From positions 310,001 through 374,000 of the forward strand of contig NZ_VAWB01000002.1 in NCBI RefSeq assembly GCF_006148925.1: 64,000 nucleotides of DNA, read 5' to 3'. The stretch's first letter is position 1, and each line of letters starts with the position of its first letter. This document shows, piece after piece, positions 1-64,000 of this stretch. Made by a program: the position numbers and the translations under genes. The notes beneath the pieces are model-generated. The model was given only the letters and a program-made list of their open reading frames with translations. It searched no databases and was not told where the DNA came from. Source of the stretch: Hyunsoonleella aestuarii (lineage in GTDB: Bacteria; Bacteroidota; Bacteroidia; Flavobacteriales; Flavobacteriaceae).

Positions 1-2
1 TT

Positions 3-1223
3 GTTTCGGGAGGAGCTTTAGTTGAAATGTTACGCTTTGGAGTAACTAATAATGGTTTAGTTAGATTTTTAAGTGGTGCGTCTAAAAAGGAAAGCGCTGA
101 ATTAATAGGTTCTAATGTATTTATAAGCTTTGTTACTACTCTGATAATAGTAGCATTGCTAATTGGTTTTAAGTTTCTATTTAAAGATTCTATAAACAAT
201 TCTGGTTATGTTCTCTTTTTTTCTTGGTACCCTATATTGGCATTTGTAAACCTACCATGGAACAATGCGCTTGTTGTAATGCAGGCAAAAATGAATTACG
301 GAAAAATTCTTGTTATAAAATCTATTAATAGTGGTTTGTTCTTTTTGTTTCTAGTCCTTAATTATATCGTGTTTAAACTTTCTGTAATTGAATTAGTTTG
401 GACATTGATTATCATAAACCTTTTTACATCTACGCTCTGTGTTATTAAAAACTGGGACGGTTTAAAGTTCATAAAAAAGGCGAATAAAGCAACCAATAAA
501 ACTCTATTAAATTTTGGTAAGTATAGTACATTTACATTAATTGGAACAAATCTATTAAGGAATGCAGACATACTTATTATAAGTATAAGCCCTCTGGGAA
601 GTGCTGCAGTTGCGTTGTTTAGTATTCCATTAAAATTAACAGAATTACAACAAATTCCGTTGAGAAGTTTTGCTGCTACAGCTTTTCCCAAAATGTCAAA
701 AGCCAGTTTGGAAGGAAATATTAAAAAAGTACAAAGCCTATTTCATTCATACTCTGGCGCTTTAACATATTTATTCTTATTTATTTCTATAATCACGTTT
801 ATTTTTGCTGAATTTTTTGTTGTATTAATTTCAGGTTATCAATATTTAGACCCAGCTACTACAAGTTTCAATATTGTAACACTTGTTAGAATACTTTCGG
901 TGTATGGTCTACTTTTGCCTATTGATAGAATGACAGGAATTGGTTTAGATAGTATTAATAAACCAAATATTAATGCCTTAAAAGTAATAGTAATGTTAGG
1001 CGCAAATATTATTGGGGATTTAATTGCTGTTTACATTTTTAATTCCTTAGAACTAGTTGCCGTATCTACGTTGGTGTTTACTTCAATTGGAATAGTTTTA
1101 GGCTGGTACTTCCTTAATAAGGAATGTAAAATAACCTCAATTGAAATATATAAAAGCGGTAATAGGTTTTATAATGGGCTGTGGCTTCAAACTAAGGTTC
1201 TTTTACAACAATTTAAGGTTTAA
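3..1223 (+). CDS. Polysaccharide flippase (Wzx/MATE-like), 5' end missing
   Basis: The reading frame is open to the left edge (codons for VSGGALVE precede the first ATG at 27), so the true start lies outside the window. About 400 residues are visible, built of repeated hydrophobic segments (for example near residues 30-50, 95-115, 240-265 and 320-345 counted from the ATG) with short basic loops, as in polysaccharide transporters of the MOP superfamily. Such proteins flip lipid-linked oligosaccharide repeat units across the inner membrane. It lies 9 bases before a polymerase-like gene and heads a run of glycosyltransferases, which supports a Wzx-type role. The family is assigned from overall topology and context rather than a short motif. 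Confidence 0.8.
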   Translation, partial: VSGGALVEMLRFGVTNNGLVRFLSGASKKESAELIGSNVFISFVTTLIIVALLIGFKFLFKDSINNSGYVLFFSWYPILAFVNLPWNNALVVMQAKMNYGKILVIKSINSGLFFLFLVLNYIVFKLSVIELVWTLIIINLFTSTLCVIKNWDGLKFIKKANKATNKTLLNFGKYSTFTLIGTNLLRNADILIISISPLGSAAVALFSIPLKLTELQQIPLRSFAATAFPKMSKASLEGNIKKVQSLFHSYSGALTYLFLFISIITFIFAEFFVVLISGYQYLDPATTSFNIVTLVRILSVYGLLLPIDRMTGIGLDSINKPNINALKVIVMLGANIIGDLIAVYIFNSLELVAVSTLVFTSIGIVLGWYFLNKECKITSIEIYKSGNRFYNGLWLQTKVLLQQFKV

Positions 1224-1232
1224 AAATAAGGT

Positions 1233-2714
1233 ATGAGTTCATTTAATAATGATATAAACCCATTTGAAACCAATTCTGGTTCCCTACGATTAGCTAATCT
1301 CAATATTCTAATTCCTGTAATTGCTATTGCATTGTTAATGGCTTTTGTTATTATTAAAATTGAAATTTTAGGTTTTATATTGTGCCTTACACTATTTATT
1401 GTTATTGCCCTTCTTTATGTAATATTTAAAAAACCAAAAACGGGTATTTTTCTTTTAATTATATTGGGATTCTTTGTTACAGGTGCGGGAAGATATGTTT
1501 CAGCTCCATGGGGTTTAACAATAGATGCCTTATTGGTGTTAATATATATAGCATTATTTTTCAAAGCATTTGCCGAAAAAATCCATTGGATAAAAGCAAA
1601 ATCAAGTTTAACTTGGGTCGTAACTATTTGGATGGGTTATGTCTTACTTCAAATAGGCAATCCCGAGGCTCAAAGTATTGAGGCCTGGTTTTACGCCATG
1701 CGTGGTGTAGCTTTCTATCAATGGCTTTCCATACCGTTGTTATTTATACTGTTTAACAAGTCAAAGGATTTAGATACTTTTTTTATTATTTGGGGAATTT
1801 TGTCATTGCTTGGGACTCTTAAAGGGTTTCAACAATTCCATTTTGGAGTAGATCCTTTTGAGCAACGATGGTTAAATCAAGGAGGTGCTGAAACTCACAT
1901 CCTTTTTGGAAAACTTCGAGTTTTTTCTTTTTATTCCGATGCAGGACAATTTGGTGCCTCCCAAGCGCATACCGGAGTTGTATTTGGCATTTTAGCTTTC
2001 TTCAAAAAGGGCAATTTAAAACTAAAATCATTTTTTGCATTTGTAGCATTAGCTGGTTTTTTGGGAATGCTAATCTCTGGAACACGAGGTGCTATTGCTG
2101 TACCTGCCTTAGGTGGAATTATGTTCTTAATTCTTAAAAAGAATCTAAAGTTTCTTGTTTTAGGAGGTATATTAGGCATTTCCATATTTATATTTTTTGC
2201 TTATACAACGATTGGTCAAGGTAATGCGGAAATTAGGAGGATGCGCACGGCTTTCGATCCTAATGAAGCTTCTCTACAAGTAAGATTATCTAACCAGAAT
2301 AAATTGAAGGGATATCTTGCTTCCCGTCCTTTTGGTGGTGGTGTTGGAGCCACAGGAAATTGGGGGCAACGTTTCACACCTCATACTTTTTTAGCAAATA
2401 CTGCTACAGATAGTTGGTATGTAATGATTTGGGCAGATACAGGTGCAGTAGGGCTTATCTACTATTTATTTATGATCTTTTTTATTTTAATTACAGGAGC
2501 TTATAATGTTATGTATAAGATAAAGGATGATTGGCTAAAATCCCAAATTGCTGCTTTGGTATGTGGTATGGCCGGAATTATCATGGCCTCTTATGGCAAT
2601 GGTGTATTCGGACAAATGCCAACAGGTATACTTATGTATGTTAGTATGGTTTTTATGTTTATTTCACCTAAAATGGACAAATTGAAACAAAAAGCTGCCA
2701 TTCAACTACACTAA
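1233..2714 (+). CDS. O-antigen polymerase/ligase-like membrane protein (Wzy_C type)
   Basis: This 493-residue integral membrane protein has about ten to twelve hydrophobic segments and a long extracytoplasmic loop between residues 310 and 400. The GTRGA stretch near residue 285 and the TDSWYVMIWADTG segment near residue 390 resemble the conserved core of Wzy/WaaL-type O-antigen polymerases and ligases (Wzy_C family). Such enzymes join undecaprenyl-linked repeat units, or transfer the polymer to an acceptor, on the periplasmic side. The gene follows the flippase by 9 bases and is probably co-transcribed with it. Polymerase and ligase cannot be told apart by sequence alone. A 73-base gap separates it from the next gene. 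Confidence 0.8.
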   Translation: MSSFNNDINPFETNSGSLRLANLNILIPVIAIALLMAFVIIKIEILGFILCLTLFIVIALLYVIFKKPKTGIFLLIILGFFVTGAGRYVSAPWGLTIDALLVLIYIALFFKAFAEKIHWIKAKSSLTWVVTIWMGYVLLQIGNPEAQSIEAWFYAMRGVAFYQWLSIPLLFILFNKSKDLDTFFIIWGILSLLGTLKGFQQFHFGVDPFEQRWLNQGGAETHILFGKLRVFSFYSDAGQFGASQAHTGVVFGILAFFKKGNLKLKSFFAFVALAGFLGMLISGTRGAIAVPALGGIMFLILKKNLKFLVLGGILGISIFIFFAYTTIGQGNAEIRRMRTAFDPNEASLQVRLSNQNKLKGYLASRPFGGGVGATGNWGQRFTPHTFLANTATDSWYVMIWADTGAVGLIYYLFMIFFILITGAYNVMYKIKDDWLKSQIAALVCGMAGIIMASYGNGVFGQMPTGILMYVSMVFMFISPKMDKLKQKAAIQLH

Positions 2715-2787
2715 ACTTCTATCCATCGAAATATCCAGTAAGGCGGTATTGTCTAAATGTAAGTTTGTACTATAAAAATTTAGTATT

Positions 2788-3774
2788 ATGAACTATAGAA
2801 GTATAGATGATTTAAACAATGTAATTCTTAAACAACTTCATTTAATCCCAAGAGATATTGATCTTATTGTTGGAGTTCCAAGGAGTGGTATGTTACCAGC
2901 TAATTTAATGGCGTTATATCTCAATTTACCATATACTGATATTCATTCTTTCATGAATGGGGTTATCTACAAATCTGGAGCAAGGAAGCAATTTTTTAAT
3001 GAAAGTGATTATAAAAATATTTTAGTGGTTGATGATTCTATTGCTTCAGGGTCAGCCATAAAAGAATGTAAAAATGATTTAATTCATTTAGAGTCTAAAT
3101 TCAACATTAAATATTGTGCAATCTACTTTACACCAGAAAACAAAAATTTGGCAGATATTGCTTTTGAAGCCATACCTACACCTAGATATTTTCAGTGGAA
3201 TATTTTTAATCATACAACGCTTGAAAAAGCATGTTTTGATATTGATGGTGTGCTTTGTGTTGATCCATCAAAAGATCAAAATGATGATGGTGCTTTGTAT
3301 AAGTCTTTTTTACTTAATGCAGCACCACTCTATATTCCAGGGAGTAAAATAGGGACTATTGTAACCTCTAGACTTGAAAAATATAGAAGTGAAACAGAAA
3401 CCTGGTTGAAGAATAATGGAGTTCATTATGATAAGCTAATAATGTTGGATTTACCAGATATGAAGGCGAGACAAAAAGCTAACAATCATGCTGGACATAA
3501 AGCAAAGGAATATCAATTAGGTAATTACAATTTATTTGTAGAAAGTGATTTTGGTCAAGCTATTGAAATCAATAGAAAGACAAAAAAACCAGTATTCTGT
3601 ACAGAAAATTTTAAAATGATTTATGATTCTGAATCCATGATATATAATTTAAAAAGCGGTAAATACCTTCCTTTTCTTCGTCGTTATGGATTAAAGCTAA
3701 GAGAAACAATTAGAAAGTTCAAAGTTCAGAATCAAAAGCAAACCATTAAAGAGGCCTCAACAATTCCAAATTAA
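2788..3774 (+). CDS. Phosphoribosyltransferase-HAD phosphatase fusion protein
   Basis: This is a 328-residue two-domain protein. Residues 1-130 look like a type I phosphoribosyltransferase: VGVPRSGMLPA near residue 30 and the PRPP loop VVDDSIASGSA near residue 75. Residues about 150-290 look like a HAD-superfamily hydrolase: FDIDGVLCVD with the nucleophile and acid/base aspartates near residue 154, TSR near residue 193 as motif II, and ESDFG near residue 252 as a motif IV candidate. Both active sites appear intact. The gene sits among polysaccharide genes with glycosyltransferases directly downstream, so an activated-sugar or phospho-sugar intermediate is a reasonable but untested substrate. 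A TAAGTTTG box at 2760-2767 could be an internal promoter, but no -33 element is correctly spaced. Confidence 0.75.
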   Translation: MNYRSIDDLNNVILKQLHLIPRDIDLIVGVPRSGMLPANLMALYLNLPYTDIHSFMNGVIYKSGARKQFFNESDYKNILVVDDSIASGSAIKECKNDLIHLESKFNIKYCAIYFTPENKNLADIAFEAIPTPRYFQWNIFNHTTLEKACFDIDGVLCVDPSKDQNDDGALYKSFLLNAAPLYIPGSKIGTIVTSRLEKYRSETETWLKNNGVHYDKLIMLDLPDMKARQKANNHAGHKAKEYQLGNYNLFVESDFGQAIEINRKTKKPVFCTENFKMIYDSESMIYNLKSGKYLPFLRRYGLKLRETIRKFKVQNQKQTIKEASTIPN

Positions 3775-3804
3775 TAATTGTGGTTTTATAAACACTTTAC
3801 AGCC

Positions 3805-5016
3805 ATGTCTTTTATGCAATTAATAGAATATATTTTAAAAGGAATTGAATACAGTTTATTTGGTTACTTCACGATGTCTAGTTTATACATATTTGTTTTT
3901 GCTTTTGCTGGTCATTTCTACGAAAAACGTAGAACTAGTAAAAGTAAAGTCCATGATAAAATAGCGGTACTTATTCCTGCATATAAGGAAGATACTGTGA
4001 TTGTTGATGTAGCAAAAATGGCACTTAAACAAAAATATCCAACTGAATATTTTGATGTGGTAATTATTGCCGATTCTCTAAAAAAGCAAACAATAGTCGC
4101 TCTTAAAGAACTTCCAGTTATACTTATAGAGGTGTCATTTACGAGAAGTACAAAATCTAAAGCTTTGAATTTTGCATTGGACAACTTAAGTAACCCTTAT
4201 GATGTTGCTTTAGTCTTAGACGCTGACAATATTATGGAGCCTGAATTTCTGGTAAAAATCAATGATGCTTTTCAAAAAGGAAACCAAATAGTTCAGGGGC
4301 ATAGAAAGGCAAAAAATCTAAATACCTCATTTGCCATATTAGATGCGGCAAGTGAAGAAATAAACAATCACATATTTAGAAAAGGTCATAGAGTTTTGGG
4401 TTTATCCTCTGGACTAATAGGTTCGGGAATGGCATTTAATTACAATTTGTTTAAATCAATGATGGCATCAGTTAAGGCCATTGGAGGTTTTGATAAGGAG
4501 TTAGAGTTTAAATTAGCCATGAATAAAATTGAAATTGAATATTTACAAGATGCCATTGTCTTGGACGAAAAAATTCAAAAATCATCTGATTTTTCCATCC
4601 AGCGTAGAAGATGGCTTTCAACACAGTTTGTCTATTTACAAAAATATTTTGGCAGCGGTTGTAAAGAATTTTTCTTAAAAGGTAATATTAATTTCTTTGA
4701 TAAACTTTGGCAAATGTTGATTCCACCAAGAATATTGCTTATTGGATTAACCTTTTTTATATCCTTAATTTATTTTGCTTTACCATTTATATTTAACATG
4801 GAATACCCAAGCCTTACTAATTTCTGGTATTTCAATCTGCTTATAACAGTAATTGCATTTGTTTTAGCTCTACCAAGATCATTTTACAATTTACAGACAA
4901 TTAAAGCATTGATTTCATTGCCCTCGGCTTTTATTAGAATGGCACTATTGCTTTTCAAACTTAAAGGAGCGAATAAGAAATTTATTCATACCGTTCACGG
5001 AACAATCAAAAATTAA
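3805..5016 (+). CDS. Membrane glycosyltransferase, family 2 (processive type)
   Basis: The protein starts with one membrane segment, followed by a GT-A domain: LIPAYKEDT near residue 55, VLDADN (the DxD metal site) near residue 140, and IQRRRW near residue 270, which fits the QxxRW motif of processive GT2 enzymes such as cellulose and hyaluronan synthases. Two to three C-terminal membrane segments follow. It probably transfers nucleotide-sugar residues at the inner membrane during polysaccharide synthesis. The frame can be extended to a TTG at 3778, 3 bases after the previous stop, but the ATG at 3805 directly precedes the hydrophobic N-terminus and is preferred. The next gene begins 5 bases downstream. 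Confidence 0.85.
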   Translation: MSFMQLIEYILKGIEYSLFGYFTMSSLYIFVFAFAGHFYEKRRTSKSKVHDKIAVLIPAYKEDTVIVDVAKMALKQKYPTEYFDVVIIADSLKKQTIVALKELPVILIEVSFTRSTKSKALNFALDNLSNPYDVALVLDADNIMEPEFLVKINDAFQKGNQIVQGHRKAKNLNTSFAILDAASEEINNHIFRKGHRVLGLSSGLIGSGMAFNYNLFKSMMASVKAIGGFDKELEFKLAMNKIEIEYLQDAIVLDEKIQKSSDFSIQRRRWLSTQFVYLQKYFGSGCKEFFLKGNINFFDKLWQMLIPPRILLIGLTFFISLIYFALPFIFNMEYPSLTNFWYFNLLITVIAFVLALPRSFYNLQTIKALISLPSAFIRMALLLFKLKGANKKFIHTVHGTIKN

Positions 5017-5021
5017 AAATT

Positions 5022-6176
5022 ATGAGAATAGGTATAGAAGCACAAAGATTATTTCGTCCTCATAAGCATGGAATGGACATAGTAGCACGTGAATTAATTT
5101 TAAATCTTCAAGTTATAGATAAAGAAAATGATTATTTCATTTTTGTAAAACCTGACCAGGATAAATCAACAATTAAAAGTACAGCAAACTTTAAGGTTGT
5201 AGAAATTCCGGGTGGCCCTTATCCATGGTGGGAGCAGTTTAAATTGCCAAGAATTGCCAAATCATTTAATTGCGACATATTACATTGTACTAGTAATACT
5301 GCGCCTTATTATAAGAACATTCCTTTGATTACAACTCTTCATGATATTATTTATATGGAAGGTAGTATGTTGAATTTGTTATTTAATAAAGCATCTCTAT
5401 ATCAAAAATTCGGCAATCTATATAGAAGGGTTATTGTGAGTAAAGTGATAAAGAATAGTAGACGTCTTATTACTGTTTCAAATTTTGAAAAAGAGAACAT
5501 AACTAAATATTTTAAGCTAAAACACAAGGTAATTAAAGCTGTTCATAATGGAGTGAATAAAACATTTACGGTAAATATTGATGCTGATCACATAGCAAGG
5601 GTAAAATCAAAGTATAAATTACCGGAAAACTATTTTCTGCATATAGCTAATAAAGATCCAAGAAAGAATACTAAAAAAGTGCTGATGGCATTCAAAGAAT
5701 TTTTGGGAAGAACAAATTCCAGACAAAAGCTTTTGATGCTCGGATATAAAGATGCTTACCTAAAAATTTTATTAAATGAAATTGGGGCTATAGATCTTTA
5801 CGATCATATTATTTTAACCGGATATGTTTCAGATGACGACTTGCCAGTAATTTATAAGTTGTCTCAACTTTTTTTGTTTCCATCGCTAAGGGAAGGATTT
5901 GGGATACCAATTATAGAGGCCATGGCTTGTGGTGTTCCAGTTATTACATCAAATACTTCTTCAATGCCAGAAGTAGCAGGTAATGCAGCTCACTTAATTA
6001 ATCCAAATAAAATAGAGGATATATCTAGTGCAATGCTGAAGATTGTTTCTGACGAAAACTATAAAAACATGCTAATTCAAAGGGGGCTTAAACGAAGTAA
6101 AGAGTTTTCTTGGAATAAAATGGCATTTCAAGTTTTAGAGCAATACAAACAATTATATAAAGAAATTAACACCTAA
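5022..6176 (+). CDS. Glycosyltransferase family 4 (GT-B fold)
   Basis: This 384-residue soluble protein has the layout of retaining GT4 enzymes. The N-terminal acceptor domain has HxHGMD near residue 15 and TTLHDIIY near residue 107. The C-terminal donor domain has SLREGFGIPIIEAMACGVPVITS near residues 288-310 (quoted in part), with the EGFGxxxxEAMA signature that binds the nucleotide-sugar phosphates. VHNGVN near residue 176 marks the interdomain linker. It presumably adds a sugar to the growing repeat unit on the cytoplasmic side. It is 5 bases after one glycosyltransferase and 4 bases before another, consistent with one operon. The sugar specificity cannot be read from the sequence. Confidence 0.88.
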   Translation: MRIGIEAQRLFRPHKHGMDIVARELILNLQVIDKENDYFIFVKPDQDKSTIKSTANFKVVEIPGGPYPWWEQFKLPRIAKSFNCDILHCTSNTAPYYKNIPLITTLHDIIYMEGSMLNLLFNKASLYQKFGNLYRRVIVSKVIKNSRRLITVSNFEKENITKYFKLKHKVIKAVHNGVNKTFTVNIDADHIARVKSKYKLPENYFLHIANKDPRKNTKKVLMAFKEFLGRTNSRQKLLMLGYKDAYLKILLNEIGAIDLYDHIILTGYVSDDDLPVIYKLSQLFLFPSLREGFGIPIIEAMACGVPVITSNTSSMPEVAGNAAHLINPNKIEDISSAMLKIVSDENYKNMLIQRGLKRSKEFSWNKMAFQVLEQYKQLYKEINT

Positions 6177-6180
6177 GGTT

Positions 6181-7395
6181 ATGATAAAAGGAAAAGATAT
6201 TGTCATTATTGGTATTCAACCATGGGATATTGAAATAGGAAGTAATTGCAAAAATATAGCCCTTGAATTTGCTAAAGATAATCGAGTGCTTTATGTAAAT
6301 CCACCAATGGATAGAATAACACGAATTAAACAAAAGAATAATCAAAGAATTCAAAAAAGAATTAGAATAGCAAAAGGGCAAATTCCAAATCTTGAAAAGA
6401 TAAGTGATAACCTTTGGAATGTTTATCCCAAAAACACAGTAGAATCTATAAACTGGGTTGGTTCTCACAGTATTTTTAAAATTTTAAATAAGCGGAATGC
6501 TCATTTATTATCAAGTGATATTAAATCGGCCATAAAACGTTTAAACTTTTCAGATTTCATTTTGTTTAATGATAGCTCAATGTTTCTTGGACTTCATTTA
6601 AAAGAATTGCTTCAACCAAAAGTGTATGCATATTATATGAGGGATTATCTTGTAAAGGTACCTTATTGGCAAAAGCATGGAGAGAGAATAGAACCGCACG
6701 TTGTTGAAAAAGCAGATGTGCTTACAACTAACTCTGACTTTTTTGCTGAGTTTGGTCTGTGCTATAATCCTCATAGTTATATGGTCGGGCAAGGTTGTGA
6801 TGTTTCTCATTTTAGTGATGAAGATGATACTATAAAAGTACCTGATGAGTTTAATGATATACCGTCACCAGTAATTGGTTATGTTGGTTCTTTAACAACA
6901 CTAAGGCTTGATATTAAACTACTTGAGCACATTGCAAATGAAAGAAAATACTGGAGTATTGTTTTGGTTGGGCCAGAAGATGAGGATTTTAAGAAGTCCG
7001 AATTACACAACTTACCAAACGTGTATTTTTTAGGAAGAAAAGATAGTTCTGAACTCCCAAATTATGTAAAAGGGTTTGATGTGGCGATGAATCCACAGTT
7101 GATAAACAACTTAACCATTGGGAATTATCCACGAAAAATCGATGAATATTTAGCAATGGGTAAACCTATTATTGCAACTAAAACTAAAGCCATGGAGATG
7201 TTTAAAGATTCTGTTTACCTAGGCTCTACAAAAGAACAATACATAGAATTAATAGAAAAGGCATTAAAGGAAGATTCAAAAGAACGTGCTAAAAAAAGAA
7301 TTAATGTAGCGAAAAGTCACACCTGGTCAAATAATGTTGAAGCTATTTACAATGCTATAGTAACAGCTACCAAACACAGAGTGAAATGGGATTAA
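6181..7395 (+). CDS. Glycosyltransferase, GT4-like (TuaH-like)
   Basis: This 404-residue protein begins IVIIGIQPWD and IALEFAKDNRVLYVNPP, the pattern of the TuaH-like branch of GT-B glycosyltransferases. The donor half has IGYVGSLTT near residue 238, the FLGRKDSSELPNYVKGFDVAMNP region near residues 285-305 (quoted in part), and KIDEYLAMGKPIIATKT near residue 320, the E-x-L-A-x-G-K-P-hydrophobic core of the family. It lies in the polysaccharide operon between a GT4 gene and an acyltransferase gene, whose start it overlaps by 10 bases, suggesting translational coupling. The role is inferred as transfer of a sugar to a lipid-linked intermediate. Confidence 0.82.
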   Translation: MIKGKDIVIIGIQPWDIEIGSNCKNIALEFAKDNRVLYVNPPMDRITRIKQKNNQRIQKRIRIAKGQIPNLEKISDNLWNVYPKNTVESINWVGSHSIFKILNKRNAHLLSSDIKSAIKRLNFSDFILFNDSSMFLGLHLKELLQPKVYAYYMRDYLVKVPYWQKHGERIEPHVVEKADVLTTNSDFFAEFGLCYNPHSYMVGQGCDVSHFSDEDDTIKVPDEFNDIPSPVIGYVGSLTTLRLDIKLLEHIANERKYWSIVLVGPEDEDFKKSELHNLPNVYFLGRKDSSELPNYVKGFDVAMNPQLINNLTIGNYPRKIDEYLAMGKPIIATKTKAMEMFKDSVYLGSTKEQYIELIEKALKEDSKERAKKRINVAKSHTWSNNVEAIYNAIVTATKHRVKWD

Positions 7396-8006
7396 AAGAG
7401 AAAATAAAATCTAATAATAGGCTGAAGAAGCTCGCGCATTGGTCAATTCTTATTCCAAATCAAACAAGACCAAGATTATGGGTAAAGTGGTTTGTTAATC
7501 CATTTTACCATAAAAAAGGTAAAGGAGCCTACGTAAGAAGAAGAACGCGTTTAGATGTAACTCCTTGGAACAAATTTGAATTAGGAATCAAATCAACTAT
7601 CGAAGATTTTTCGGCCATAAACAATGGTGTGGGCCCTGTGGTTATTGGAGATAGGACTAAAATAGGATTGAGTAATACTATTATTGGTCCGGTAACTATT
7701 GGTAATGATATACGTTTGGCTCAAAACATAACCCTTTCAGGTTTAAATCATAATTATGAAGATATAACACTTCCTATTCATGAACAAGGTGTTTCTACAT
7801 CTCCAATCGTTATTGAAGATGAAACTTGGATTGGCGCAAATGTGGTCGTGGTTGCTGGTGTAACAATCGGCAAGCATTCTATTGTGGCAGCAGGTAGCAT
7901 TGTGACTAAAGATGTTCCGCCTTATTCAGTTGCCGTTGGTAATCCGGCTAGAATAATAAAACAATACAATTTCGAAACAAGCACTTGGGAAAAAATTAAA
8001 AACTAA
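7386..8006 (+). CDS. Hexapeptide-repeat acyltransferase
   Basis: This 206-residue protein has a left-handed beta-helix. Hexapeptide-type repeats run from about residue 75 to 190 (VVIGDRTKIGLSNTIIGPVTI, in part; then IVIEDETWIGANVVVVAGVTIGKHSIVAAGSIVTKDVPPYSVAVGNPA, in part). The ending VTKDVPPYSVAVGNPAR is characteristic of maltose/serine O-acetyltransferase-like LbH enzymes. The histidine in LSGLNHNY near residue 120 is a candidate catalytic base. It most likely acetylates a sugar of the polysaccharide using acetyl-CoA. Its start overlaps the upstream glycosyltransferase by 10 bases, and the next gene begins 4 bases downstream. Confidence 0.85.
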   Translation: MGLKEKIKSNNRLKKLAHWSILIPNQTRPRLWVKWFVNPFYHKKGKGAYVRRRTRLDVTPWNKFELGIKSTIEDFSAINNGVGPVVIGDRTKIGLSNTIIGPVTIGNDIRLAQNITLSGLNHNYEDITLPIHEQGVSTSPIVIEDETWIGANVVVVAGVTIGKHSIVAAGSIVTKDVPPYSVAVGNPARIIKQYNFETSTWEKIKN

Positions 8007-8010
8007 ACTT

Positions 8011-9201
8011 ATGGAATTTTTAAAACTGTTTTTTTGGATATTATTATTTATTGTATTCTATACATATATTGGTTACGGTATTCTATTATATTTAATAATT
8101 AAGATTAGAAGAACCTTCAAAATTGGTAAAAAAGTAGATTTAGATAGCTCTTATGTACCAGAAGTAACTTTATTTATAGCCGCTTACAATGAAAAAAATT
8201 ATGTAGCGGCCAAAATGAAAAATTCTTTAGAGCTTGAATATCCTAAAGATAAATTAAATATTGTTTGGGTTACTGATGGATCTGATGATGGCACACCAGA
8301 ATTGTTAATTAAATATCCAAATACTACTGTACACCATTTAGATGCCAGAAACGGCAAAATAGGAGCAATGAACAGAGGCATGGAATTTGTAAAAACGCCT
8401 ATTGTCATTTTTAGTGATGCTAACACCATGTTAGGTAAAGAATCTATAAGACGAATTGTGAATCAATTTAGTGATGCAACTGTAGGATGTGTCTCTGGAG
8501 AAAAGCGCATAATTAATAAAGAAAGTGATGTTGCCTCCGCCGCAGGTGAGGGTTTATATTGGAAATATGAATCAACCTTAAAGAAATGGGATGCAGAACT
8601 TTATTCTGTAGTTGGGGCAGCTGGAGAATTATTTGCAATTAGAACAAAATTATATCGTCATGTTGAAAAAGATACCTTGCTTGATGATTTTATAATCTCA
8701 TTACGTGTTGCACAGGAAGGTTATACAATAAAGTATGACCCCGAGGCATATGCTATTGAAACAGCTTCTGCTAATGTAAAAGAAGAACTAAAACGAAAAA
8801 TTAGAATTTCAGCTGGAGGGATTCAATCAATAGTAAGGCTGAGGTCTTTACTTAATGTATTTAAATTTGGAACACTTTCTTTTCAATATATATCTCATCG
8901 TGTCTTACGATGGACTTTAACGCCTTTGTGTTTGCTTGTAATAATTCCAGTTTCTTTTTTACTAGCGTATAGCACAGGAATGTTTGAAGTTGGCCTATAT
9001 TCCATTTTATTTTGGCTTCAGATACTTTTTTATTTTGCCGCGTTATTAGGTTGGTTTTTGGAAAATAGATCTACACGAGTAAAAGCATTGTTTGTTCCTT
9101 ATTATTTTTTCATCATGAACCTTTCTGTTTTACTTGGATTTTTTCGATATATGAAGAATTCGCAATCTGTAAATTGGGAACGGGCTAAAAGAGCTGTTTA
9201 A
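8011..9201 (+). CDS. Membrane glycosyltransferase, family 2
   Basis: This 396-residue protein has one N-terminal membrane helix, a GT-A domain and three C-terminal helices. Visible motifs are LFIAAYNEKNY near residue 55, VTDGSDDGT near residue 90, FSDANTM near residue 135 (the DxD site as SDAN), and LLDDFIISLRVAQEGY near residue 225, the acceptor-site acidic motif of membrane GT2 enzymes. RIRISAGGIQSI near residue 268 stands where processive enzymes have QxxRW, so that motif is not canonical here. It is the last full-length enzyme of the polysaccharide run and is followed by a 52-base gap. A hexosyl- or uronosyl-transferase role is inferred only at family level. Confidence 0.83.
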   Translation: MEFLKLFFWILLFIVFYTYIGYGILLYLIIKIRRTFKIGKKVDLDSSYVPEVTLFIAAYNEKNYVAAKMKNSLELEYPKDKLNIVWVTDGSDDGTPELLIKYPNTTVHHLDARNGKIGAMNRGMEFVKTPIVIFSDANTMLGKESIRRIVNQFSDATVGCVSGEKRIINKESDVASAAGEGLYWKYESTLKKWDAELYSVVGAAGELFAIRTKLYRHVEKDTLLDDFIISLRVAQEGYTIKYDPEAYAIETASANVKEELKRKIRISAGGIQSIVRLRSLLNVFKFGTLSFQYISHRVLRWTLTPLCLLVIIPVSFLLAYSTGMFEVGLYSILFWLQILFYFAALLGWFLENRSTRVKALFVPYYFFIMNLSVLLGFFRYMKNSQSVNWERAKRAV

Positions 9202-9253
9202 TGTTATTAACTACTTTTAATAAAGAACTCTAATACATATCAAAATATAGAAA

Positions 9254-9739
9254 ATGAAAATAGGAATCATAATCATATGTTATAATAATGAAAATGATAT
9301 TGATATAGGCCAATGTGCTAAATATTTAAATGAATTAAAAGATATTGAGATATGTTTGGTGAATAATGACAGTAAAGACAATACTTATAATCTTTTGGAG
9401 GAACTTAAGGAGCATTGTGTTAACGTTTCTATATTGGATATAAAAAGGTTTAAATCTGATAATTCAGCAGTTAGGGCTGGAGCTAGGTTCATGTCGAATC
9501 AATTTAGTCTAAAATATTTGGGATATGTTAATTCAAATAGTTTATTTAAGTATCATAGCATAGTTCTATTATTTAAAGCAATTAGAGATAATCAAGTTGA
9601 TATATTAAATTATAATCAAAGCTTTCTAAATAAGAAAGGAATAAGACTCACAATGTTTCAAAGCTTATTTCCAGTTATGGATTATTTAGAAAAAATGAAT
9701 ATCGAAAATCTGTACACTAGCCTTAATCATAATCAGTAA
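9254..9739 (+). CDS. Short, probably degenerate family 2 glycosyltransferase
   Basis: The protein is 161 residues long, against roughly 250-350 for ordinary GT2 enzymes. The start MKIGIIIICYNNENDI and VNNDSKDNTYNLLEEL near residue 35 match the nucleotide-binding half of the GT-A fold. Where a DxD metal site would be expected (near residue 96) there is YVNSNS, with no aspartate, and the frame ends soon after without acceptor motifs or membrane helices. No second fragment in another frame is obvious downstream, so this is either a small diverged protein or the remains of a longer gene. It follows the polysaccharide operon by 52 bases. Enzymatic activity is doubtful. Confidence 0.6.
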   Translation: MKIGIIIICYNNENDIDIGQCAKYLNELKDIEICLVNNDSKDNTYNLLEELKEHCVNVSILDIKRFKSDNSAVRAGARFMSNQFSLKYLGYVNSNSLFKYHSIVLLFKAIRDNQVDILNYNQSFLNKKGIRLTMFQSLFPVMDYLEKMNIENLYTSLNHNQ

Positions 9740-9866
9740 CTAAAGAGCCGGCATTCTAAAATTTTATGAATTTTTAAAGACTTTCTGCTTAAATGATATA
9801 ATTTGAAAACCATTCGTCTACATAAATAGGCTTACCAACCTTTTAAAATTGTCAATTATAGATTAG

Positions 9867-9899
9867 TTGTAAAGTAAGCACAATCTATTAATAAATTTG
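9867..9899 (+). promoter_or_regulatory. Candidate promoter for the LruC-domain gene
   Basis: TTG at 9867-9869 is followed after 22 bases by TAAATTTG at 9892-9899, a full match to the Bacteroidota primary sigma factor pattern (TTG at -33, TAnnTTTG at -7). Transcription would begin near 9905 and leave a leader of about 65 bases before the ATG at 9970. Confidence 0.5.
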
Positions 9900-9969
9900 T
9901 GTTTAGTTGGTGAACCTTTAAACTTAGGTTTTACTTAATTATAAAATCAATTTTCAACCTTAGAGTATT

Positions 9970-11979
9970 ATGAAAAAACTTTTGAATAGCTTTTCGATTT
10001 TTAGTGTATTATTTTTTTTCGTTTGTTCTTGCGACGTAGATCCTGAGATTGAAGAGTCAAATACCGTAATAGAAGCAGAGGGTATTTCCATAATTGTTCC
10101 CAATGGATTTGATTTTAGTACGCAACAAGAAGTACAGATTAATATAAATGATAACACGAAAAATGTGAGATATGATGTTTATGCTTATTCTGAAAATAAA
10201 TACTATGCAGGAACAGAAACTTTTGAAAACCAAGAAGGAGAAATAGTAACAGAAGGTTTCTATAAATCGGATGTTCTGAGTAAATTAGTTTTCTCAGGAG
10301 TACCATTTGAGGGTGTTTTAAGTCAAACAATAAGTTTACCAAAGTATTATGATAAAGTATACATAAGAAGGAATGATAATCTAAAGTATTCATCCTCAAT
10401 TGAAAATATTATTAGTGAAAAAGTAGAATATAATTACTCTTCAACAAATAAAAGCTTGGCTGGGAAGTCCAGTTTGCCTGATATTGTAAGCGATTTTTTA
10501 TATTGCGTAAATGGATCAGCACAATTATTTCAAGTTGACCCTCTTACAGGAGACCTTACCGACCTATCTGAGATGCCTATGGGCAGCTGGACTTGTGCTA
10601 TAGATCAAGAGAATAAAACTTTATATTCCATAGGAAAAAGTAGCCCTTATCCTTTAATGAAGTATTCTATTGAAAATGACACATGGGAAATTGTTGCTAA
10701 TATTGGTAGAGGCGGACCAAGACTAGATTATAATTATAGAGATGGGTTGCTTTATTTTTCTACTGGAAATAAACTTTATACATATAATCCAACAAATGGT
10801 GTAAATTTAAATACCTGGATTATTAATGGCTTGCACAGTACGAGTGGTGGTGATTTAGCATTTGCAGAAGATGGTACTTTGTTTTTATGCACCTTTTCAG
10901 GCCTGTACAGATTAGAGTTGGATGAAAACAATGAATATCAAAGTTATAGAATAAGTGCAGATAATCTGCCATTTCAGCCTACATCAATGACGTTTGATTC
11001 TAATCAAGAATTATGGTTAGCCAATAACGCTAGTAGTTCTGATTTAATTATTATGGATACGCAAACAGGTGGTTGGAGATATAATTATGGAGTTAACGCC
11101 AATAATAACTCAGACTTGGGAAGAACTATAAATGATTTGACAACATTTAGAGTTTTTACTCAAATAGAAGAAGATCCTGACACTGATGGCGATGGCATTG
11201 TAGATAGAGATGACAGCTATCCTGACGATGCAAATAAAGCTTTCGAGATGTTTACTCCAAGTAAATATGGTTGGGGAACTGTAGCATTTGAAGATTTATG
11301 GCCTACAAACGGTGATTATGATTTTAATGATTTAGCTGTAAATTATAGGGTTGTTGCTATTTTAAATGCAGAAGGTTTAGCTGTACAATTAGATTTTATG
11401 ATTAATACAAAATCAAATCGTGCAAGTTTTACAAATGGTTTTGGTATTGAGTTAGATTCTATTTTACCAACTCAAATAGAAACTGTTTCTGGTAATATTT
11501 TGATTCACAATTATATTAATCAAAACACAAATGGAACGGAAGCTGGTCAAGACAAAGCTGTAATAATAATTTTTGACGATTCTAATTCAATGCTAAATAA
11601 CGAGCATAAAGTATCTGTTAAATTTACATCTCCCATTAGCACAAATGATTTGGGAATGGCACCATTTAACCCCTTTATGATTATTGATAAATTAAGAGAA
11701 AAGGAAGTTCATTTAGCTTATATGAATACAACAACACTAGGATTAAATACTTTTGATGTAGAAGGCACTAATAATGATGAGGATGGTAATTATATTAGTA
11801 ATAATGGGTTCCCTTGGGCCATTAATATTGTACATGATTTTAAAGTGCCAAAAGAAAGTAAGGCTGTAAATAAGGCTTACAATCATTTTGATTCATGGGC
11901 AATTTCAGGTGGCTTAGAATATAAAGATTGGTATAAAGATAATCCAGGGTATAGAAATACTGAAAATATTCAATTCTAA
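9970..11979 (+). CDS. LruC-domain-containing lipoprotein
   Basis: This 669-residue exported protein starts with a basic, hydrophobic signal ending in FFFVCSC, a likely lipobox with the second cysteine lipidated. Residues about 165-390 contain repeated short strands with GDLTDLSEMPMG, LYSIGKSS and LAFAEDGTLFLCTFSGLYRL, suggesting a beta-propeller. A calcium-loop-like DTDGDGIVDRDD near residue 405 leads into the LruC domain (YGWGTVAFEDLWP, GDYDFNDLAVNYRV), which fills the rest. LruC domains are known from Bacteroidota surface and extracellular proteins; their function is not settled. The gene is monocistronic between the polysaccharide cluster and the convergent moaA. Matrix or surface association is inferred only from location and lipidation. 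Confidence 0.8.
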   Translation: MKKLLNSFSIFSVLFFFVCSCDVDPEIEESNTVIEAEGISIIVPNGFDFSTQQEVQININDNTKNVRYDVYAYSENKYYAGTETFENQEGEIVTEGFYKSDVLSKLVFSGVPFEGVLSQTISLPKYYDKVYIRRNDNLKYSSSIENIISEKVEYNYSSTNKSLAGKSSLPDIVSDFLYCVNGSAQLFQVDPLTGDLTDLSEMPMGSWTCAIDQENKTLYSIGKSSPYPLMKYSIENDTWEIVANIGRGGPRLDYNYRDGLLYFSTGNKLYTYNPTNGVNLNTWIINGLHSTSGGDLAFAEDGTLFLCTFSGLYRLELDENNEYQSYRISADNLPFQPTSMTFDSNQELWLANNASSSDLIIMDTQTGGWRYNYGVNANNNSDLGRTINDLTTFRVFTQIEEDPDTDGDGIVDRDDSYPDDANKAFEMFTPSKYGWGTVAFEDLWPTNGDYDFNDLAVNYRVVAILNAEGLAVQLDFMINTKSNRASFTNGFGIELDSILPTQIETVSGNILIHNYINQNTNGTEAGQDKAVIIIFDDSNSMLNNEHKVSVKFTSPISTNDLGMAPFNPFMIIDKLREKEVHLAYMNTTTLGLNTFDVEGTNNDEDGNYISNNGFPWAINIVHDFKVPKESKAVNKAYNHFDSWAISGGLEYKDWYKDNPGYRNTENIQF

Positions 11980-12032
11980 AATATTTACGTTTTATAACCT
12001 TCTTAGAAGAATAGTTAGAAATAATTAAACAT

Positions 12033-13040
12033 CTATCCTCCAATTGTAATCATACTTCTATTATTGTTATGAAATTTAGGTTCTTGTAGCTTTTTTAAAG
12101 TATTCATACCACCACGAACTTTAAGTTTCAACTTAACCGCTTTTTGAATAATAGGTTCAATAGGTTTTCCTGCACGAAATGAGGTTAATAAATCTGATTC
12201 AGTTGAGGAAAACAAACAGTTTTTTAATTGACCATTAGCGGTTAATCGTAGTCTATTACAAGAATCACAAAACGGATTAGTCACAGAGCTTATAATGGCG
12301 AAAGAACCTTCATATCCTTTTATCTTATAATTTTTAGAGGTGTCATTTGGAGCATCTTGTAAACGTTCTATTTTATTTTCTGAAAATGCTTTATTTACAC
12401 AACTCATTACTTCTGCATAAGAAACCATTTTACTCATATCCCATTTATTACCATCAAAGGGCATAAATTCTATAAATCTAACTGAAATAGGTAAATTCTT
12501 GGTGAAATTGATAAAATCAATAATTTCATTATCATTAAATTCCTTTATTAAAACAGCATTGACTTTAACAGTAAATCCTTCTTTAACAAGTAACAAAATG
12601 TTGTCGTAAACTTTTTGAAATTTTTGACGACGTGTGATATGTTTAAATTTTAAAGCGTCTAAAGAATCTAAACTCACATTTATTTTATTCACGCCGTTAA
12701 CTTTAAGTACATCGATAAACTTATCAATGATTACAGCGTTTGAAGTAATAGATAATTCAACTGGAAGCGAAGAAAGCATCGCTAAGATTACAGGAATATC
12801 TTTTCTAATTAAGGGTTCTCCGCCAGTCAATCGAATTTTGGTAACGCCATTGTCCACAAAAATTTTGGCGATTTCATAAATTTCCTCATAAGTCATTAAA
12901 TGACTTTTAGGCGATAATTTTACACCTTCTTCAGGCATACAATAAGTGCATCTTAAATTACAACGTTCTATCAAAGAAATCCTTAAATAGGCGTGATCTC
13001 TACCGTGAGAATCTTGTAATATGTTTTGTTGTTTATTCAT
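12033..13040 (-). CDS. moaA: GTP 3',8-cyclase MoaA
   Basis: This is a 335-residue radical SAM enzyme for the first step of molybdenum cofactor synthesis, converting GTP to 3',8-cyclo-GTP. The N-terminal CNLRCTYC near residue 27 holds the SAM-binding [4Fe-4S] cluster. The C-terminal cluster cysteines are in NPFCDSC near residue 258 and KNCLF near residue 277. RLTGGEPL near residue 72 is the SAM-contacting segment. The protein ends in IGG, the conserved C-terminal Gly-Gly needed for activity in characterised MoaA. Its start codon overlaps the moaCB stop by one base (TAATG). It is the last gene of the nine-gene operon; no clear terminator is visible in the 53 bases before the convergent LruC gene. 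Confidence 0.96.
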   Translation of the reverse strand: MNKQQNILQDSHGRDHAYLRISLIERCNLRCTYCMPEEGVKLSPKSHLMTYEEIYEIAKIFVDNGVTKIRLTGGEPLIRKDIPVILAMLSSLPVELSITSNAVIIDKFIDVLKVNGVNKINVSLDSLDALKFKHITRRQKFQKVYDNILLLVKEGFTVKVNAVLIKEFNDNEIIDFINFTKNLPISVRFIEFMPFDGNKWDMSKMVSYAEVMSCVNKAFSENKIERLQDAPNDTSKNYKIKGYEGSFAIISSVTNPFCDSCNRLRLTANGQLKNCLFSSTESDLLTSFRAGKPIEPIIQKAVKLKLKVRGGMNTLKKLQEPKFHNNNRSMITIGG

Positions 13041-13951
13041 TAATCGTGTCTAGCACCTTTTAAAATTCTAAAACTGTGTAGTATCGCTGGAAATATAGCA
13101 TCCATTGATTCTTTTGCGCCATTAGTTGAGCCTGGTAAAGCTAAAACTAAAGTATGACCAATGGTACCTGCAACGCTTCTTGATAACATGGCAAATGGCA
13201 TACGTTCTTGACCGTAGCTTCTGATGGCTTCCTCAATGCCTGGTATTCGTCTGTCTAATATGGGAAGAAGCGCTTCTGGAGTAACATCTCTTCCTGATAA
13301 TCCTGTTCCACCAGTATAAATTATCATATCGATACCTTGTTCCTGGTAAGTTCTTGCTTTTTGCTGAATATTTTCAGCTTCATCAGGAATTATAACATAT
13401 TCAGAGATTTTTACATTACAACTTTCAAGCTTGTTAATTATAGCTTTTCCAGCTTTGTCTTCTTTATGACCTGCGGAAATAGAGTCAGAACAAACCACAA
13501 CAGCAGCTGTTAAGTCTTTTCTAAAGGTGTCTTTGAAATCAGATTTCCCACCTTTCTTTTTCAAAAGTTTAATGGCGTGTATTTCAATGCCTTTATCTAT
13601 AGGTTTTAGCATATCATACATATTTAATGCTACAACACTAGCACCATGCATCGCTTCAACTTCAACGCCAGTTTTGTAAATGGTTTTTACGGTAAATAAT
13701 ACAGTAATTTCTAGACCATCAATTTTGTACTCCACACCTGTAAATTCTATAGGCAAAGGGTGGCAATCTGGCAAAATATCTGGAGTGCGTTTTACGCCTA
13801 ATAAACCAGCAGCTTTACTCATGGCAAATACATTGCCTTTTGGAACAGTATCATTTTCAATTGCGGAGATAGTTTCAGGTTTACTTACTTTAACAATAGC
13901 TTGGGCTACTGCAGTTCTTAGTGTTGTATTTTTGTGTGTGATGTCTACCAT
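13040..13951 (-). CDS. moaCB: Bifunctional MoaC-MoaB fusion
   Basis: The protein is 303 residues. Residues 1-150 are MoaC (cyclic pyranopterin monophosphate synthase): KGNVFAMSKAAG, LPDCHPLP, KTGVEVEAMHGASVVALNMYD (in part), a lysine in IDKGIEI and the closing KKGGKSD. Residues about 160-303 are MoaB/MogA-like molybdopterin adenylyltransferase: VVVCSDSIS, IIYTGGTGLSGRDVTPEA (the TGGTGxxxRD loop) and LPGSTNGAKE. The fusion joins the second step of the pathway to adenylylation of molybdopterin. Both active sites look complete. It starts 3 bases after the moaE stop and ends on the first base of moaA, so translation is tightly coupled. Confidence 0.95.
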   Translation of the reverse strand: MVDITHKNTTLRTAVAQAIVKVSKPETISAIENDTVPKGNVFAMSKAAGLLGVKRTPDILPDCHPLPIEFTGVEYKIDGLEITVLFTVKTIYKTGVEVEAMHGASVVALNMYDMLKPIDKGIEIHAIKLLKKKGGKSDFKDTFRKDLTAAVVVCSDSISAGHKEDKAGKAIINKLESCNVKISEYVIIPDEAENIQQKARTYQEQGIDMIIYTGGTGLSGRDVTPEALLPILDRRIPGIEEAIRSYGQERMPFAMLSRSVAGTIGHTLVLALPGSTNGAKESMDAIFPAILHSFRILKGARHD

Positions 13952-13954
13952 AAT

Positions 13955-14401
13955 TTAACTATTTAATTTCCATTGATGACTTTCATCTTCAAAAATTTCC
14001 TTTCCAAAAACAGGAACATCAGCTTTAATGGCTTCAACTATAAACTCTAAAGCTTCAAAAACTACTTTTCGTCTTGGTGATGACACAAACACAAAAAGAC
14101 AAATTTCACCTGCTTTTACGGTACCTAAGCTATGGTAAATATGCATACATGTTAAATCAAATTTTTCAAAAGCCGATTCTCGTACCTCATGGAATTTTTG
14201 ATTTGCCATATCTTCATAAGCAGTATATTCAATAGCGGAAACCGTTTTACCCTTAATATCATCTGCACGTACTTGTCCGAGAAAAATATTATGTGCACCT
14301 ATACTAGTCTTAGTTTGATGCTTGTAAATAGAATTCCCTATAAACTCTGAAGTTATAGCACCTGCTTTAAAAACACTTTTCATTGGTTTTTTATCTTTCA
14401 T
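13955..14401 (-). CDS. moaE: Molybdopterin synthase catalytic subunit MoaE
   Basis: The protein is 148 residues, the usual size. IFLGQVRADDIKGK near residue 40, YTAYEDMA near residue 60, IYHSLGTVKAGE near residue 90, SPRRK near residue 109 and VPVFGKEIFED near residue 130 are the conserved segments. The FGKE lysine is the catalytic residue that contacts precursor Z. With MoaD it transfers two sulfurs to form the dithiolene of molybdopterin. The annotated ATG overlaps the end of the moeB-like gene by 11 bases; a second ATG six codons later would remove the overlap and cannot be excluded. Confidence 0.95.
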   Translation of the reverse strand: MKDKKPMKSVFKAGAITSEFIGNSIYKHQTKTSIGAHNIFLGQVRADDIKGKTVSAIEYTAYEDMANQKFHEVRESAFEKFDLTCMHIYHSLGTVKAGEICLFVFVSSPRRKVVFEALEFIVEAIKADVPVFGKEIFEDESHQWKLNS

Positions 14402-15488
14402 TAGATAGTATTTTATTATGTTCTTTTAAATAATTGTTAATTTCTGAAGCGCCTTGAGGTATACTAAAACAGTTGTTAATATTTAATTCTTGCAATACTT
14501 TTACGGCATTTTTACTGCGCATTCCCGATTTGCAAAAAAGAGCTTTCTTTTTTGATAAATCAATTTTATGTAAACTAGTTTCTAATTCACTTAATGGAAT
14601 ATAAGTAACCTTTAAATGGTTTACTTTGGGTTGTTCGTGTATCTCTCTAACATCAATAAACTGAACGTTTTTTTCTGAAATCATCTCGGATATTGAAACT
14701 TCCATGACTTCAATTTGACAGTCAATAATGAGACGCTTATTCTCAAAACTATCTTGCTCATCTAAAACAGATTGAATACTAGTTTCGTTTCTGTTTATTT
14801 TTAAAGTTGACGTTTGGGATGTCATAGCATTATAGCAAAGCAATTTCCCTGAAAGCAAATTACCAATACCTAAAATGATTTTTAGAACTTCGTTGGCTTG
14901 CATACTACCAATTATTCCAGGAAGCACTCCTAAAACACCAATTTCAGAGCAATTAGGAACGGCTTCTTTTTGCGGTGGGTTAGGGAAGAGGCATCGGTAA
15001 CTTGGTCCATTTTTATAATTGAAAACAGAAACCTGTCCTGCAAATTTATAAATGGCTCCAAAGACTAGCGGTTTATTTGTAATGATGCAAGCGTCATTTA
15101 CCAAATAACGCGTTTCAAAATTATCTGAACCATCAACGATAATATCGTATTCTCTAAAAAGGTTAATTGCGTTTTGATAGGTGAGTGGTTCTGGGTAAGC
15201 AATTATTGAAATATCACTATTTAAATCTTGCAAACGTTCTTGTGCTGCAATGGCTTTATTTTTTCCCAGAGATGAAGTTCCAAAGAGCACCTGACGCTGT
15301 AAATTTGAAAGTTCAACCACATCAAAATCTATAACTCCAATAGTACCAACACCAGCAGCGGTAAGGTATTGCAACACAGGGCATCCTAAACCACCAGCAC
15401 CAATAACCAAAACTTTTGCATTGGAAATTTTATCCTGACCTTCTTGTCCGATTTCTGATAAAATGATATGTCTGCTGTATCTATTCAT
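14391..15488 (-). CDS. moeB: MoeB/ThiF-type MoaD adenylyltransferase with rhodanese domain
   Basis: The protein is 365 residues. The N-terminal E1-like domain (1-250) has GAGGLGCPVLQYLTAAGVG near residue 30 for ATP binding, DFDVVELSNLQRQ near residue 54, and DGSDNFETRYLVND near residue 117. The C-terminal rhodanese domain (about 265-365) has the active-site loop CKSGMRS near residue 335. It would adenylate the C-terminal glycine of MoaD and could supply sulfur through the rhodanese cysteine. The zinc site of E. coli MoeB (two CxxC pairs) is not preserved: SYRC replaces CYRC and no CxxC follows the LKINRN segment. It starts 5 bases after moaD. Confidence 0.9.
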   Translation of the reverse strand: MNRYSRHIILSEIGQEGQDKISNAKVLVIGAGGLGCPVLQYLTAAGVGTIGVIDFDVVELSNLQRQVLFGTSSLGKNKAIAAQERLQDLNSDISIIAYPEPLTYQNAINLFREYDIIVDGSDNFETRYLVNDACIITNKPLVFGAIYKFAGQVSVFNYKNGPSYRCLFPNPPQKEAVPNCSEIGVLGVLPGIIGSMQANEVLKIILGIGNLLSGKLLCYNAMTSQTSTLKINRNETSIQSVLDEQDSFENKRLIIDCQIEVMEVSISEMISEKNVQFIDVREIHEQPKVNHLKVTYIPLSELETSLHKIDLSKKKALFCKSGMRSKNAVKVLQELNINNCFSIPQGASEINNYLKEHNKILSNER

Positions 15489-15493
15489 TTGTT

Positions 15494-15733
15494 TTATCCT
15501 CCGGCAAATGGTGGCAATAAAGCGATTTCCGCTCCAGTTAATTCCGTATCTAAATCCACTAACTCTTGATTCTGCGCTATTTGAAAATCTTTGTTTTTTA
15601 AATCTGAATACTTAGTATTCAGGGTATTTAAAAGCCCTGAAACACTGCCTTTAGAAACTTCTAATTGCTCCTCTTCTTTTTGAGTAACTTCTGCAATTTG
15701 TCCGAAATATTTAATCGTAATAAGCATCTTCAA
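15494..15733 (-). CDS. moaD: Molybdopterin synthase sulfur-carrier subunit MoaD
   Basis: This 79-residue ubiquitin-like protein begins with a beta-strand segment (ITIKYFGQIAEV) and ends in ALLPPFAGG. The C-terminal Gly-Gly is adenylated by MoeB and then carries the thiocarboxylate. The gene overlaps the 3' end of mobA by 23 bases if the first ATG is used (17 bases if the ATG two codons on is used), which suggests translational coupling. It precedes its activating enzyme moeB by 5 bases. Confidence 0.93.
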   Translation of the reverse strand: MKMLITIKYFGQIAEVTQKEEEQLEVSKGSVSGLLNTLNTKYSDLKNKDFQIAQNQELVDLDTELTGAEIALLPPFAGG

Positions 15734-16295
15734 TTTGTTTAAATTCTTCTTTTGTATTCACATTTAATGTAGCATTTTGATATGCTTCATATAAAACAAC
15801 ATTTTTATAATTACAACTTTTTATAGCGACTCTCAATCGCCGTTCATCCTGTTCTATAAAGCTTTTGAATGTATCCTTAATACGCTTTTTGTAAAGCGCA
15901 ATTAGAGGCATAGATTTACCATTACTTTCAACTTGGATAATATCAGAAGTATCATCGATGGCATTCGCTAATAATTGTAGTACTTCAGAAGTTATCAGTG
16001 GGATATCACAACTCAAAATGAAATTACATTCAGTTTTTGAAGCTTCTAATCCTGAATAAATACCAGAAACAGGACCTGCGTCTTTGGTAATATCCGTTAT
16101 GCGTTTTAATCCGAAAGCATCATATTCTGAGACATCTGAAACAATAATGATTTCAGAAACTAAAGGCTTTAAAGCATCAATACTGTATTGTACAAAAGGT
16201 TTATTGTTTAGCATTAAAAACCCTTTATCAGAACCCATTCTTGAGCTTTTTCCTCCAGCTAGAATAATGCCGGTTATGTTGGTTTTATCTATCAT
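15711..16295 (-). CDS. mobA: Molybdenum cofactor guanylyltransferase MobA
   Basis: This 194-residue nucleotidyltransferase has the signature GIILAGGKSSRMGSDKG near residue 9, where the lysine and arginine bind GTP, and SCDIPLI near residue 94, whose aspartate binds magnesium. PLIALYKK and ERRLRVAI follow as in MobA. It attaches GMP to molybdenum cofactor to give the bis-MGD form used by DMSO-reductase-family enzymes, so a bis-MGD enzyme such as a nitrate reductase or formate dehydrogenase should exist elsewhere in the genome. It starts directly at the end of the TSUP permease gene and runs into moaD. Confidence 0.93.
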   Translation of the reverse strand: MIDKTNITGIILAGGKSSRMGSDKGFLMLNNKPFVQYSIDALKPLVSEIIIVSDVSEYDAFGLKRITDITKDAGPVSGIYSGLEASKTECNFILSCDIPLITSEVLQLLANAIDDTSDIIQVESNGKSMPLIALYKKRIKDTFKSFIEQDERRLRVAIKSCNYKNVVLYEAYQNATLNVNTKEEFKQIEDAYYD

Positions 16296-17036
16296 TTAGG
16301 TGAAAAATAATTTAGCACAAGCTATAATTAATACAAAAGCCAATATATATCTTAGACGCTGATTGTTGATTTTTTTACTACCATAATACCCTCCTAAAAC
16401 ACCACCAATTAACGCGATAGCTACTAGCACAAAAGCGTCTTTTTTTATTGAAACGCCACTACTCAATTGACCTATTAAAGCCGCCGCTGAATTTACCCAA
16501 ATAAACAATGCTGAAACCGCTGCAGCTTCTTTCATTTTACCCCAATGTAATAGCAGGATTACTGGTGTTAATATAATCCCGCCACCAATGCCAATAAGTC
16601 CTGAAAAGAAACCAATTATGCCGCCAACAATTAATCCTTGCCATAGTTTAACTTGCTTTGTATTATCACTTTCTTTTCCAAACACATTTAGCATTTTAAG
16701 AATAGCGAAGATTAATAAAACAGCTAAAATCTTTTTATAAATAGAAGCATCAACGTCAATTGTGCCTCCTAAATAAGCCAACGGAATAGAAGCTATGGCG
16801 AATGAGATAAACAGTTTCTTATTAAAATGTCCTGCTTTAAAATAGTAGTAGAACGAAATTCCAGCAACAAAAATATTAAGCAATAATGCTGTAGGTTTCA
16901 TGCTTTCTGGAGCAAATGAAAACAAAGCCATTAGCGCTAAATACCCACTTGCACCGCCGTGTCCTACGCTTGAGTATAAAAAGGAAACTACAGGTAGAAT
17001 GATTAAAAAAAGATATATGTTTTCGGTTTGAAGCAT
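16296..17036 (-). CDS. TSUP (TauE/SafE) family permease
   Basis: This 246-residue membrane protein has about seven to eight helices and the duplicated TSUP signature: SSVGHGGASGYLALMAL near residue 22 and GFFSGLIGIGGGIILTPVILL (in part) near residue 138. TSUP proteins transport sulfite, sulfonates, thiosulfate or related oxyanions. It sits inside the molybdenum cofactor operon, butted against modE upstream and mobA downstream with no intergenic bases. A role in moving molybdate or a competing sulfur oxyanion is possible, but this is inference from context only; no ModABC molybdate importer is present in the window. Confidence 0.88.
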   Translation of the reverse strand: MLQTENIYLFLIILPVVSFLYSSVGHGGASGYLALMALFSFAPESMKPTALLLNIFVAGISFYYYFKAGHFNKKLFISFAIASIPLAYLGGTIDVDASIYKKILAVLLIFAILKMLNVFGKESDNTKQVKLWQGLIVGGIIGFFSGLIGIGGGIILTPVILLLHWGKMKEAAAVSALFIWVNSAAALIGQLSSGVSIKKDAFVLVAIALIGGVLGGYYGSKKINNQRLRYILAFVLIIACAKLFFT

Positions 17037-17375
17037 TTAAAGATGTTCAATTTTACTTAGTTGTTCATCCAAAAACGCCCAACAATTCTTATTAATTTCA
17101 TCAAATGCTTTAATCAATGATTTCCCATATTTTGTAAGTTGTGCGCCACCACCTCCTTTGCCACCAATGCTATTTATAGTTACTGGTTTTTTAGCCGATT
17201 TGTTTACAGAGTCTAAAAGTTGCCACGCTTTTTTATAAGAGATATTTAGTGATTTTGCAGCTTTAGAAAGAGATCCAGTTTCATCAATAGCTTTAAGCAA
17301 ATGCACACGTCCTTCTCCCAGAAGCACATTGTCTTCCGATTCAATCCAAATGCGACTTTTTATTTTATAACTCAT
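17037..17375 (-). CDS. modE: ModE-like single-domain winged-helix regulator
   Basis: The protein is 112 residues. GRVHLLKAIDETGSLSKAAKSLNISYKKAWQLLD (in part; residues about 22-55) is the LysR/ModE-type helix-turn-helix, and GGKGGGGAQLTKYG near residue 80 is the wing signature typical of ModE N-terminal domains. The molybdate-binding molbindin (TOBE) domains of E. coli ModE are absent, so the effector, if any, must be sensed differently. It is the second gene of the operon, 9 bases after moeA. A perfect ModE-type palindrome lies just upstream of moeA, so it is probably an autoregulator and repressor of the cofactor operon. Confidence 0.88.
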   Translation of the reverse strand: MSYKIKSRIWIESEDNVLLGEGRVHLLKAIDETGSLSKAAKSLNISYKKAWQLLDSVNKSAKKPVTINSIGGKGGGGAQLTKYGKSLIKAFDEINKNCWAFLDEQLSKIEHL

Positions 17376-17384
17376 ATTACTAAA

Positions 17385-18563
17385 TTATTGTGGCAATAAT
17401 ATCACTTCTAATGCATCACCAATATTAATAGTGCTTATATCTTCAGGTGCAAAAACTAAAGCGTTTGAAAGCGCAAATGTTTGTAACATTGATGAGTTTT
17501 GTCCATCTAAAATTTCAATTTGCCCATCGTTATAAATGCCTTTTAAAAATTGTGGTCTATCACCTTTCTTTACAAAACCGTTTATAGCTTTAGCCTTTAT
17601 TCTTGGTAATTCTAAATCTTTACGATGCATCATTTGTTGTAAAGCGATATACACATATACATAAAAGCAAGATAATGCTGCTGCTGGATTCCCAGGAAGT
17701 GCAAATACTTGGGTGTCTTCTTTTTTTCCATAAAATAAAGGCTTACCAGGTTTTTGCTTTACTTTATAAAAGAGTTCTTCAACTTGTAATTCTCTTAACG
17801 CTTTACCAACAAAATCATAATCTCCAACTGAGATACCGCCCGTAATTAACACCAAATCATTATTACCTATAGCACCTTTAAGCGTTTTAACAGTTTTAGT
17901 ATAATCGTCTTCAACTTTGTAAAGGGTAGCATCGTAAAACTTTAAATTATAAAGCGCACTCAAGAGCATTTTCGAATTGCTTTCGTAGATTTTCCCATAA
18001 GGCAAATCTTCTCCAGCATCTATTAATTCATTTCCAGTAGTAACAATTGCAATATTCGGCTTTTTGAAAACCGAAACCTGATAGATGCCAAGAGAAATCA
18101 AGTACCCAATGGCAGCAGGAGTCAACTTTGTGCCTTTTTTTAAAGCAATAGCTCCAGCTTTTACTTGTTCACCTAACGGACGAATATTATGCTCTAATGG
18201 AATTTGTTCTGAAATTCTAATGGTTTCACCATCAATAGCCACTTTTTCCTGCATCATAACGACATTTGCCGATTCAGGAACAGGTGCACCTGTAAATATT
18301 CTAACGGCTTCTCCTTTTTTTAATTGAGGTTCATGACCGTCACCAGCCTTAACTTCTCCAATTAGTTTATAAGATAAGTTGTCGTGCAAATTCAAAGCAT
18401 ACCCGTCCATAGCTGATTGCCTAAAAGGAGGCATGTTTATCGGTGATAAAACATCTTCAAACAACTCGTATCCACCAGCTTTTTCAACCTTTTTTATAGT
18501 CGATTGTAGTAACGGTTTGCCGTTTTGTTTTACAATAGAGATAGCTGTAGAAATGGAAATCAT
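17385..18563 (-). CDS. moeA: Molybdopterin molybdotransferase MoeA
   Basis: The protein is 392 residues, close to the family norm of about 400. PFRQSAMDGYAL near residue 46 is the start of the conserved core, RIFTGAPVPESANVVMMQE near residue 88 the second motif, VTTGNELIDAGE near residue 173, LITGGISVGDYDF near residue 238, and FALPGNPAAALSCFYVY near residue 289 the MPT-binding segment. It inserts molybdate into adenylylated molybdopterin. It is the first gene of the operon; its ATG is 8 bases downstream of a perfect inverted repeat that probably binds the ModE-like protein. No long leader is available, so a molybdenum-cofactor riboswitch is not supported. Confidence 0.95.
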   Translation of the reverse strand: MISISTAISIVKQNGKPLLQSTIKKVEKAGGYELFEDVLSPINMPPFRQSAMDGYALNLHDNLSYKLIGEVKAGDGHEPQLKKGEAVRIFTGAPVPESANVVMMQEKVAIDGETIRISEQIPLEHNIRPLGEQVKAGAIALKKGTKLTPAAIGYLISLGIYQVSVFKKPNIAIVTTGNELIDAGEDLPYGKIYESNSKMLLSALYNLKFYDATLYKVEDDYTKTVKTLKGAIGNNDLVLITGGISVGDYDFVGKALRELQVEELFYKVKQKPGKPLFYGKKEDTQVFALPGNPAAALSCFYVYVYIALQQMMHRKDLELPRIKAKAINGFVKKGDRPQFLKGIYNDGQIEILDGQNSSMLQTFALSNALVFAPEDISTINIGDALEVILLPQ

Positions 18564-18571
18564 TAGAAATT

Positions 18572-18599
18572 TTCGTTATATCCAATCAAATATAACGAA
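18572..18599 (-). promoter_or_regulatory. ModE-type operator overlapping the moeA operon promoter
   Basis: A perfect 10-base inverted repeat, TTCGTTATAT-N8-ATATAACGAA, lies 8 bases before the moeA start. The core CGTTATAT...ATATAACG matches the half-site form known for E. coli ModE operators. On the - strand TATATTTG (18594 down to 18587) lies within the spacer and inner right arm and fits the Bacteroidota -7 box, so bound ModE would block RNA polymerase. No good -33 TTG is present, as expected if expression is weak or regulated. The predicted leader is under 25 bases. Confidence 0.8.
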
Positions 18600-18740
18600 T
18601 TGATTTTGTTTATTACTTTCTTTGTTAGATTTTCCTAATGTGCACTGTGGAACTTTTAGATTCTTAAAACAAACTAATGTTCAAGGTATGAGAAGTTATT
18701 TTTTGAGTTTTATTACTTATTTAAAAATTCCAGTTTTAAC

Positions 18741-18764
18741 ATCCCACTTCGGCGGGATTTTTTT
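18741..18764 (+). terminator. Rho-independent terminator reading rightwards
   Basis: ATCCCACTTCGGCGGGAT forms a stem closed by a C(TTCG)G tetraloop with one A-C mismatch, followed by a run of seven T (18758-18764). No + strand gene ends here: moeA starts on the other strand at 18563. It therefore implies a short rightward transcript starting between about 18600 and 18740. A weak promoter candidate is TTTG at 18605-18608 and TAGATTTT at 18626-18633, spaced by 17 bases. Confidence 0.6.
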
Positions 18765-18766
18765 AC

Positions 18767-18801
18767 ATAAAAAAACTCTGTATAAATATTTATACAGAGT
18801 T
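18767..18801 (-). terminator. Rho-independent terminator reading leftwards (perfect 28-base palindrome)
   Basis: AACTCTGTATAAAT and its exact reverse complement make a 28-base palindrome at 18774-18801. Read on the - strand it is followed by a run of seven T (18775 down to 18769), as in an intrinsic terminator. It lies back to back with the rightward terminator at 18741-18764. It ends no known gene on the - strand, which points to a short leftward transcript. Confidence 0.55.
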
Positions 18802-18841
18802 ATGGGTTTTTTTAAATTCCCCCTTCGGAATTAATTAATAG
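18767..18841 (-). ncRNA. Candidate small RNA between moeA and yifB
   Basis: A - strand promoter at 18877-18847 would start transcription near 18841, and the palindromic terminator ends it near 18767, giving an RNA of about 75 bases. The 5' part can fold as AATTCC-GAAGGG-GGAATT, followed by an A-rich single-stranded stretch and the terminator hairpin. No open reading frame of useful length with a ribosome binding site was seen. This is a prediction from promoter plus terminator only; the family is unknown. Confidence 0.45.
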
Positions 18842-18846
18842 CATAT

Positions 18847-18877
18847 CAAAGATACTTTAGTCTTACCAAAACAACAA
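18847..18877 (-). promoter_or_regulatory. Predicted promoter of the candidate small RNA
   Basis: On the - strand TTG (18877-18875) is followed after 20 bases by TATCTTTG (18854-18847), a full match to the Bacteroidota -33/-7 pattern and the same -7 box as at the SRP RNA gene. The next - strand gene start is moeA, almost 300 bases away and behind a terminator. Confidence 0.5.
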
Positions 18878-19011
18878 CAGCGGGATTAATCAATATGTTT
18901 GCTATATTAACCTTAAAACTGAGGTATATTAAACTCTGGGTAAAAATATCATACAAAATTACATTCGCTAGTTTAAATACATTTCTTACATTTAAACAGT
19001 AAAGAAATTAT

Positions 19012-20547
19012 ATGCTTAAAAAAGTTTTTGGTAGTGCCGTTTTCGGTGTTGAAGCTACCACCATAGTTGTTGAGGTAAACGTTGATAATGGCATTGGATA
19101 TCATTTAGTTGGGTTGCCCGACAATGCCATTAAAGAAAGTAACTATCGTATTGCAGCTGCTCTTCAGAATAATGGATATAAAATCCCAGGGAAGAAAATT
19201 ATCATTAATATGTCACCTGCCGATTTGCGCAAAGAAGGTTCGGCTTACGATTTAACTTTAGCTATTGGGATTTTGGCATCTTCAAGTCAAATTAAGACAG
19301 AGAACTTAGAAAAATATTTAATTATGGGTGAATTGTCTCTTGATGGTAGTTTACAACCAATAAAAGGGGCATTACCTATTGCAGTTAAGGCTAGGGAAGA
19401 GGGTTTTAAAGGATTCATACTCCCAAAAGTAAATGCAAAAGAAGCGGCTATTGTAAACAGTTTAGAAGTCTATGGGGTGGAGAATATAAAGGAAGTTATT
19501 GACTACTTCGATAAAGGAACACCATTAGAGCAAACAATAATTGATACTCGAAAAGAGTTTGAAAAAAATTTAAACTATCCTGAATTCGATTTTGCCGATG
19601 TAAAAGGACAGGAAGGTATAAAACGTTGTATGGAAATTGCTGCCGCTGGTGGCCACAATATTATTTTAATTGGTCCGCCAGGAGCTGGTAAAACCATGTT
19701 AGCAAAGCGATTACCAAGCATTCTGCCACCAATGACTTTACATGAAGCATTAGAAACAACAAAGATTCATTCTGTTGTGGGACGCGTAAAAGATACAGGA
19801 TTGATGGCGCAGCGTCCTTTTCGTAGTCCTCATCATACAATTTCGGATGTTGCCCTTGTAGGCGGTGGGGCTTACCCACAACCAGGAGAGATTTCTCTAT
19901 CTCATAATGGTGTTTTGTTTTTAGATGAACTACCCGAATTTAAGCGGAGCGTGTTGGAAGTCATGCGGCAACCTTTAGAAGATAGAGAAGTGACTATCTC
20001 GCGGGCGAAGTTCACAGTAACCTATCCGTCGTCTTTTATGTTGGTGGCTAGTATGAATCCTAGTCCAGGAGGATATTTTAACGATCCTGATGCACCGGTA
20101 ACGTCCAGTCCAGCAGAGATGCAACGGTATTTGAGTAAAATTTCTGGTCCTTTATTAGATCGAATTGACATACATATCGAAGTAACGCCCGTTCCCTTTG
20201 ATAAATTATCAGACGATAGAAAAGGTGAAACTTCTGTTGAAATAAGAAAACGTGTCACGGCTGCCAGAGATATACAAAGTAACCGCTTCGAAGATTCGGA
20301 AACGGTGCATTACAATGCTCAAATGAATACCAAACAAATTCGAAAATATTGTGTTTTGGATGAAGCCTCAAAGCAATTACTCAAAACAGCTATGGAACGA
20401 TTGAATTTATCCGCTAGAGCGTATGATAGGATTTTAAAAGTTTCACGTACAATAGCAGATCTTGAGGATTCTGAATATGTAAATGGATCTCATATAAGTG
20501 AAGCTATTCAATATAGAAGTTTGGATAGAGAAGGTTGGTTGGGGTAA
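19012..20547 (+). CDS. comM: YifB/ComM-family Mg-chelatase-like AAA+ ATPase
   Basis: This 511-residue protein has a family-typical length. Residues 1-180 form the N-terminal LonC-like domain ([30 protein letters not shown]). Walker A is [13 protein letters not shown] near residue 218, Walker B is [11 protein letters not shown] near residue 303, and [16 protein letters not shown] lies between them. The Mg-chelatase C-terminal part has [20 protein letters not shown] near residue 465 (in part). In naturally competent bacteria ComM is a hexameric helicase that extends branch migration during recombination of incoming DNA. It is the only gene on + strand transcription from the 18.6-19.0 kb gap and is followed after 51 bases by the DUF2891 gene. 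Confidence 0.93.
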
Positions 20548-20598
20548 GTATATTATGATTAATTAACAAGGAGTAGTCGATATCTTAAAAAAAGAAAT

Positions 20599-21714
20599 AT
20601 GAAGAATTTTATATTCATTGTCATACTGCAATTTTCAATTTTCGGATGTAATCCAAAAAAAGAAAAGCAAGAAATTGCTGCACCTTCAAAAGTCGAAATT
20701 GTAGAAAAACCTATTCTTAATTTAGAACAAGCCAATAAATTAGCGGCCTTACCATTACACTGTATTAACACAGAATATCCGAACAGGCTATCCCAGACTT
20801 TAGGCGGTAATGAGGATTTAAAACCACCTACAACCTTGCATCCCGCTTTTTATGGTTGTTTCGATTGGCATTCTTCTGTGCATGGTCATTGGAGTTTGGT
20901 AAGCCTACTAAAATCCTTTCCTAATCTTGAAAATGCAGAGGAAATAAAACAGCGTTTACTGAGCAATATTTCAAAAGAAAATATTGATGCGGAAGTAGCC
21001 TATTTTCAAGGCAAACATAATAAATCTTACGAGCGTACCTATGGATGGGCGTGGTTACTAAAATTAGCAGAAGAACTTCATACCTGGGATGATTTGGTAG
21101 CAAGAGAATTGGAAATGAATATGCAACCTTTAACCGATTTACTGGTTGAAAAATATATTGCCTTTCTTCCTAAATTGAACTACCCACAGCGGGTCGGTAC
21201 GCATACTAATACTGCTTTTGGTGTATCGTTCGCGTATGATTATGCAGAAACTGTCAATAATGAAGATCTTAAAAATGTCATTCGGGAGCGTGCCTTATAC
21301 TTTTACCAAAATGATAAAAACTGCCCGATAACATGGGAGCCGAGTGGTAGTGATTTTTTGTCCCCGTGTTTAGAAGAAGGCTCTTTAATGAAGCGCTTGT
21401 TATCTAAAGAAGACTTTAGAGAATGGATTAATACCTTTTTGCCTCAATTAAAAGATCCAAACTACAATCTTGAAGTAGGGATAGTTTCTGATAGAACCGA
21501 TGGACAATTGGTACATTTAGATGGTGTAAACTTTTCAAGGGCTTGGGATCTATATAAAATAGCAGAAGATTTACCAGAGTATAATCATCTTAAAAACTTA
21601 GCTAACAAGCATATCAACTATTCACTACCTAGTATTTTTGGCGACAGTTACGAAGGTGGACACTGGCTAGGTAGCTTTGCTATTTATGCGCTTAATGCAT
21701 CGCAGAATGATTAA
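20599..21714 (+). CDS. DUF2891 family lipoprotein
   Basis: The protein is 371 residues. The N-terminal hydrophobic segment ends in FSIFGC, a likely lipobox, so it is probably lipid-anchored and exported. HPAFYGCFDWHSSVHGHWSL near residue 76 (the hallmark of DUF2891), RTYGWAWLLKLAEEL near residue 144, TNTAFGVSF and WEPSGSDFLSPCLEE follow; the histidine- and tryptophan-rich pattern and helical content suggest an alpha/alpha-barrel, possibly a hydrolase or lyase, but no activity is established. Its last codons overlap the start of the transporter gene, linking it to the 5-oxoproline module downstream. The function is unknown to me. Confidence 0.8.
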   Translation: MKNFIFIVILQFSIFGCNPKKEKQEIAAPSKVEIVEKPILNLEQANKLAALPLHCINTEYPNRLSQTLGGNEDLKPPTTLHPAFYGCFDWHSSVHGHWSLVSLLKSFPNLENAEEIKQRLLSNISKENIDAEVAYFQGKHNKSYERTYGWAWLLKLAEELHTWDDLVARELEMNMQPLTDLLVEKYIAFLPKLNYPQRVGTHTNTAFGVSFAYDYAETVNNEDLKNVIRERALYFYQNDKNCPITWEPSGSDFLSPCLEEGSLMKRLLSKEDFREWINTFLPQLKDPNYNLEVGIVSDRTDGQLVHLDGVNFSRAWDLYKIAEDLPEYNHLKNLANKHINYSLPSIFGDSYEGGHWLGSFAIYALNASQND

Positions 21715-22939
21715 AAAATGGTTTCGTAATATTGGACCTGGCCCTTTAATAGCAGCTGCTTTTATAGGCCCTGGTACGGTTACAGTTTGTACGCTTGCTG
21801 GTGTTGGATTTGGGTTTGCATTGCTTTGGGCTATGACGCTATCTATAATAGCTACTATTGTTTTACAAGAAATGGCGGCAAGATTAGGCATTATTTCTCA
21901 AAAGGGTCTTGCAGAAATTTTAAGATCAGAAATAAAGCATCCTATATTAAAAGGGTTTGCCATTGTTTTAACACTTTCAGCAATCGTAATAGGTAATGCT
22001 GCCTACGAAGCCGGTAATATCTCTGGTGGTGTTTTAGGATTAGAAACTATAGTTGGTCATCAGTTTATTGCATTTGGTGATTTTTCATTGAATTTATTAA
22101 GTCTTACCATAGGATGCATTGCATTCATTTTATTGTATATAGGAAATTATAAAGTACTCGAAAGGGTTTTGGTTTTTCTGGTGATTTTAATGAGTTTATC
22201 ATTTTTGTTTTCAGCAATAATAACTAAACCGAATCTTTTCAAGGTTTTTGAAGGTGCCTTTATCCCTAATTTTCCAAAGGAAAGTTTATTAACTATTTTG
22301 GGTTTAATTGGTACTACGGTTGTACCTTATAACTTGTTTTTGCATGCTTCATTAGTAAAAGAGAAATGGAAAGGTGAGAGCGACTTACAATATGCTAGAA
22401 AAGATACGTTTATAGCCATTATTTTAGGTGGCTTAGTTTCTATGTGTATTATAGTATCTGCAGCTTCCATTGATTCGTTCCAAATTAATAATGCTTCTGA
22501 TTTGGCTAAAGGCTTAGAACCAGTTTTTGGAAGTTTTGCTAAATACTTTTTGTCAATCGGGTTGTTCGCAGCTGGTATTACAAGTGCCATAACAGCTCCT
22601 TTGGCAGCAGCCTATGTAGCAAGTGGTTGTTTAGGGTGGAAAACAAATTTGCGTTCAAGAAAGTTTAGAGCAGTTTGGATATTTATTTTAGTTTTAGGGG
22701 TGTTGTTTTCATCGCTCAATATCAAACCCATTACTATTATCAAGTTTGCACAAATAGCTAATGGTATTCTTTTACCTATTATTGCTGGATTTTTGCTATG
22801 GGTTATGAATAAGGAAAGTGCACTCGGAGTTTATAAGAATAGTTTAAAACAAAACTTATTAGGATTTGTTATCTTAGTTATCAGTTTATTATTATCCATT
22901 GTGGCGCTTAATAAAGTGCTTCAACTTAATTTATTTTAG
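21707..22939 (+). CDS. Nramp-fold transporter lacking metal-binding residues (YcsG-like)
   Basis: A start at ATG 21707 (MIKKWFRNIGPGPL) is preferred over the upstream ATG at 21677; it overlaps the DUF2891 stop by 8 bases. About eleven hydrophobic helices are present. The Nramp scaffold is clear: IGPGPLIAAAFIGPGTV in TM1 and GTTVVPYNLFLHASL in TM6. The metal ligands are missing: the TM1 DPGN motif reads GPGT and the TM6 MPH motif reads VPY. The transporter is therefore unlikely to carry Mn or Fe. Its stop overlaps the pxpA GTG start. In Bacillus subtilis the Nramp-like ycsG lies in the ycsF-kipIA operon, the same association, so an organic substrate such as 5-oxoproline is a fair inference. 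Confidence 0.85.
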   Translation: MIKKWFRNIGPGPLIAAAFIGPGTVTVCTLAGVGFGFALLWAMTLSIIATIVLQEMAARLGIISQKGLAEILRSEIKHPILKGFAIVLTLSAIVIGNAAYEAGNISGGVLGLETIVGHQFIAFGDFSLNLLSLTIGCIAFILLYIGNYKVLERVLVFLVILMSLSFLFSAIITKPNLFKVFEGAFIPNFPKESLLTILGLIGTTVVPYNLFLHASLVKEKWKGESDLQYARKDTFIAIILGGLVSMCIIVSAASIDSFQINNASDLAKGLEPVFGSFAKYFLSIGLFAAGITSAITAPLAAAYVASGCLGWKTNLRSRKFRAVWIFILVLGVLFSSLNIKPITIIKFAQIANGILLPIIAGFLLWVMNKESALGVYKNSLKQNLLGFVILVISLLLSIVALNKVLQLNLF

Positions 22940-23679
22940 TGAATAATCTTATAGTTGATATTAATGCTGATGTAGGAGAGGGCATAGGCAATGAATCGGA
23001 ATTGCTACCATTAGTTTCTTCGTGTAACATTGCATGCGGTGGTCATGCAGGGGATAATGAGACAATGGTTAAAGTTATTAAAGAAGCTAAGAAAAATGGC
23101 GTTAAAATTGGGGCGCACCCTTCATTTCCAGATAAAGAGGGTTTTGGAAGAAAGCCAATGGATATTTCTTGTGCAGCTTTATTTAAATCGCTAGAAGATC
23201 AAACAAATCGACTATTAAACCACTTGAAACATGCAAACGCAGCGTTGCACCATATTAAACCTCATGGAGCACTTTATAATTTGGCTGCAAAAGATGAAAG
23301 AACGGCAAATGTAATTGTAGAACTTATGAAGTGTTTTGCCTTACCTATTTATCTTTATGTACCCTATGGTTCGGTAATTGCTGTAATGGCTCAAAAGAAC
23401 AATATCCCCATTATTTATGAAGCCTTTGCCGATAGAAATTACAATGATGATTTAAGTCTTGTTTCACGTGAGTATTCGAACGCTATTATTTCAGATTCAG
23501 AAGATATGTTTAATCATGTTTATGGGATGATAAAAAATAAAAAGGTAAAAACAGTTAACGGTGCCCATATTCATATTGAAGCACATACGTTTTGTGTACA
23601 TGGGGATAATCCTGAGGCTATAAAACTGTTGAAAAGTTTGAGATTACGATTATTAGAAAATAATATTCAAATTCTTTAA
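22939..23679 (+). CDS. pxpA: 5-oxoprolinase subunit A (LamB/YcsF family)
   Basis: This 246-residue protein begins at a GTG that overlaps the transporter stop. VDINADVGEGIGNE near residue 6, SSCNIACGGHAGD near residue 27, GAHPSFPDKEGFGRK near residue 57, and HIKPHGALYN near residue 105 are the conserved LamB/YcsF segments. PxpA works with PxpB and PxpC to open 5-oxoproline to glutamate with ATP. The three subunit genes follow each other directly here (pxpA to pxpB gap 1 base). The complex clears pyroglutamate formed by spontaneous cyclisation of glutamine or by glutaminyl cyclase, which is itself encoded at 60.4 kb. Confidence 0.93.
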   Translation: MNNLIVDINADVGEGIGNESELLPLVSSCNIACGGHAGDNETMVKVIKEAKKNGVKIGAHPSFPDKEGFGRKPMDISCAALFKSLEDQTNRLLNHLKHANAALHHIKPHGALYNLAAKDERTANVIVELMKCFALPIYLYVPYGSVIAVMAQKNNIPIIYEAFADRNYNDDLSLVSREYSNAIISDSEDMFNHVYGMIKNKKVKTVNGAHIHIEAHTFCVHGDNPEAIKLLKSLRLRLLENNIQIL

Positions 23680-23680
23680 T

Positions 23681-24415
23681 ATGTCGAATTATGAATTGTC
23701 GTTCAAACGTTTTGGTGAATCCGCTATTCTTATAGAATGGCCTCAGATAATTCATAAGGATGTATTAAATAATATCTTGAATTTTAAGCAGTCACTACTT
23801 GAATATTATAAAGATTATCAAGTTTATTTAAACCATGCATATTGCTCGTTATTAATCAATTATGAGACATACGATTTCAAATATTATAATGAAGTTAAAG
23901 TTTTAAAAGATCTATATAATTCAAATAAGGATAATTTATCAAAGTCTGCGTTGTTATGGAAAGTTCCTGTTTGTTATGACAGTTCATTTGGAATTGACTT
24001 GGAGGAACTTTCTGAAGCTAAAAAGCTTAATGTAGACGATATTATTAACCTGCATACCAAAGTGGATTACTTAATTTATTTCGTTGGTTTTTTACCTGGA
24101 TTTTTATATTTAGGAGGGCTGGAAGAAGTACTTCATACACCTAGAAGGGCAACACCTAGATTAAACATTGCAAAAGGAGCTGTAGCTATTGGTGGAAAAC
24201 AAACAGGGGTTTATCCTAGCCAAAGTCCTGGAGGATGGCATATAATTGGTAATTCACCAATAAATTTTTTTAATATCGAACATGAAAAGCCTTGTTTTGC
24301 CCAGGCTGGAGATTTTATTAAATTCTATTCCGTGACAACTGAAAAGTTTAGAGAAATAAAAACGTTAGTAGAAGCTGGTGTTTACCAATTAGAAAGTGAG
24401 ATAATCAATGATTAA
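23681..24415 (+). CDS. pxpB: 5-oxoprolinase subunit B (KipI-like)
   Basis: This 244-residue protein belongs to the allophanate-hydrolase-subunit-1/KipI family. It shows GIDLEELSEAKKLNVDDIINLHTK (in part) near residue 107, VGFLPGFLYLGGL near residue 138, PRRATPRLNIAKGAVAIGG (in part) near residue 157, and QTGVYPSQSPGGWHIIG near residue 172, the conserved core. It acts with PxpC as the ATP-dependent half of 5-oxoprolinase; some homologues (KipI in Bacillus) also inhibit a sporulation kinase, which is irrelevant here. It overlaps pxpC by 8 bases. Confidence 0.92.
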   Translation: MSNYELSFKRFGESAILIEWPQIIHKDVLNNILNFKQSLLEYYKDYQVYLNHAYCSLLINYETYDFKYYNEVKVLKDLYNSNKDNLSKSALLWKVPVCYDSSFGIDLEELSEAKKLNVDDIINLHTKVDYLIYFVGFLPGFLYLGGLEEVLHTPRRATPRLNIAKGAVAIGGKQTGVYPSQSPGGWHIIGNSPINFFNIEHEKPCFAQAGDFIKFYSVTTEKFREIKTLVEAGVYQLESEIIND

Positions 24416-25259
24416 AGTATTAAAACCTGGATTTTATTCAAGTATCCAAGATATAGGTCGTATTGGTGGTCAAGCTTTCGGCGTTCCGGTTTCGGGGACT
24501 ATGGACGCTTATGCAGGTAAGCTGGCTAATGCATTATTGGGTAATAAAAGTGAAGTGGCGGTTTTAGAAATAACCATGACTGGTGCAACTTTTGAATTTA
24601 ATTGTTCTACTTTAATTTGTATCACTGGAGCAGATATGAATCCTAATCTAAATAAAATTCAAATCAGAAACAATCAAGTTGTTCATATTAAAGAAGGAGA
24701 TGTATTGAGCTTTGGGAAATTGAATAGAGGCTTTAGGGCTTATTTGGCCGTTTTTGGAGGTTTTAAGGCAAAAAGAGTAATGGGTAGTTATAGCATGTAT
24801 AGGGGCATAACAGAGCAGACAAATATTAAGAAAGGAGATGCCTTAGATATAAATGTAATAAGTCCAACAACATATAATACTAATGCTTCATTAAGAGTTA
24901 AAAGTGATTATATTAATGATATTACTATCGAGGTTTTTAAAGGGCCAGAATTTCAATTACTCACTGAAATTCAGCAGAATAAATTATTAAATTCAGAATT
25001 TACAATTTCAAAAAACAATAATAGAATGGCATATCAACTAAACGATAAGCTTGTAAATAATTTGAAACCTATAATAACATCGCCTGTTCTTCCTGGAACA
25101 GTTCAACTGACACCTTCTGGGACTCTAATTATTTTAATGCGTGATTGCCAAACAACAGGAGGTTATCCAAGAGTGCTACAGTTAAAAAATATGGCTATTA
25201 ATGTTTTATCACAGAAATTTACTGGGAATAATATTAGGTTTAAGCTAATACAGTTTTAG
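24408..25259 (+). CDS. pxpC: 5-oxoprolinase subunit C (KipA-like)
   Basis: This 283-residue protein belongs to the biotin-dependent carboxyltransferase-like / allophanate-hydrolase-subunit-2 family. SIQDIGRIGGQAFGVPVSG near residue 11, GKLANALLGNKSEVAVLEIT (in part) near residue 36, CITGADMNPNLN near residue 70, AYLAVFGGF near residue 112, and ITSPVLPGTVQLTPSGTLI (in part) near residue 221 are conserved. It overlaps pxpB by 8 bases and ends the pxpABC set. A 57-base gap leads to a lipoprotein gene that may be part of the same transcript. Confidence 0.92.
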   Translation: MIKVLKPGFYSSIQDIGRIGGQAFGVPVSGTMDAYAGKLANALLGNKSEVAVLEITMTGATFEFNCSTLICITGADMNPNLNKIQIRNNQVVHIKEGDVLSFGKLNRGFRAYLAVFGGFKAKRVMGSYSMYRGITEQTNIKKGDALDINVISPTTYNTNASLRVKSDYINDITIEVFKGPEFQLLTEIQQNKLLNSEFTISKNNNRMAYQLNDKLVNNLKPIITSPVLPGTVQLTPSGTLIILMRDCQTTGGYPRVLQLKNMAINVLSQKFTGNNIRFKLIQF

Positions 25260-25316
25260 CAAAACTTTATAATATTTCTAGAAAGGATTATATAGTTTTA
25301 CATACAAACCAAAGGT

Positions 25317-26066
25317 ATGCGATTAAGTCTTTACATTTTGTTCAGTTTATTTTTTCTATGGTCTTGTAATTTGGAGAAACCTGTGGATGTGGAATTTATT
25401 GTAAATAAGTCTATTGAGGTTACAGGTGGCGAAATAATTAAATCCTCCGATATAACATTCGATTTCAGAAATAGAACTTATAAGGCCATTCGAGACAACG
25501 GTCAATTTACTTATATAAGAATGACCTTAAAAGATGGAGATTCTGTTTTTGATATTTTAAGCAATTCTGGATATGATCGTTTTATAAACGATAGTCTAGT
25601 AAAGGTTGCAGATTCGATGATTCCGAGATATTCTGCCTCAGTAAATTCGGTGCATTATTTTTCTTTATTGCCCTATAGTTTGAACGATCCTGCGGTAAAT
25701 AAAACATATATCGGAAAATCAACAATAAATAATTCAGAGTATTATAAAGTTAAAGTAACCTTTGATCAAGAAGGTGGAGGGCAAGATTATGAAGACATTT
25801 TTGTCTATTGGATAAATTCAAAATCTTTTAAAACAGACTATTTAGCTTACTCTTATCTTGAATCGAATGATGAGATTGGACTTCGTTTTCGTGAAGCATT
25901 TAATGAGCGTTATTTGGAGGGTATCCGTTTTATAGATTATAATAATTATAAACCTAAAAAAAAGGGCGTTTTTTTAAAAGACTTAGATAAGTTTCTTAAA
26001 AATAATGAGTTAAAATTACTTTCTAAAATTGAACTCGAAAATATTGTAGTTAAACCTCTTAATTAA
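25317..26066 (+). CDS. DUF6503-like lipoprotein
   Basis: This 249-residue protein starts with a signal ending in FLWSC, a likely lipobox. VEFIVNKSIEVTGGE near residue 26 and NRTYKAIRDNGQFTYIRM near residue 51 resemble a family of conserved Bacteroidota outer-membrane lipoproteins labelled DUF6503, with a beta-rich body and FRFREAFNERYLEGIRF-type closing segment. No catalytic motif was recognised. It lies 57 bases after pxpC and overlaps the convergent histidine phosphatase gene by 8 bases at the 3' ends. The function is unknown. Confidence 0.65.
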   Translation: MRLSLYILFSLFFLWSCNLEKPVDVEFIVNKSIEVTGGEIIKSSDITFDFRNRTYKAIRDNGQFTYIRMTLKDGDSVFDILSNSGYDRFINDSLVKVADSMIPRYSASVNSVHYFSLLPYSLNDPAVNKTYIGKSTINNSEYYKVKVTFDQEGGGQDYEDIFVYWINSKSFKTDYLAYSYLESNDEIGLRFREAFNERYLEGIRFIDYNNYKPKKKGVFLKDLDKFLKNNELKLLSKIELENIVVKPLN

Positions 26067-26565
26067 TAAACAGCAATTTATCCGTAATAGCAGTTCCGTT
26101 AATTGTAACGATGTATAAATTTCCGTTATTATTATGCTCAATTTGTTTGTATTTATCCTTCTTTAATATTGAATTTACAAAACTAGGTGTTGAATTGCTA
26201 TGTCCAACAATTAGAACATTACTTCCTTTTGTTTCTTTTAAGAATTTTTCAGTTTTTAATGATTTATGGTTGTAAATGGTTAATTCTATTTTGTTTTTGG
26301 AAGCACTAGGTAAAGCAGTTTCACGTGTTCTAAAAAAATCCGTGGAGTAAATGGCATCAAATGAAATATTTTTAAAAACTTCTGACCATTTTTCTGCACG
26401 TAAAAGACCTTTATCTGTTAGATGTGGGTTTCTATCGGTACTATCACTTTTATCTTTTTCGGCATGTCTGATAAAATAATAATTGGAAGTTTTTAGATCG
26501 TAATCATTTTGAGAAAATGATGAACAAGTAATTAAAAGAATTAATAATGCTAGTATATTTTTCAT
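26059..26565 (-). CDS. Exported histidine phosphatase family protein
   Basis: This 168-residue protein has an N-terminal signal sequence (LLILLITCSSFSQ) and so is probably periplasmic. YFIRHAEKDK near residue 31 is the RHxE-type phosphate pocket with the catalytic histidine; LTDKGLLRAE, AIYSTDFFRTRETA near residue 76 and VGHSNSTPSFV near residue 121 (second histidine) complete the phosphoglycerate-mutase-like (SixA-like) core. It removes a phosphate from an unknown substrate. The gene follows deoD by 74 bases on the same strand and overlaps the convergent lipoprotein gene by 8 bases. Confidence 0.85.
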   Translation of the reverse strand: MKNILALLILLITCSSFSQNDYDLKTSNYYFIRHAEKDKSDSTDRNPHLTDKGLLRAEKWSEVFKNISFDAIYSTDFFRTRETALPSASKNKIELTIYNHKSLKTEKFLKETKGSNVLIVGHSNSTPSFVNSILKKDKYKQIEHNNNGNLYIVTINGTAITDKLLFIN

Positions 26566-26639
26566 AATAAGTTAAATTGCTTGTTATACAGAATCCAAGT
26601 GATTGTAGTTATAAGTTTAGTTTTTTTTAAATATAAATA

Positions 26640-27338
26640 TTAAGCTAATTCTATTGCAATCTCAATCATATCTTTAAAGGTAGTTTCTCTTTCTTGACTT
26701 GTGGTACGTTCGCCAGTAACTAAAGAATCAGAAATGGTTAAAATTGATAAAGCATTAACATTATGCTTAGCCGCTACCGTATATAACCCAGCTGTTTCCA
26801 TTTCAACACAAAGGACCCCAAATTTCGACCACTTTTTATAAGATTCGAAGTCGTCGGCATAAAATTCATCCGAGGTAAATACATTACCAGCTTTTAACTC
26901 AATGTTTTTAAATTTGGCTGCTTCAACTGCTTTTTGAAATAATTTAAAATTTGCTGTTGGTGCATAATCCGCTCCTCCAAACCGTAATTCATTGACTCCA
27001 GAATTGGACGACGCTGCCATCGCTAAAACGATATCACGTATTTTGACATCTTCTTGGTAAGACCCAGCACTTCCTACGCGTATTAGGTTTTTTACTCCAT
27101 AATCAGAAATAAGTTCATGAGCGTATATTGATATTGAAGGCACCCCCATTCCTGTGCCCATAACAGAAATTGCTTTTCCATTAAATGTTCCTGTATACCC
27201 TAACATTCCTCGTATTTTGTTAAAACACTTTGGGTGTTCAAAAAATGTTTCTGCTATCCATTTGGCGCGTAGTGGATCTCCTGGTAATAGAATAGTTTCA
27301 GCAATTTCACCTTTTTTGGCTTCAATATGTACACTCAT
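26640..27338 (-). CDS. deoD: Purine-nucleoside phosphorylase DeoD
   Basis: The protein is 232 residues, the normal size for the hexameric DeoD type. [14 protein letters not shown] near residue 17, [11 protein letters not shown] near residue 44, [16 protein letters not shown] near residue 61, [10 protein letters not shown] near residue 85, [14 protein letters not shown] near residue 180 and [11 protein letters not shown] near residue 198 are conserved; the final aspartate is the general acid. It cleaves purine (deoxy)ribonucleosides with phosphate. It lies 5 bases after deoC, forming a nucleoside-salvage operon in which deoxyribose 1-phosphate, after isomerisation, feeds DeoC. Confidence 0.95.
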
Positions 27339-27343
27339 AAATT

Positions 27344-28012
27344 TTAATAATTTGAATTCGACGAATTACCAGTAATAATGGCAATTCCAGAAGATGTTCC
27401 CAATCTGTTAACACCAAGATTTATATATTCCATGGCGGTTTTAAGATCTCGTATACCGCCTGATGCCTTAATCTTGGTATTACCATTATTTATTACAGAT
27501 TTCATCAATTTTATGTCATTTAAAGTAGCGCCTTCAGTTCCAAAACCCGTAGAGGTTTTTATATAATCTGCACCGCTTTGTATGGCTAATTCACTTGCCT
27601 TTATTATTTCAAGCTCATTCAAATAACAGGTTTCCAATATGACTTTTAAAATGTTATTTGGCATTATGTTTTTTACAGCTTCTATGTCTTTCCAGACACT
27701 ATCAAAATCTTTACTTTTTAAGAACCCTATGTTTATCACCATATCAATTTCATCGGCACCGTCATTTAAAGCTTGTTTGGCTTCTTTTACTTTAGAAAGA
27801 GTTGACATAGCTCCTAAAGGGAATCCTATGACACTGCAAATTTTTATGGATGAATTATTTAAATACTCTTTCGCTAATGAAACATAACAACTATTCACGC
27901 AAACAGAATAAAACTCATGTTTCTTAGCTTCATTACATAAATTTTTAATATCCAATATAGTAGCAGTAGCTTTTAAAAGGGTATGATCTATGTATTGATT
28001 TAATGGTTTCAT
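27344..28012 (-). CDS. deoC: Deoxyribose-phosphate aldolase DeoC (catalytically complete copy)
   Basis: The protein is 222 residues. [12 protein letters not shown] near residue 7, CVNSCYV near residue 38, GFPLGAMS near residue 63, [13 protein letters not shown] near residue 88, YIKTSTGF with the Schiff-base Lys152, [10 protein letters not shown] with Lys182 (equivalent to E. coli Lys201), and LGTSSG near residue 204 for phosphate binding are all present. It cleaves 2-deoxyribose 5-phosphate to acetaldehyde and glyceraldehyde 3-phosphate. It heads the deoC-deoD pair. A second, diverged deoC lies just upstream on the same strand behind a terminator. Confidence 0.95.
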
Positions 28013-28133
28013 ATATCTGTTAAAGTTAAGTTTATTTTTCTAAATAAATCTAAGTAAAAAACATCTTTGTCATGTTTTAGTTTAAGATTCTAAATGTCCA
28101 CACACTAATGAGATAAACGGAAATCAATTAAAT

Positions 28134-28175
28134 AAAAATGCCCAACAAACATGCTGTGTGAATTGGGCATTTTAA
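28134..28175 (-). terminator. Terminator downstream of the second deoC
   Basis: AAAAATGCCCAA (28134-28145) pairs with TTGGGCATTTT (28163-28173) around a 17-base loop. On the - strand the stem is followed by TTTTTATT. It separates the upstream deoC paralogue from the deoC-deoD operon, so the two deoC genes are probably transcribed independently. Confidence 0.65.
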
Positions 28176-28194
28176 AATATTAATTTTTAATTAT

Positions 28195-28842
28195 TTAAAC
28201 CGAAACAGATTCTGCTTTCAATTCTACAGAGGTATTAATTCTATGCACACCAGCATCAATAAATTTTAATGCAGTTTCAATGTCATTTATTCCTCCAGAA
28301 GCTACTATTTTTACTTCATCTTTGACAGTTTTCTTAATTATTTTTATGGCGGTTAAAGTTGCTCCACTTTTAGTAAAACCGCTAGATGTTTTTATAAAAT
28401 CTGCCCTTGTATCTAAACATATTTCGCATGCTTTTATAACTTCGTTTTTACTTATTTCAGAAATCTCAAGAATAACTTTCAAAGGTGTGTTTCCAATAGC
28501 TAATTTGACATCAGTGATATCTTTTAAAACGGAAACATAATTCTTACTTTTAAGAAAGCCAAGGTTAATAACCATGTCAATTTCACTCGCTCCGTCTTCG
28601 ATGGCTTTTTTTGCTTCATATACTTTAGCTTGTGTTGTCATTGCTCCTAATGGAAACCCAACAACTGTACAAACCTTAATACTGGTGCCTAAAAGTAATT
28701 GTTTAGCTAGTGCAACGTAAGAACTATTAACACAAACTGCATAATAATTGTTCTTTTTTGCTTCATAGCATAGATCTATGATTTCACGTTCTGTTGCTGT
28801 AGATTTTAGTAGGGTGTAATCAATGTACTTGGATATGTTCAT
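28195..28842 (-). CDS. Diverged DeoC paralogue with altered active site
   Basis: The protein is 215 residues, clearly homologous to the neighbouring deoC along its whole length (YIDYTLLKSTAT, CVNSSYV, GFPLGAM, EIDMVINLGFLKSK). The Schiff-base lysine is kept (FIKTSSGF, Lys151), but the second catalytic lysine is replaced: KIVASGGIND has Val180 where active enzymes have KASGGIR. The phosphate-binding loop is also lost: INTSVE replaces LGTSSG. Normal deoxyribose-phosphate aldolase activity is therefore unlikely; a changed aldol reaction or a non-catalytic role is possible. It has its own terminator. The frame is intact and not obviously decaying. Confidence 0.85.
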   Translation of the reverse strand: MNISKYIDYTLLKSTATEREIIDLCYEAKKNNYYAVCVNSSYVALAKQLLLGTSIKVCTVVGFPLGAMTTQAKVYEAKKAIEDGASEIDMVINLGFLKSKNYVSVLKDITDVKLAIGNTPLKVILEISEISKNEVIKACEICLDTRADFIKTSSGFTKSGATLTAIKIIKKTVKDEVKIVASGGINDIETALKFIDAGVHRINTSVELKAESVSV

Positions 28843-29233
28843 TATTATAAGTAGGTTTTTTATCTATTTCATAATAAATCAGGAAATAGAATTGCTATTA
28901 ATTAATAAAATTTATGTAGAGTTTGGGGCCTTACATGTTACCAAGTTATAAATTTATCTTGTTAAAATGTCTTATAGAAACTTATTTTCGACGAACTGCA
29001 AACTCAAATTATTTAACTTGTTTGTTATCAAAATATTGCATTTTGGCTAAGTTTTATGATTTTTAACGATTTTTTTGGTTTTTTCGTCTAGAAACAAAGA
29101 AATCACTTCTGATTAGATTAAATAAGAAAAGCAACGCTTACCTAAGAAAATAGATTTACGTTGCTTTTCAACTAACCAACCAACTAATAGACTGTTTGTA
29201 TGAAGAATTGTTACAAATTGAGTCTATTATTTT
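28843..29233. other. 391-base intergenic region between clpB and the second deoC
   Basis: Both flanking genes are on the - strand. The right half holds the clpB terminator at about 29126-29169. The left part should contain the deoC-paralogue promoter, but no exact TAnnTTTG box was seen. No gene or RNA was recognised. Confidence 0.5.
29126..29169 (-). terminator. clpB terminator
   Basis: GAAAAGCAACG (29126-29136) and CGTTGCTTTTC (29159-29169) are exact reverse complements around a 22-base loop. The hairpin lies 65 bases past the clpB stop. Its stem ends in T-rich sequence on both strands, so it could act in either direction. Confidence 0.65.
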
Positions 29234-31840
29234 TTAAAATTCTTCAGTTACAAGGTCTCCTTGATTTCTGAAAACTAAATTATCATCGAACGCATCAAGA
29301 AGTATAATACTATCGGTCGTTATTTTACCCGATAAAATTTCTTTGCTTAGAGCATTTAATACCTCTTTTTGAATGACTCTTTTAACAGGTCTTGCTCCAT
29401 ACTCTGGATTATATCCTTTTTTAGCTAAATAGCTTATTGCTTCTTCTGTAGCATCAAAGGTAATACCTTGTTGTGCGATAACCTTTGTAACAGACTTTAG
29501 TTGCAGCCTTACGATTTCAAGAATGTCCTTTTTACTTAGAGGTGAAAACATTACGATATCGTCTATTCTATTTAAAAATTCAGGTCTTACACTTTGTTTT
29601 AATAAACCAAGGACATCAATTTTCGCCGATTCAATTGCAGATTCTAAATCTTTAGTTGCCTCAAATCGCTCTTGAATTAAATGACTTCCAATGTTCGAGG
29701 TCATTATAATAATGGTGTTTTTAAAATCTGCTACACGTCCTTTGTTATCTGTTAAATGTCCTTCATCTAAAACTTGTAAAAGAATATTAAATGTATCTGG
29801 ATGCGCTTTTTCTATTTCGTCCAAGAGTACCACAGAATATGGTTTCCGCCTAACTGCTTCTGTTAATTGACCACCTTCATCATATCCAACATAACCAGGA
29901 GGAGCTCCAACTAATCTACTCACAGCATGACGTTCTTGATATTCGCTCATATCTATTCGGGTCATGGCGTTTTCGTCATCAAACAAATATTCTGCTAAAG
30001 CTTTTGCTAATTCTGTTTTTCCAACACCAGTAGTGCCTAAAAACAAAAACGTTCCTATTGGTTTTTGTGGATTCTGTAGACCTGCTCGACTGCGTCTTAC
30101 AGCGTCGCTTACGGCAACTATAGCTTCTTCTTGACCTACAACTCTCTTGTGAAGCTCGTTTTCTAATTTTAGCAATTTTTCACGTTCACTTTGAACCATT
30201 TTGGTTACTGGTATCCCTGTCCATTTTGCAACTACCTCTGCAATATCATCATAAGTGACTTCTTCTTTTATTAAAGAGTCTTCCGCTTGTTCTTGAAGTT
30301 GCTTTTGGAAGTTTTCAAGATGCTCTTGAGCTTCTTTTATCTTTCCATAACGCAACTCTGCAACTTTACCATAGTCACCTTCGCGTTCTGCTTTTTCCGC
30401 TTCTAACTTATAGTTTTCAATATCTTGCTTTGTGTTTTGGATATTATCAACTACTTCTTTTTCGCTTTTCCACTTTGCATTTATTTCATTGCGTTGTTCT
30501 TTTAAATTAGCCAAATCTGAACGAAGTGATTTTAGTTTTGCTTCATCCTTTTCACGCTTAATAGCTTCAATCTCAATTTCTAATTGCATAATCTTTCTAT
30601 CCAAAACATCGAGCTCTTCTGGTTTAGAATTAATTTCCATTCTGAGCTTTGAAGCAGCCTCATCCATTAAGTCAATAGCTTTATCTGGTAAAAAACGATT
30701 TGTAATATACCTTGTAGAGAGCTCTACAGCTCCGATTATAGCATCATCTTTAATGCGTACTTTATGATGTGTTTCGTATTTTTCTTTAATACCTCTAAGA
30801 ATTGAAATTGCACTTTCAGTATCAGGCTCATCAACCATGACTTTTTGAAAACGACGCTCTAAGGCTTTATCTTTCTCGAAATATTTTTGATATTCATCTA
30901 GTGTAGTAGCACCTATAGCACGAAGCTCGCCGCGAGCAAGAGCAGGTTTTAAGATGTTTGCTGCATCCATTGCACCTTGTCCGCCTCCGGCGCCAACTAA
31001 AGTGTGGATTTCATCTATAAACAACACGATGTCTCCATCGCTAGTTGTTACCTCTTTAATAACCGCTTTTAAACGTTCTTCAAACTCACCTTTATATTTG
31101 GCTCCAGCAATAAGAGCTCCCATATCTAGAGCAAAAATCTGTTTATCTTTTAAGTTTTCTGGAATATCGCCGTCTATAATTCTGTGGGCTAAACCTTCAG
31201 CAATGGCTGTTTTACCTGTTCCAGGTTCACCAACCAAAATGGGGTTGTTTTTGGTTCTGCGGGATAGAATTTGCAATATTCTGCGTATTTCCTCGTCGCG
31301 ACCAATAACGGGATCTAACTTACCATCTCTTGCCAATTGGTTTAAGTTTTTAGCGTATTTACCAAGCGAATTATAAGTTTCTTCTTGGCTTTGTGAGGTT
31401 ACATTTTCACCTTTACGTAATTCTTCAATGGAAGCCTTTAGACCTTTTTCAGTGACTCCCTGATCCTTTAACATTTGTGCTATTTTGCTGTTTGATTTAA
31501 AAACAGCTAATATTAAATGCTCAATTGACACAAAGTCATCTTTCATTTTTTTTGCAATAATTGATGCCTCATTTAGAGTTTTTCCGGCTTCACGTGAAAG
31601 CATAAGGTCGGCTCCAGAGACTTTCGAAAAACTTTCAAGTTGTTTATCTAAGGCCTGCTTTAGTATTGATACATTAACATTTAATTTTTTTAAGAGAAAT
31701 GGCAGTACGTTTTCATCTACTTCAAAAACACCCTTAAAAAGATGCTCATTTTCAATTTGTTGATGGCTATAACCCTGCGCAATTTGCTGCGCTTGTTGGA
31801 TAGCTTCTTGTGATTTTATTGTATAATTATTTGGGTTCAT
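29234..31840 (-). CDS. clpB: ClpB disaggregase
   Basis: This 868-residue protein is a complete Hsp100 ATPase. It has a double Clp N-domain (1-145), a first AAA+ module with Walker A GEPGTGKTAIAEG near residue 205 and VLFIDEIHTLVG near residue 275, a coiled-coil middle domain (about 400-525) that is the DnaK-contact arm unique to ClpB, and a second AAA+ module with GTTGVGKTELAK near residue 605 and VVLLDEIEKAHP near residue 673. It extracts polypeptides from aggregates with DnaK/DnaJ/GrpE. The 116-base upstream gap carries a pair of GAC-N5-GTC sites that may be a heat-shock operator. Confidence 0.97.
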   Translation of the reverse strand: MNPNNYTIKSQEAIQQAQQIAQGYSHQQIENEHLFKGVFEVDENVLPFLLKKLNVNVSILKQALDKQLESFSKVSGADLMLSREAGKTLNEASIIAKKMKDDFVSIEHLILAVFKSNSKIAQMLKDQGVTEKGLKASIEELRKGENVTSQSQEETYNSLGKYAKNLNQLARDGKLDPVIGRDEEIRRILQILSRRTKNNPILVGEPGTGKTAIAEGLAHRIIDGDIPENLKDKQIFALDMGALIAGAKYKGEFEERLKAVIKEVTTSDGDIVLFIDEIHTLVGAGGGQGAMDAANILKPALARGELRAIGATTLDEYQKYFEKDKALERRFQKVMVDEPDTESAISILRGIKEKYETHHKVRIKDDAIIGAVELSTRYITNRFLPDKAIDLMDEAASKLRMEINSKPEELDVLDRKIMQLEIEIEAIKREKDEAKLKSLRSDLANLKEQRNEINAKWKSEKEVVDNIQNTKQDIENYKLEAEKAEREGDYGKVAELRYGKIKEAQEHLENFQKQLQEQAEDSLIKEEVTYDDIAEVVAKWTGIPVTKMVQSEREKLLKLENELHKRVVGQEEAIVAVSDAVRRSRAGLQNPQKPIGTFLFLGTTGVGKTELAKALAEYLFDDENAMTRIDMSEYQERHAVSRLVGAPPGYVGYDEGGQLTEAVRRKPYSVVLLDEIEKAHPDTFNILLQVLDEGHLTDNKGRVADFKNTIIIMTSNIGSHLIQERFEATKDLESAIESAKIDVLGLLKQSVRPEFLNRIDDIVMFSPLSKKDILEIVRLQLKSVTKVIAQQGITFDATEEAISYLAKKGYNPEYGARPVKRVIQKEVLNALSKEILSGKITTDSIILLDAFDDNLVFRNQGDLVTEEF

Positions 31841-31898
31841 ATGATGTAAATTTTTCTTTTCATTACCTAAAAGTCAATAACCTTACCAAGCACTGTAA

Positions 31899-31947
31899 CA
31901 AGACAAAATGTCTTTAAAGCCATTGTAATTAGTGACGTTTTGTCCTG
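31899..31947. promoter_or_regulatory. Paired inverted repeats upstream of clpB
   Basis: CAAGACAAAATGTC (31899-31912) and GACGTTTTGTCCTG (31934-31947) are inverted copies matching at 12 of 14 positions. Each core is itself a short palindrome-like GAC-N5-GTC unit, and the two cores start 32 bases apart, about three helical turns. They lie 59-107 bases before the clpB start and also upstream of the divergent GH16 gene. This is not the CIRCE element. It may be an operator for stress control; the regulator is unknown. Confidence 0.45.
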
Positions 31948-32058
31948 TTTTATGATATGAAAAAATTTGCTCATGGCTGTTTGGTTAATGTATGGGTTGA
32001 ATTTTTTTTAAATCAATCTGTGAAGTCTATATTTGAAAGAATTCAAAAATTATCTAAT

Positions 32059-32898
32059 ATGCGTTTTTCTACTATTGTATTATTGTTTCTTTTTCAATTC
32101 TCTAATATTTTTTATGCTCAATCGGTTGAAGAGGTTGTTATAAGTGATGTTGATTCCAAATTCAATAAATTAGTTTGGTCCGACGAGTTTGATGATAGCG
32201 GTGAGGTTGATAAAACAAAATGGCATCATCAAACGAAGTTAATTTTTGGTTCTGGTTGGGCAAACAATGAAGAACAGCATTATACAAACAGAGTTGCAAA
32301 TTCTTATGTTAATAATGGTACATTGAAAATAAAAGCAATTAAGGAGCACTATAAAGATCAAAGTCAAGAAAAACAATATACTTCGGCTAGACTAAACTCA
32401 AAATTTGCTTTTAAATACGGAAAAGTGGTCGTACGAGCTAAATTACCATCGGTTGCCGGTACATGGCCAGCAATTTGGCTATTAGGGAAGAACATTAGCG
32501 AAAATGGAGGTTATTGGCACGGCGAAGGATTTGGAAATACTATTTGGCCTTTATGTGGAGAAATTGATATTATGGAACCTAATAAGTTAAAAACCGAAAC
32601 TTTGGCAACATGGCATTGGCACAATGGTGAGAAATATCAAATGAATTCTAAGAGCGTGCCTTTAACAAATATAGATGCTTCTGAAAATTATCATGATTAC
32701 ATTTTGGAATGGGATTCAAAATCAATGCGTATTTATATAGATGATACTTTGGTTAATGAGATGCCTACGGAAAAGCCATATCATGCTGAATTTTATATAT
32801 TGCTCAATGTAGCTATGGGCGGTAATCTTGCCGCAGAAATTGACTCTGAATTTACTCATGATATTATGGAAATAGATTATGTTAGGGTTTACAAATAA
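32059..32898 (+). CDS. Glycoside hydrolase family 16 (beta-glucanase-like)
   Basis: The start at ATG 32059 is preferred over the far upstream ATG at 31957 because a clean signal peptide follows (MRFSTIVLLFLFQFSNIFYAQ, in part). The mature protein of about 260 residues has LVWSDEFDD, the catalytic strand CGEIDIMEPN with the E-x-D-x-x-E nucleophile and acid/base pair near residue 173, and WHWHNG, HDYILEWD and the closing IMEIDYVRVYK of GH16. It probably hydrolyses beta-1,3 or beta-1,3/1,4-glucans such as laminarin outside the cytoplasm. It stands alone, with no SusC/D pair nearby, and has no T9SS C-terminal domain. Confidence 0.92.
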   Translation: MRFSTIVLLFLFQFSNIFYAQSVEEVVISDVDSKFNKLVWSDEFDDSGEVDKTKWHHQTKLIFGSGWANNEEQHYTNRVANSYVNNGTLKIKAIKEHYKDQSQEKQYTSARLNSKFAFKYGKVVVRAKLPSVAGTWPAIWLLGKNISENGGYWHGEGFGNTIWPLCGEIDIMEPNKLKTETLATWHWHNGEKYQMNSKSVPLTNIDASENYHDYILEWDSKSMRIYIDDTLVNEMPTEKPYHAEFYILLNVAMGGNLAAEIDSEFTHDIMEIDYVRVYK

Positions 32899-32997
32899 TA
32901 CGTTTCATCTGTTTAACATTAACATGACTGACCTAATATATTATTGGGTTATTAAATTACTTTTGTAAGCTTCAGAATAAAATTCGACTTTTAGCAC

Positions 32998-33387
32998 ATG
33001 GGATTATTAAATAAAATTTTTGGAGACTCTGCTGAAATTAAGGAAGAATATGTTTTGCCATGGATTACCTTGAATAATTTAGGGCAATTAAATCATATCG
33101 AGGAAAAATCCAATAAAAAAACTCAGGTTATTTTTAAACATTCAACACGTTGTGGTATTAGTTCTATGGTTATGAGACAGTTTGTGGATGCTTATAATTT
33201 CAGAGAGAAAGATTTAGATTTATATTATTTAGATTTAATAAATTTTAGAGAAGTTTCTAATGAAGTTTATTATAAATTTCAAGTCATTCATGAATCGCCG
33301 CAACTTTTGGTTATTAAGAATGGCACAGCAGTGGCACATGCGTCACACGGAGAAGTGAATAATATTGATTTAAGTAGGTTCATATAA
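32998..33387 (+). CDS. ytxJ: Bacilliredoxin-like protein YtxJ
   Basis: This 129-residue thioredoxin-fold protein has VIFKHSTRCGISSMVMRQF near residue 36, the single-cysteine active site of the YtxJ (BrxC) family, and ESPQLLVIKNG with the cis-proline near residue 101. YtxJ proteins remove bacillithiol from mixed disulfides on proteins, so bacillithiol synthesis is expected in this organism. A TACTTTTG box lies at 32958-32965. Its 3' end overlaps the convergent acetyltransferase gene by 8 bases. Confidence 0.88.
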   Translation: MGLLNKIFGDSAEIKEEYVLPWITLNNLGQLNHIEEKSNKKTQVIFKHSTRCGISSMVMRQFVDAYNFREKDLDLYYLDLINFREVSNEVYYKFQVIHESPQLLVIKNGTAVAHASHGEVNNIDLSRFI

Positions 33388-33955
33388 AACTGGAAAAAGT
33401 TGAAGATTTTATAACTGTCCATTCCTCTTTTAGAATACCATAGCAACAAGTACTTCGCTTAAACCCATCTAACATCAAAGTATCCTTTCTTAGAATTCCC
33501 TCAAGCTTAGCTCCAAGTTTTTCAACAGCTTTTCTTGAGCGCACATTGCGCTTGTCTACGCGAAATTCAACTTTATTAAAATTTAACGTTTCGAAAGCAT
33601 ATTGTAGCATTAAAAATTTCATTTGTGTATTCAATCCGGAACCTTGAAACTCATTACCTATCCAAGTCCAACCAATATGTAATACTTTGTTTTTCCAATT
33701 AATAAGCCCGAAACGTGTGCTTCCAGCATATGCCTTTTTACTTTTGTCATAAACTATAAAAGGTATGGTAGTTTTTTGGGTTATACCATCAATAGCCGTT
33801 TGAACATAAGCCAATAAATCTTCTTCAGTGTCAATTTTACTAGGAGAATATTGAACTAAGTTTTCTTCCTGTGCAATGTCTATCAAGTTTTTATAATTAC
33901 TAAGACTTAGGGGAGATAGTTTTACAAAATGATTTTCAAGCGTTGGTATATTCAT
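33380..33955 (-). CDS. GNAT family N-acetyltransferase (RimJ/RimL-like)
   Basis: This 191-residue protein has the RimJ/RimL-type GNAT layout: LSPLSLSNYKNLI near residue 14, GSTRFGLINWKNKVLHIGWTWI (in part) near residue 97 for strands 3-4, GSGLNTQMKFLML near residue 124 as the acetyl-CoA P-loop, and FRVDKRNVRSRKAVEKLGAKLEG (in part) near residue 151. It transfers acetyl groups to an amine acceptor, perhaps a protein N-terminus or an amino sugar; the substrate is unknown. It is divergent from menI and convergent with ytxJ. Confidence 0.85.
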   Translation of the reverse strand: MNIPTLENHFVKLSPLSLSNYKNLIDIAQEENLVQYSPSKIDTEEDLLAYVQTAIDGITQKTTIPFIVYDKSKKAYAGSTRFGLINWKNKVLHIGWTWIGNEFQGSGLNTQMKFLMLQYAFETLNFNKVEFRVDKRNVRSRKAVEKLGAKLEGILRKDTLMLDGFKRSTCCYGILKEEWTVIKSSTFSSFI

Positions 33956-33975
33956 ATAAAAATTAAAAGTAGCAA

Positions 33976-33983
33976 CAAAGATA
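33976..33983 (-). promoter_or_regulatory. Predicted -7 box of the GNAT gene
   Basis: On the - strand this reads TATCTTTG, a full match to TAnnTTTG, 20 bases before the start codon. The nearest TTG upstream is only 12 bases away, so the -33 element is not convincing. Confidence 0.35.
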
Positions 33984-33998
33984 AATTAGTTATCGCAA

Positions 33999-34032
33999 TT
34001 GTTTTAACCGTAATAGGCATTTTGTATTTTTA
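33999..34032 (+). promoter_or_regulatory. Possible promoter of the menI-menF-menD genes
   Basis: TTG at 33999-34001 and TATTTTTA at 34025-34032 are spaced by 23 bases; the second matches seven of eight positions of the Bacteroidota -7 box. Transcription would start about 20 bases before the menI ATG at 34056. Confidence 0.35.
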
Positions 34033-34055
34033 CCCCATTCAGTAAAACATTTTTA

Positions 34056-34481
34056 ATGCAATTATCGAAAAAAGAAATTTTACGGCGCGCTAATTCTATT
34101 ACTAAGGATACCTTAATGGAGACTTTAGAAATTGAAATGATTGATTTTGGCGATGACTATGTAATAGGTAAAATGCCCGTTAATAAAAGAGTGCATCAGC
34201 CGGATGGCGTCCTACATGGTGGTGCTACTGTTGCTTTAGCCGAAACGACCGGGAGCTTTGCTGCTGAACTTTTGCTTGATACTAAGAATTATTTTGTTAG
34301 AGGTATAGAAATAAGTGCTAATCATATTAAAAGTATTCGAGAAGGCCATGTGTTCGCCAAAGCTAAGTTTATACACAAAGGTAGAACAACACAATTATTA
34401 GAGATAAAAATTACCGATGAAGATAATAACCTTATTTCACTCTGTAAATTAACAACCGTTTCATTACCTAGAAAGAAATAA
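34056..34481 (+). CDS. menI: Hotdog thioesterase, probable DHNA-CoA thioesterase MenI
   Basis: This 141-residue PaaI-like hotdog protein has MPVNKRVHQPDGVLHGGATVALAET (in part) near residues 47-68, where HGG and the downstream glutamate form the usual active site, and ANHIKSIREGHVFAKAKFIHKG (in part) near residue 98. Such proteins hydrolyse acyl-CoA thioesters. Because its stop overlaps the menF start by one base and menD follows, it is most likely the 1,4-dihydroxy-2-naphthoyl-CoA thioesterase of menaquinone synthesis. Confidence 0.85.
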   Translation: MQLSKKEILRRANSITKDTLMETLEIEMIDFGDDYVIGKMPVNKRVHQPDGVLHGGATVALAETTGSFAAELLLDTKNYFVRGIEISANHIKSIREGHVFAKAKFIHKGRTTQLLEIKITDEDNNLISLCKLTTVSLPRKK

Positions 34482-35599
34482 TGACTGATAATCAGTTTTT
34501 TGGTAATCTTCAAGATCATTTCGATAAAAGCCTTCCCTTTGTGGCTTATAGAAAACCTAATTTGAATGAGGTTAATGCGTTTTTACAATCTGATAATAGG
34601 GTATATAAGACTATAAATTTTCAAGAAAAAGGCTTTATTTTTTCTCCTTTTAATAATCTAGATGACACTATATTAATACCACTGGAAAAGTCTGAAAAGA
34701 TTAATCTTTTGTTTAATTTTTCAAATATTGAAAAACTCTCTGACCTTGTAAAAAATGAAGATAGTCTGCAAAAACAACAGCATATAATTCTTATAAAACA
34801 GGGGATAGAAGCCATTAAACAAAAGGCTTTCAAAAAAGTTGTGCTTTCCAGAAAAGAAATAATAGATATTGAAAATAGAAACACCATAGATGTTTTTAAA
34901 AACCTTTTGAAAACTTATAAATCTGCTTTTGTGTATTGTTGGTATCATCCAAGAATAGGATTATGGCTTGGTGCAACTCCAGAAACATTAATTAAAATAG
35001 AAGGAAAACGTTTTTCTATTATGGCACTAGCAGGTACACAAGAATTTAAAGGATCTTTGGACGTAACGTGGCGACAAAAGGAAGTACATGAACAAAAAGT
35101 TGTAACCGATTTTATTGTAGAGAATTTAAAACCATTGGTTGAAAATTCAAATATTTCAGAAACTGTTACGGTTAAAGCAGGTAATTTACTTCATTTAAAA
35201 ACAATAGTTACTGCTAAATTAAAACGAAATTCCACTTTAACAGATTTAATTTCAGCATTACATCCAACACCTGCTGTTTGCGGTTATCCAAAGAATAAAG
35301 CGAAACAATTTATTTTAGAGAACGAAAATTATAATCGTGAATTTTATACTGGTTTTTTGGGAGAGTTGAATCTAGAAAACAATAGGAGTCCTAGAGCCAG
35401 TAAAAGAAATATAGAGAATAGAGCTTATACAGTTATTAAGAAAAGCACGCAATTATATGTTAACTTAAGGTGTATGCAAATTAAAGATAAACAGGCTCTC
35501 ATTTATATAGGAGGTGGTATTACCGAAACTTCAAACCCGGAGAAGGAATGGGAAGAAACAGTATCAAAGTCGTTAGTAATTAAAAGCGTCTTAAATTAA
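34481..35599 (+). CDS. menF: Isochorismate synthase MenF
   Basis: This 372-residue chorismate-binding enzyme has KVVLSRKEIID near residue 118, LWLGATPETLIKIEG near residue 160, MALAGTQEFKG near residue 177, LHPTPAVCGYPK near residue 262 and REFYTGFLGEL near residue 288, the conserved core with acidic magnesium ligands. It isomerises chorismate to isochorismate, the first committed step of menaquinone synthesis, and directly precedes menD. Isochorismate for a siderophore is a possible alternative, but no siderophore genes are present. Confidence 0.92.
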   Translation: MTDNQFFGNLQDHFDKSLPFVAYRKPNLNEVNAFLQSDNRVYKTINFQEKGFIFSPFNNLDDTILIPLEKSEKINLLFNFSNIEKLSDLVKNEDSLQKQQHIILIKQGIEAIKQKAFKKVVLSRKEIIDIENRNTIDVFKNLLKTYKSAFVYCWYHPRIGLWLGATPETLIKIEGKRFSIMALAGTQEFKGSLDVTWRQKEVHEQKVVTDFIVENLKPLVENSNISETVTVKAGNLLHLKTIVTAKLKRNSTLTDLISALHPTPAVCGYPKNKAKQFILENENYNREFYTGFLGELNLENNRSPRASKRNIENRAYTVIKKSTQLYVNLRCMQIKDKQALIYIGGGITETSNPEKEWEETVSKSLVIKSVLN

Positions 35600-35646
35600 G
35601 GTGTTTTACATGTGTTTTGTTACTTTTACTTATTCATTATAATTAG

Positions 35647-37407
35647 ATGATTTACCCTAAAATTCCATTAGCACAAACCGTTGTGCAACTTTGTAAGGCA
35701 AAAAACATTAAACATATTATTATCTCTCCAGGTAGTAGAAATGCACCCTTAACGATTGGATTTACAAATGATAGGTTTTTCACCTGCTATAGTATCGTAG
35801 ATGAACGCTGTGCCGCCTTTTTTGCAATTGGTATTGCCCAACAATTGGGAGAGCCAACTGCCGTTGTTTGCACCTCGGGAAGCGCTTTACTTAATTATTA
35901 CCCTGCGGTTGCTGAGGCATTTTATAGTAATATTCCTTTGCTTGTTTTATCCGCAGATAGACCAAAGCATCTTATTGGAATAGGAGATGGGCAAACCATC
36001 AATCAAAAACATGTTTTCGAAAAACATATTTTATATTCAGCCAATTTAAAATTAGATTTAAAAGACGAAAAAAACATTCCTCCAGCGCAAGAATTACCCA
36101 TAATGAAGAACCTTGAGAATAAGTTAGAACGTTTTTTAGGTTTGCAAAAAGATATTCAGATTTACAACGAAGAAGAGCTTAACGTTGCAATTAATTATGC
36201 TATTCATAAAAAAGGTCCTGTTCATGTAAATGTTCCTTTCGATGAGCCGTTATATGAGACTGAAGCAGCTTTAAGTATTGCTCCTAAGTTAGTTGATATT
36301 CAAAGAAAGTTGATACAGTTAGATGATTATACAATAATGGAATGTTTAGATACTTGGGTGTCTGCCCAAAAGAAGATGATTCTAGTTGGCTCTAATGCGC
36401 CTAACGCTATTGAACAGAAGTGGCTTGACGAATTAGATAAAGATGACAGTGTTATTGTTTTAACCGAAACGACATCTAACATTAATCACCCCAATTTTTT
36501 CTCAAGTATTGATCAAATTATTGCACCGTTAACAGAGAAAGAACAAAAAGAGTTACAACCTGATTTATTATTGACTTTTGGTGGATTGATAGTTTCAAAA
36601 AAAATAAAAGCACTTTTACGAAAGTTCCAAGCAAAAGCGCATTGGCATATCGATGAAATAAGTGCTAACGATACGTTCTTTTGCTTATCGAATCATTTGG
36701 AGATAAGTCCAAATACCTTTTTTGAAATTTTTCTTCCTAGAATCACACATTACGCCAAAAGTAATTACAAGGAACATTGGACTTCGGTGAAGAAGCATCG
36801 ATTGGAAAAGCACGCACAATATTTAAATGAGCTACCATTTAGTGATTTTAAAGTATTTAGTGCGTTGGTAAAATCGTTACCTGCAAATTCTATATTACAA
36901 GCGGGAAATAGCTCTACAATACGTTATTTGCAACTTTTTAAATTAAATAAAACAATTCAGGTTTTTTGTAATAGAGGAACAAGCGGTATCGATGGAAGTA
37001 CTTCTACAGCTATTGGCTGTGCGGCCATAAATACAAAGCCCACTATATTTATTACTGGAGATTTGAGTTTCTTTTATGATAGTAATGCTTTATGGAATAG
37101 TCATATCCCTAGTAATTTTAAGATAATTGTAATAAACAATGGTGGTGGTGGAATTTTTCGAATTCTACCAGGTCATAAGAACACTGATAATTTTGATGAG
37201 TTTTTTGAGACCAAGCATGAATTAACCGCAGAACATTTATGCTCGATGTATGGTTTTGATTATCTAAAAGCTTTAAATGAAAATGAACTTAGTGATCATT
37301 TAAAATCATTTTATAAGAAATCAAAGCAACCTAGATTGTTAGAAATATTTACACCTCGCGTTTTTAATGACGAGGTGCTTCTAGATTATTTCAATTTTAT
37401 AAAATGA
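35647..37407 (+). CDS. menD: SEPHCHC synthase MenD
   Basis: This 586-residue thiamine-diphosphate enzyme has IISPGSRNAPLTIGF near residue 25, DERCAAFFAIGIAQ near residue 52 with the catalytic glutamate, VCTSGSALLNYYPAVAEA (in part) near residue 74, and GDLSFFYDSNALWN with VINNGGGGIFRILPG near residue 475-505, the GD-N magnesium/ThDP motif. It adds 2-oxoglutarate-derived succinate semialdehyde to isochorismate. It follows menF by 47 bases. The later genes menB, menA and menC/E are not in this window. Confidence 0.95.
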   Translation: MIYPKIPLAQTVVQLCKAKNIKHIIISPGSRNAPLTIGFTNDRFFTCYSIVDERCAAFFAIGIAQQLGEPTAVVCTSGSALLNYYPAVAEAFYSNIPLLVLSADRPKHLIGIGDGQTINQKHVFEKHILYSANLKLDLKDEKNIPPAQELPIMKNLENKLERFLGLQKDIQIYNEEELNVAINYAIHKKGPVHVNVPFDEPLYETEAALSIAPKLVDIQRKLIQLDDYTIMECLDTWVSAQKKMILVGSNAPNAIEQKWLDELDKDDSVIVLTETTSNINHPNFFSSIDQIIAPLTEKEQKELQPDLLLTFGGLIVSKKIKALLRKFQAKAHWHIDEISANDTFFCLSNHLEISPNTFFEIFLPRITHYAKSNYKEHWTSVKKHRLEKHAQYLNELPFSDFKVFSALVKSLPANSILQAGNSSTIRYLQLFKLNKTIQVFCNRGTSGIDGSTSTAIGCAAINTKPTIFITGDLSFFYDSNALWNSHIPSNFKIIVINNGGGGIFRILPGHKNTDNFDEFFETKHELTAEHLCSMYGFDYLKALNENELSDHLKSFYKKSKQPRLLEIFTPRVFNDEVLLDYFNFIK

Positions 37408-37494
37408 TGATGTGACCAAATGGTTTTTCTTGTGTCTAATAAATAGCTATCTTTAAAAAGATTGAAATATTAACCCTTAAAAAATTATCTAATC

Positions 37495-37833
37495 ATGAGT
37501 AAAAGAGATGAACTTATTGTTAAATATGCTGCCGATTTAAAAGAAAAGTGCGGTGTAGATGCAGACATGGATTTATTAACTAAAGTAACTATTGGTTGCG
37601 GACCATCAATTTACAATGCAGATTCTTCAACAGTATCGGGCTCTGACGATTCAGAACTAGCAACGGTAAAAAATAATTTCTTAATTAAGAAATTGGGCTT
37701 AAGTGATGGTGCTAAACTAGATGAAGGTATATCAGCTGTAATGGAGCAATATGGACGTTCTAATAGAAACAAATACAGAGCAGTAGTTTACTATTTGCTT
37801 ACTAAGCATTTTGGTAAGGAATCTGCTTATTAG
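37495..37833 (+). CDS. DUF2853 family protein
   Basis: This small soluble protein of 112 residues has KYAADLKEKCGVDADMDLL (in part) at the start, KVTIGCGPSIYNADSSTV (in part) in the middle and SNRNKYRAVVYYLLTKHFGKE near the end (in part), a pattern I recognise as DUF2853. It is probably all-helical and cytoplasmic. It often occurs near menaquinone genes in flavobacteria, as here. No function is known to me. A strong terminator follows 23 bases after the stop. Confidence 0.8.
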   Translation: MSKRDELIVKYAADLKEKCGVDADMDLLTKVTIGCGPSIYNADSSTVSGSDDSELATVKNNFLIKKLGLSDGAKLDEGISAVMEQYGRSNRNKYRAVVYYLLTKHFGKESAY

Positions 37834-37856
37834 TTTAGTTGGTTTGATTTGTTTTT

Positions 37857-37884
37857 AAAGCGTTGCATTTGCAACGCTTTTTCT
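37857..37884 (+). terminator. Terminator after the DUF2853 gene
   Basis: AAAGCGTTGC and GCAACGCTTT are exact reverse complements around an ATTT loop (37857-37880), followed by TTTCTTT-like sequence. This is a canonical intrinsic terminator and closes the menI-menF-menD-DUF2853 region. Confidence 0.8.
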
Positions 37885-37920
37885 TTACATAAAATTTAAA
37901 CAGTACATCTTATAATATAT

Positions 37921-37928
37921 TACCTTTG
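37921..37928 (+). promoter_or_regulatory. -7 box immediately before the cvfB start
   Basis: TACCTTTG fits TAnnTTTG exactly and ends only 4 bases before the ATG at 37933. At the SRP RNA gene in this window the RNA begins about 5 bases after the same box, so the cvfB message should start at or next to its ATG and be leaderless. No clear -33 TTG is present. Confidence 0.45.
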
Positions 37929-37932
37929 CGGC

Positions 37933-38766
37933 ATGATAAAATTAGGTCAATATAATACCTTAGAAATTCTTCGAGAAGCAGAACAAGGCATCTATTTAAT
38001 AGATGATGAAGATAATGAAGTATTATTACCAAATAGATATGTTCCAGATACTTTTAAAATATGGGACAAATTGGAGGTTTTTGTTTATTTAGATAATGAA
38101 GAACGTCCCGTTGCAACAACCGATAGACCATATATTGAATTAAACGATTTCGCTTTATTGCGTTGCAATCAAGTTACAGAATATGGTGCTTTTTTAGATT
38201 GGGGTTTGGTAAAAGAATTGTTTTGTCCATTTAAAGAACAGGCTTTTAAAATGAAACCAGGAGGTTGGTATTTAGTGTATTGTTATATGGATGAAAAAAC
38301 CGATAGGTTAGTAGCATCGAGTAAAACAAATCGTTTTTTAGATAACAGAGAACTAACTGTTAATCAGTTTGATGAAGTTGATTTAATAGTGTCACATCCT
38401 TCGGATATTGGAATGAATGTAATTGTAAATAAGAAACATAAAGGTTTGATTTACAAAGACAATATTTTTACCGACTTAAGTATTGGTGATAAACTAAAAG
38501 GTGTTGTTAAAAAAATACGACAAGGTAATAAGTTGGATATTGCTTTAGGTCAGGTTGGCTATAGAAATATTGAGCCAAATGCTGATCGTATTATGGCAGA
38601 GTTGGCAGATAATAGCGGTTATTTAAATCTTACAGATAAGTCGAACCCTGAGACGATAAAAGATTTACTTCAAATGAGTAAAAAAAGTTTTAAGAAGTCT
38701 ATTGGAACACTTTATAAAAATCGGCTTATTGAAATAAAACCAGATGGTATTTATTTAATTCAGTAA
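37933..38766 (+). CDS. cvfB: S1-like RNA-binding protein, CvfB family
   Basis: This 277-residue protein is built of S1-like beta-barrels: LEILREAEQGIYLIDDE near residue 10, AFLDWGLVKELFCPFKEQ (in part) near residue 92, and NVIVNKKHKGLIYKDNIFTDLSIGDKLKG (in part) near residue 163, with a C-terminal winged helix (MSKKSFKKSIGTLYK, RLIEIKPDGIYL). CvfB proteins bind RNA and influence virulence gene expression in Staphylococcus; the role in flavobacteria is not known to me. The gene overlaps the convergent TlpA gene by 12 bases and probably has a leaderless message. Confidence 0.85.
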   Translation: MIKLGQYNTLEILREAEQGIYLIDDEDNEVLLPNRYVPDTFKIWDKLEVFVYLDNEERPVATTDRPYIELNDFALLRCNQVTEYGAFLDWGLVKELFCPFKEQAFKMKPGGWYLVYCYMDEKTDRLVASSKTNRFLDNRELTVNQFDEVDLIVSHPSDIGMNVIVNKKHKGLIYKDNIFTDLSIGDKLKGVVKKIRQGNKLDIALGQVGYRNIEPNADRIMAELADNSGYLNLTDKSNPETIKDLLQMSKKSFKKSIGTLYKNRLIEIKPDGIYLIQ

Positions 38767-39888
38767 TTCGGCAACTTTATTTTCTAACGCAGGACCCCTT
38801 AAGTTTTTCGCAACAATTTTACCGTCAACATCTAAAAGAAACGTCGCAGGAATCCCACGGACATTATACATTTTAGCAATTGGGTCTTGCCAATACTGCA
38901 AGTTAGAGATATGATGCCACGTCATTTTATCGTCATTAATGGCTTTTATCCATCTATCTTTATGTCCTTGTCTATCTAAAGAAACACTAATAATTTCCAG
39001 TCCTTTATCGTGATATTTATTGTATACCTTTACCACGTTTGGGTTTTCTCGTCTACAAGGTCCGCACCAAGACGCCCAAAAGTCGATAAGTGTAAGCTTT
39101 CCTTTTATATCATTTAGGGCGAGCGTTTTCCCCTTCGGTGTTTCAGCACTAAAATTTGGTGCAACACTACCTATCTGAGTTGCTTTTTCAGCTTCTCTTA
39201 TCATTTTTTGTGTTTGTATAAAACTACTTATGTTTTGTCCTTGACGTGAAGCTTTTAAATTTTCTGCCAAACTAGAATATGTACTTTCTATGGGTTCTAA
39301 TTCTGCACCTCTAACTTTAATAGCTTCGTTTAATAAGATAATTGCAACATCAGAACTTTTATTTTGCATAGCATGATTTACTGACAAATCATTTAATTTT
39401 TTTCGGGCTTGGTTAATTGCTTCGAAGATATTTTGTCTATCTACACTTTGGTTTATATTCGCTATTCTGTATTCATTATGCAATTTTTGCAATTTTTCAT
39501 TTTGTCGTTTCTGTGCCAAATAATATGCTTGATATACCTCATTATTTTTACTTCCTAAAACTTTTGAAGTATTCAAACTGTCTTTTTCAATTGAAATTGA
39601 AATATCACCATTCTCAACAATCAATGGTAAAAATCCTTCTGTTCCATTAATGAATAGGTATTCTAAAGAAGGCTCTTTACGTTTGCCTTCAAAAATAAAC
39701 TTTTCATCAATTACGATAGCGGTATCCTTGTTTACCATTTGTCCACGCTCATTTTTAACTTTTAAATAGGCACGCATACCATTATATATACCAGGTGCAT
39801 TCGCTTCAATCACAAAATTATCTGTTCTTTTTGGGGTTTGACAAGCCAAAATGATTCCTAAAAAAAGAAAAATTATAAGTTGTTTCAT
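38755..39888 (-). CDS. TlpA-family thiol:disulfide protein with DUF4369 domain
   Basis: This 377-residue lipoprotein has a signal sequence ending in GIILAC, a likely lipobox. Residues about 25-115 form a DUF4369-type beta domain (VIEANAPGIYNGMRAYLK, in part; VIDEKFIFEGK), then a helical linker, and a C-terminal thioredoxin fold from residue 240 with FWASWCGPCRRENP (CxxC active site) and GIPATFLLD (cis-proline). It probably reduces or protects thiols in the periplasm, for example in cytochrome c maturation. It is divergent from mnmE, with a TATATTTG box on its strand at 39914-39907. Confidence 0.88.
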   Translation of the reverse strand: MKQLIIFLFLGIILACQTPKRTDNFVIEANAPGIYNGMRAYLKVKNERGQMVNKDTAIVIDEKFIFEGKRKEPSLEYLFINGTEGFLPLIVENGDISISIEKDSLNTSKVLGSKNNEVYQAYYLAQKRQNEKLQKLHNEYRIANINQSVDRQNIFEAINQARKKLNDLSVNHAMQNKSSDVAIILLNEAIKVRGAELEPIESTYSSLAENLKASRQGQNISSFIQTQKMIREAEKATQIGSVAPNFSAETPKGKTLALNDIKGKLTLIDFWASWCGPCRRENPNVVKVYNKYHDKGLEIISVSLDRQGHKDRWIKAINDDKMTWHHISNLQYWQDPIAKMYNVRGIPATFLLDVDGKIVAKNLRGPALENKVAELLN

Positions 39889-39916
39889 TGCAGGAGTATT
39901 TTAGCTCAAATATAAT

Positions 39917-39924
39917 TATTTTTG
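39917..39924 (+). promoter_or_regulatory. -7 box immediately before the mnmE start
   Basis: TATTTTTG fits TAnnTTTG and ends 4 bases before the mnmE ATG at 39929, the same arrangement as at cvfB. A TTG at 39888-39890 lies 26 bases upstream, slightly beyond the usual spacing. A leaderless message is predicted. Confidence 0.4.
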
Positions 39925-39928
39925 CTAT

Positions 39929-41317
39929 ATGATAAATCAGGATACCATAGTAGCTTTGGCTACACCTTCTGGAGCAGGAGCCATTGCCATTATTCGTTTG
40001 TCTGGCAAAAATGCAATTGATTTAGCAGAAAGTAGTTTTAAATCTATTTCGGGTAAAAAACTAAAGAATCAAACTACACATACTATACATCTGGGTCATA
40101 TTATTGATGGTGTTAAGACTATAGACGAAGTGTTGCTATCTATATTTAAAAACCCAAATTCGTATACTGGTGAAGATGTCGTTGAAATATCTTGTCATGG
40201 CTCAAATTATATACAACAAGAAATTATTCAATTGTTTCTTCGGAAAGGATGCCGTATGGCAACAGCTGGTGAGTTTACGTTGCGCGCTTTTTTAAATGGT
40301 AAGTTAGATTTATCTCAGGCTGAAGCTGTAGCTGATTTAATAGCGAGTGACAATGAAGCGTCGCATCAAATAGCTATGCAACAAATGCGTGGCGGCTTTT
40401 CTTCTGAAATTGCCAAACTTCGTGAAGAACTTTTAAATTTTGCTTCGTTGATAGAATTGGAACTTGACTTTGCAGAGGAAGATGTGGAGTTTGCAGACAG
40501 AACGCAATTTAAAGAATTAATTGAGCGTATCACATTTGTTTTGAAACGATTAATAGATTCGTTCGCCGTTGGTAACGTGATTAAAAATGGAATTCCCGTG
40601 GCTATTGTAGGTGAGCCCAATGTAGGGAAATCAACTTTGCTTAATGTATTGCTAAATGAAGAACGTGCCATTGTTTCGGAAATTGCAGGAACCACAAGAG
40701 ATACTATTGAAGATGAAATCTCTATTGGTGGTATTGGCTTTAGATTTATAGATACTGCTGGCATTCGTGAAACTAAAGATGTAGTAGAGAGTATTGGTAT
40801 TAAAAAAACCTTTGAAAAAATTGAGCAATCACAAGTTGTTATCTATTTATTTGATAGCACAAAGTATAAAGCACAAAGTGATAAATTTAAAATAGAGCTA
40901 GAGAAAATAAAAAACAAATATCCACTAAAGCCATTAATCATTCTAGCCAATAAAATAGACCAGATTGATGACATTCAAATTACACAAATGCAATCAGAAA
41001 TACCACAGATAAAATTATTATCGGCTAAAACAGGTTTTGGTGTAGTAGGATTAACCAATTCACTCTTAAATTTGATTAATACTGGCGCTTTACGCAATAA
41101 CGAAACTATTGTTACCAATTCACGTCATTATGATGCTTTACTAAAAGCTTTTAAAGAAATACAAAAGGTAAAAGAAGGTTTAAACACTGACCTATCTGGG
41201 GACTTATTAGCAATAGATATCAGACAGGCTCTTTATCACTTTGGGGAAATTACAGGCGAAATCACAAACGACGATTTATTGGGTAACATATTTGCTAACT
41301 TCTGTATCGGTAAATAA
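39929..41317 (+). CDS. mnmE: tRNA modification GTPase MnmE
   Basis: The protein is 462 residues. The N-terminal folate-binding domain starts DTIVALATPSGAGAIAIIRLSG (in part); the helical domain carries the inserted G domain with GEPNVGKSTLLN near residue 228 (G1), TTRDTIEDE near residue 255 (G2), DTAGIRET near residue 275 (G3) and NKID near residue 340 (G4). It ends in FCIGK, the conserved C-terminal motif with the catalytic cysteine. With MnmG it installs (carboxymethyl)aminomethyl groups on wobble uridine of certain tRNAs. Confidence 0.97.
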   Translation: MINQDTIVALATPSGAGAIAIIRLSGKNAIDLAESSFKSISGKKLKNQTTHTIHLGHIIDGVKTIDEVLLSIFKNPNSYTGEDVVEISCHGSNYIQQEIIQLFLRKGCRMATAGEFTLRAFLNGKLDLSQAEAVADLIASDNEASHQIAMQQMRGGFSSEIAKLREELLNFASLIELELDFAEEDVEFADRTQFKELIERITFVLKRLIDSFAVGNVIKNGIPVAIVGEPNVGKSTLLNVLLNEERAIVSEIAGTTRDTIEDEISIGGIGFRFIDTAGIRETKDVVESIGIKKTFEKIEQSQVVIYLFDSTKYKAQSDKFKIELEKIKNKYPLKPLIILANKIDQIDDIQITQMQSEIPQIKLLSAKTGFGVVGLTNSLLNLINTGALRNNETIVTNSRHYDALLKAFKEIQKVKEGLNTDLSGDLLAIDIRQALYHFGEITGEITNDDLLGNIFANFCIGK

Positions 41318-41484
41318 CAGAAATTTAGCAATTTCATAATACGAAGTCTCTAACAACCTATTAATTAACAATTATTGTAATAATATTTAATATCTTGTTA
41401 TATTGAAGCCTCATTTAATAGATGTTAACACATATTGCTTTTATCGAATGATTTATAGTATATTAAAAAATAAATAATTAAAAG

Positions 41485-42999
41485 ATGAATAAAGGTTACA
41501 GTATTTTCATAAGTCTTGTGGTTGCATTAGGAGGCTTTCTTTTGGGGTTTGATAGTGCAGTTATTTCTGGTGCTGTTGGAGGAATAACACATTACTTTAG
41601 TATGACAGATTGGGAATTGGGTTTTTCTGTTGGTTGTGTGATTTTTGGCGCTATGGCTGGAAATATTAGTGCTGGACCATTAAGTGATAGATTTGGCAGA
41701 AAAAAAATTCTTATAATTACCGCCATTTTATTTACAGCTTCGGCGAGTTGGTCTGCTTTGGCAACGGGTTATTTAGAGTTTGTTGTGGCTAGAATTATTG
41801 GAGGCGTTGGAATTGGAGGAGCCATATTAATTGCTCCTATTTATATTGCTGAAATAGCACCACCTAAATTAAGAGGAAGTTTAGTTTCTCTAAATCAACT
41901 CAATATTGTTCTAGGAATTTCAATAGCGTATTTTTCTAATTATTTTTTAAAAGATATTGAAGGAGATAGCTGGCGTTGGATGCTTGGTGTAGAGGCTATT
42001 CCTGCTTTTATTTATTTTTTAGCCTTATTTATTGTTCCCAGAAGCCCTAGATGGTTAATTCAAAAACTGAATCATGTTGAAGTTGCACGAGGAATTTTAA
42101 CAAAAATAGGAGGTGAAGATTATGCATTAGCAACCATATCAGAAATACAGAGAGGTATAGCAAAGAAAGAGCCTAAAGGAACTTTTTATCAGCTCTTTCA
42201 AAACAGAATGCGCACTATCATGATTATCGCATTTGGTATTGCTTTTTTTCAGCAAATAACAGGCATTAATGCCATATTTTACTACGCACCTACAATTTTT
42301 GAACAGGCAGGAGGCAGTACCGACTCATCATTTCTTCAGGCGATTGTTGTTGGTTTAACAAATTTAGTTTTCACACTTGTTGCTATTTGGCTTATTGATA
42401 AATTAGGCAGGAAGCCGCTTCTTATAATAGGTACTGCAACTATGGCGATAGCTTTATCAATGGCAACTTTAGCATTTAATAATGCCACATACAATTTTAG
42501 TAAGGTATCTATAGACCAAATTGAGAATAGTGAAATAAGGAAAGCGCTAAATGAATATCAAGGGAAATCTTTTAGTTCTCAAAAGGAATTATTTAGTAAT
42601 CTTGGACCCGTTTTGAACGAAAGTCAGTTACATGAATTTAAACGTAATCACGTTAAAAAATTCATATCAATTAACGCAAACTTAGTGCTTATAGCAATTT
42701 TACTTTACGTAGCGGCGTTTGCCATTTCATTAGGACCAGTTATGTGGACATTACTTTCAGAAATATTCCCTTCAAATATAAAGGGTATAGCTATTTCGGT
42801 TGTTGGATTCTTTAACTCATTAGTAAGTTATACGGTTACTCAATTTTTTCCATGGGAGTTAACAAACCTTGGTCCAACATTAACTTTTGCAATATATGCG
42901 ATAATGGCAATTTTATCTTTGGTCTTTGTAATAAGATACGTTGTTGAAACAAAAGGAAAAAGTTTGGAGGAAGTTGAGGCATTATTAGTTAGAGGTTAG
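41485..42999 (+). CDS. Sugar porter family MFS transporter
   Basis: This 504-residue protein has 12 predicted helices and the sugar-porter signatures: GFLLGFDSAVISGA in TM1, GPLSDRFGRKK in loop 2-3, ARIIGGVGIGGA, PIYIAEIAPPKLRGSLVSLNQL (in part), VPRSPRWL near residue 186 and QQITGINAIFYYAP near residue 253. An insertion of about 60 polar residues (near 345-405) between the second-half helices is longer than in XylE-type porters. It probably imports a hexose or pentose by proton symport. It stands alone and ends before a strong terminator. Confidence 0.92.
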   Translation: MNKGYSIFISLVVALGGFLLGFDSAVISGAVGGITHYFSMTDWELGFSVGCVIFGAMAGNISAGPLSDRFGRKKILIITAILFTASASWSALATGYLEFVVARIIGGVGIGGAILIAPIYIAEIAPPKLRGSLVSLNQLNIVLGISIAYFSNYFLKDIEGDSWRWMLGVEAIPAFIYFLALFIVPRSPRWLIQKLNHVEVARGILTKIGGEDYALATISEIQRGIAKKEPKGTFYQLFQNRMRTIMIIAFGIAFFQQITGINAIFYYAPTIFEQAGGSTDSSFLQAIVVGLTNLVFTLVAIWLIDKLGRKPLLIIGTATMAIALSMATLAFNNATYNFSKVSIDQIENSEIRKALNEYQGKSFSSQKELFSNLGPVLNESQLHEFKRNHVKKFISINANLVLIAILLYVAAFAISLGPVMWTLLSEIFPSNIKGIAISVVGFFNSLVSYTVTQFFPWELTNLGPTLTFAIYAIMAILSLVFVIRYVVETKGKSLEEVEALLVRG

Positions 43000-43129
43000 T
43001 AAATCTGTTAGTTTGCAATTAATTAAATAAGCTCGCCTACATTATGTTTAAGACACCTGTGACTTTTTATTCATTAATGCCTCCTTTACATTTGAGCATT
43101 AATTATTAAACCAAAACTTAATTTACTTA

Positions 43130-43159
43130 AACCGCTTCAGTTTGTGAAGCGGTTTTTTG
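43130..43159 (+). terminator. Terminator of the sugar porter gene
   Basis: AAACCGCTTCA and TGAAGCGGTTT are exact reverse complements around GTTTG, followed by a T run (43154-43159). It lies 131 bases after the stop codon. Confidence 0.8.
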
Positions 43160-43247
43160 TAATAAATTGTGATATGATCAGGATAAAAGGGGTTTGTCAT
43201 CTTCTATATTTATATTGAGATCATGTATTTATTCTTTCATTAAAAAT

Positions 43248-43296
43248 AAAAAAATCGATAAAACGCTTGTTTTTAACGATTAATTACATATTTTTG
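43248..43296 (+). promoter_or_regulatory. Promoter of the 43.3-kb secreted-protein gene with upstream ATCGAT element
   Basis: TTG at 43267-43269 and TATTTTTG at 43289-43296 are spaced by 19 bases, a full Bacteroidota promoter match. Directly upstream is AAAAAAATCGATAAAACGC (43248-43266), which recurs with one change at 49487-49505. The predicted leader is about 22 bases. The stretch 43000-43323 holds only this and the terminator at 43130. Confidence 0.55.
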
Positions 43297-43323
43297 CTAA
43301 ATAAACCCTTAAATCTATCAGTA

Positions 43324-43770
43324 ATGAAAACAAAATTAATCTTGCTTAGCTTCTGCTTTGTATTACTTGGTGTTTCTAGTTTTGCACAAAAGAAAAAGGA
43401 ACCTCAAAGCATTATTTCAGGAGACGTAGCTATTAAAAAATACCATAGTAAAGAAGATCTAGACCGCATGCAAAAAGGAGAATTATTAGGTCTTTATGTA
43501 GAGCGTATTGAAAGTCTTGTTGGGTTATTGCCATATATCGCTTTCGCAACTAAGCCTGGTATAACCATGTCTACTTTAGGAATTCCTAATGACAGTGAAA
43601 ATAGAAAAGCATTAGAAGGCCAATTTGAGGCTACTGACAATTTCCTTGAATCTAACCAAGAGTTCCAGAAACGTATTTTACCTTATTCCGATACAGATAA
43701 TTTGGTTTCTGCTATTCTCTATTATGAAGAAACTCTTAAGGCTCTGCACGAATACAGTGAATTTCATTAA
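43324..43770 (+). CDS. Small secreted protein of unknown function
   Basis: The start at ATG 43324 is chosen because a clear signal peptide follows (MKTKLILLSFCFVLLGVSSFAQ, in part); the longer TTG frame from 43267 covers the promoter. The mature part, about 126 residues, is polar and probably helical: EDLDRMQKGELLGLYVERIESL (in part) and SAILYYEETLKALHEY. No domain was recognised. It has a good promoter of its own and no partner gene close by. It opens the surface-protein region. Confidence 0.65.
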   Translation: MKTKLILLSFCFVLLGVSSFAQKKKEPQSIISGDVAIKKYHSKEDLDRMQKGELLGLYVERIESLVGLLPYIAFATKPGITMSTLGIPNDSENRKALEGQFEATDNFLESNQEFQKRILPYSDTDNLVSAILYYEETLKALHEYSEFH

Positions 43771-43862
43771 GAATTATCCAGTATTTATCTAGGCATATTT
43801 AAATCATTTTGACATTTAATCGAGTTTATTTCGTTAAAATTTTATGATAAATATGCATTTTG

Positions 43863-43903
43863 TCGATAAAATTGGTATTTCATGGAATATTACAGTATAA
43901 TTG
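43863..43903 (+). promoter_or_regulatory. Possible promoter of the beta-helix protein gene
   Basis: TTG at 43872-43874 and TATAATTG at 43896-43903 (seven of eight matches to the -7 box) are spaced by 21 bases. TCGATAAAA at 43863-43871 abuts the -33 element, as at the preceding gene. Confidence 0.4.
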
Positions 43904-43941
43904 TAAACAACTTAAAGCTGATTTAATATAAATTTTCAATC

Positions 43942-45255
43942 ATGAAAAGTTTAATAAAAATAGTATTCATATTTCTTTTTGCTATAGGAAATATTTGTGC
44001 GCAACAAGAAAAAGGGATTGTTGGTGTAAATAACTGGCTAAATAATTGGACAGAATTTAAACCTAGTCAACAAGATTATGGTGAAGTAACTCAAATTATA
44101 ACGGGTAATATAATCGAAGACACCAAGTTATATAAGAGATATAGATATTTACTTTTAGGAAATGTATTTGTTGCTAACGATGCAACGCTTACTATTGAAC
44201 CTGGAACTGTAATAATTGGTGATTACGAGTCTAAAGCATCGCTGACTATATCAAAAGGAGCAAAAATAATTGCAGATGGATCTGAAACAGATCCAATAGT
44301 TTTTACATCCAATCGAAGTGTTAAAAGAGCTGGAGATTGGGGAGGACTAATTTTGCTTGGTGACGCTCCTATGAACAAATTTGGTAATGGATCGGTGTCA
44401 AATTACTATACAGACTTAGATCAATCTTCTTATGGTTATGTTAATTATGGAGGTGAAACGGCAAATGGGACTTCTGGAATTCTTAGATATGTGAGGATTG
44501 AATATGCAGGAAAAAGAATAGGGAGAACCGATTACTTTAGTGGATTATTGCTTGCGTGCGTAGGTAATGAAACTATATTAGAAAATATAATGGTTAGTTA
44601 TGCTGCTAATAATGCTTTCGAAATAATTGGAGGTGGTGTTAATTTGAATAAGGCCGTTTCATATAAATCGAACGGAATAGATTTTAAATTCAATTATGGA
44701 ACACAATCTGTAATAAGTAATTCTTTGGCAGTTCGGTCACCTTACATTTCAAGTAGTAATGGGTCTAGATGTCTTCAAGCCCTATCTTACAGTAATAATA
44801 AAGAAGTGGACTTTAGCAAAAAAGGGACTTTTGTTGACGCCGATAATTTGACTGTCTTAAACTTGAGCGATAACTTAAGTAACGATATAAAAATGGGCTT
44901 AGTTAAGGAGGCAATTTTCATTGGTGAAAATGCTTCATTGGATATGAACAAGAGTGTAATTTCTGGGTTCAATCCGGCTGTTTTATTAGCTGAGAAGATT
45001 ACCATTAACCAAGAAAATTTAGAAAAAATAAAATTTTCTGAAATGTATTTCAACAACTGTAATGGAAATATTTTCGTTGAGCATAATTCAAATAATGAAG
45101 ACTTAGAAAACTGGTATGGTAATAGTGCTTTTTTTAATGTCTATTCCAAGGGTGTTGATTCTCAAACTTTTATTGATGTACAAAATGAAAGAAGACCAGA
45201 CTTTAGATTAAAGATTAATAAAATAATTGCAACTAACGACATTAATGAAAATTAA
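43942..45255 (+). CDS. Secreted right-handed beta-helix-like protein
   Basis: This 437-residue exported protein has a signal peptide (IVFIFLFAIGNICAQ). Repeated beta-rich turns, LTIEPGTVIIGDY, LTISKGAKIIADGSETDPIVFTS (in part), GDWGGLILLGDAP, LRYVRIEYAG, resemble the parallel beta-helix proteins that flavobacteria secrete, often annotated only as hypothetical. No catalytic residues and no type IX C-terminal domain were recognised. It lies directly before a T9SS adhesin gene and its likely SprF partner, so it may be a surface or outer-membrane component. The function is unknown. Confidence 0.7.
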   Translation: MKSLIKIVFIFLFAIGNICAQQEKGIVGVNNWLNNWTEFKPSQQDYGEVTQIITGNIIEDTKLYKRYRYLLLGNVFVANDATLTIEPGTVIIGDYESKASLTISKGAKIIADGSETDPIVFTSNRSVKRAGDWGGLILLGDAPMNKFGNGSVSNYYTDLDQSSYGYVNYGGETANGTSGILRYVRIEYAGKRIGRTDYFSGLLLACVGNETILENIMVSYAANNAFEIIGGGVNLNKAVSYKSNGIDFKFNYGTQSVISNSLAVRSPYISSSNGSRCLQALSYSNNKEVDFSKKGTFVDADNLTVLNLSDNLSNDIKMGLVKEAIFIGENASLDMNKSVISGFNPAVLLAEKITINQENLEKIKFSEMYFNNCNGNIFVEHNSNNEDLENWYGNSAFFNVYSKGVDSQTFIDVQNERRPDFRLKINKIIATNDINEN

Positions 45256-45360
45256 GAATCTAATTTTGAAAAAGAACATATTTAGATTTTATATAAAGCC
45301 TTTAGGCTGAATCGGATTCATACATTTTAGAATATAGCCCCAATAAAAAAATAATATATG

Positions 45361-46794
45361 ATGAAAAGCTCCAAATTTATTCAAATTTTTATTTTTTTAT
45401 TTTTTGCTAAAGTATGTAACGCTCAAATAGTAATTAGTAAGCCAAATCTTGGTTTTACACAAGCATGTGCAAGCCCTTCATTTAATAGTTATAATGTAAC
45501 ATTTACATTTTCTCCAGATACAGGCATAACAGCTTCCAATCAATTTATTATAGAATTGTCTGATGAAACGGGAAGTTTTGCAAGTGCAGAAGTTATTCAT
45601 ACCACATCTGCTGGTAGTGTTACAGCTTCTCCTGCAACTCTTAATTTTATGTTTCCAACTACTATAGCTGGAGGGGCTTATAAAATTAGAATAAAAAGCA
45701 CATCTCCTGCAGCTACTAGCACAGGATCGGATGCTTTTCCCGCATATTATAAAGAGCAAGATGAACCGTTTACAATTAATAATTTAATATCGACAGCCGT
45801 CTATTGTGCAGGTGAGACTTATACTCTAACTATCGATAATCCAGGTACGCCACCTAATAATTCGCCACTGCAATACCCAAACTTGTCCTTTAATTGGTTT
45901 AGAGAAACAAGCGAAACTACATCTGTTTTTGTAGCTTCTGGTGAATCTTTAGAAGTAAGTGAATCTGGGACTTATTTTGTAGAAACCGATTATGGTTCTT
46001 GTACATCAAACTCCTTCTCGAACCGAGTAGCCGTCAGTCAATCGGGATCTGGGTCAACAACATCTATAAGTTCAAGTTTGGGTAATCCCTATTGTTCTGG
46101 TGATGGACCAACACGACTAAGTGCTATTAATGGCAGTAGTTATAAATGGTTTAAAGATGGAGTAGAAATTACCGGAGTGACCACACAGATGTATGAGACA
46201 AATGAATCTGGTCTGTATTCAGTAGAAATAAATTTAGGTAATTGTTTGGAAACATCTACAATCGATCTTAATGCTGAAGGATTTTCAAGTAGTATCGACG
46301 TTCCTGAGAATAATTTTTTAGATGAAGGAGAAACATTGGATGTAGCAGTTACCACCGATGCTATAAATCCAGAATTTAACTGGTATAAAGATGGCATCTT
46401 AATTTCTGGAGAAATTAATAATAGCTTTACATCATCAGAAATGGGTAGTTATAGTGTAGTTGTAACACAAACTTCTGGATGTTTAGCTTCAAGTGAACAT
46501 ATATTCAATATTCTTGATGCATTTCCATCGGTAGCAAAAATTCCCAATATAGTAAGTCCTAATGGAGATAGTGTTAATGACACATGGATTATTCCTCAGG
46601 AATATGTCTCTGGAACCAACACTGAAGTTATCATTATTAGTTCGCAAGGAAAAATAGTTTTACAAACTAAGGATTATCAAAATAATTGGCCAGAAAATCA
46701 ATTGGAATTTAAATCTATAAATCCAGTTTTCTATTACATAATAAGGCCAGAAAACAAAAAAGAACAAAAAGGTTCTATAACGGTTATAAAATAG
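45361..46794 (+). CDS. T9SS-targeted surface protein with gliding-type C-terminal domain
   Basis: The protein is 477 residues (an ATG one codon earlier at 45358 is equally possible) with a signal peptide ending in VCNAQ. Three or four Ig/PKD-like beta domains fill residues 25-375, with recurring WFKDGVEI / WYKDGILI strands and the GTYFVE, GLYSVE, GSYSVV sequence that marks each domain end. The last 85 residues (IPNIVSPNGDSVNDTW to the C-terminal ITVIK) form a gliding-motility-associated C-terminal domain, the type B sorting signal of type IX secretion. The next gene, 1 base downstream, encodes a SprF-like partner. A CCCC-containing leader element at 45336-45344 recurs before the 49.7-kb adhesin. 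Confidence 0.83.
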   Translation: MKSSKFIQIFIFLFFAKVCNAQIVISKPNLGFTQACASPSFNSYNVTFTFSPDTGITASNQFIIELSDETGSFASAEVIHTTSAGSVTASPATLNFMFPTTIAGGAYKIRIKSTSPAATSTGSDAFPAYYKEQDEPFTINNLISTAVYCAGETYTLTIDNPGTPPNNSPLQYPNLSFNWFRETSETTSVFVASGESLEVSESGTYFVETDYGSCTSNSFSNRVAVSQSGSGSTTSISSSLGNPYCSGDGPTRLSAINGSSYKWFKDGVEITGVTTQMYETNESGLYSVEINLGNCLETSTIDLNAEGFSSSIDVPENNFLDEGETLDVAVTTDAINPEFNWYKDGILISGEINNSFTSSEMGSYSVVVTQTSGCLASSEHIFNILDAFPSVAKIPNIVSPNGDSVNDTWIIPQEYVSGTNTEVIIISSQGKIVLQTKDYQNNWPENQLEFKSINPVFYYIIRPENKKEQKGSITVIK

Positions 46795-46795
46795 C

Positions 46796-49240
46796 ATGTA
46801 CAAACATTTTCTATATATAGTTTTCTTTGTCTGTATTTTACAACAATCCCATTCTCAGCAGGATGGCGTTGTTGCTTTAGAGCTTCCCGTTAGAAACTCT
46901 TTAAAATTTAATAGATATGCCATTAACCCAGCGTTTAGTTTTGTAAGAGAGCAGAATAGATACATAAGTTTTACTAATAAACGTCAATGGGTGCAATTTG
47001 ATAATGCACCACAGACTTATCTTTTTAGTTATTCTGGCAGATTTAGGGAAAATATTGGTACTGGAATTGCTTTATTTCAGCAAGACTATGGTGTATTAAC
47101 CACGTTTGGAGGATTACTAAATTTTGCTTACAATGCTAGTATAAATAGAGATAGCAACTTAACTTTTGGTGCAAATATTGGTTTTTATACAAGTGGTATA
47201 AATGAAGGAAATGTTATTACAAATTTTCAAGACCCATCACTTAACAATATTCCTTCTAATTCTATATTAACGATAAGCCCTGGAATTAATTATGGAACTG
47301 CATTCTTCGATTTTGGACTGGCTATCAATAATTTAGCATCTTATAATTTCACCAATTCCGAAATGCTTGAGGACAATCCGCAACAAGGAGTTCAAGCACA
47401 TATCATGTACACGGGATATATGAATACTCGTGGATTTTTCGATCAAAGCAAATTTTCAATGTTGATTAGGTCGGAATTTCAAAAAGATGATACTATACTT
47501 TCTGGTCTTGCTATGTTAACAATCCCAAAAGGGATATGGGCTCAAGCTGGTTATAATACACGCTACGGAATGTCTGCAGGAATAGGTCTTAATATTACTC
47601 AACAAATTGCTTTAGAGTACAATTATGAAAAAGCTATGGGTGATTTTGTAGATTTTGGAAGTTCTCATGAAATTACTTTAGCCTATAAGTTTAAGAAGCA
47701 GTATCGCTATGATTATGGCGATGATGACGATGAGGAAGCGCTAATTATGCCATCTAGAAAGTCAAATCGAGTACTTGCCAAAAATAAACCTGCTAAGTAT
47801 AAAAATTTGCCAAGAGTTAAGCGTGTTCCAAAGGTTGAAAATGAAAAAGTTGAGAATGCTATAAAAACAGACACAATTGCGGTTGCTAATAATGTTCCAG
47901 ATATTGAACCAGAAAAGACTGATGAAGAATTAATTGAAGAACAACGATTAAGAGCTATTGAAATACTAGCAGAGAAGCGCAAAGAAGAAGAAAGATTAAA
48001 AGCAGAAGCTGAAGCTAAAGCAAAACAAGAAGCTATTGCTAAGCAAAGAGCAGACGAACAAGCAAAACTGAAAGCAGCGCAAGAAGAACGAGCAAGATTG
48101 GCAAGAGAAGCTAGGCTTAAAGCTGAAGCTGAAGCAAAAGCTAAGCGCGAACAAGAAGAAGCTGCTAGAATTAGAGCAGAAGAGGAGGCTCAAGCTAAAT
48201 TAGCAGAAGAAGCTTGGATTAAGGCTTTAGAGGAGGAAAAAATTAGGCTTGAAGAAGAGACTAAGTTAAAAGCAGAGCAAGAAGCCCAAGCTCAAAATGT
48301 GCAACCGGAGATAGTTGCAGATGAAATTATTGGCATGATAGACCTAGATGGTGTAATGGTACCAGCTCCTAGAGACAGACAAACGAGAGAAATGAATGGT
48401 CTTACCCTTTTAACTAGTAACTCTGGACTTGAGCAACAAGATTTATTAGAGCAGTTAAAAGAGAAAATTGCAATGAAGCAAAAAGATCTTGATGACTTAA
48501 AAGAAGAAAACGATTTAAGCGAACAAGGAATTTATAGCGCGCCTAAGGCGTTTAAGAGTATTTCTGCGGAAAATGCAGCAATGGCGGCAATTCAATTAAA
48601 ATTGGATAATGTTATTAAAGCTAGAGATTTAAATATTAAAGAGCTTGAAGCATTATATAATGAACGCTTAAAAACGGTTAGAGATAAGCAAGATGTTACC
48701 AATAAATTTTATGCTGATAAAATAAAAGAATTAAAATCTCAACAATTGCAAGCTATAAATACTCGATCTAGTTTAATGACTAATCTAGAAGAAATAAAAG
48801 TGGCTACAGATATAGAAAGAAAACGCCGCATAAAACGTGCTGCTTTCGATAATGACCAAGTGAGATATCAAAAAGATCGAGCAACCTTAAAACAAATTAA
48901 GGATTACACACCAGTTAGTAATGAGCCGCTAGAACCAGAACATTTTGATTCTGGGGAATTATTGAGTAACATCCAAATTTTAAAGGATGTTAATAATGTA
49001 GATAATGGTTATTATCTAGTTATTGCTGTTCATAGAGATGTTGCTAAAAGGGACGAATTCTTGAGAAAAGCAGTAGCCGCTGGTGAGTCGAATATCGATT
49101 TCTTCTTTGATGTGAATACTAGTAAGTACTATATTTATTATCAAAAGTTTGATTATATAGATACTGCAAATGAAGCACTTAAGTCTAAAGGCTCACAGGC
49201 ATATAATACGAATATGTCTGTGGTGAAAATTGAAAACTAA
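46796..49240 (+). CDS. PorP/SprF-family protein fused to coiled coil and SPOR-like domain
   Basis: The protein is 814 residues, against about 300-330 for ordinary PorP/SprF. Residues 1-300 are a signal peptide and outer-membrane beta-barrel of PorP/SprF type (YAINPAFSFVREQNRY, GIALFQQDYGVLTTFG, GAFF- and GIGLNITQQIALEYNYEKAMG-type strands). An acidic DDDDEEA linker leads to a long Ala/Glu/Lys/Arg-rich coiled coil (about 379-500), a second helical stretch (about 540-720), and a final SPOR-like domain (GYYLVIAVHRD to VVKIEN, residues 737-814). The tail could hold the barrel to peptidoglycan. It follows the T9SS adhesin by 1 base and is its probable attachment partner. Confidence 0.85.
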   Translation: MYKHFLYIVFFVCILQQSHSQQDGVVALELPVRNSLKFNRYAINPAFSFVREQNRYISFTNKRQWVQFDNAPQTYLFSYSGRFRENIGTGIALFQQDYGVLTTFGGLLNFAYNASINRDSNLTFGANIGFYTSGINEGNVITNFQDPSLNNIPSNSILTISPGINYGTAFFDFGLAINNLASYNFTNSEMLEDNPQQGVQAHIMYTGYMNTRGFFDQSKFSMLIRSEFQKDDTILSGLAMLTIPKGIWAQAGYNTRYGMSAGIGLNITQQIALEYNYEKAMGDFVDFGSSHEITLAYKFKKQYRYDYGDDDDEEALIMPSRKSNRVLAKNKPAKYKNLPRVKRVPKVENEKVENAIKTDTIAVANNVPDIEPEKTDEELIEEQRLRAIEILAEKRKEEERLKAEAEAKAKQEAIAKQRADEQAKLKAAQEERARLAREARLKAEAEAKAKREQEEAARIRAEEEAQAKLAEEAWIKALEEEKIRLEEETKLKAEQEAQAQNVQPEIVADEIIGMIDLDGVMVPAPRDRQTREMNGLTLLTSNSGLEQQDLLEQLKEKIAMKQKDLDDLKEENDLSEQGIYSAPKAFKSISAENAAMAAIQLKLDNVIKARDLNIKELEALYNERLKTVRDKQDVTNKFYADKIKELKSQQLQAINTRSSLMTNLEEIKVATDIERKRRIKRAAFDNDQVRYQKDRATLKQIKDYTPVSNEPLEPEHFDSGELLSNIQILKDVNNVDNGYYLVIAVHRDVAKRDEFLRKAVAAGESNIDFFFDVNTSKYYIYYQKFDYIDTANEALKSKGSQAYNTNMSVVKIEN

Positions 49241-49698
49241 TAGATATAAATGCCCTTAAAAATGGTTTATCCTTTACTTTCAGGACATCTTTTCTTTATT
49301 TAAAATAGGTGTTTCAGAATCCTTATCAATGCAATTCCTAGCAGCATAGATTCTGACTTTAGAATTATTAAACCGACTGCAATTAAAGGTTTTAAAAATA
49401 ATCTTTGATATAGATTTATACTTCAATATTATACAAAAAGTAATCTAAAGACTACTTTATAAGCGAATAATATAGATAAAACGACTAAAAAAATCGATAA
49501 AATGCATAAAAAACACATATTCCTTTCTTTATTACAAAATTAATTACGATATTTATACCGATTAAAATCATTAAATAACGACGAAATGTCGATTTGGTAG
49601 TAATATACGTATGATAAAATAAATTTAATGAAACAAAATTAGAGTTCTTATTTCTTTGTTAAGCCCCAATTTATAAAGAAATAATAAATAGAATTGCC
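49241..49698. other. 458-base intergenic region before the giant adhesin
   Basis: This region is AT-rich. It contains AAAAAAATCGATAAAATGC (49487-49505), a one-base variant of the element at 43248-43266, and AGCCCCAAT (49662-49670), shared with the leader of the 45.4-kb adhesin. No exact TAnnTTTG box with correct spacing was found, and no gene or RNA was recognised. Confidence 0.5.
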
Positions 49699-52600
49699 AT
49701 GAAGAAACCTACTTTTTATAATTTAACACTTGTTGTTTTATTATTATTATTACTACTGTCTGCTAGTAGCTTTGCTCAAACCTACGATCCATTTACTGAA
49801 AGAGTAAAAGTTGAAGTAAGAGGAAGTATGTTAGTTGTAGGTAATAATATTATTGGGGAGAATAACTTACCGTTTAATGATTTAACAAGAGATAATCAAG
49901 ATGTCGATATGAGATATATCGATATCGACTCAGATGCATCAACGTTTAGTTCCAGTAGTGCAGAAATACAATTACCACCTCATGAAGATGGAAGTGCGAC
50001 AGATTGTTATAGAGTTGTTTATGCAGGTCTTTATTGGGCTGCTTCACTACAAAGCGGTGATAGAAGCGATATTAATCAAGTAAAATTCCAACTACCTGGA
50101 AGCTCGACGTATACAGATATCACGGGGGAAATAGTTTATGACGCTATTGCTAGCCCGATAGCAGCAGAGGCAAGTGAACCAGGAAACACTCCTTATGCTT
50201 GTTATGCAGATGTTACTAGTTTAGTTACAAGTTTAACTGATATAGAAGGAAACTATACTGTTGCCAATGTTACTTCAAGTGAAGGATTTAACCATTCTAC
50301 AGGATTATCTGCTGGATGGACACTTATTTTAATTTATGAGGACCCTGAACTTTGGACAAAATCGTTTACCATTTTCGATGGTTTTAGCCATATTTTTGAC
50401 GGTCATCAAGAAACCATAAATGTTACGGGTTTCCAAACACCTCCAGCTGGAAATATAGATTTACAATTTGCTTATGGTGCTTTAGATGGCGACCGAACTA
50501 AAAGAGCTACAAAACTTGAGATAAACGGAAAAGAAGTTACAACAGAATTAAGATCAGCCAATAAATTCTTTGGTTCTGTAATAGAAAACCTTGGTTATGA
50601 TGGTAATCCTAATCCACCAAGTCTTGTTTATCCTAGGAATCCACAAAGTGAAAACACATTGGGATATGACACAGGACTTTTAGAAATCATTAATTCAGAA
50701 CCAGAATTTATACGTAATGGTGATACTGCAGCCGATTTCAGGTTACAGGTAGCAAGAGGACAGGCTGACCCTATTTTCGCTTTTATGAGTGCTTTTGGTG
50801 TAGATATTATTGCCCCAGATATCGATCTCACAAAAATTGTATTGGATGAATTTGGAAATGATATTGATGGCGATGATGTGGTTTTAGGCCAGAATCTATT
50901 CTATGAAATTACTTATCAAAGTGTTGGTAATGATAATGTCACACAGTTTACGCTTAAAGATATTTTACCTGATAACATTATTTTTGATCCGGCAACAGAT
51001 ATAGATTATACCAATGCTGGTGGAGCAACATTGCAATCATGGGATCCCGTAACAAGAGAATTAATTTTCAATATTCCCGATAGTTCGGTAGAAGTTGGAG
51101 ACCCCGCATTTGTAATTCGATTAGCGATTCAAGTAGTTCCCAATTGTTACGATTTAAGTCAGGCCTGTTCTAATGAAATTAGAAATCAGGCATTTGCTAC
51201 ATATAGAGGTGTTATAAATCCAACAATAATTGAAGAAGAAGGAAGTTTTGCTACAACGCAATGTTTAGGCGTTCCAGGATCTACCAATTTTATAGTAGAT
51301 ATTTCTAATTGTGATTTTCAGCAAACTGAAGTTTTATGCGGTTCTAGTGTGGAATTAGTCGCTGCATCGGGTTACGATAGTTATTCATGGTCAACTAGTC
51401 CAACTGGTACTCCAGTTATTGGAACAGGACAGACTTACACGGCGACAGCCACTGGAACATACTATGTGCAAAATACAACAGCCGCTACCTGTATTTCAAT
51501 TAATGAGCAATTTAATGTGATAACTTATGGTAGTTCATTAACGAATCCAGTAATTCCTTATGCAGATTTATTGCCTATTTGTCCTAACGACGGTAAGGTG
51601 TTGCCTTATATATTCTTATGTGGAGGGAACGAAACAAGAACCATAAACACCAATATAAGTGATTCGGTATCAATTATTTGGGAACAATTAGATGATACAA
51701 GTTGTGCTCCTGTTGGAGTAGACGATTGTGCTAATGAAGACGATACGTGTACATGGAACCAAGTTGGAACTGGGGCAGATTATATTGCAGATACCTCTGG
51801 AGAGTTTAGAGTAGTGATTAATTATCCAGGAGGGTGTTTTAGTATATTCTATTTTAATGTGTACCAAAATTTATTAACACCAACTATTACGGCTGAAGAT
51901 ATTTTATGTACAACACCCGGTAGCGTTACTGTTGGGGGAGTACCATCTGGATATGAATATAGTCTAGACCCAAATGGTCCATTTCAATCATCAAATACAT
52001 TTATAGTTAATGCACCAGGTTATTACGAAGTTTATATTCGTCAAGTTGGTGTAACCACTAATCCATGTATTTTTCAAACACCAGAAGTATTAGTTAGAGA
52101 AAGAGATTTTACTGTAACTACTAATGTAATTCAGCCCAATTGTAATGGAGAAACAGGAAGTATTAGTTTAGCTGTAAATGATGCGCTGCCACAATATTAT
52201 TATAGTATTTATGAAGGAGGAACACTTGTAAATACTGTAGCTCCAATTACAGCAAGTGATTATACATTTTCATCATTAAATGCTGGTTTATATACAGTAA
52301 ATGTTACAACTGATGATGGCTGTACTTATACTGAAGACATCACAATTGTAGAGCCACCATTGCTTACTGTTGCTGCTGGATTAACAACCCCATTAACATG
52401 TGCAGATGGTGAAATTACTATTTATCCTGTAGGGGGAACACCCCCATATAACTATTATATTAATAGTACAACTATATCTCAAAATGTACCTACTTACACA
52501 GTAACTACACCAGGAGTTTATGATATTACAGTATTAGATTTTAACAATTGTTCTGCAACAACTTCTATTACAGTAGATGCAATTTTGCCTCCAGATTTTA

Positions 52601-55600
52601 CAGTTACACCAACAGATATTCTCTGTTCAGATGATCCTAATAGTGGGTCTATTACGATTAACGTATCAAATGCCAACGGAAATAGTTTACAATACAGTAT
52701 TGATAATGGAGTAACCTTTGTAAGCTCACCTGTATTTACAGGTCTTATAGCAGGAAATTATGATGTAGTTGTGCAGTATACTATTGATGGTTCAGTATGT
52801 ACAACAGCTCCTCAAAGTATAATCATTACAACAGCCTCACCTATAACAGGGACGGCCACATTAACGGCACCTTATACATGTGTTTCTAATGGCGAAATTT
52901 CAGTATCTGGAGTTACAGGAGGAACTGCGCCATATACTTATAGTATTGATGGTGTAACATTTCAGAGTGGTACGATGTTTACAGGTTTAACAGATGGAAC
53001 GTATACAGTAACCATAAGAGATGTTAACGATTGTTCTTCAATCTTAGCACCAATAACAATAGATTCTTTAGATCCACCAACAGATTTAGATTTTAGTAGT
53101 TCATCATTAACTTGTCCTTCAAATACATCTGATGTTACCTTAACAAGTACTGGAGGTACAGCTCCGTTGGAATATCAAATAATTGCTCCATCAGGATCAG
53201 CTGCGGCTTATCAATCATCAAACGTCTTTACTGGTTTGGCTCCAGGTACGTACACATTTCAAGTTAGAGATGCTAATGACTGTACTTATGTTGAATCATA
53301 TACTATTGATGCTTTACCAGCACTAACCATTGTGGGTCAAGTATTGAATGATGTTAGTTGTTTAGGAGCTTCAGATGGTTCCGCAAGATTCACAGTTTTA
53401 GGAACTGCAAACTTCAATTATACCATTAACGGAGGTTCTTCTACATCTGGGACTTCAATAATAAATTTAACAGGATTATTAGCCGGAGATTATACAATCG
53501 TAATAAGCGACAATGTGACAAATTGTTCAGCTACTGAAACAGTTACTGTTAATGGACCACCTTCAGCATTAAATATTTCGACAACCGTTACACCAATTGC
53601 CTGTAATGCAAATGGTAGTGTAACTATTAATACCACTGGAGGTTGGGGAGGATATACCTATGAAATTACGCAACCAGATACCACTGTTATTGGACCTCAA
53701 GGGAATAGCACATTTACTAATCTTACACAAACAGGAACTTATACAGCGGTTGTTACAGATTCAAATGGATGTATGGAGAATACAACATTCACCTTAAATG
53801 CGCCAACTAATCCAACTGCAACAATTGATGCATCATCAGATTATTGTTATGATGGCACGAATGGAGCCACTTTAGTTGTGAATGCCACTGGAGGTGTAGC
53901 ACCATACGAATATAATATAAATGGTGGGCCATATGGATCAAGTAATACTTTTGCTAACCTAACACCTGGAAATTATTTCATAACAGTAAGAGATGCGTTT
54001 GGTTGTATTTATAATGTACCAAGCCAAACTATTGCTGATCAATTAACGGCTACGGCAACTTTAACAAAAGGATTGGATTGTACAACATCACCAGACGCTG
54101 TAATTAATATTACAGTTTCTGGAGGAACAGCACCTTATACTTACGAAGTATCCTATAATGGTGGTGCTTTTACATCTACTACAAATCCACCATATACTTA
54201 CAGTAGTGCTCAAGTAGGAGATTATCAATATCGAATTACTGATGCCTTAGGCTGTAACACAATAACAAATATAGTCGCTATTCAACCTATTACTAATCCA
54301 TCTGCAACAGTAACAACTACTGATGTTTTCTGTAACGGTGATAGTAGTGGAGTAGCAGTTATTGACGTCGATGAAACTTTAGGTCTACCGCCTTATCAAA
54401 TAAGTTTTAATGGTTCAGCATATACATCGCAAACGGTATATAACGGTTTAGCTTCTGGAAATTATAATTATACGGTAAGAGATAGTAATTCGTGTGAATT
54501 TAATGGTGTAGCCACTATTAATGAGCCATTAACGGTTATATTGGGTACAGAAATAATTATTCCAATAACCTGTAGTGGTGCTGGTAATGTACTTGGTGCT
54601 ATTCAAATTTTAAATGTATCTGGAGGAATACCAGATTATACCTATACTTTATTGGATAGTTCAGGTAATGCAGCTTCTACAAGTTCTGCTAATCCATCTG
54701 GACCTACAGCGAGTACGAATGTGACCTTCAACGATTTAAATTTTGGAAATTATTATTTGCGAATTGTTGATGCTAACGGTTGTGAATATAATTTTGGACC
54801 ATATTTAGTAGCTTCAGATGTTAGTGAATTAGATATTGTAACAAACTCTAGTGGTAGTTGCTTAACGGGTGTTGACTATAATATCAGTATTGTTAATGGT
54901 ACGGGACCTTTTAGAGTAAGAATATATGATGGAACAACAACATTTAATCCTACCGATGGTGTTGCTCCAAATGGATTACCAACATCTGATGTTTCACCAA
55001 ATGAAAGAAACCATCAGTTTGCGGGCTTACAGTTTGATGTAAGCTACTCTTTTGAAGTTTTAGATATAAATACAGGTTGTTCGTACATTGAGCAAGTGCC
55101 AGCTATAGTAAGTCCTTCAACCATTTCGGTAACTGGTACATCAACTGACATAACATGCTATGAAATTCCAGGCCTTGATGACGGTACTTTCGCTTTTACT
55201 ATTTCAAGTTATAATGGTAATGCACTTTCGTGGGAGGTATTTAATAATTTAACGAATACCACTACAGGAATTACAGGAAATGCTACTGGTTTAACAGGAA
55301 CTGACTATAATGATTCGGTGACAAATTTACCACCCGGAGATTACTATTTGTTGGTTACTGAAACGGATATTACCTCAACGCAGTGTACGGCCCTTATAAA
55401 CTTCCAAATAACCCAACCAACAGAGTTATTACTTGCACAAGTGGTTAATACCAATGCTAACTGTAATCAAGATGCCCAGGTTGTAGTTAACGGAAGCGGA
55501 GGAACACCTCCATACGAATATGCTTTTGTTGAAGATGGTGTTATACCTAGTGGAGGAGATTGGACTCCCAATAATTTAGCAATTTTGGATATTGCTGTAA

Positions 55601-58600
55601 ATACAGATTGGGATGTATATGTAAGAGACATGAACGGGTGTGATATAAGTACACCTTTGGATGTAACTATCTCATCTGATCCATTACCAGTTGTTACTTT
55701 ACCGATATTGGCAGACGATCAATGTACTTCTAATGGTAGTTCGTATACCTTTACGGCAACACCTGGAGGTGCTGAGATAGCACCTGTATCATATAGTGTT
55801 GATGGTGTGAATTTTCAATCTAGCCCAACGTTTATAGTGTCTTCAGACGGGACATATACTGTGACTATTAGAGATGGTAATGGTTGTACCGCCACAGATA
55901 CAATTACGATTTATCCTCCTTTAAATTTAACACCTATAGTAACCGCATTGCCAACATGTCCAGATAATGATGGAGAAATTACAGTTACTGGGTTTGGAGG
56001 CTCCGGAGTATATACTTATGAAATTATTGCGCCTATATTAGTTGCTCCACAGGCTTTAAATGTATTCTCTGGACTATCAGCAGGAAATTATACAGTTAGA
56101 ATCACAGATACTACAACTTTATGTACTAATGATGCTAATATTGAATTAGATGCTGCAACACCTGTAACATTCACTGCAGCTGGGACCGATGCAATATGTA
56201 ACGGAGGAACAGATGGAATTATAACAGTTAGTTTATCAGCTGGAAATGATAATCCATCGTATACCTATGAAATAACAGCTCCTATAGTAGTAGTGCCTCA
56301 AGCATCTAATATTTTTACAGGACTTGCTGCTGGAACTTATACAGTGCAAGTGAATTCAGGAAGAGGTTGTTTTACAACTGAAGATGTTATTGTTGGTGAG
56401 CCAACACTTTTAACTGCTTCTGGAGTCGCAACAGATTTTGCTTGTGCGCCAAATAATTCGGTTGATACCTCAACGCTTACTATAACAGAAACTGGAGGTA
56501 CAGCTCCATTTGGTTATAGTATAGATGGTGTAAATTATTTTGCATCAAACCTATTCGATATTATTGACAACGGAAGTGTTCAAAATATAGATATTTATGT
56601 AAGAGACTCTAATGGTTGTATAGCAACTAATACAGTTACAATTAATCCATTACCAGCAATAACTGCAACTTCGGTAGTAATAGGTAACCCAATTGATTGT
56701 AATGGAACGGGTACAGTTTCTATAACGGTTACTGGAGGTTCGGGGAACTTTAGTTATCAAATGTTACCAAGTGGAACCCCACAAACCTCAAATATATTTG
56801 CCATTACCAGTCCTGGAGATTATTATTTCCAAGTGAACGATATTGATACTGGATGTACCGCAACAACGGCACCATTTGCTGTATTGCCTTTTGATATTAT
56901 TGATGTTGTTGCTACTGCGACCAATGCGGTTACATGTTTTGGAGATTTAGATGGTGCTTTAGAAATCAACATTAGCGGATATTCGGGATCATATACTTAT
57001 AATGTATTCAATAGTTCGGGAACTCTAATTGTAGGTCCAATGACAGGAAACACGTCAACCAATCCTTTGGTAGTTTCAGGTTTATCTGGAGGAAATTACT
57101 ATGTTGAGGTTACTGAGACTACAAGCCCGTTTTGTACAGTCACTTCGAATTCCATCACTATAGATTCACCAACTGAACCATTAGACCTTACGATTACTGA
57201 AACATCTAATGTTAGCTGCGATAATAATCAAGGTACAATAACAGCAGTTGCTGCAGGAGGATGGGGAACTTATGAGTATGCCTTATCAGGAACAGCATCT
57301 GTAGCTTTTTCATCAAATGGTTCGTTTACAAATTTATCAGCAGGTTCATATACCGTTTTTGTAAGAGATGCTCGAGGTTGTATAGTATCAGATACTATTG
57401 TTTTAAACACACCACCACCAATTACGGCTAACATTGCTGCAACGCCAACCATGTTAAATTGTTTTGGGGATAATAATGCGACCATAACGATAAGCAACGT
57501 AACAGGAGGGCAAGGGTCAAATTATACGTATACGCTTAATAGGGTTGCTCCAACAACAAGTTCTTCTGGACCTCAGACATCTAATGTATTTACAGGTTTA
57601 GGTACTGGGACTTATAATGTTTCTATTAACGACGGCTATAATTGTCAATTTACCACAGCTAATGTAACTATAAACGAGCCAACGCAAATAGATGTTAATT
57701 TAGTTTTGGCAACATCACAAACTTGTACCAACGATGCCACATTAACATTAAGTGCTTCAGGTGGAACAGGATCTTTTGAGTATAGTGATATTTCAACTTT
57801 CACAAGTGTTTTAGGTGTGTTTACAACTAATATTACGTTTAGCGTAACACCTGGTTCTTACTCATATTATGTAAGAGACGCTAACGGTTGTATAGTTACA
57901 GTTTCAAATGAAATAACTATCGATCCGCTTCCTGCTTTAATGGTTACTTTAGATACAACAAATGCAACGGTAAATTGTGCTGGAGATAGTACTGGTGTTA
58001 TCATTGCTGAAGCAGAAGGTGGATTAGGAAATTATTTTTACACATTACAAGATAGTTCTGGTAATGATATTGTAGGCGCTACACAAAATAGCCCAGGTGT
58101 TTTTACAGATTTACCAATAGGTACTTACCAAGTTCAAGTAGAAAGTGGGGATTGTCTTGAGGTTTCGTCACAAGTAACAATAACTGAGCCTACAGCACCT
58201 TTAAGTGAAACCCACACCGTTACTCCAGTAACTTGCGCAGGAGGTGATGATGGTATTATTGAAATAACTGCAACAGGAGGAACAGGTATTATTAAATATG
58301 CAATTTCACCACGCTTAGATCAGTTTTTTGAAGAGAACATTTTCGATAATCTTGCTCCTGGTACTTACGAAATAATAGTTCAAGATGAATTAGGTTGTTA
58401 TGTAACTTTTACTGAAACTTTGATTGACCCAATTCCAGTATCAATCATCATAGTTCCAAATTCTATTTTACCTGAAGTTTGTGATGGTGATATGAATGGT
58501 GAATTTAGTATTGATATTTCTGGAGGTAATATGCCATACAGCGTAAGTCTGGATGATATTAACGGTACTTATACAACTGGAACAGCAACACAAACACAGT

Positions 58601-59418
58601 TTGATTTTACCAATCTAATTGGAGGAGATCATATTGTTTATGTGCGTGATGCTTTAGGTTGCGAGTCCGAATGGAATATTACTTTCCCAGAATCTGTTAT
58701 TATAAATCCAACTGCTGAGGTTGTATTTGGCTGTACAAATAACATCTCAAGTAATACAGTAATAGTAACTGTTGATGCCAGTAATACAGATCTATCTCAG
58801 TTAGATTATTCATTAAACGGAGGGCCGTTCCAGCCTAGTAACGTGTTTATAAATATACCAGCAGGTATAGGACATTACATTGATGTTAGACATACTAATG
58901 GATGCATCCAGCAAACACCACCATTTGATGTTCAATCTTTTGATCCTTTGCAATTAGTGATAGAAGATGGTGCAATAAATGAAATTGTGGCATTGGTGTC
59001 GGGAGGAACAGGAGATTATGAATTCACGCTTAACGGAGAGTCTTTTGGTAATACAAACACCTTCTTGATTTACGAATCTGGAGATTATACAGTTACAGTA
59101 ACAGACTCTAACGGTTGTTTTGCAACTGCAACAAGATATTTTGAATATGTGGATGTATGTATACCTAATTATTTTACACCTAATGGAGATGGCAATCTTG
59201 ATGGTTGGGGACCAGGTTGTACAGAGCAATATAGAGACCTAACGTTTGATATTTTCGATAGATATGGAAGAAAGATCGCTACGCTAAGAGTGGGTGAGAA
59301 ATGGGACGGTAGATATAACGGACGTGAGCTTCCTACTGGTGATTACTGGTATGTTGTTAAGTTAAACGATGAAAGAGATAATAGAGAATTTGTGGGACAT
59401 TTTACATTATACCGCTAA
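49699..59418 (+). CDS. sprB: Giant SprB-like repeat adhesin, T9SS-secreted
   Basis: The protein is 3,239 residues. After a signal peptide (VVLLLLLLLSASSFAQ), residues about 30-370 form an N-terminal beta domain, and about 375-500 a DUF11-like domain (LGQNLFYEITYQSVGNDNVTQF, in part). From about residue 734 to 3,140 run some 28 SprB-type repeats of about 80 residues, each starting near a cysteine (LTC..G), with APYTYSID, FTGLAAGTYTV and a closing R/T-D-x-N-G-C. The C-terminal 85 residues (CIPNYFTPNGDGNLDGWG to HFTLYR) are a gliding-motility-associated T9SS domain. In Flavobacterium johnsoniae SprB is the mobile adhesin that drives gliding. The sprF-like gene follows by 26 bases. Confidence 0.92.
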   Translation: MKKPTFYNLTLVVLLLLLLLSASSFAQTYDPFTERVKVEVRGSMLVVGNNIIGENNLPFNDLTRDNQDVDMRYIDIDSDASTFSSSSAEIQLPPHEDGSATDCYRVVYAGLYWAASLQSGDRSDINQVKFQLPGSSTYTDITGEIVYDAIASPIAAEASEPGNTPYACYADVTSLVTSLTDIEGNYTVANVTSSEGFNHSTGLSAGWTLILIYEDPELWTKSFTIFDGFSHIFDGHQETINVTGFQTPPAGNIDLQFAYGALDGDRTKRATKLEINGKEVTTELRSANKFFGSVIENLGYDGNPNPPSLVYPRNPQSENTLGYDTGLLEIINSEPEFIRNGDTAADFRLQVARGQADPIFAFMSAFGVDIIAPDIDLTKIVLDEFGNDIDGDDVVLGQNLFYEITYQSVGNDNVTQFTLKDILPDNIIFDPATDIDYTNAGGATLQSWDPVTRELIFNIPDSSVEVGDPAFVIRLAIQVVPNCYDLSQACSNEIRNQAFATYRGVINPTIIEEEGSFATTQCLGVPGSTNFIVDISNCDFQQTEVLCGSSVELVAASGYDSYSWSTSPTGTPVIGTGQTYTATATGTYYVQNTTAATCISINEQFNVITYGSSLTNPVIPYADLLPICPNDGKVLPYIFLCGGNETRTINTNISDSVSIIWEQLDDTSCAPVGVDDCANEDDTCTWNQVGTGADYIADTSGEFRVVINYPGGCFSIFYFNVYQNLLTPTITAEDILCTTPGSVTVGGVPSGYEYSLDPNGPFQSSNTFIVNAPGYYEVYIRQVGVTTNPCIFQTPEVLVRERDFTVTTNVIQPNCNGETGSISLAVNDALPQYYYSIYEGGTLVNTVAPITASDYTFSSLNAGLYTVNVTTDDGCTYTEDITIVEPPLLTVAAGLTTPLTCADGEITIYPVGGTPPYNYYINSTTISQNVPTYTVTTPGVYDITVLDFNNCSATTSITVDAILPPDFTVTPTDILCSDDPNSGSITINVSNANGNSLQYSIDNGVTFVSSPVFTGLIAGNYDVVVQYTIDGSVCTTAPQSIIITTASPITGTATLTAPYTCVSNGEISVSGVTGGTAPYTYSIDGVTFQSGTMFTGLTDGTYTVTIRDVNDCSSILAPITIDSLDPPTDLDFSSSSLTCPSNTSDVTLTSTGGTAPLEYQIIAPSGSAAAYQSSNVFTGLAPGTYTFQVRDANDCTYVESYTIDALPALTIVGQVLNDVSCLGASDGSARFTVLGTANFNYTINGGSSTSGTSIINLTGLLAGDYTIVISDNVTNCSATETVTVNGPPSALNISTTVTPIACNANGSVTINTTGGWGGYTYEITQPDTTVIGPQGNSTFTNLTQTGTYTAVVTDSNGCMENTTFTLNAPTNPTATIDASSDYCYDGTNGATLVVNATGGVAPYEYNINGGPYGSSNTFANLTPGNYFITVRDAFGCIYNVPSQTIADQLTATATLTKGLDCTTSPDAVINITVSGGTAPYTYEVSYNGGAFTSTTNPPYTYSSAQVGDYQYRITDALGCNTITNIVAIQPITNPSATVTTTDVFCNGDSSGVAVIDVDETLGLPPYQISFNGSAYTSQTVYNGLASGNYNYTVRDSNSCEFNGVATINEPLTVILGTEIIIPITCSGAGNVLGAIQILNVSGGIPDYTYTLLDSSGNAASTSSANPSGPTASTNVTFNDLNFGNYYLRIVDANGCEYNFGPYLVASDVSELDIVTNSSGSCLTGVDYNISIVNGTGPFRVRIYDGTTTFNPTDGVAPNGLPTSDVSPNERNHQFAGLQFDVSYSFEVLDINTGCSYIEQVPAIVSPSTISVTGTSTDITCYEIPGLDDGTFAFTISSYNGNALSWEVFNNLTNTTTGITGNATGLTGTDYNDSVTNLPPGDYYLLVTETDITSTQCTALINFQITQPTELLLAQVVNTNANCNQDAQVVVNGSGGTPPYEYAFVEDGVIPSGGDWTPNNLAILDIAVNTDWDVYVRDMNGCDISTPLDVTISSDPLPVVTLPILADDQCTSNGSSYTFTATPGGAEIAPVSYSVDGVNFQSSPTFIVSSDGTYTVTIRDGNGCTATDTITIYPPLNLTPIVTALPTCPDNDGEITVTGFGGSGVYTYEIIAPILVAPQALNVFSGLSAGNYTVRITDTTTLCTNDANIELDAATPVTFTAAGTDAICNGGTDGIITVSLSAGNDNPSYTYEITAPIVVVPQASNIFTGLAAGTYTVQVNSGRGCFTTEDVIVGEPTLLTASGVATDFACAPNNSVDTSTLTITETGGTAPFGYSIDGVNYFASNLFDIIDNGSVQNIDIYVRDSNGCIATNTVTINPLPAITATSVVIGNPIDCNGTGTVSITVTGGSGNFSYQMLPSGTPQTSNIFAITSPGDYYFQVNDIDTGCTATTAPFAVLPFDIIDVVATATNAVTCFGDLDGALEINISGYSGSYTYNVFNSSGTLIVGPMTGNTSTNPLVVSGLSGGNYYVEVTETTSPFCTVTSNSITIDSPTEPLDLTITETSNVSCDNNQGTITAVAAGGWGTYEYALSGTASVAFSSNGSFTNLSAGSYTVFVRDARGCIVSDTIVLNTPPPITANIAATPTMLNCFGDNNATITISNVTGGQGSNYTYTLNRVAPTTSSSGPQTSNVFTGLGTGTYNVSINDGYNCQFTTANVTINEPTQIDVNLVLATSQTCTNDATLTLSASGGTGSFEYSDISTFTSVLGVFTTNITFSVTPGSYSYYVRDANGCIVTVSNEITIDPLPALMVTLDTTNATVNCAGDSTGVIIAEAEGGLGNYFYTLQDSSGNDIVGATQNSPGVFTDLPIGTYQVQVESGDCLEVSSQVTITEPTAPLSETHTVTPVTCAGGDDGIIEITATGGTGIIKYAISPRLDQFFEENIFDNLAPGTYEIIVQDELGCYVTFTETLIDPIPVSIIIVPNSILPEVCDGDMNGEFSIDISGGNMPYSVSLDDINGTYTTGTATQTQFDFTNLIGGDHIVYVRDALGCESEWNITFPESVIINPTAEVVFGCTNNISSNTVIVTVDASNTDLSQLDYSLNGGPFQPSNVFINIPAGIGHYIDVRHTNGCIQQTPPFDVQSFDPLQLVIEDGAINEIVALVSGGTGDYEFTLNGESFGNTNTFLIYESGDYTVTVTDSNGCFATATRYFEYVDVCIPNYFTPNGDGNLDGWGPGCTEQYRDLTFDIFDRYGRKIATLRVGEKWDGRYNGRELPTGDYWYVVKLNDERDNREFVGHFTLYR

Positions 59419-59444
59419 AAATTAATGCCTCAAAGATTAAAATT

Positions 59445-60425
59445 ATGAACCTTAAAAAACCAATCATATACCTACTTTTATTAGTTGCATCATTCAACTA
59501 TGGTCAGGAATTAAACTTACCTGTATTCACCCAATATTTGGCTGATAACAACTTTGTAGTTTCACCAACTTATGCTGGAATTGGAGATAATTTAAAAATT
59601 AGAGCCAATGGTTTAACGCAGTGGGTAGGCATTAAGGGCGCACCAGATAATCAATCGGTGTACGCCGATGTTAGGCTAGGTGACAGATCGGGTTTAGGGT
59701 TTTCTTTTTATAATGATAGAAATGGTAATACCATACAAACAGGCTTAAAATTCTCGTTTGCCCACCACCTTATTTTAGATGTTACTTCAGAGCAATATTT
59801 ATCTTTAGGTATTTCGTTAAATGTGAATAATTTCAAAATAGATATTCATAATTTTAATACGACTATTGAAAATCCGATTATAGATCCGTTTGTAACAGAC
59901 GATAGAAGAACCTCAAACACTAATTTCGATATTGGAGCTTTATATAGAAACAAAGCTTTCTTTTTCAGTTTTAACGCTAATAATATTCTTGAGAAAAGTG
60001 TTGAGGAGATTCGTGTGGCAGAGCCTAATTTGCTTTTAAATTATCAAATATATTCGGGTATTACCTTTGGAGATACTAAAAAGAATAGTATTGAGTACGA
60101 GCCTTCTATTTTCTACCAATATTTTAGTAGTGATAAACGTTCAAGTACCGATGTTAATTTTAAAATGCGAAAGTATGGAAGAAACGACGATTATTTTTGG
60201 GCTGGTATTTCTTACCGCTTCCTAAACGATCAATTCTTTAAACCACTAAATATAGGACCAATGGTGGGATTCAATAAATCCATATTCTATTTTGGATATG
60301 CTTATCAGATTACTACTAACGAATTATCTGCGTATAACTCTGGAACCCACGTAGTAACTATTGGATTAAACTTTTTACGGGGTATTAGTAATTGTCCATG
60401 TACCAAGACTAGAGTAAGATATTAA
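59445..60425 (+). CDS. sprF: PorP/SprF-family outer-membrane protein
   Basis: The protein is 326 residues, ordinary for the family. After a signal peptide (LLLLVASFNYGQ) come LPVFTQYLADNNFVVSPTYAGIGDN (in part), LTQWVGIKGAPDNQSVYADVRLGDRSGLGFSFYNDRNG (in part) and a closing NFLRGISNCPCTK, typical of PorP/SprF outer-membrane barrels. SprF is required for secretion and surface attachment of SprB in Flavobacterium johnsoniae. It lies 26 bases after the giant adhesin, so it is almost certainly its dedicated partner. The gene is convergent with the glutaminyl cyclase. Confidence 0.9.
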   Translation: MNLKKPIIYLLLLVASFNYGQELNLPVFTQYLADNNFVVSPTYAGIGDNLKIRANGLTQWVGIKGAPDNQSVYADVRLGDRSGLGFSFYNDRNGNTIQTGLKFSFAHHLILDVTSEQYLSLGISLNVNNFKIDIHNFNTTIENPIIDPFVTDDRRTSNTNFDIGALYRNKAFFFSFNANNILEKSVEEIRVAEPNLLLNYQIYSGITFGDTKKNSIEYEPSIFYQYFSSDKRSSTDVNFKMRKYGRNDDYFWAGISYRFLNDQFFKPLNIGPMVGFNKSIFYFGYAYQITTNELSAYNSGTHVVTIGLNFLRGISNCPCTKTRVRY

Positions 60426-60445
60426 TATGCAAGCAAGAAAATAAG

Positions 60446-61480
60446 CTACTTCTCAACAATTTCAACCTCAAATAGTTTATCCCAACGTTTACCAGTAACA
60501 AACAACGTATTTGTATTAGGATTAAATGCGATACCATTTAGTACATCTAGGCCTTGATGCTGGGTGACTTTTGCTTTTAAAGGTTTAAAATCGATAACAC
60601 CAGTTACAGCACCATTTTTTGGGTTAATAATAGCTACCCCATCTTTTTGATAACGGTTAGCATAAATACTTCCATTAACCCATTCCATTTCATTAATTCC
60701 AACTATTTTACCTTTGTTGGTATAAACTTGTATGTATTCTTGTTCAACCAAAGTTTCTGGATTTAATAGCCAAATTTTTTCAGTGCCATCGCTTTTGTAT
60801 ATCTGGTTATTGTTGTTACATAATCCCCAACCTTCCTTACTATTACCGTATTTAAAACTACTTAATTTATCAAATGTATTAATGTCGTAAACAAAACCAG
60901 TGCTTTCTTTCCAAGTCAATTGATATATTTTATCATTTAAAATAGTTAGCCCTTCTCCAAAGTATTCATCAGCTAAATCAATATTTTTGATAACTTCACC
61001 TGTTTTATAATCTACCTGTCGTAATTTAGATTCTTTATACTGCCCAGTACTTTCGTATAAATTTCCATTAAAAAACTCGATACCTTGGGTGTAGGAAGTA
61101 ATATCATGTGGATATTCATTAATGATTTTATAGGTGTATATTTTTGGTGGTAAATCATTCAAAATGGTAATGTTACTCGATGTTTCTTCCTTTTTATCAT
61201 CATAATAAACAACAGCTCTAATCGTTTGTTTTCCTAATTTAAAATCAGCTAGATTATTCGATTTTTGAATTGCTTTTCCATCAATAAAATATGAAACAGA
61301 ATCAATAGAGTGATTTTGTTTGTTTTTTATTGTGATATTTAAGGTATCAGAAATAGAAATATTTCCTTTATCAGCATTAGTTATAATGTTGAAATTACTT
61401 TTTTTCTTGTTGGAATTCGAGCCGCAAGAAAATAAGATCCCAAATAAAAATATGATTGTTAGAGACTTAAAAAAATTCAT
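60446..61480 (-). CDS. Glutaminyl-peptide cyclotransferase (beta-propeller type)
   Basis: This 344-residue lipoprotein has a signal ending in FGILFSCGS, a likely lipobox. Residues about 25-110 form a small beta domain (SDTLNITIKNKQNHSIDS, in part). The rest is the plant/bacterial-type QC fold: YPHDITSYTQGIEF near residue 123, LYESTGQYKESKLRQVD (in part), YFGEGLTILNDKIYQLTWKE (in part) and MEWVNGSIYANRYQKDGVAIINP (in part). It converts N-terminal glutamine to pyroglutamate in exported proteins. Released 5-oxoproline could be used by the pxpABC module at 23-25 kb. Confidence 0.9.
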   Translation of the reverse strand: MNFFKSLTIIFLFGILFSCGSNSNKKKSNFNIITNADKGNISISDTLNITIKNKQNHSIDSVSYFIDGKAIQKSNNLADFKLGKQTIRAVVYYDDKKEETSSNITILNDLPPKIYTYKIINEYPHDITSYTQGIEFFNGNLYESTGQYKESKLRQVDYKTGEVIKNIDLADEYFGEGLTILNDKIYQLTWKESTGFVYDINTFDKLSSFKYGNSKEGWGLCNNNNQIYKSDGTEKIWLLNPETLVEQEYIQVYTNKGKIVGINEMEWVNGSIYANRYQKDGVAIINPKNGAVTGVIDFKPLKAKVTQHQGLDVLNGIAFNPNTNTLFVTGKRWDKLFEVEIVEK

Positions 61481-61533
61481 TTTTAGGTTAATTTTGGAGC
61501 AAGATATTTATTTAAAATCAGTTTAAAAAATCA

Positions 61534-61563
61534 TTGTGAAAATTTTAAAAGGTTGTATCTTTG
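61534..61563 (+). promoter_or_regulatory. Promoter of the SRP RNA gene
   Basis: TTG at 61534-61536 is followed after 19 bases by TATCTTTG at 61556-61563, an exact Bacteroidota -33/-7 promoter. The RNA begins about 5 bases later, calibrating the start-site distance for other promoters in this window. Confidence 0.8.
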
Positions 61564-61568
61564 CAACC

Positions 61569-61662
61569 GGCAAGTCCTACACAACCAGCTCCTGTAGAAT
61601 CCTCCAGGGCGGGAACGCAGCAAAGGTATACGGTTGTAGCGGTGTGATGTAGGTAGCTTGCC
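61569..61662 (+). ncRNA. ffs: Signal recognition particle RNA (small bacterial 4.5S type)
   Basis: The RNA is about 94 bases. GGCAAG at the 5' end pairs with CTTGCC at the 3' end. The apical region CAGGGCGGGAACGCAGCAAAGG (in part) contains the GGAA tetraloop and the internal-loop sequences that bind Ffh. A T run (61663-61669) directly after the closing stem acts as terminator. It forms the core of the particle that targets membrane proteins to SecYEG. Confidence 0.93.
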
Positions 61663-61742
61663 TTTTTTTGTACAATAAACTGAAATCTTCTTATCGTTTC
61701 TATTTTGTATTTTGGTACTATTATTAAGTAATCATAATCTTT

Positions 61743-62546
61743 ATGTCAAAAGTTGTTTTAATAACAGGCGGGTCATCTGGAATTGGAAAGTCAACAGGTG
61801 AATGTTTAGTAAATAAAGGCTATACCGTTTATGGAACAAGCAGGAGTCCAAATAATTATCCAGACAGCAAATTCCCTATCTTGGAACTAGATGTAAAGAA
61901 TTTGGATTCAATTAATAAAACAGTCAATAAAATTATTGAAACGCAAGGTAAATTGGACGTTTTAATAAACAATGCGGGAGCGGGTATTACTGGTCCTATC
62001 GAAGAAACTCCAGATGCAGAGATAAAGGCAAATTTTGAAACTAATTTTTTTGGTCCCATCAATGTTATTAAGTCTGTTTTGCCACATATGCGTAGTCAAA
62101 AATCTGGATTAATAATAAATGTTACATCCATAGCTGGCTACATGGGTTTGCCATATCGCGGTATTTACAGTGCTAGTAAAGGGGCACTCGAGCTTTTAAC
62201 CGAGGCTTTTAGAATGGAAATAAAACATTTTAATATCAAGATGGTTAATATCGCTCCGGGTGATTTTGCTACTAATATTGCATCAGGACGTTATCATGCG
62301 CCACTATTGGATGATTCGCCTTATAAACAGCCCTATAGCAATACCCTAAAATTAATGAATGAACACGTTGATAAAGGTAGCAATCCGGAATTAATGGCAC
62401 TCCGTTTATTTAAAATAATAAATGCAAAGAATCCAAAAGTGCATTATAAAGTTGGTGAGTTTATGCAAAAATTCTCAATTGTTCTAAAAAGATTGCTTCC
62501 AGATAAAATTTACGAGAAGCTTTTGATGAATCATTACAAGCTCTAA
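61743..62546 (+). CDS. SDR family oxidoreductase
   Basis: The protein is 267 residues. ITGGSSGIGKSTG near residue 7 is the glycine-rich cofactor loop, LINNAGAGITGP near residue 74 the NNAG motif, NVTSIAGYMGLPYRGIYSASKGA (in part) near residue 125 carries the catalytic Ser, Tyr and Lys (YxxxK), and VNIAPGDFATNI near residue 170 the PG motif. It is a classical short-chain dehydrogenase/reductase using NAD(P)H. The substrate cannot be deduced. It follows the SRP RNA by 80 bases and precedes a small lipoprotein gene. Confidence 0.92.
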   Translation: MSKVVLITGGSSGIGKSTGECLVNKGYTVYGTSRSPNNYPDSKFPILELDVKNLDSINKTVNKIIETQGKLDVLINNAGAGITGPIEETPDAEIKANFETNFFGPINVIKSVLPHMRSQKSGLIINVTSIAGYMGLPYRGIYSASKGALELLTEAFRMEIKHFNIKMVNIAPGDFATNIASGRYHAPLLDDSPYKQPYSNTLKLMNEHVDKGSNPELMALRLFKIINAKNPKVHYKVGEFMQKFSIVLKRLLPDKIYEKLLMNHYKL

Positions 62547-62595
62547 AAATACTTGGTACGTTATTTGATATTGATGATTCAAAAATCAACAAATC

Positions 62596-63024
62596 ATGAT
62601 ACGTCCTTTATCAATTATTCTATTACTTCTTTCTTTTAGTTTTGTAACAAGTTGCCAAGATATTTTGGAATGCGTTATAAATAGACATCCCAGATTGGAC
62701 GACAAAAGACTTGTTACAGCTTTAGTCGATAATTTTTATTTTGACGAAATAAGGGCAGATATAAAAAATGAACCACGAGATAATAGTTATTATTACTATT
62801 TCTCTATTGATGGAGATTTACCACGAGGTTTGGAATTTTTTATTGATTACAGAAGCGTGATTATAGAAGGAACACCTTTAGAAACTGGGATTTATAATTT
62901 TACCATTCGTTTAAGTGTTGAACAAGCTAACGATTACTACGAGGAATGTGAAAATCAACTAAACGATTGCGACGGCTTGTGTGACGATACTACTTTACAG
63001 AGGTATAGATTGGTAGTTCAATAA
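62596..63024 (+). CDS. Small putative lipoprotein
   Basis: The protein is 142 residues. A signal sequence (LLLLSFSFVTSC) ends in a possible lipobox cysteine. The body has YYYYFSIDGDLPRGLEFFIDYRSVIIEG (in part) and TPLETGIYNFTIRLSVEQAND (in part), resembling a cadherin/Ig-like putative binding domain, and a Cys-rich end (CENQLNDCDGLCDDTTLQ). No known family was assigned. It lies 49 bases after the SDR gene. Confidence 0.6.
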   Translation: MIRPLSIILLLLSFSFVTSCQDILECVINRHPRLDDKRLVTALVDNFYFDEIRADIKNEPRDNSYYYYFSIDGDLPRGLEFFIDYRSVIIEGTPLETGIYNFTIRLSVEQANDYYEECENQLNDCDGLCDDTTLQRYRLVVQ

Positions 63025-63132
63025 AATCTCTTTGTAAGTTGTTAATATATTTTGATATAATTTAATTTAACGACAATCTTATTATTGTAAATTCGCCAAT
63101 AAAATTTAATCAACTAAAAATAATTTGTTAGA

Positions 63133-63786
63133 ATGAAGTTTTTTATAGACACAGCTAATCTGGATCAAATAAAAGAAGCACAAGACCTTGGTGTTTTAGA
63201 TGGAGTAACTACCAATCCATCTTTAATGGCCAAAGAAGGCATTACTGGGCATGATAATATCTTAAAGCATTATGTAGACATTTGTAATATAGTTGATGGT
63301 GATGTAAGTGCCGAAGTTATTGCTACAGATTTTAATGGCATGATTAGAGAAGGTGAGGCACTTGCAGAACTTCATAAACAAATAGTTGTAAAATTGCCGA
63401 TGATTAAAGATGGTGTAAAAGCTTGTAAATATTTTTCTGAAAAAGGTGTAAAAACAAATGTAACTTTAGTATTCTCTCCTGGTCAGGCTTTGTTAGCAGC
63501 TAAGGCAGGAGCAACCTATGTATCTCCCTTTATAGGTAGATTAGATGACATTTCAACAGATGGTTTAAACTTAATTGCTGAAATAAGGCACATTTACGAT
63601 AATTATGCTTTTGATACAGAAATATTAGCAGCCTCTGTAAGACATACTATGCATGTTATTGATTGTGCAAAATTAGGAGCCGATGTTATGACAGGACCAC
63701 TTAGTTCTATCGAAGGTTTATTGAAGCATCCTTTAACAGATATAGGTTTAGCAAAGTTTTTGGCAGATTACAAAAAGGGTAATTAA
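63133..63786 (+). CDS. fsa: Transaldolase-like fructose-6-phosphate aldolase
   Basis: The protein is 217 residues, the size of the small FSA/TalC group. [16 protein letters not shown] at the start, [15 protein letters not shown] near residue 22, [15 protein letters not shown] near residue 84 with the Schiff-base lysine in [32 protein letters not shown] (in part) near residue 110 and [11 protein letters not shown] near residue 165 are conserved. It either cleaves fructose 6-phosphate or acts as transaldolase in the pentose phosphate pathway; the group contains both. It ends before a strong bidirectional terminator. Confidence 0.92.
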
Positions 63787-63804
63787 TACTGAAATGATAA
63801 AAAT

Positions 63805-63840
63805 AAAAAAGCCTTTGCATTAATTTGCAAAGGCTTTTTT
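63805..63840 (+). terminator. Bidirectional terminator between the aldolase and the last gene
   Basis: AAAAAAGCCTTTGCA (63805-63819) and TGCAAAGGCTTTTTT (63826-63840) are exact reverse complements around TTAATT, with A/T runs on both sides. The hairpin serves the aldolase on the + strand and the convergent partial gene on the - strand. Confidence 0.85.
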
Positions 63841-63857
63841 TATAGGGAATGAGTTTA

Positions 63858-64000
63858 TTATTTATTTAATAATCCTAGTAGTTGCTCCTCAAAATTTGAG
63901 TAAAAAATATTAGTATTACTATCAATTATCTTTTTATTTTTATCAACAATAATCGCCTTTGTAATGGGATACAAGGCTAGTACTTCCTTGGACTCTTCTG
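63858..64000 (-). CDS. C-terminal end of an unidentified gene
   Basis: The last 47 codons of a gene entering from the right edge on the - strand are visible, ending in ELLGLLNK-like sequence (QLLGLLNK) and a TAA at 63858-63860. The segment VLALYPITKAIIVDKNKKII resembles the cis-proline strand of thioredoxin-fold or TlpA-like proteins, but this is too short for a firm call. The neighbouring terminator confirms that the gene ends here. Confidence 0.5.
   Translation of the reverse strand, partial: EESKEVLALYPITKAIIVDKNKKIIDSNTNIFYSNFEEQLLGLLNK

Follow-up and report, generated by a model that had tools for sequence, protein, structure and literature searches.

Which substrate is carried by an Nramp-related transporter that has lost its metal-binding residues and is encoded among the genes of a 5-oxoprolinase? 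This question is raised by a locus of Hyunsoonleella aestuarii (Flavobacteriaceae), located in a window of 64,000 nucleotides, i.e. the whole stretch of DNA analysed in this work. Published accounts of the YcsG-type proteins conflict, describing them either as manganese importers or as 5-oxoproline importers, and a sequence-only reading of the window had favoured an organic substrate, perhaps 5-oxoproline, over a metal. The idea of a role in 5-oxoproline use for YcsG and PxpT, as well as 'Nramp-related' proteins devoid of metal ligands, are already in print; new here is a clade of its own, which shares about 20 % identity with the YcsG/MumT type and is partnered with two unrelated lactamases and with DUF2891.

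Organisation of the locus

The transporter gene, whose translation is free of internal stops, lies in an operon with pxpABC (Table 1), PxpA and PxpB scoring above their NCBIfam cut-offs and PxpC being recognised through Pfam CT_A_B, below the NCBIfam cut-offs. As read previously, it overlaps pxpA, by a single nucleotide: the stop codon TAG (22937-22939) shares its last base with the GTG start (22939). The pxpB and pxpC genes overlap by 8 nt. An 8-nt overlap between the end of the DUF2891 gene and the start of the transporter gene, absent from the sequence-only reading, was additionally observed. Within the window, Rfam at gathering scores retrieved only a small SRP RNA, i.e. neither a manganese riboswitch nor any other RNA control, and promoter-like sites were not in excess (34, versus 35.5 in shuffled sequences).

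Table 1. Features of the transporter locus (positions in the window)
Feature	Position	Strand	Evidence or remark
DUF2891 protein gene, 371 aa	20599..21714	+	PF11199, 450 bits; opens the unit
Nramp-related transporter gene, 410 aa, putative 5-oxoproline importer	21707..22939	+	PF01566, motifs, tree, AF2 model, fold match
TM1 break G21-P22-G23-T24 (canonical: DPGN)	21767..21778	+	Alignment, AF2 model
TM3 N104 (canonical: glutamate)	22016..22018	+	Alignment
TM6 break V206-P207-Y208-N209 (canonical: M-P-H-N)	22322..22333	+	Alignment
pxpA, 5-oxoprolinase subunit (LamB/YcsF)	22939..23679	+	PF03746, 273 bits; PxpA NF003814, 254.4 bits (cut-off 226)
pxpB, 5-oxoprolinase subunit	23681..24415	+	TIGR00370, 162.1 bits (cut-off 145.55)
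pxpC, 5-oxoprolinase subunit	24408..25259	+	PF02626 (CT_A_B), 240 bits; NCBIfam PxpC and TIGR00724 matched, below cut-offs

Fold of the transporter and loss of the metal site

The window protein is a member of the Nramp/SLC11 superfamily (PF01566, 294.7 bits for a cut-off of 29.8) and has the Nramp fold. In its AF2 model (pLDDT 85.3), TM1 is broken at residues 19-21 and TM6 at residues 205-206, as in the canonical Nramp/MntH proteins (DraNramp, BfraNramp), and the closest solved fold was that of DraNramp (6c3i; Z 48.6, rmsd 2.2, 371 residues); the conserved scaffold claimed by the sequence-only reading was thus recovered. The binding site is another matter. In the alignment with DraNramp, GPGT occupies the DPGN columns of TM1 (AAFIGPGTVT) and VPY the MPH columns of TM6 (GTTVVPYNLFL), substitutions that had been noted before and were confirmed in the translation. 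In place of the metal-site residues D, N, M and H and the TM3 glutamate, the window protein has G, T, V, Y and N, respectively, so that all three hallmarks of canonical metal-transporting Nramps (TM1 DPGN, TM6 MPH and TM3 glutamate) are lacking.

Position N104 in TM3 is Asn in 36/36 rows of clade I (the clade of the window protein, see below) and 9/9 rows of clade II (YcsG/PxpT/MumT type), and Glu in 9/9 canonical rows; Y208 in TM6 is Tyr in all 36 clade I and all nine clade II rows. As the ligand-free motif is common to the whole clade, it is not a chance feature. GPG and TM3 Asn also occur in an unlinked GPGS group, and TM6 Tyr in one further row (L187). The site is therefore not fully specific, which speaks against the 5-oxoproline proposal made below.

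Phylogenetic position

In the tree, clade I forms one side of a branch with a support of 100/99, and clade II is separated at 100/100. The motifs agree with the tree in placing the window protein (GPGT and GTTVVPY) outside clade II (GPGF and GGTVGGY). YcsG was represented by a proxy, the protein of Bacillus badius L202 (gene order pxpA-Nramp-hydro-lyase), which carries GPGF/GGTVGGY and shares 21.6 % identity with the window protein. PxpT of Corynebacterium glutamicum, YcsG of Bacillus subtilis and PxpG of Clostridioides difficile resemble the window in having an Nramp-family gene adjoining pxpABC, but differ in clade, being set apart through this proxy; PxpT was assigned to clade II by its identity to YcsG, and both, although the closest parallels with biochemical data, seem to fall outside the clade of the window protein, which counts against the 5-oxoproline proposal. 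The ycsG linkage in Bacillus, invoked by the sequence-only reading, therefore stands as an operon parallel but not as orthology, since the YcsG type belongs to the other clade with only about 20 % identity, as judged through the proxy. MumT of Acinetobacter baumannii shares with the window protein its family, the lack of DPGN/MPH, TM1 GPG, TM3 Asn, TM6 Tyr and a LamB/YcsF operon, but also belongs to clade II.

An AU test did not reject clades I and II as a single clade (p 0.355); as one origin is permitted, we do not claim two independent recruitments to 5-oxoprolinase. The fold matches of the window protein included an integrative model, 'YCSG-FABL' (9a52, chain A; 22 % identity), and no paper pairing 'YcsG' with 'FabL' was found in the open-access literature. 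No relative of the transporter was found in one scan of viral contigs.

Association with 5-oxoprolinase-type enzymes

Linked homologues with intact DPGN/MPH motifs, which would have contradicted the sequence-only reading, were searched for among 142 Nramp-like ORFs whose loci also contain PxpA or HyuA (all classes, duplicates counted). None had DPG or MPH, and the seven ORFs with both DPGN and MPH were all unlinked. Linked ORFs of any class were counted because clade I membership was partly assigned by motif (otherwise by score), which makes a zero for clade I circular. Two of the 142 (L047 and L124) have a called start after TM1, and upstream reading shows GPGT in both; L180 has a short N-terminus, TM1 lying outside the sequence read.

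After merging sequences with identical last 350 residues, 150 distinct clade I sequences were obtained, i.e. 118 near PxpA (including that of the window), eight near HyuA and 24 near neither; these are lower bounds for linkage, as flanks of 1.5 kb (L001-L034, L120-L149), 5-6 kb or 7 kb were used and were cut at contig ends. None of the 26 Nramp-family sequences belonging to neither clade I nor clade II was near PxpA or HyuA. PxpA was found near 75 of the 80 genome_contigs loci, which were fetched by transporter motif alone and are the best 80 of 594, none falling below 60 % identity to the window protein. For clade II, loci L150, L151 and L157 were found through PxpA and are linked by construction, and 5/6 loci found by the transporter itself (L198-L203) were linked.

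The association extends to whole genomes. Among the matches listed for 247 genomes of the phylum, kinship being ignored, PxpA was present in 33/33 genomes with the close subclade versus 18/214 without it, and PxpA or Hydantoinase_A in 54/54 clade I genomes versus 41/193 without; clade membership was assigned from identities and scores among those matches. A genome with a broken 49 %-identical piece adjoining PxpA (G128) was left out of the 54. The counts likewise omit a PxpA match that fell below the cut-off (G106) and six Hydantoinase_A matches that were weak or incomplete: those of G005, G130 and G182 lay slightly above the cut-off or exceeded it as partial matches, and those of G017, G053 and G118 lay below it. 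With these included, the background of 41/193 would rise to no more than 44/193. Within the family of the window organism, hand-counted genomes gave 10/10 versus 2/17 (p 7.8e-6), again among the matches listed.

The partner enzymes of clade I are either PxpABC or of the non-homologous HyuAB/OPLAH type. In haloarchaea, the clade I gene directly precedes HyuA-HyuB in seven of the nine regions fetched. In the Bacteroidota loci L168 and L172, parts A and B of the linked Hyu enzyme lie on one chain, that of L168 matching the 1288-residue N-methylhydantoinase (PDB 7hk5) and the 5-oxoprolinase/hydantoinase pair 6yra. Open-access literature yielded no paper containing both 'Nramp' and 'hydantoinase'. 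Linkage and co-occurrence with two non-homologous 5-oxoprolinase types favour a lactam or 5-oxoproline as substrate, and so support the earlier preference for an organic substrate.

The M28 gene adjoining L172 is not claimed as a glutaminyl cyclase, its best solved matches being aminopeptidases. Proline/hydroxyproline use was dropped for the unlinked L158 group, whose neighbours are an alpha/beta hydrolase, RmuC and TrkA/TrkH according to Pfam, and the pyruvate-ferredoxin-oxidoreductase-type genes adjoining L161 (Pfam) yielded no lead.

Proposed function and alternative explanations

What was observed is the Nramp fold, the absence of metal ligands throughout the clade, the operon structure and, across genomes, an association with two types of 5-oxoprolinase that are not related to each other. 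As the metal ligands are gone and a 5-oxoprolinase-type enzyme was present in all checked genomes of the phylum that carry the clade, the protein most likely imports the organic acid rather than a metal. On these sequence-derived grounds, the window protein is very probably an Nramp-fold (LeuT-fold) secondary transporter that would bring 5-oxoproline (pyroglutamate, L or D) into the cytoplasm, where PxpABC, encoded directly downstream, would use ATP to open the lactam, yielding glutamate. In APC-superfamily amino-acid transporters, a glycine-rich TM1 break holds the substrate carboxylate. By analogy, the neutral GPGT, with TM3 Asn and TM6 Tyr at the broken TM1/TM6, may hold the carboxylate and the lactam.

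The protein might instead import manganese or another divalent metal through a non-canonical site. The operon would then reflect that the lactamase or nitrogen metabolism requires a metal, an explanation put forward for YcsG/MntG and MumT, both encoded in PxpA-type operons. Over-expression of YcsG ('MntG') increased cell manganese, and a mntH mntA ycsG triple mutant could be obtained only when a second copy of ycsG was present (PMC10448178); a mumT mutant contained less manganese and was complemented, MumT being published as a manganese importer tied to 'urea carboxylase' (PMC5050338). Measured metal transport, which the sequence-only reading had named as contrary evidence, thus exists in whole cells for these clade II proteins. 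According to PMC12873925, EleNRMT moves metals without DPGN/MPH, and a figure legend includes MntG in the 'G-motif 3' group. Furthermore, none of the three Nramp-family ORFs read in the genome of the window organism has DPGN/MPH. However, EleNRMT and the NRMT-like Mg/Mn transporters, which share the Nramp fold with the window protein (27.4 % identity), form a separate clade with TM6 Trp (APW) and retain TM1 Asp (DAGG) and TM3 Glu, whereas all five site positions are neutral in the window protein; the MumT type, though a reported manganese importer, likewise lacks the ligands. Clade I tracks 5-oxoprolinase-type enzymes, and metal uptake can be served by other routes in this organism, whose genome encodes FeoB and a ZnuA-type ABC system adjoining a DtxR-type regulator. 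In C. glutamicum, PMC13274462 reports that PxpT (cg1142) is required for growth on 5-oxoproline, with complementation, and that growth on glucose without pxpT equals that of the wild type; YcsG and PxpT are both reported there as necessary for 5-oxoproline use. We consider metal import by the window protein improbable.

Transport of a related small lactam or cyclic acid (hydantoin, carbamoyl amino acid or proline-like acids), with 5-oxoproline as one of several substrates or a minor one, is similarly unlikely, despite hints from haloarchaea: a racemase-like gene follows HyuB in 4/7 HyuAB regions (for the two compared with Pfam, the matches were Amdase and Asp/Glu/hydantoin racemase), and Haloferax HyuA/HyuB best match caprolactamase subunits, below cut-off. 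For Hyu-linked members, hydantoin or another five-ring lactam fits equally well, but the neighbour is the 5-oxoprolinase subunit PxpA for the 118 clade I sequences counted above, and PxpA of the window exceeds its NCBIfam cut-off. That the pxpABC link is a historical accident without functional tie appears very improbable: a nearby enzyme is missing for 24 of the 150 clade I sequences, but genomes with an unlinked transporter copy (G053, G076, G111 and G194) keep PxpA at another position, and pairing with two non-homologous enzymes argues against hitch-hiking.

Extended beyond the window, the 5-oxoproline proposal would make Nramp-related proteins with GPG (TM1), Asn (TM3) and Tyr (TM6) substrate-switched importers of 5-oxoproline or lactam acids, found in both bacteria and haloarchaea, with PxpABC, HyuAB or a single-chain OPLAH-type enzyme as their partner. 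On that view, the published manganese roles of YcsG/MntG and MumT would be side effects of another activity, and 5-oxoproline use would involve DUF2891 as an additional enzyme that has so far escaped recognition. We give this extension about even chances.

The DUF2891 partner

The DUF2891 protein has a lipoprotein-like N-terminus, with C17 invariant in 31 rows, and its gene lies at most 235 nt upstream of the transporter gene in 49 of the 80 genome_contigs loci (best 80 of 594). Its solved relative is Cj0554 (8ieu, Z 38.2). In the cj0552-4 operon of Campylobacter jejuni, DUF2891 accompanies an unrelated transporter pair, and a mutant of this operon no longer grew on 5-oxoproline, an experiment that its authors term preliminary (PMC12795558). 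This system shares DUF2891 and the 5-oxoproline link with the window, but its putative 5-oxoproline transporter (DUF969/DUF979) is described there as two other protein families. Speaking against the 5-oxoproline proposal, a DUF2891 gene of Porphyromonas gingivalis is included in an iron-dependent gene list (1.5, 0.099; PMC10434189). In the mechanism proposed here, the DUF2891 lipoprotein would probably act as a periplasmic partner making or converting the substrate, which is the weakest step.

Conclusions

Given the conflicting accounts of YcsG-type proteins, the clade of the window protein provides independent evidence that the ligand-free scaffold accompanies 5-oxoproline enzymes, including mutually non-homologous ones. 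The window protein matches the NCBI model NF037982 (81.4 for a cut-off of 50), and its haloarchaeal relatives carry the annotation of divalent metal transporters; if the proposed function is true, many database names would be wrong. The protein would then also illustrate clearly how, inside a single fold, a site for metals can become one for an organic acid.

Operon organisation

The transporter gene lies in one row with a DUF2891 gene and pxpABC. It overlaps pxpA, as the sequence-only reading had stated, the shared stretch being 1 nt, and DUF2891 by 8 nt; pxpB and pxpC overlap by 8 nt, and pxpA and pxpB are 1 nt apart.

Coordinates of the transporter operon and of features in other loci
Feature	Region	Position	Orientation	Remark
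DUF2891	window	20599-21714	same direction as transporter and pxpABC	first in row
transporter	window	21707-22939	+	Nramp-related
pxpA	window	22939-23679	same direction as transporter	PxpA above NCBIfam cut-off
pxpB	window	23681-24415	same direction as transporter	PxpB above NCBIfam cut-off
pxpC	window	24408-25259	same direction as transporter	recognised by Pfam; below NCBIfam cut-offs
DUF6503	window	25317-26066	same strand	after pxpC
Nramp-family gene	L002, own genome	1411-2775		no metal ligands
Nramp-family gene	L003, own genome	1414-2676		no metal ligands
Nramp ORF	L173	4860-7331		823 aa; N-terminal half not recognised by Pfam
mum operon	L150, A. baumannii	4719-10923

Sequence, site and fold of the transporter

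The CDS translates into 410 residues, with Nramp as sole Pfam family (294.7 bits, residues 29-379). In the alignment with DraNramp, BfraNramp and EleNRMT, GPGT occupies the DPGN position of TM1, VPY the MPH position of TM6 and N104 that of the canonical TM3 glutamate. In the AF2 model (36 rows, pLDDT 85.3, pTM 0.86), TM1 is interrupted at residues 19-21 and TM6 at 205-206, the metal-holding places of Nramps. Its top solved fold matches were Nramps (DraNramp, Z 48.6, rmsd 2.2, 371 residues; EleNRMT, Z 45.8), followed by other LeuT-fold carriers, including the amino-acid carriers AgcS (Z 30.5), AdiC (29.4) and ApcT (29.0). The loss of metal ligands on a conserved scaffold, first read from the sequence, is thus borne out.

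Of four Nramp-family matches in this genome, the three that passed the Pfam cut-off all lack DPGN/MPH. The L002 and L003 proteins carry GTGS and GVSH in TM1; one has a 6-phosphogluconate-dehydrogenase-like neighbour and the other an acyl-CoA-carboxylase-like one (named by eye).

Clades of Nramp-like proteins

The 203 loci yielded 199 Nramp-like ORFs. Clade I, that of the window protein, comprised 160 of them, duplicates and the window's own copies counted (motifs FIGPGT, GTTVVPYN and YExGN); nine belonged to clade II, the YcsG/MumT type (GPGFLTQ, GGTVGGYI, FNIGN), seven were canonical DPGN/MPH proteins and the remainder were other ligand-free types. In a tree of 72 rows, clade I (36 rows) fell on one side of a branch with support 100/99, and clade II and the canonical proteins (9 rows each) were both supported at 100/100. 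An AU test did not reject clades I and II as one clade (p 0.355). Identity between the window protein and the nine clade II rows ranges from 19.0 to 21.6%. G21, P22, G23, N104 and Y208 are common to both clades, the last two in 45/45 rows and G21-G23 in the 44 that extend that far (a clade I row does not), the canonical rows having D, P, G, E and H. The TM6 Tyr recurs in one other row outside these clades, and a GPGS group of 3 rows, which is unlinked, has GPG and N104 in common with both clades and lacks the Tyr.

A Bacteroidota subclade (L161, L163, L164, L166, L167 and L169) reads FVGPGTVLT, with TYN or AYN in TM6, and lies away from Pxp/Hyu genes; its six genomes each hold PxpA or Hydantoinase_A elsewhere. 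One clade I fragment adjoining PxpA (L191, G128 C3; 49% identical, in-frame stop) is probably a decaying copy. In L124 and L047, the transporter frame extends upstream into TM1 (GPGT), ahead of the first ATG/GTG/TTG, and an unusual start codon is possible.

Linkage to 5-oxoprolinase and hydantoinase genes

The transporter motif, used as sole query criterion, gave 594 genome_contigs hits; in the best 80, none below 60% identity, PxpA lay within the flank in 75/80 and DUF2891 in 52/80, upstream within 235 nt in 49. The 150 distinct clade I sequences had PxpA nearby in 118 cases, HyuA in 8 and neither in 24; in a Pseudoalteromonas record, the clade I gene is unlinked and PxpA is encoded elsewhere on the same replicon. 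For clade II, PxpA was nearby in 8/9, three of the 8 by construction (loci found via PxpA); for other Nramp-family sequences, PxpA or HyuA was nearby in 0/26. DPG or MPH occurred in none of the 142 Nramp-like ORFs, of all classes, in PxpA- or HyuA-bearing loci, and all 7 ORFs with DPG/MPH were unlinked; the search for linked homologues with intact motifs, proposed with the sequence-only reading, therefore returned none.

HyuA/HyuB are the neighbours of more distant Bacteroidota members (L162, L168, L171-L174). In L168 they are fused into a 1279-residue chain matching N-methylhydantoinase (7hk5) and a 5-oxoprolinase/hydantoinase pair (6yra). L174, sister locus of L173, has a separate TRAP DctM gene upstream beside the transporter; a passage of PMC13274462 mentions TRAP binding proteins of Bordetella solved with 5-oxoproline.

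Haloarchaeal clade I members (23 records, 45-51% identical) were directly followed by HyuA and HyuB in 7/9 regions fetched; L038 is not before HyuA/HyuB and L209 stops at the record edge. A racemase-like gene came next in 4/7 (Amdase / Asp-Glu-hydantoin racemase by Pfam in two tested). On the haloarchaeal plasmids L205, L206, L208 and L210, the order clade I Nramp - HyuA - HyuB - racemase-like gene is fixed, preceded mostly by a CopG-family regulator and in L205 by a CBS-domain gene.

Co-occurrence across genomes

Among 247 genomes of the phylum, PxpA was present in 33/33 with the near subclade vs 18/214 without it (Fisher 2.5e-28, shared descent ignored), Hydantoinase_A showing no enrichment (0/33). 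Of the 21 genomes with the farther subclade, 6 had PxpA and 15 Hydantoinase_A, with no enrichment for PxpA alone (6/21 vs 45/226, p 0.25). Taking both subclades and either enzyme, the counts were 54/54 vs 41/193 (1.0e-28, shared descent ignored); within the window's own family, they were 10/10 vs 2/17 (p 7.8e-6, counted by hand). G053, G076, G111 and G194 are four genomes in which the transporter copy is unlinked; each encodes PxpA elsewhere.

DUF2891

The DUF2891 model matched C. jejuni Cj0554, a solved family member (8ieu; Z 38.2, rmsd 2.4, 326 residues, 37% identity), followed at Z 15-17 by sugar 2-epimerases and unsaturated glucuronyl hydrolases. According to passages of a 2026 paper (PMC12795558), cj0552-4 encode DUF969, DUF979 and DUF2891, and a mutant lost growth on 5-oxoproline in a preliminary experiment. 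DUF2891 thus accompanies putative 5-oxoproline transporters of two kinds, one in cj0552-4 and one in the window, which makes it a candidate for a new component in the use of 5-oxoproline. It occurs in 22/247 genomes, several without clade I, and is not confined to transporter loci; a member appears in an excerpted list of iron-dependent P. gingivalis genes (1.5, 0.099; PMC10434189). The lipoprotein-signal-like N-terminus with invariant Cys17, judged by eye in the window protein and relatives, suggests a periplasmic location.

Comparison with known systems and proposed function

That such proteins lack the ligands, and may carry 5-oxoproline, is already known from the PxpT, YcsG and 'Nramp-related' papers. 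As far as their passages go, C. glutamicum needs pxpT to grow on 5-oxoproline, with complementation, the authors leaving a metal role possible (PMC13274462), and ycsG deletion ends use of 5-oxoproline as nitrogen source (Niehaus 2017, as cited there). A preprint (PMC12873925) describes 'Nramp-related' proteins without DPGN/MPH, places MntG in a 'G-motif 3' group and calls groups beyond this and the NRMT-like one uncharacterised. In the open-access literature searched, mostly as listings and passages, we found no report that clade I is partnered both with PxpABC and with HyuAB/OPLAH, nor that it is tied to DUF2891.

The suggested Bacillus ycsG parallel held for linkage, Bacillus badius L202 having the order pxpA-Nramp-putative hydro-lyase, and failed for the clade, this transporter belonging to clade II. 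The B. subtilis order ycsF-ycsG-ycsI is the same arrangement. Two chromosome-sized records, NZ_CP104448.1 (4.09 Mb, A. baumannii) and NZ_CP084075.1 (2.11 Mb, Fusobacterium), are filed as plasmids.

That the transporter imports 5-oxoproline is, in our view, very probable; the organic substrate proposed from the sequence gains from the 5-oxoproline/lactam enzymes that go with clade I in linkage and in 54/54 genomes. A metal substrate appears improbable. In its favour, excerpts report YcsG as the Mn importer MntG on over-expression evidence, with a possible polar effect raised for older ycsG work (PMC10448178), and less cell Mn on loss of MumT, with complementation (PMC5050338). The mum operon was named for manganese and urea metabolism, whereas its gene make-up is of the 5-oxoprolinase type: in A. 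baumannii L150 the transporter is followed by LamB/YcsF (PxpA), a D-glutamate cyclase family gene (PF07286), a CT_C_D + CT_A_B fusion (PxpB-PxpC type) and biotin carboxylase. The MumT Mn data stand despite this make-up. For metal supply, the window's genome encodes FeoB (about 700 aa) and, ~2 kb away, a ZnuA-type binding protein, with genes for an ABC ATPase and for a DtxR-type repressor on the same strand. A close lactam relative as substrate, with hydantoinase-type neighbours on its side and PxpABC in the window's own operon against it, seems equally unlikely.

For 5-oxoproline import, the proposed mechanism is based on the fold, site, operon and distribution observed here. The substrate would be held at the neutral TM1/TM3/TM6 site and carried by alternating access; once imported, its ring would be opened by PxpABC with ATP, giving glutamate.
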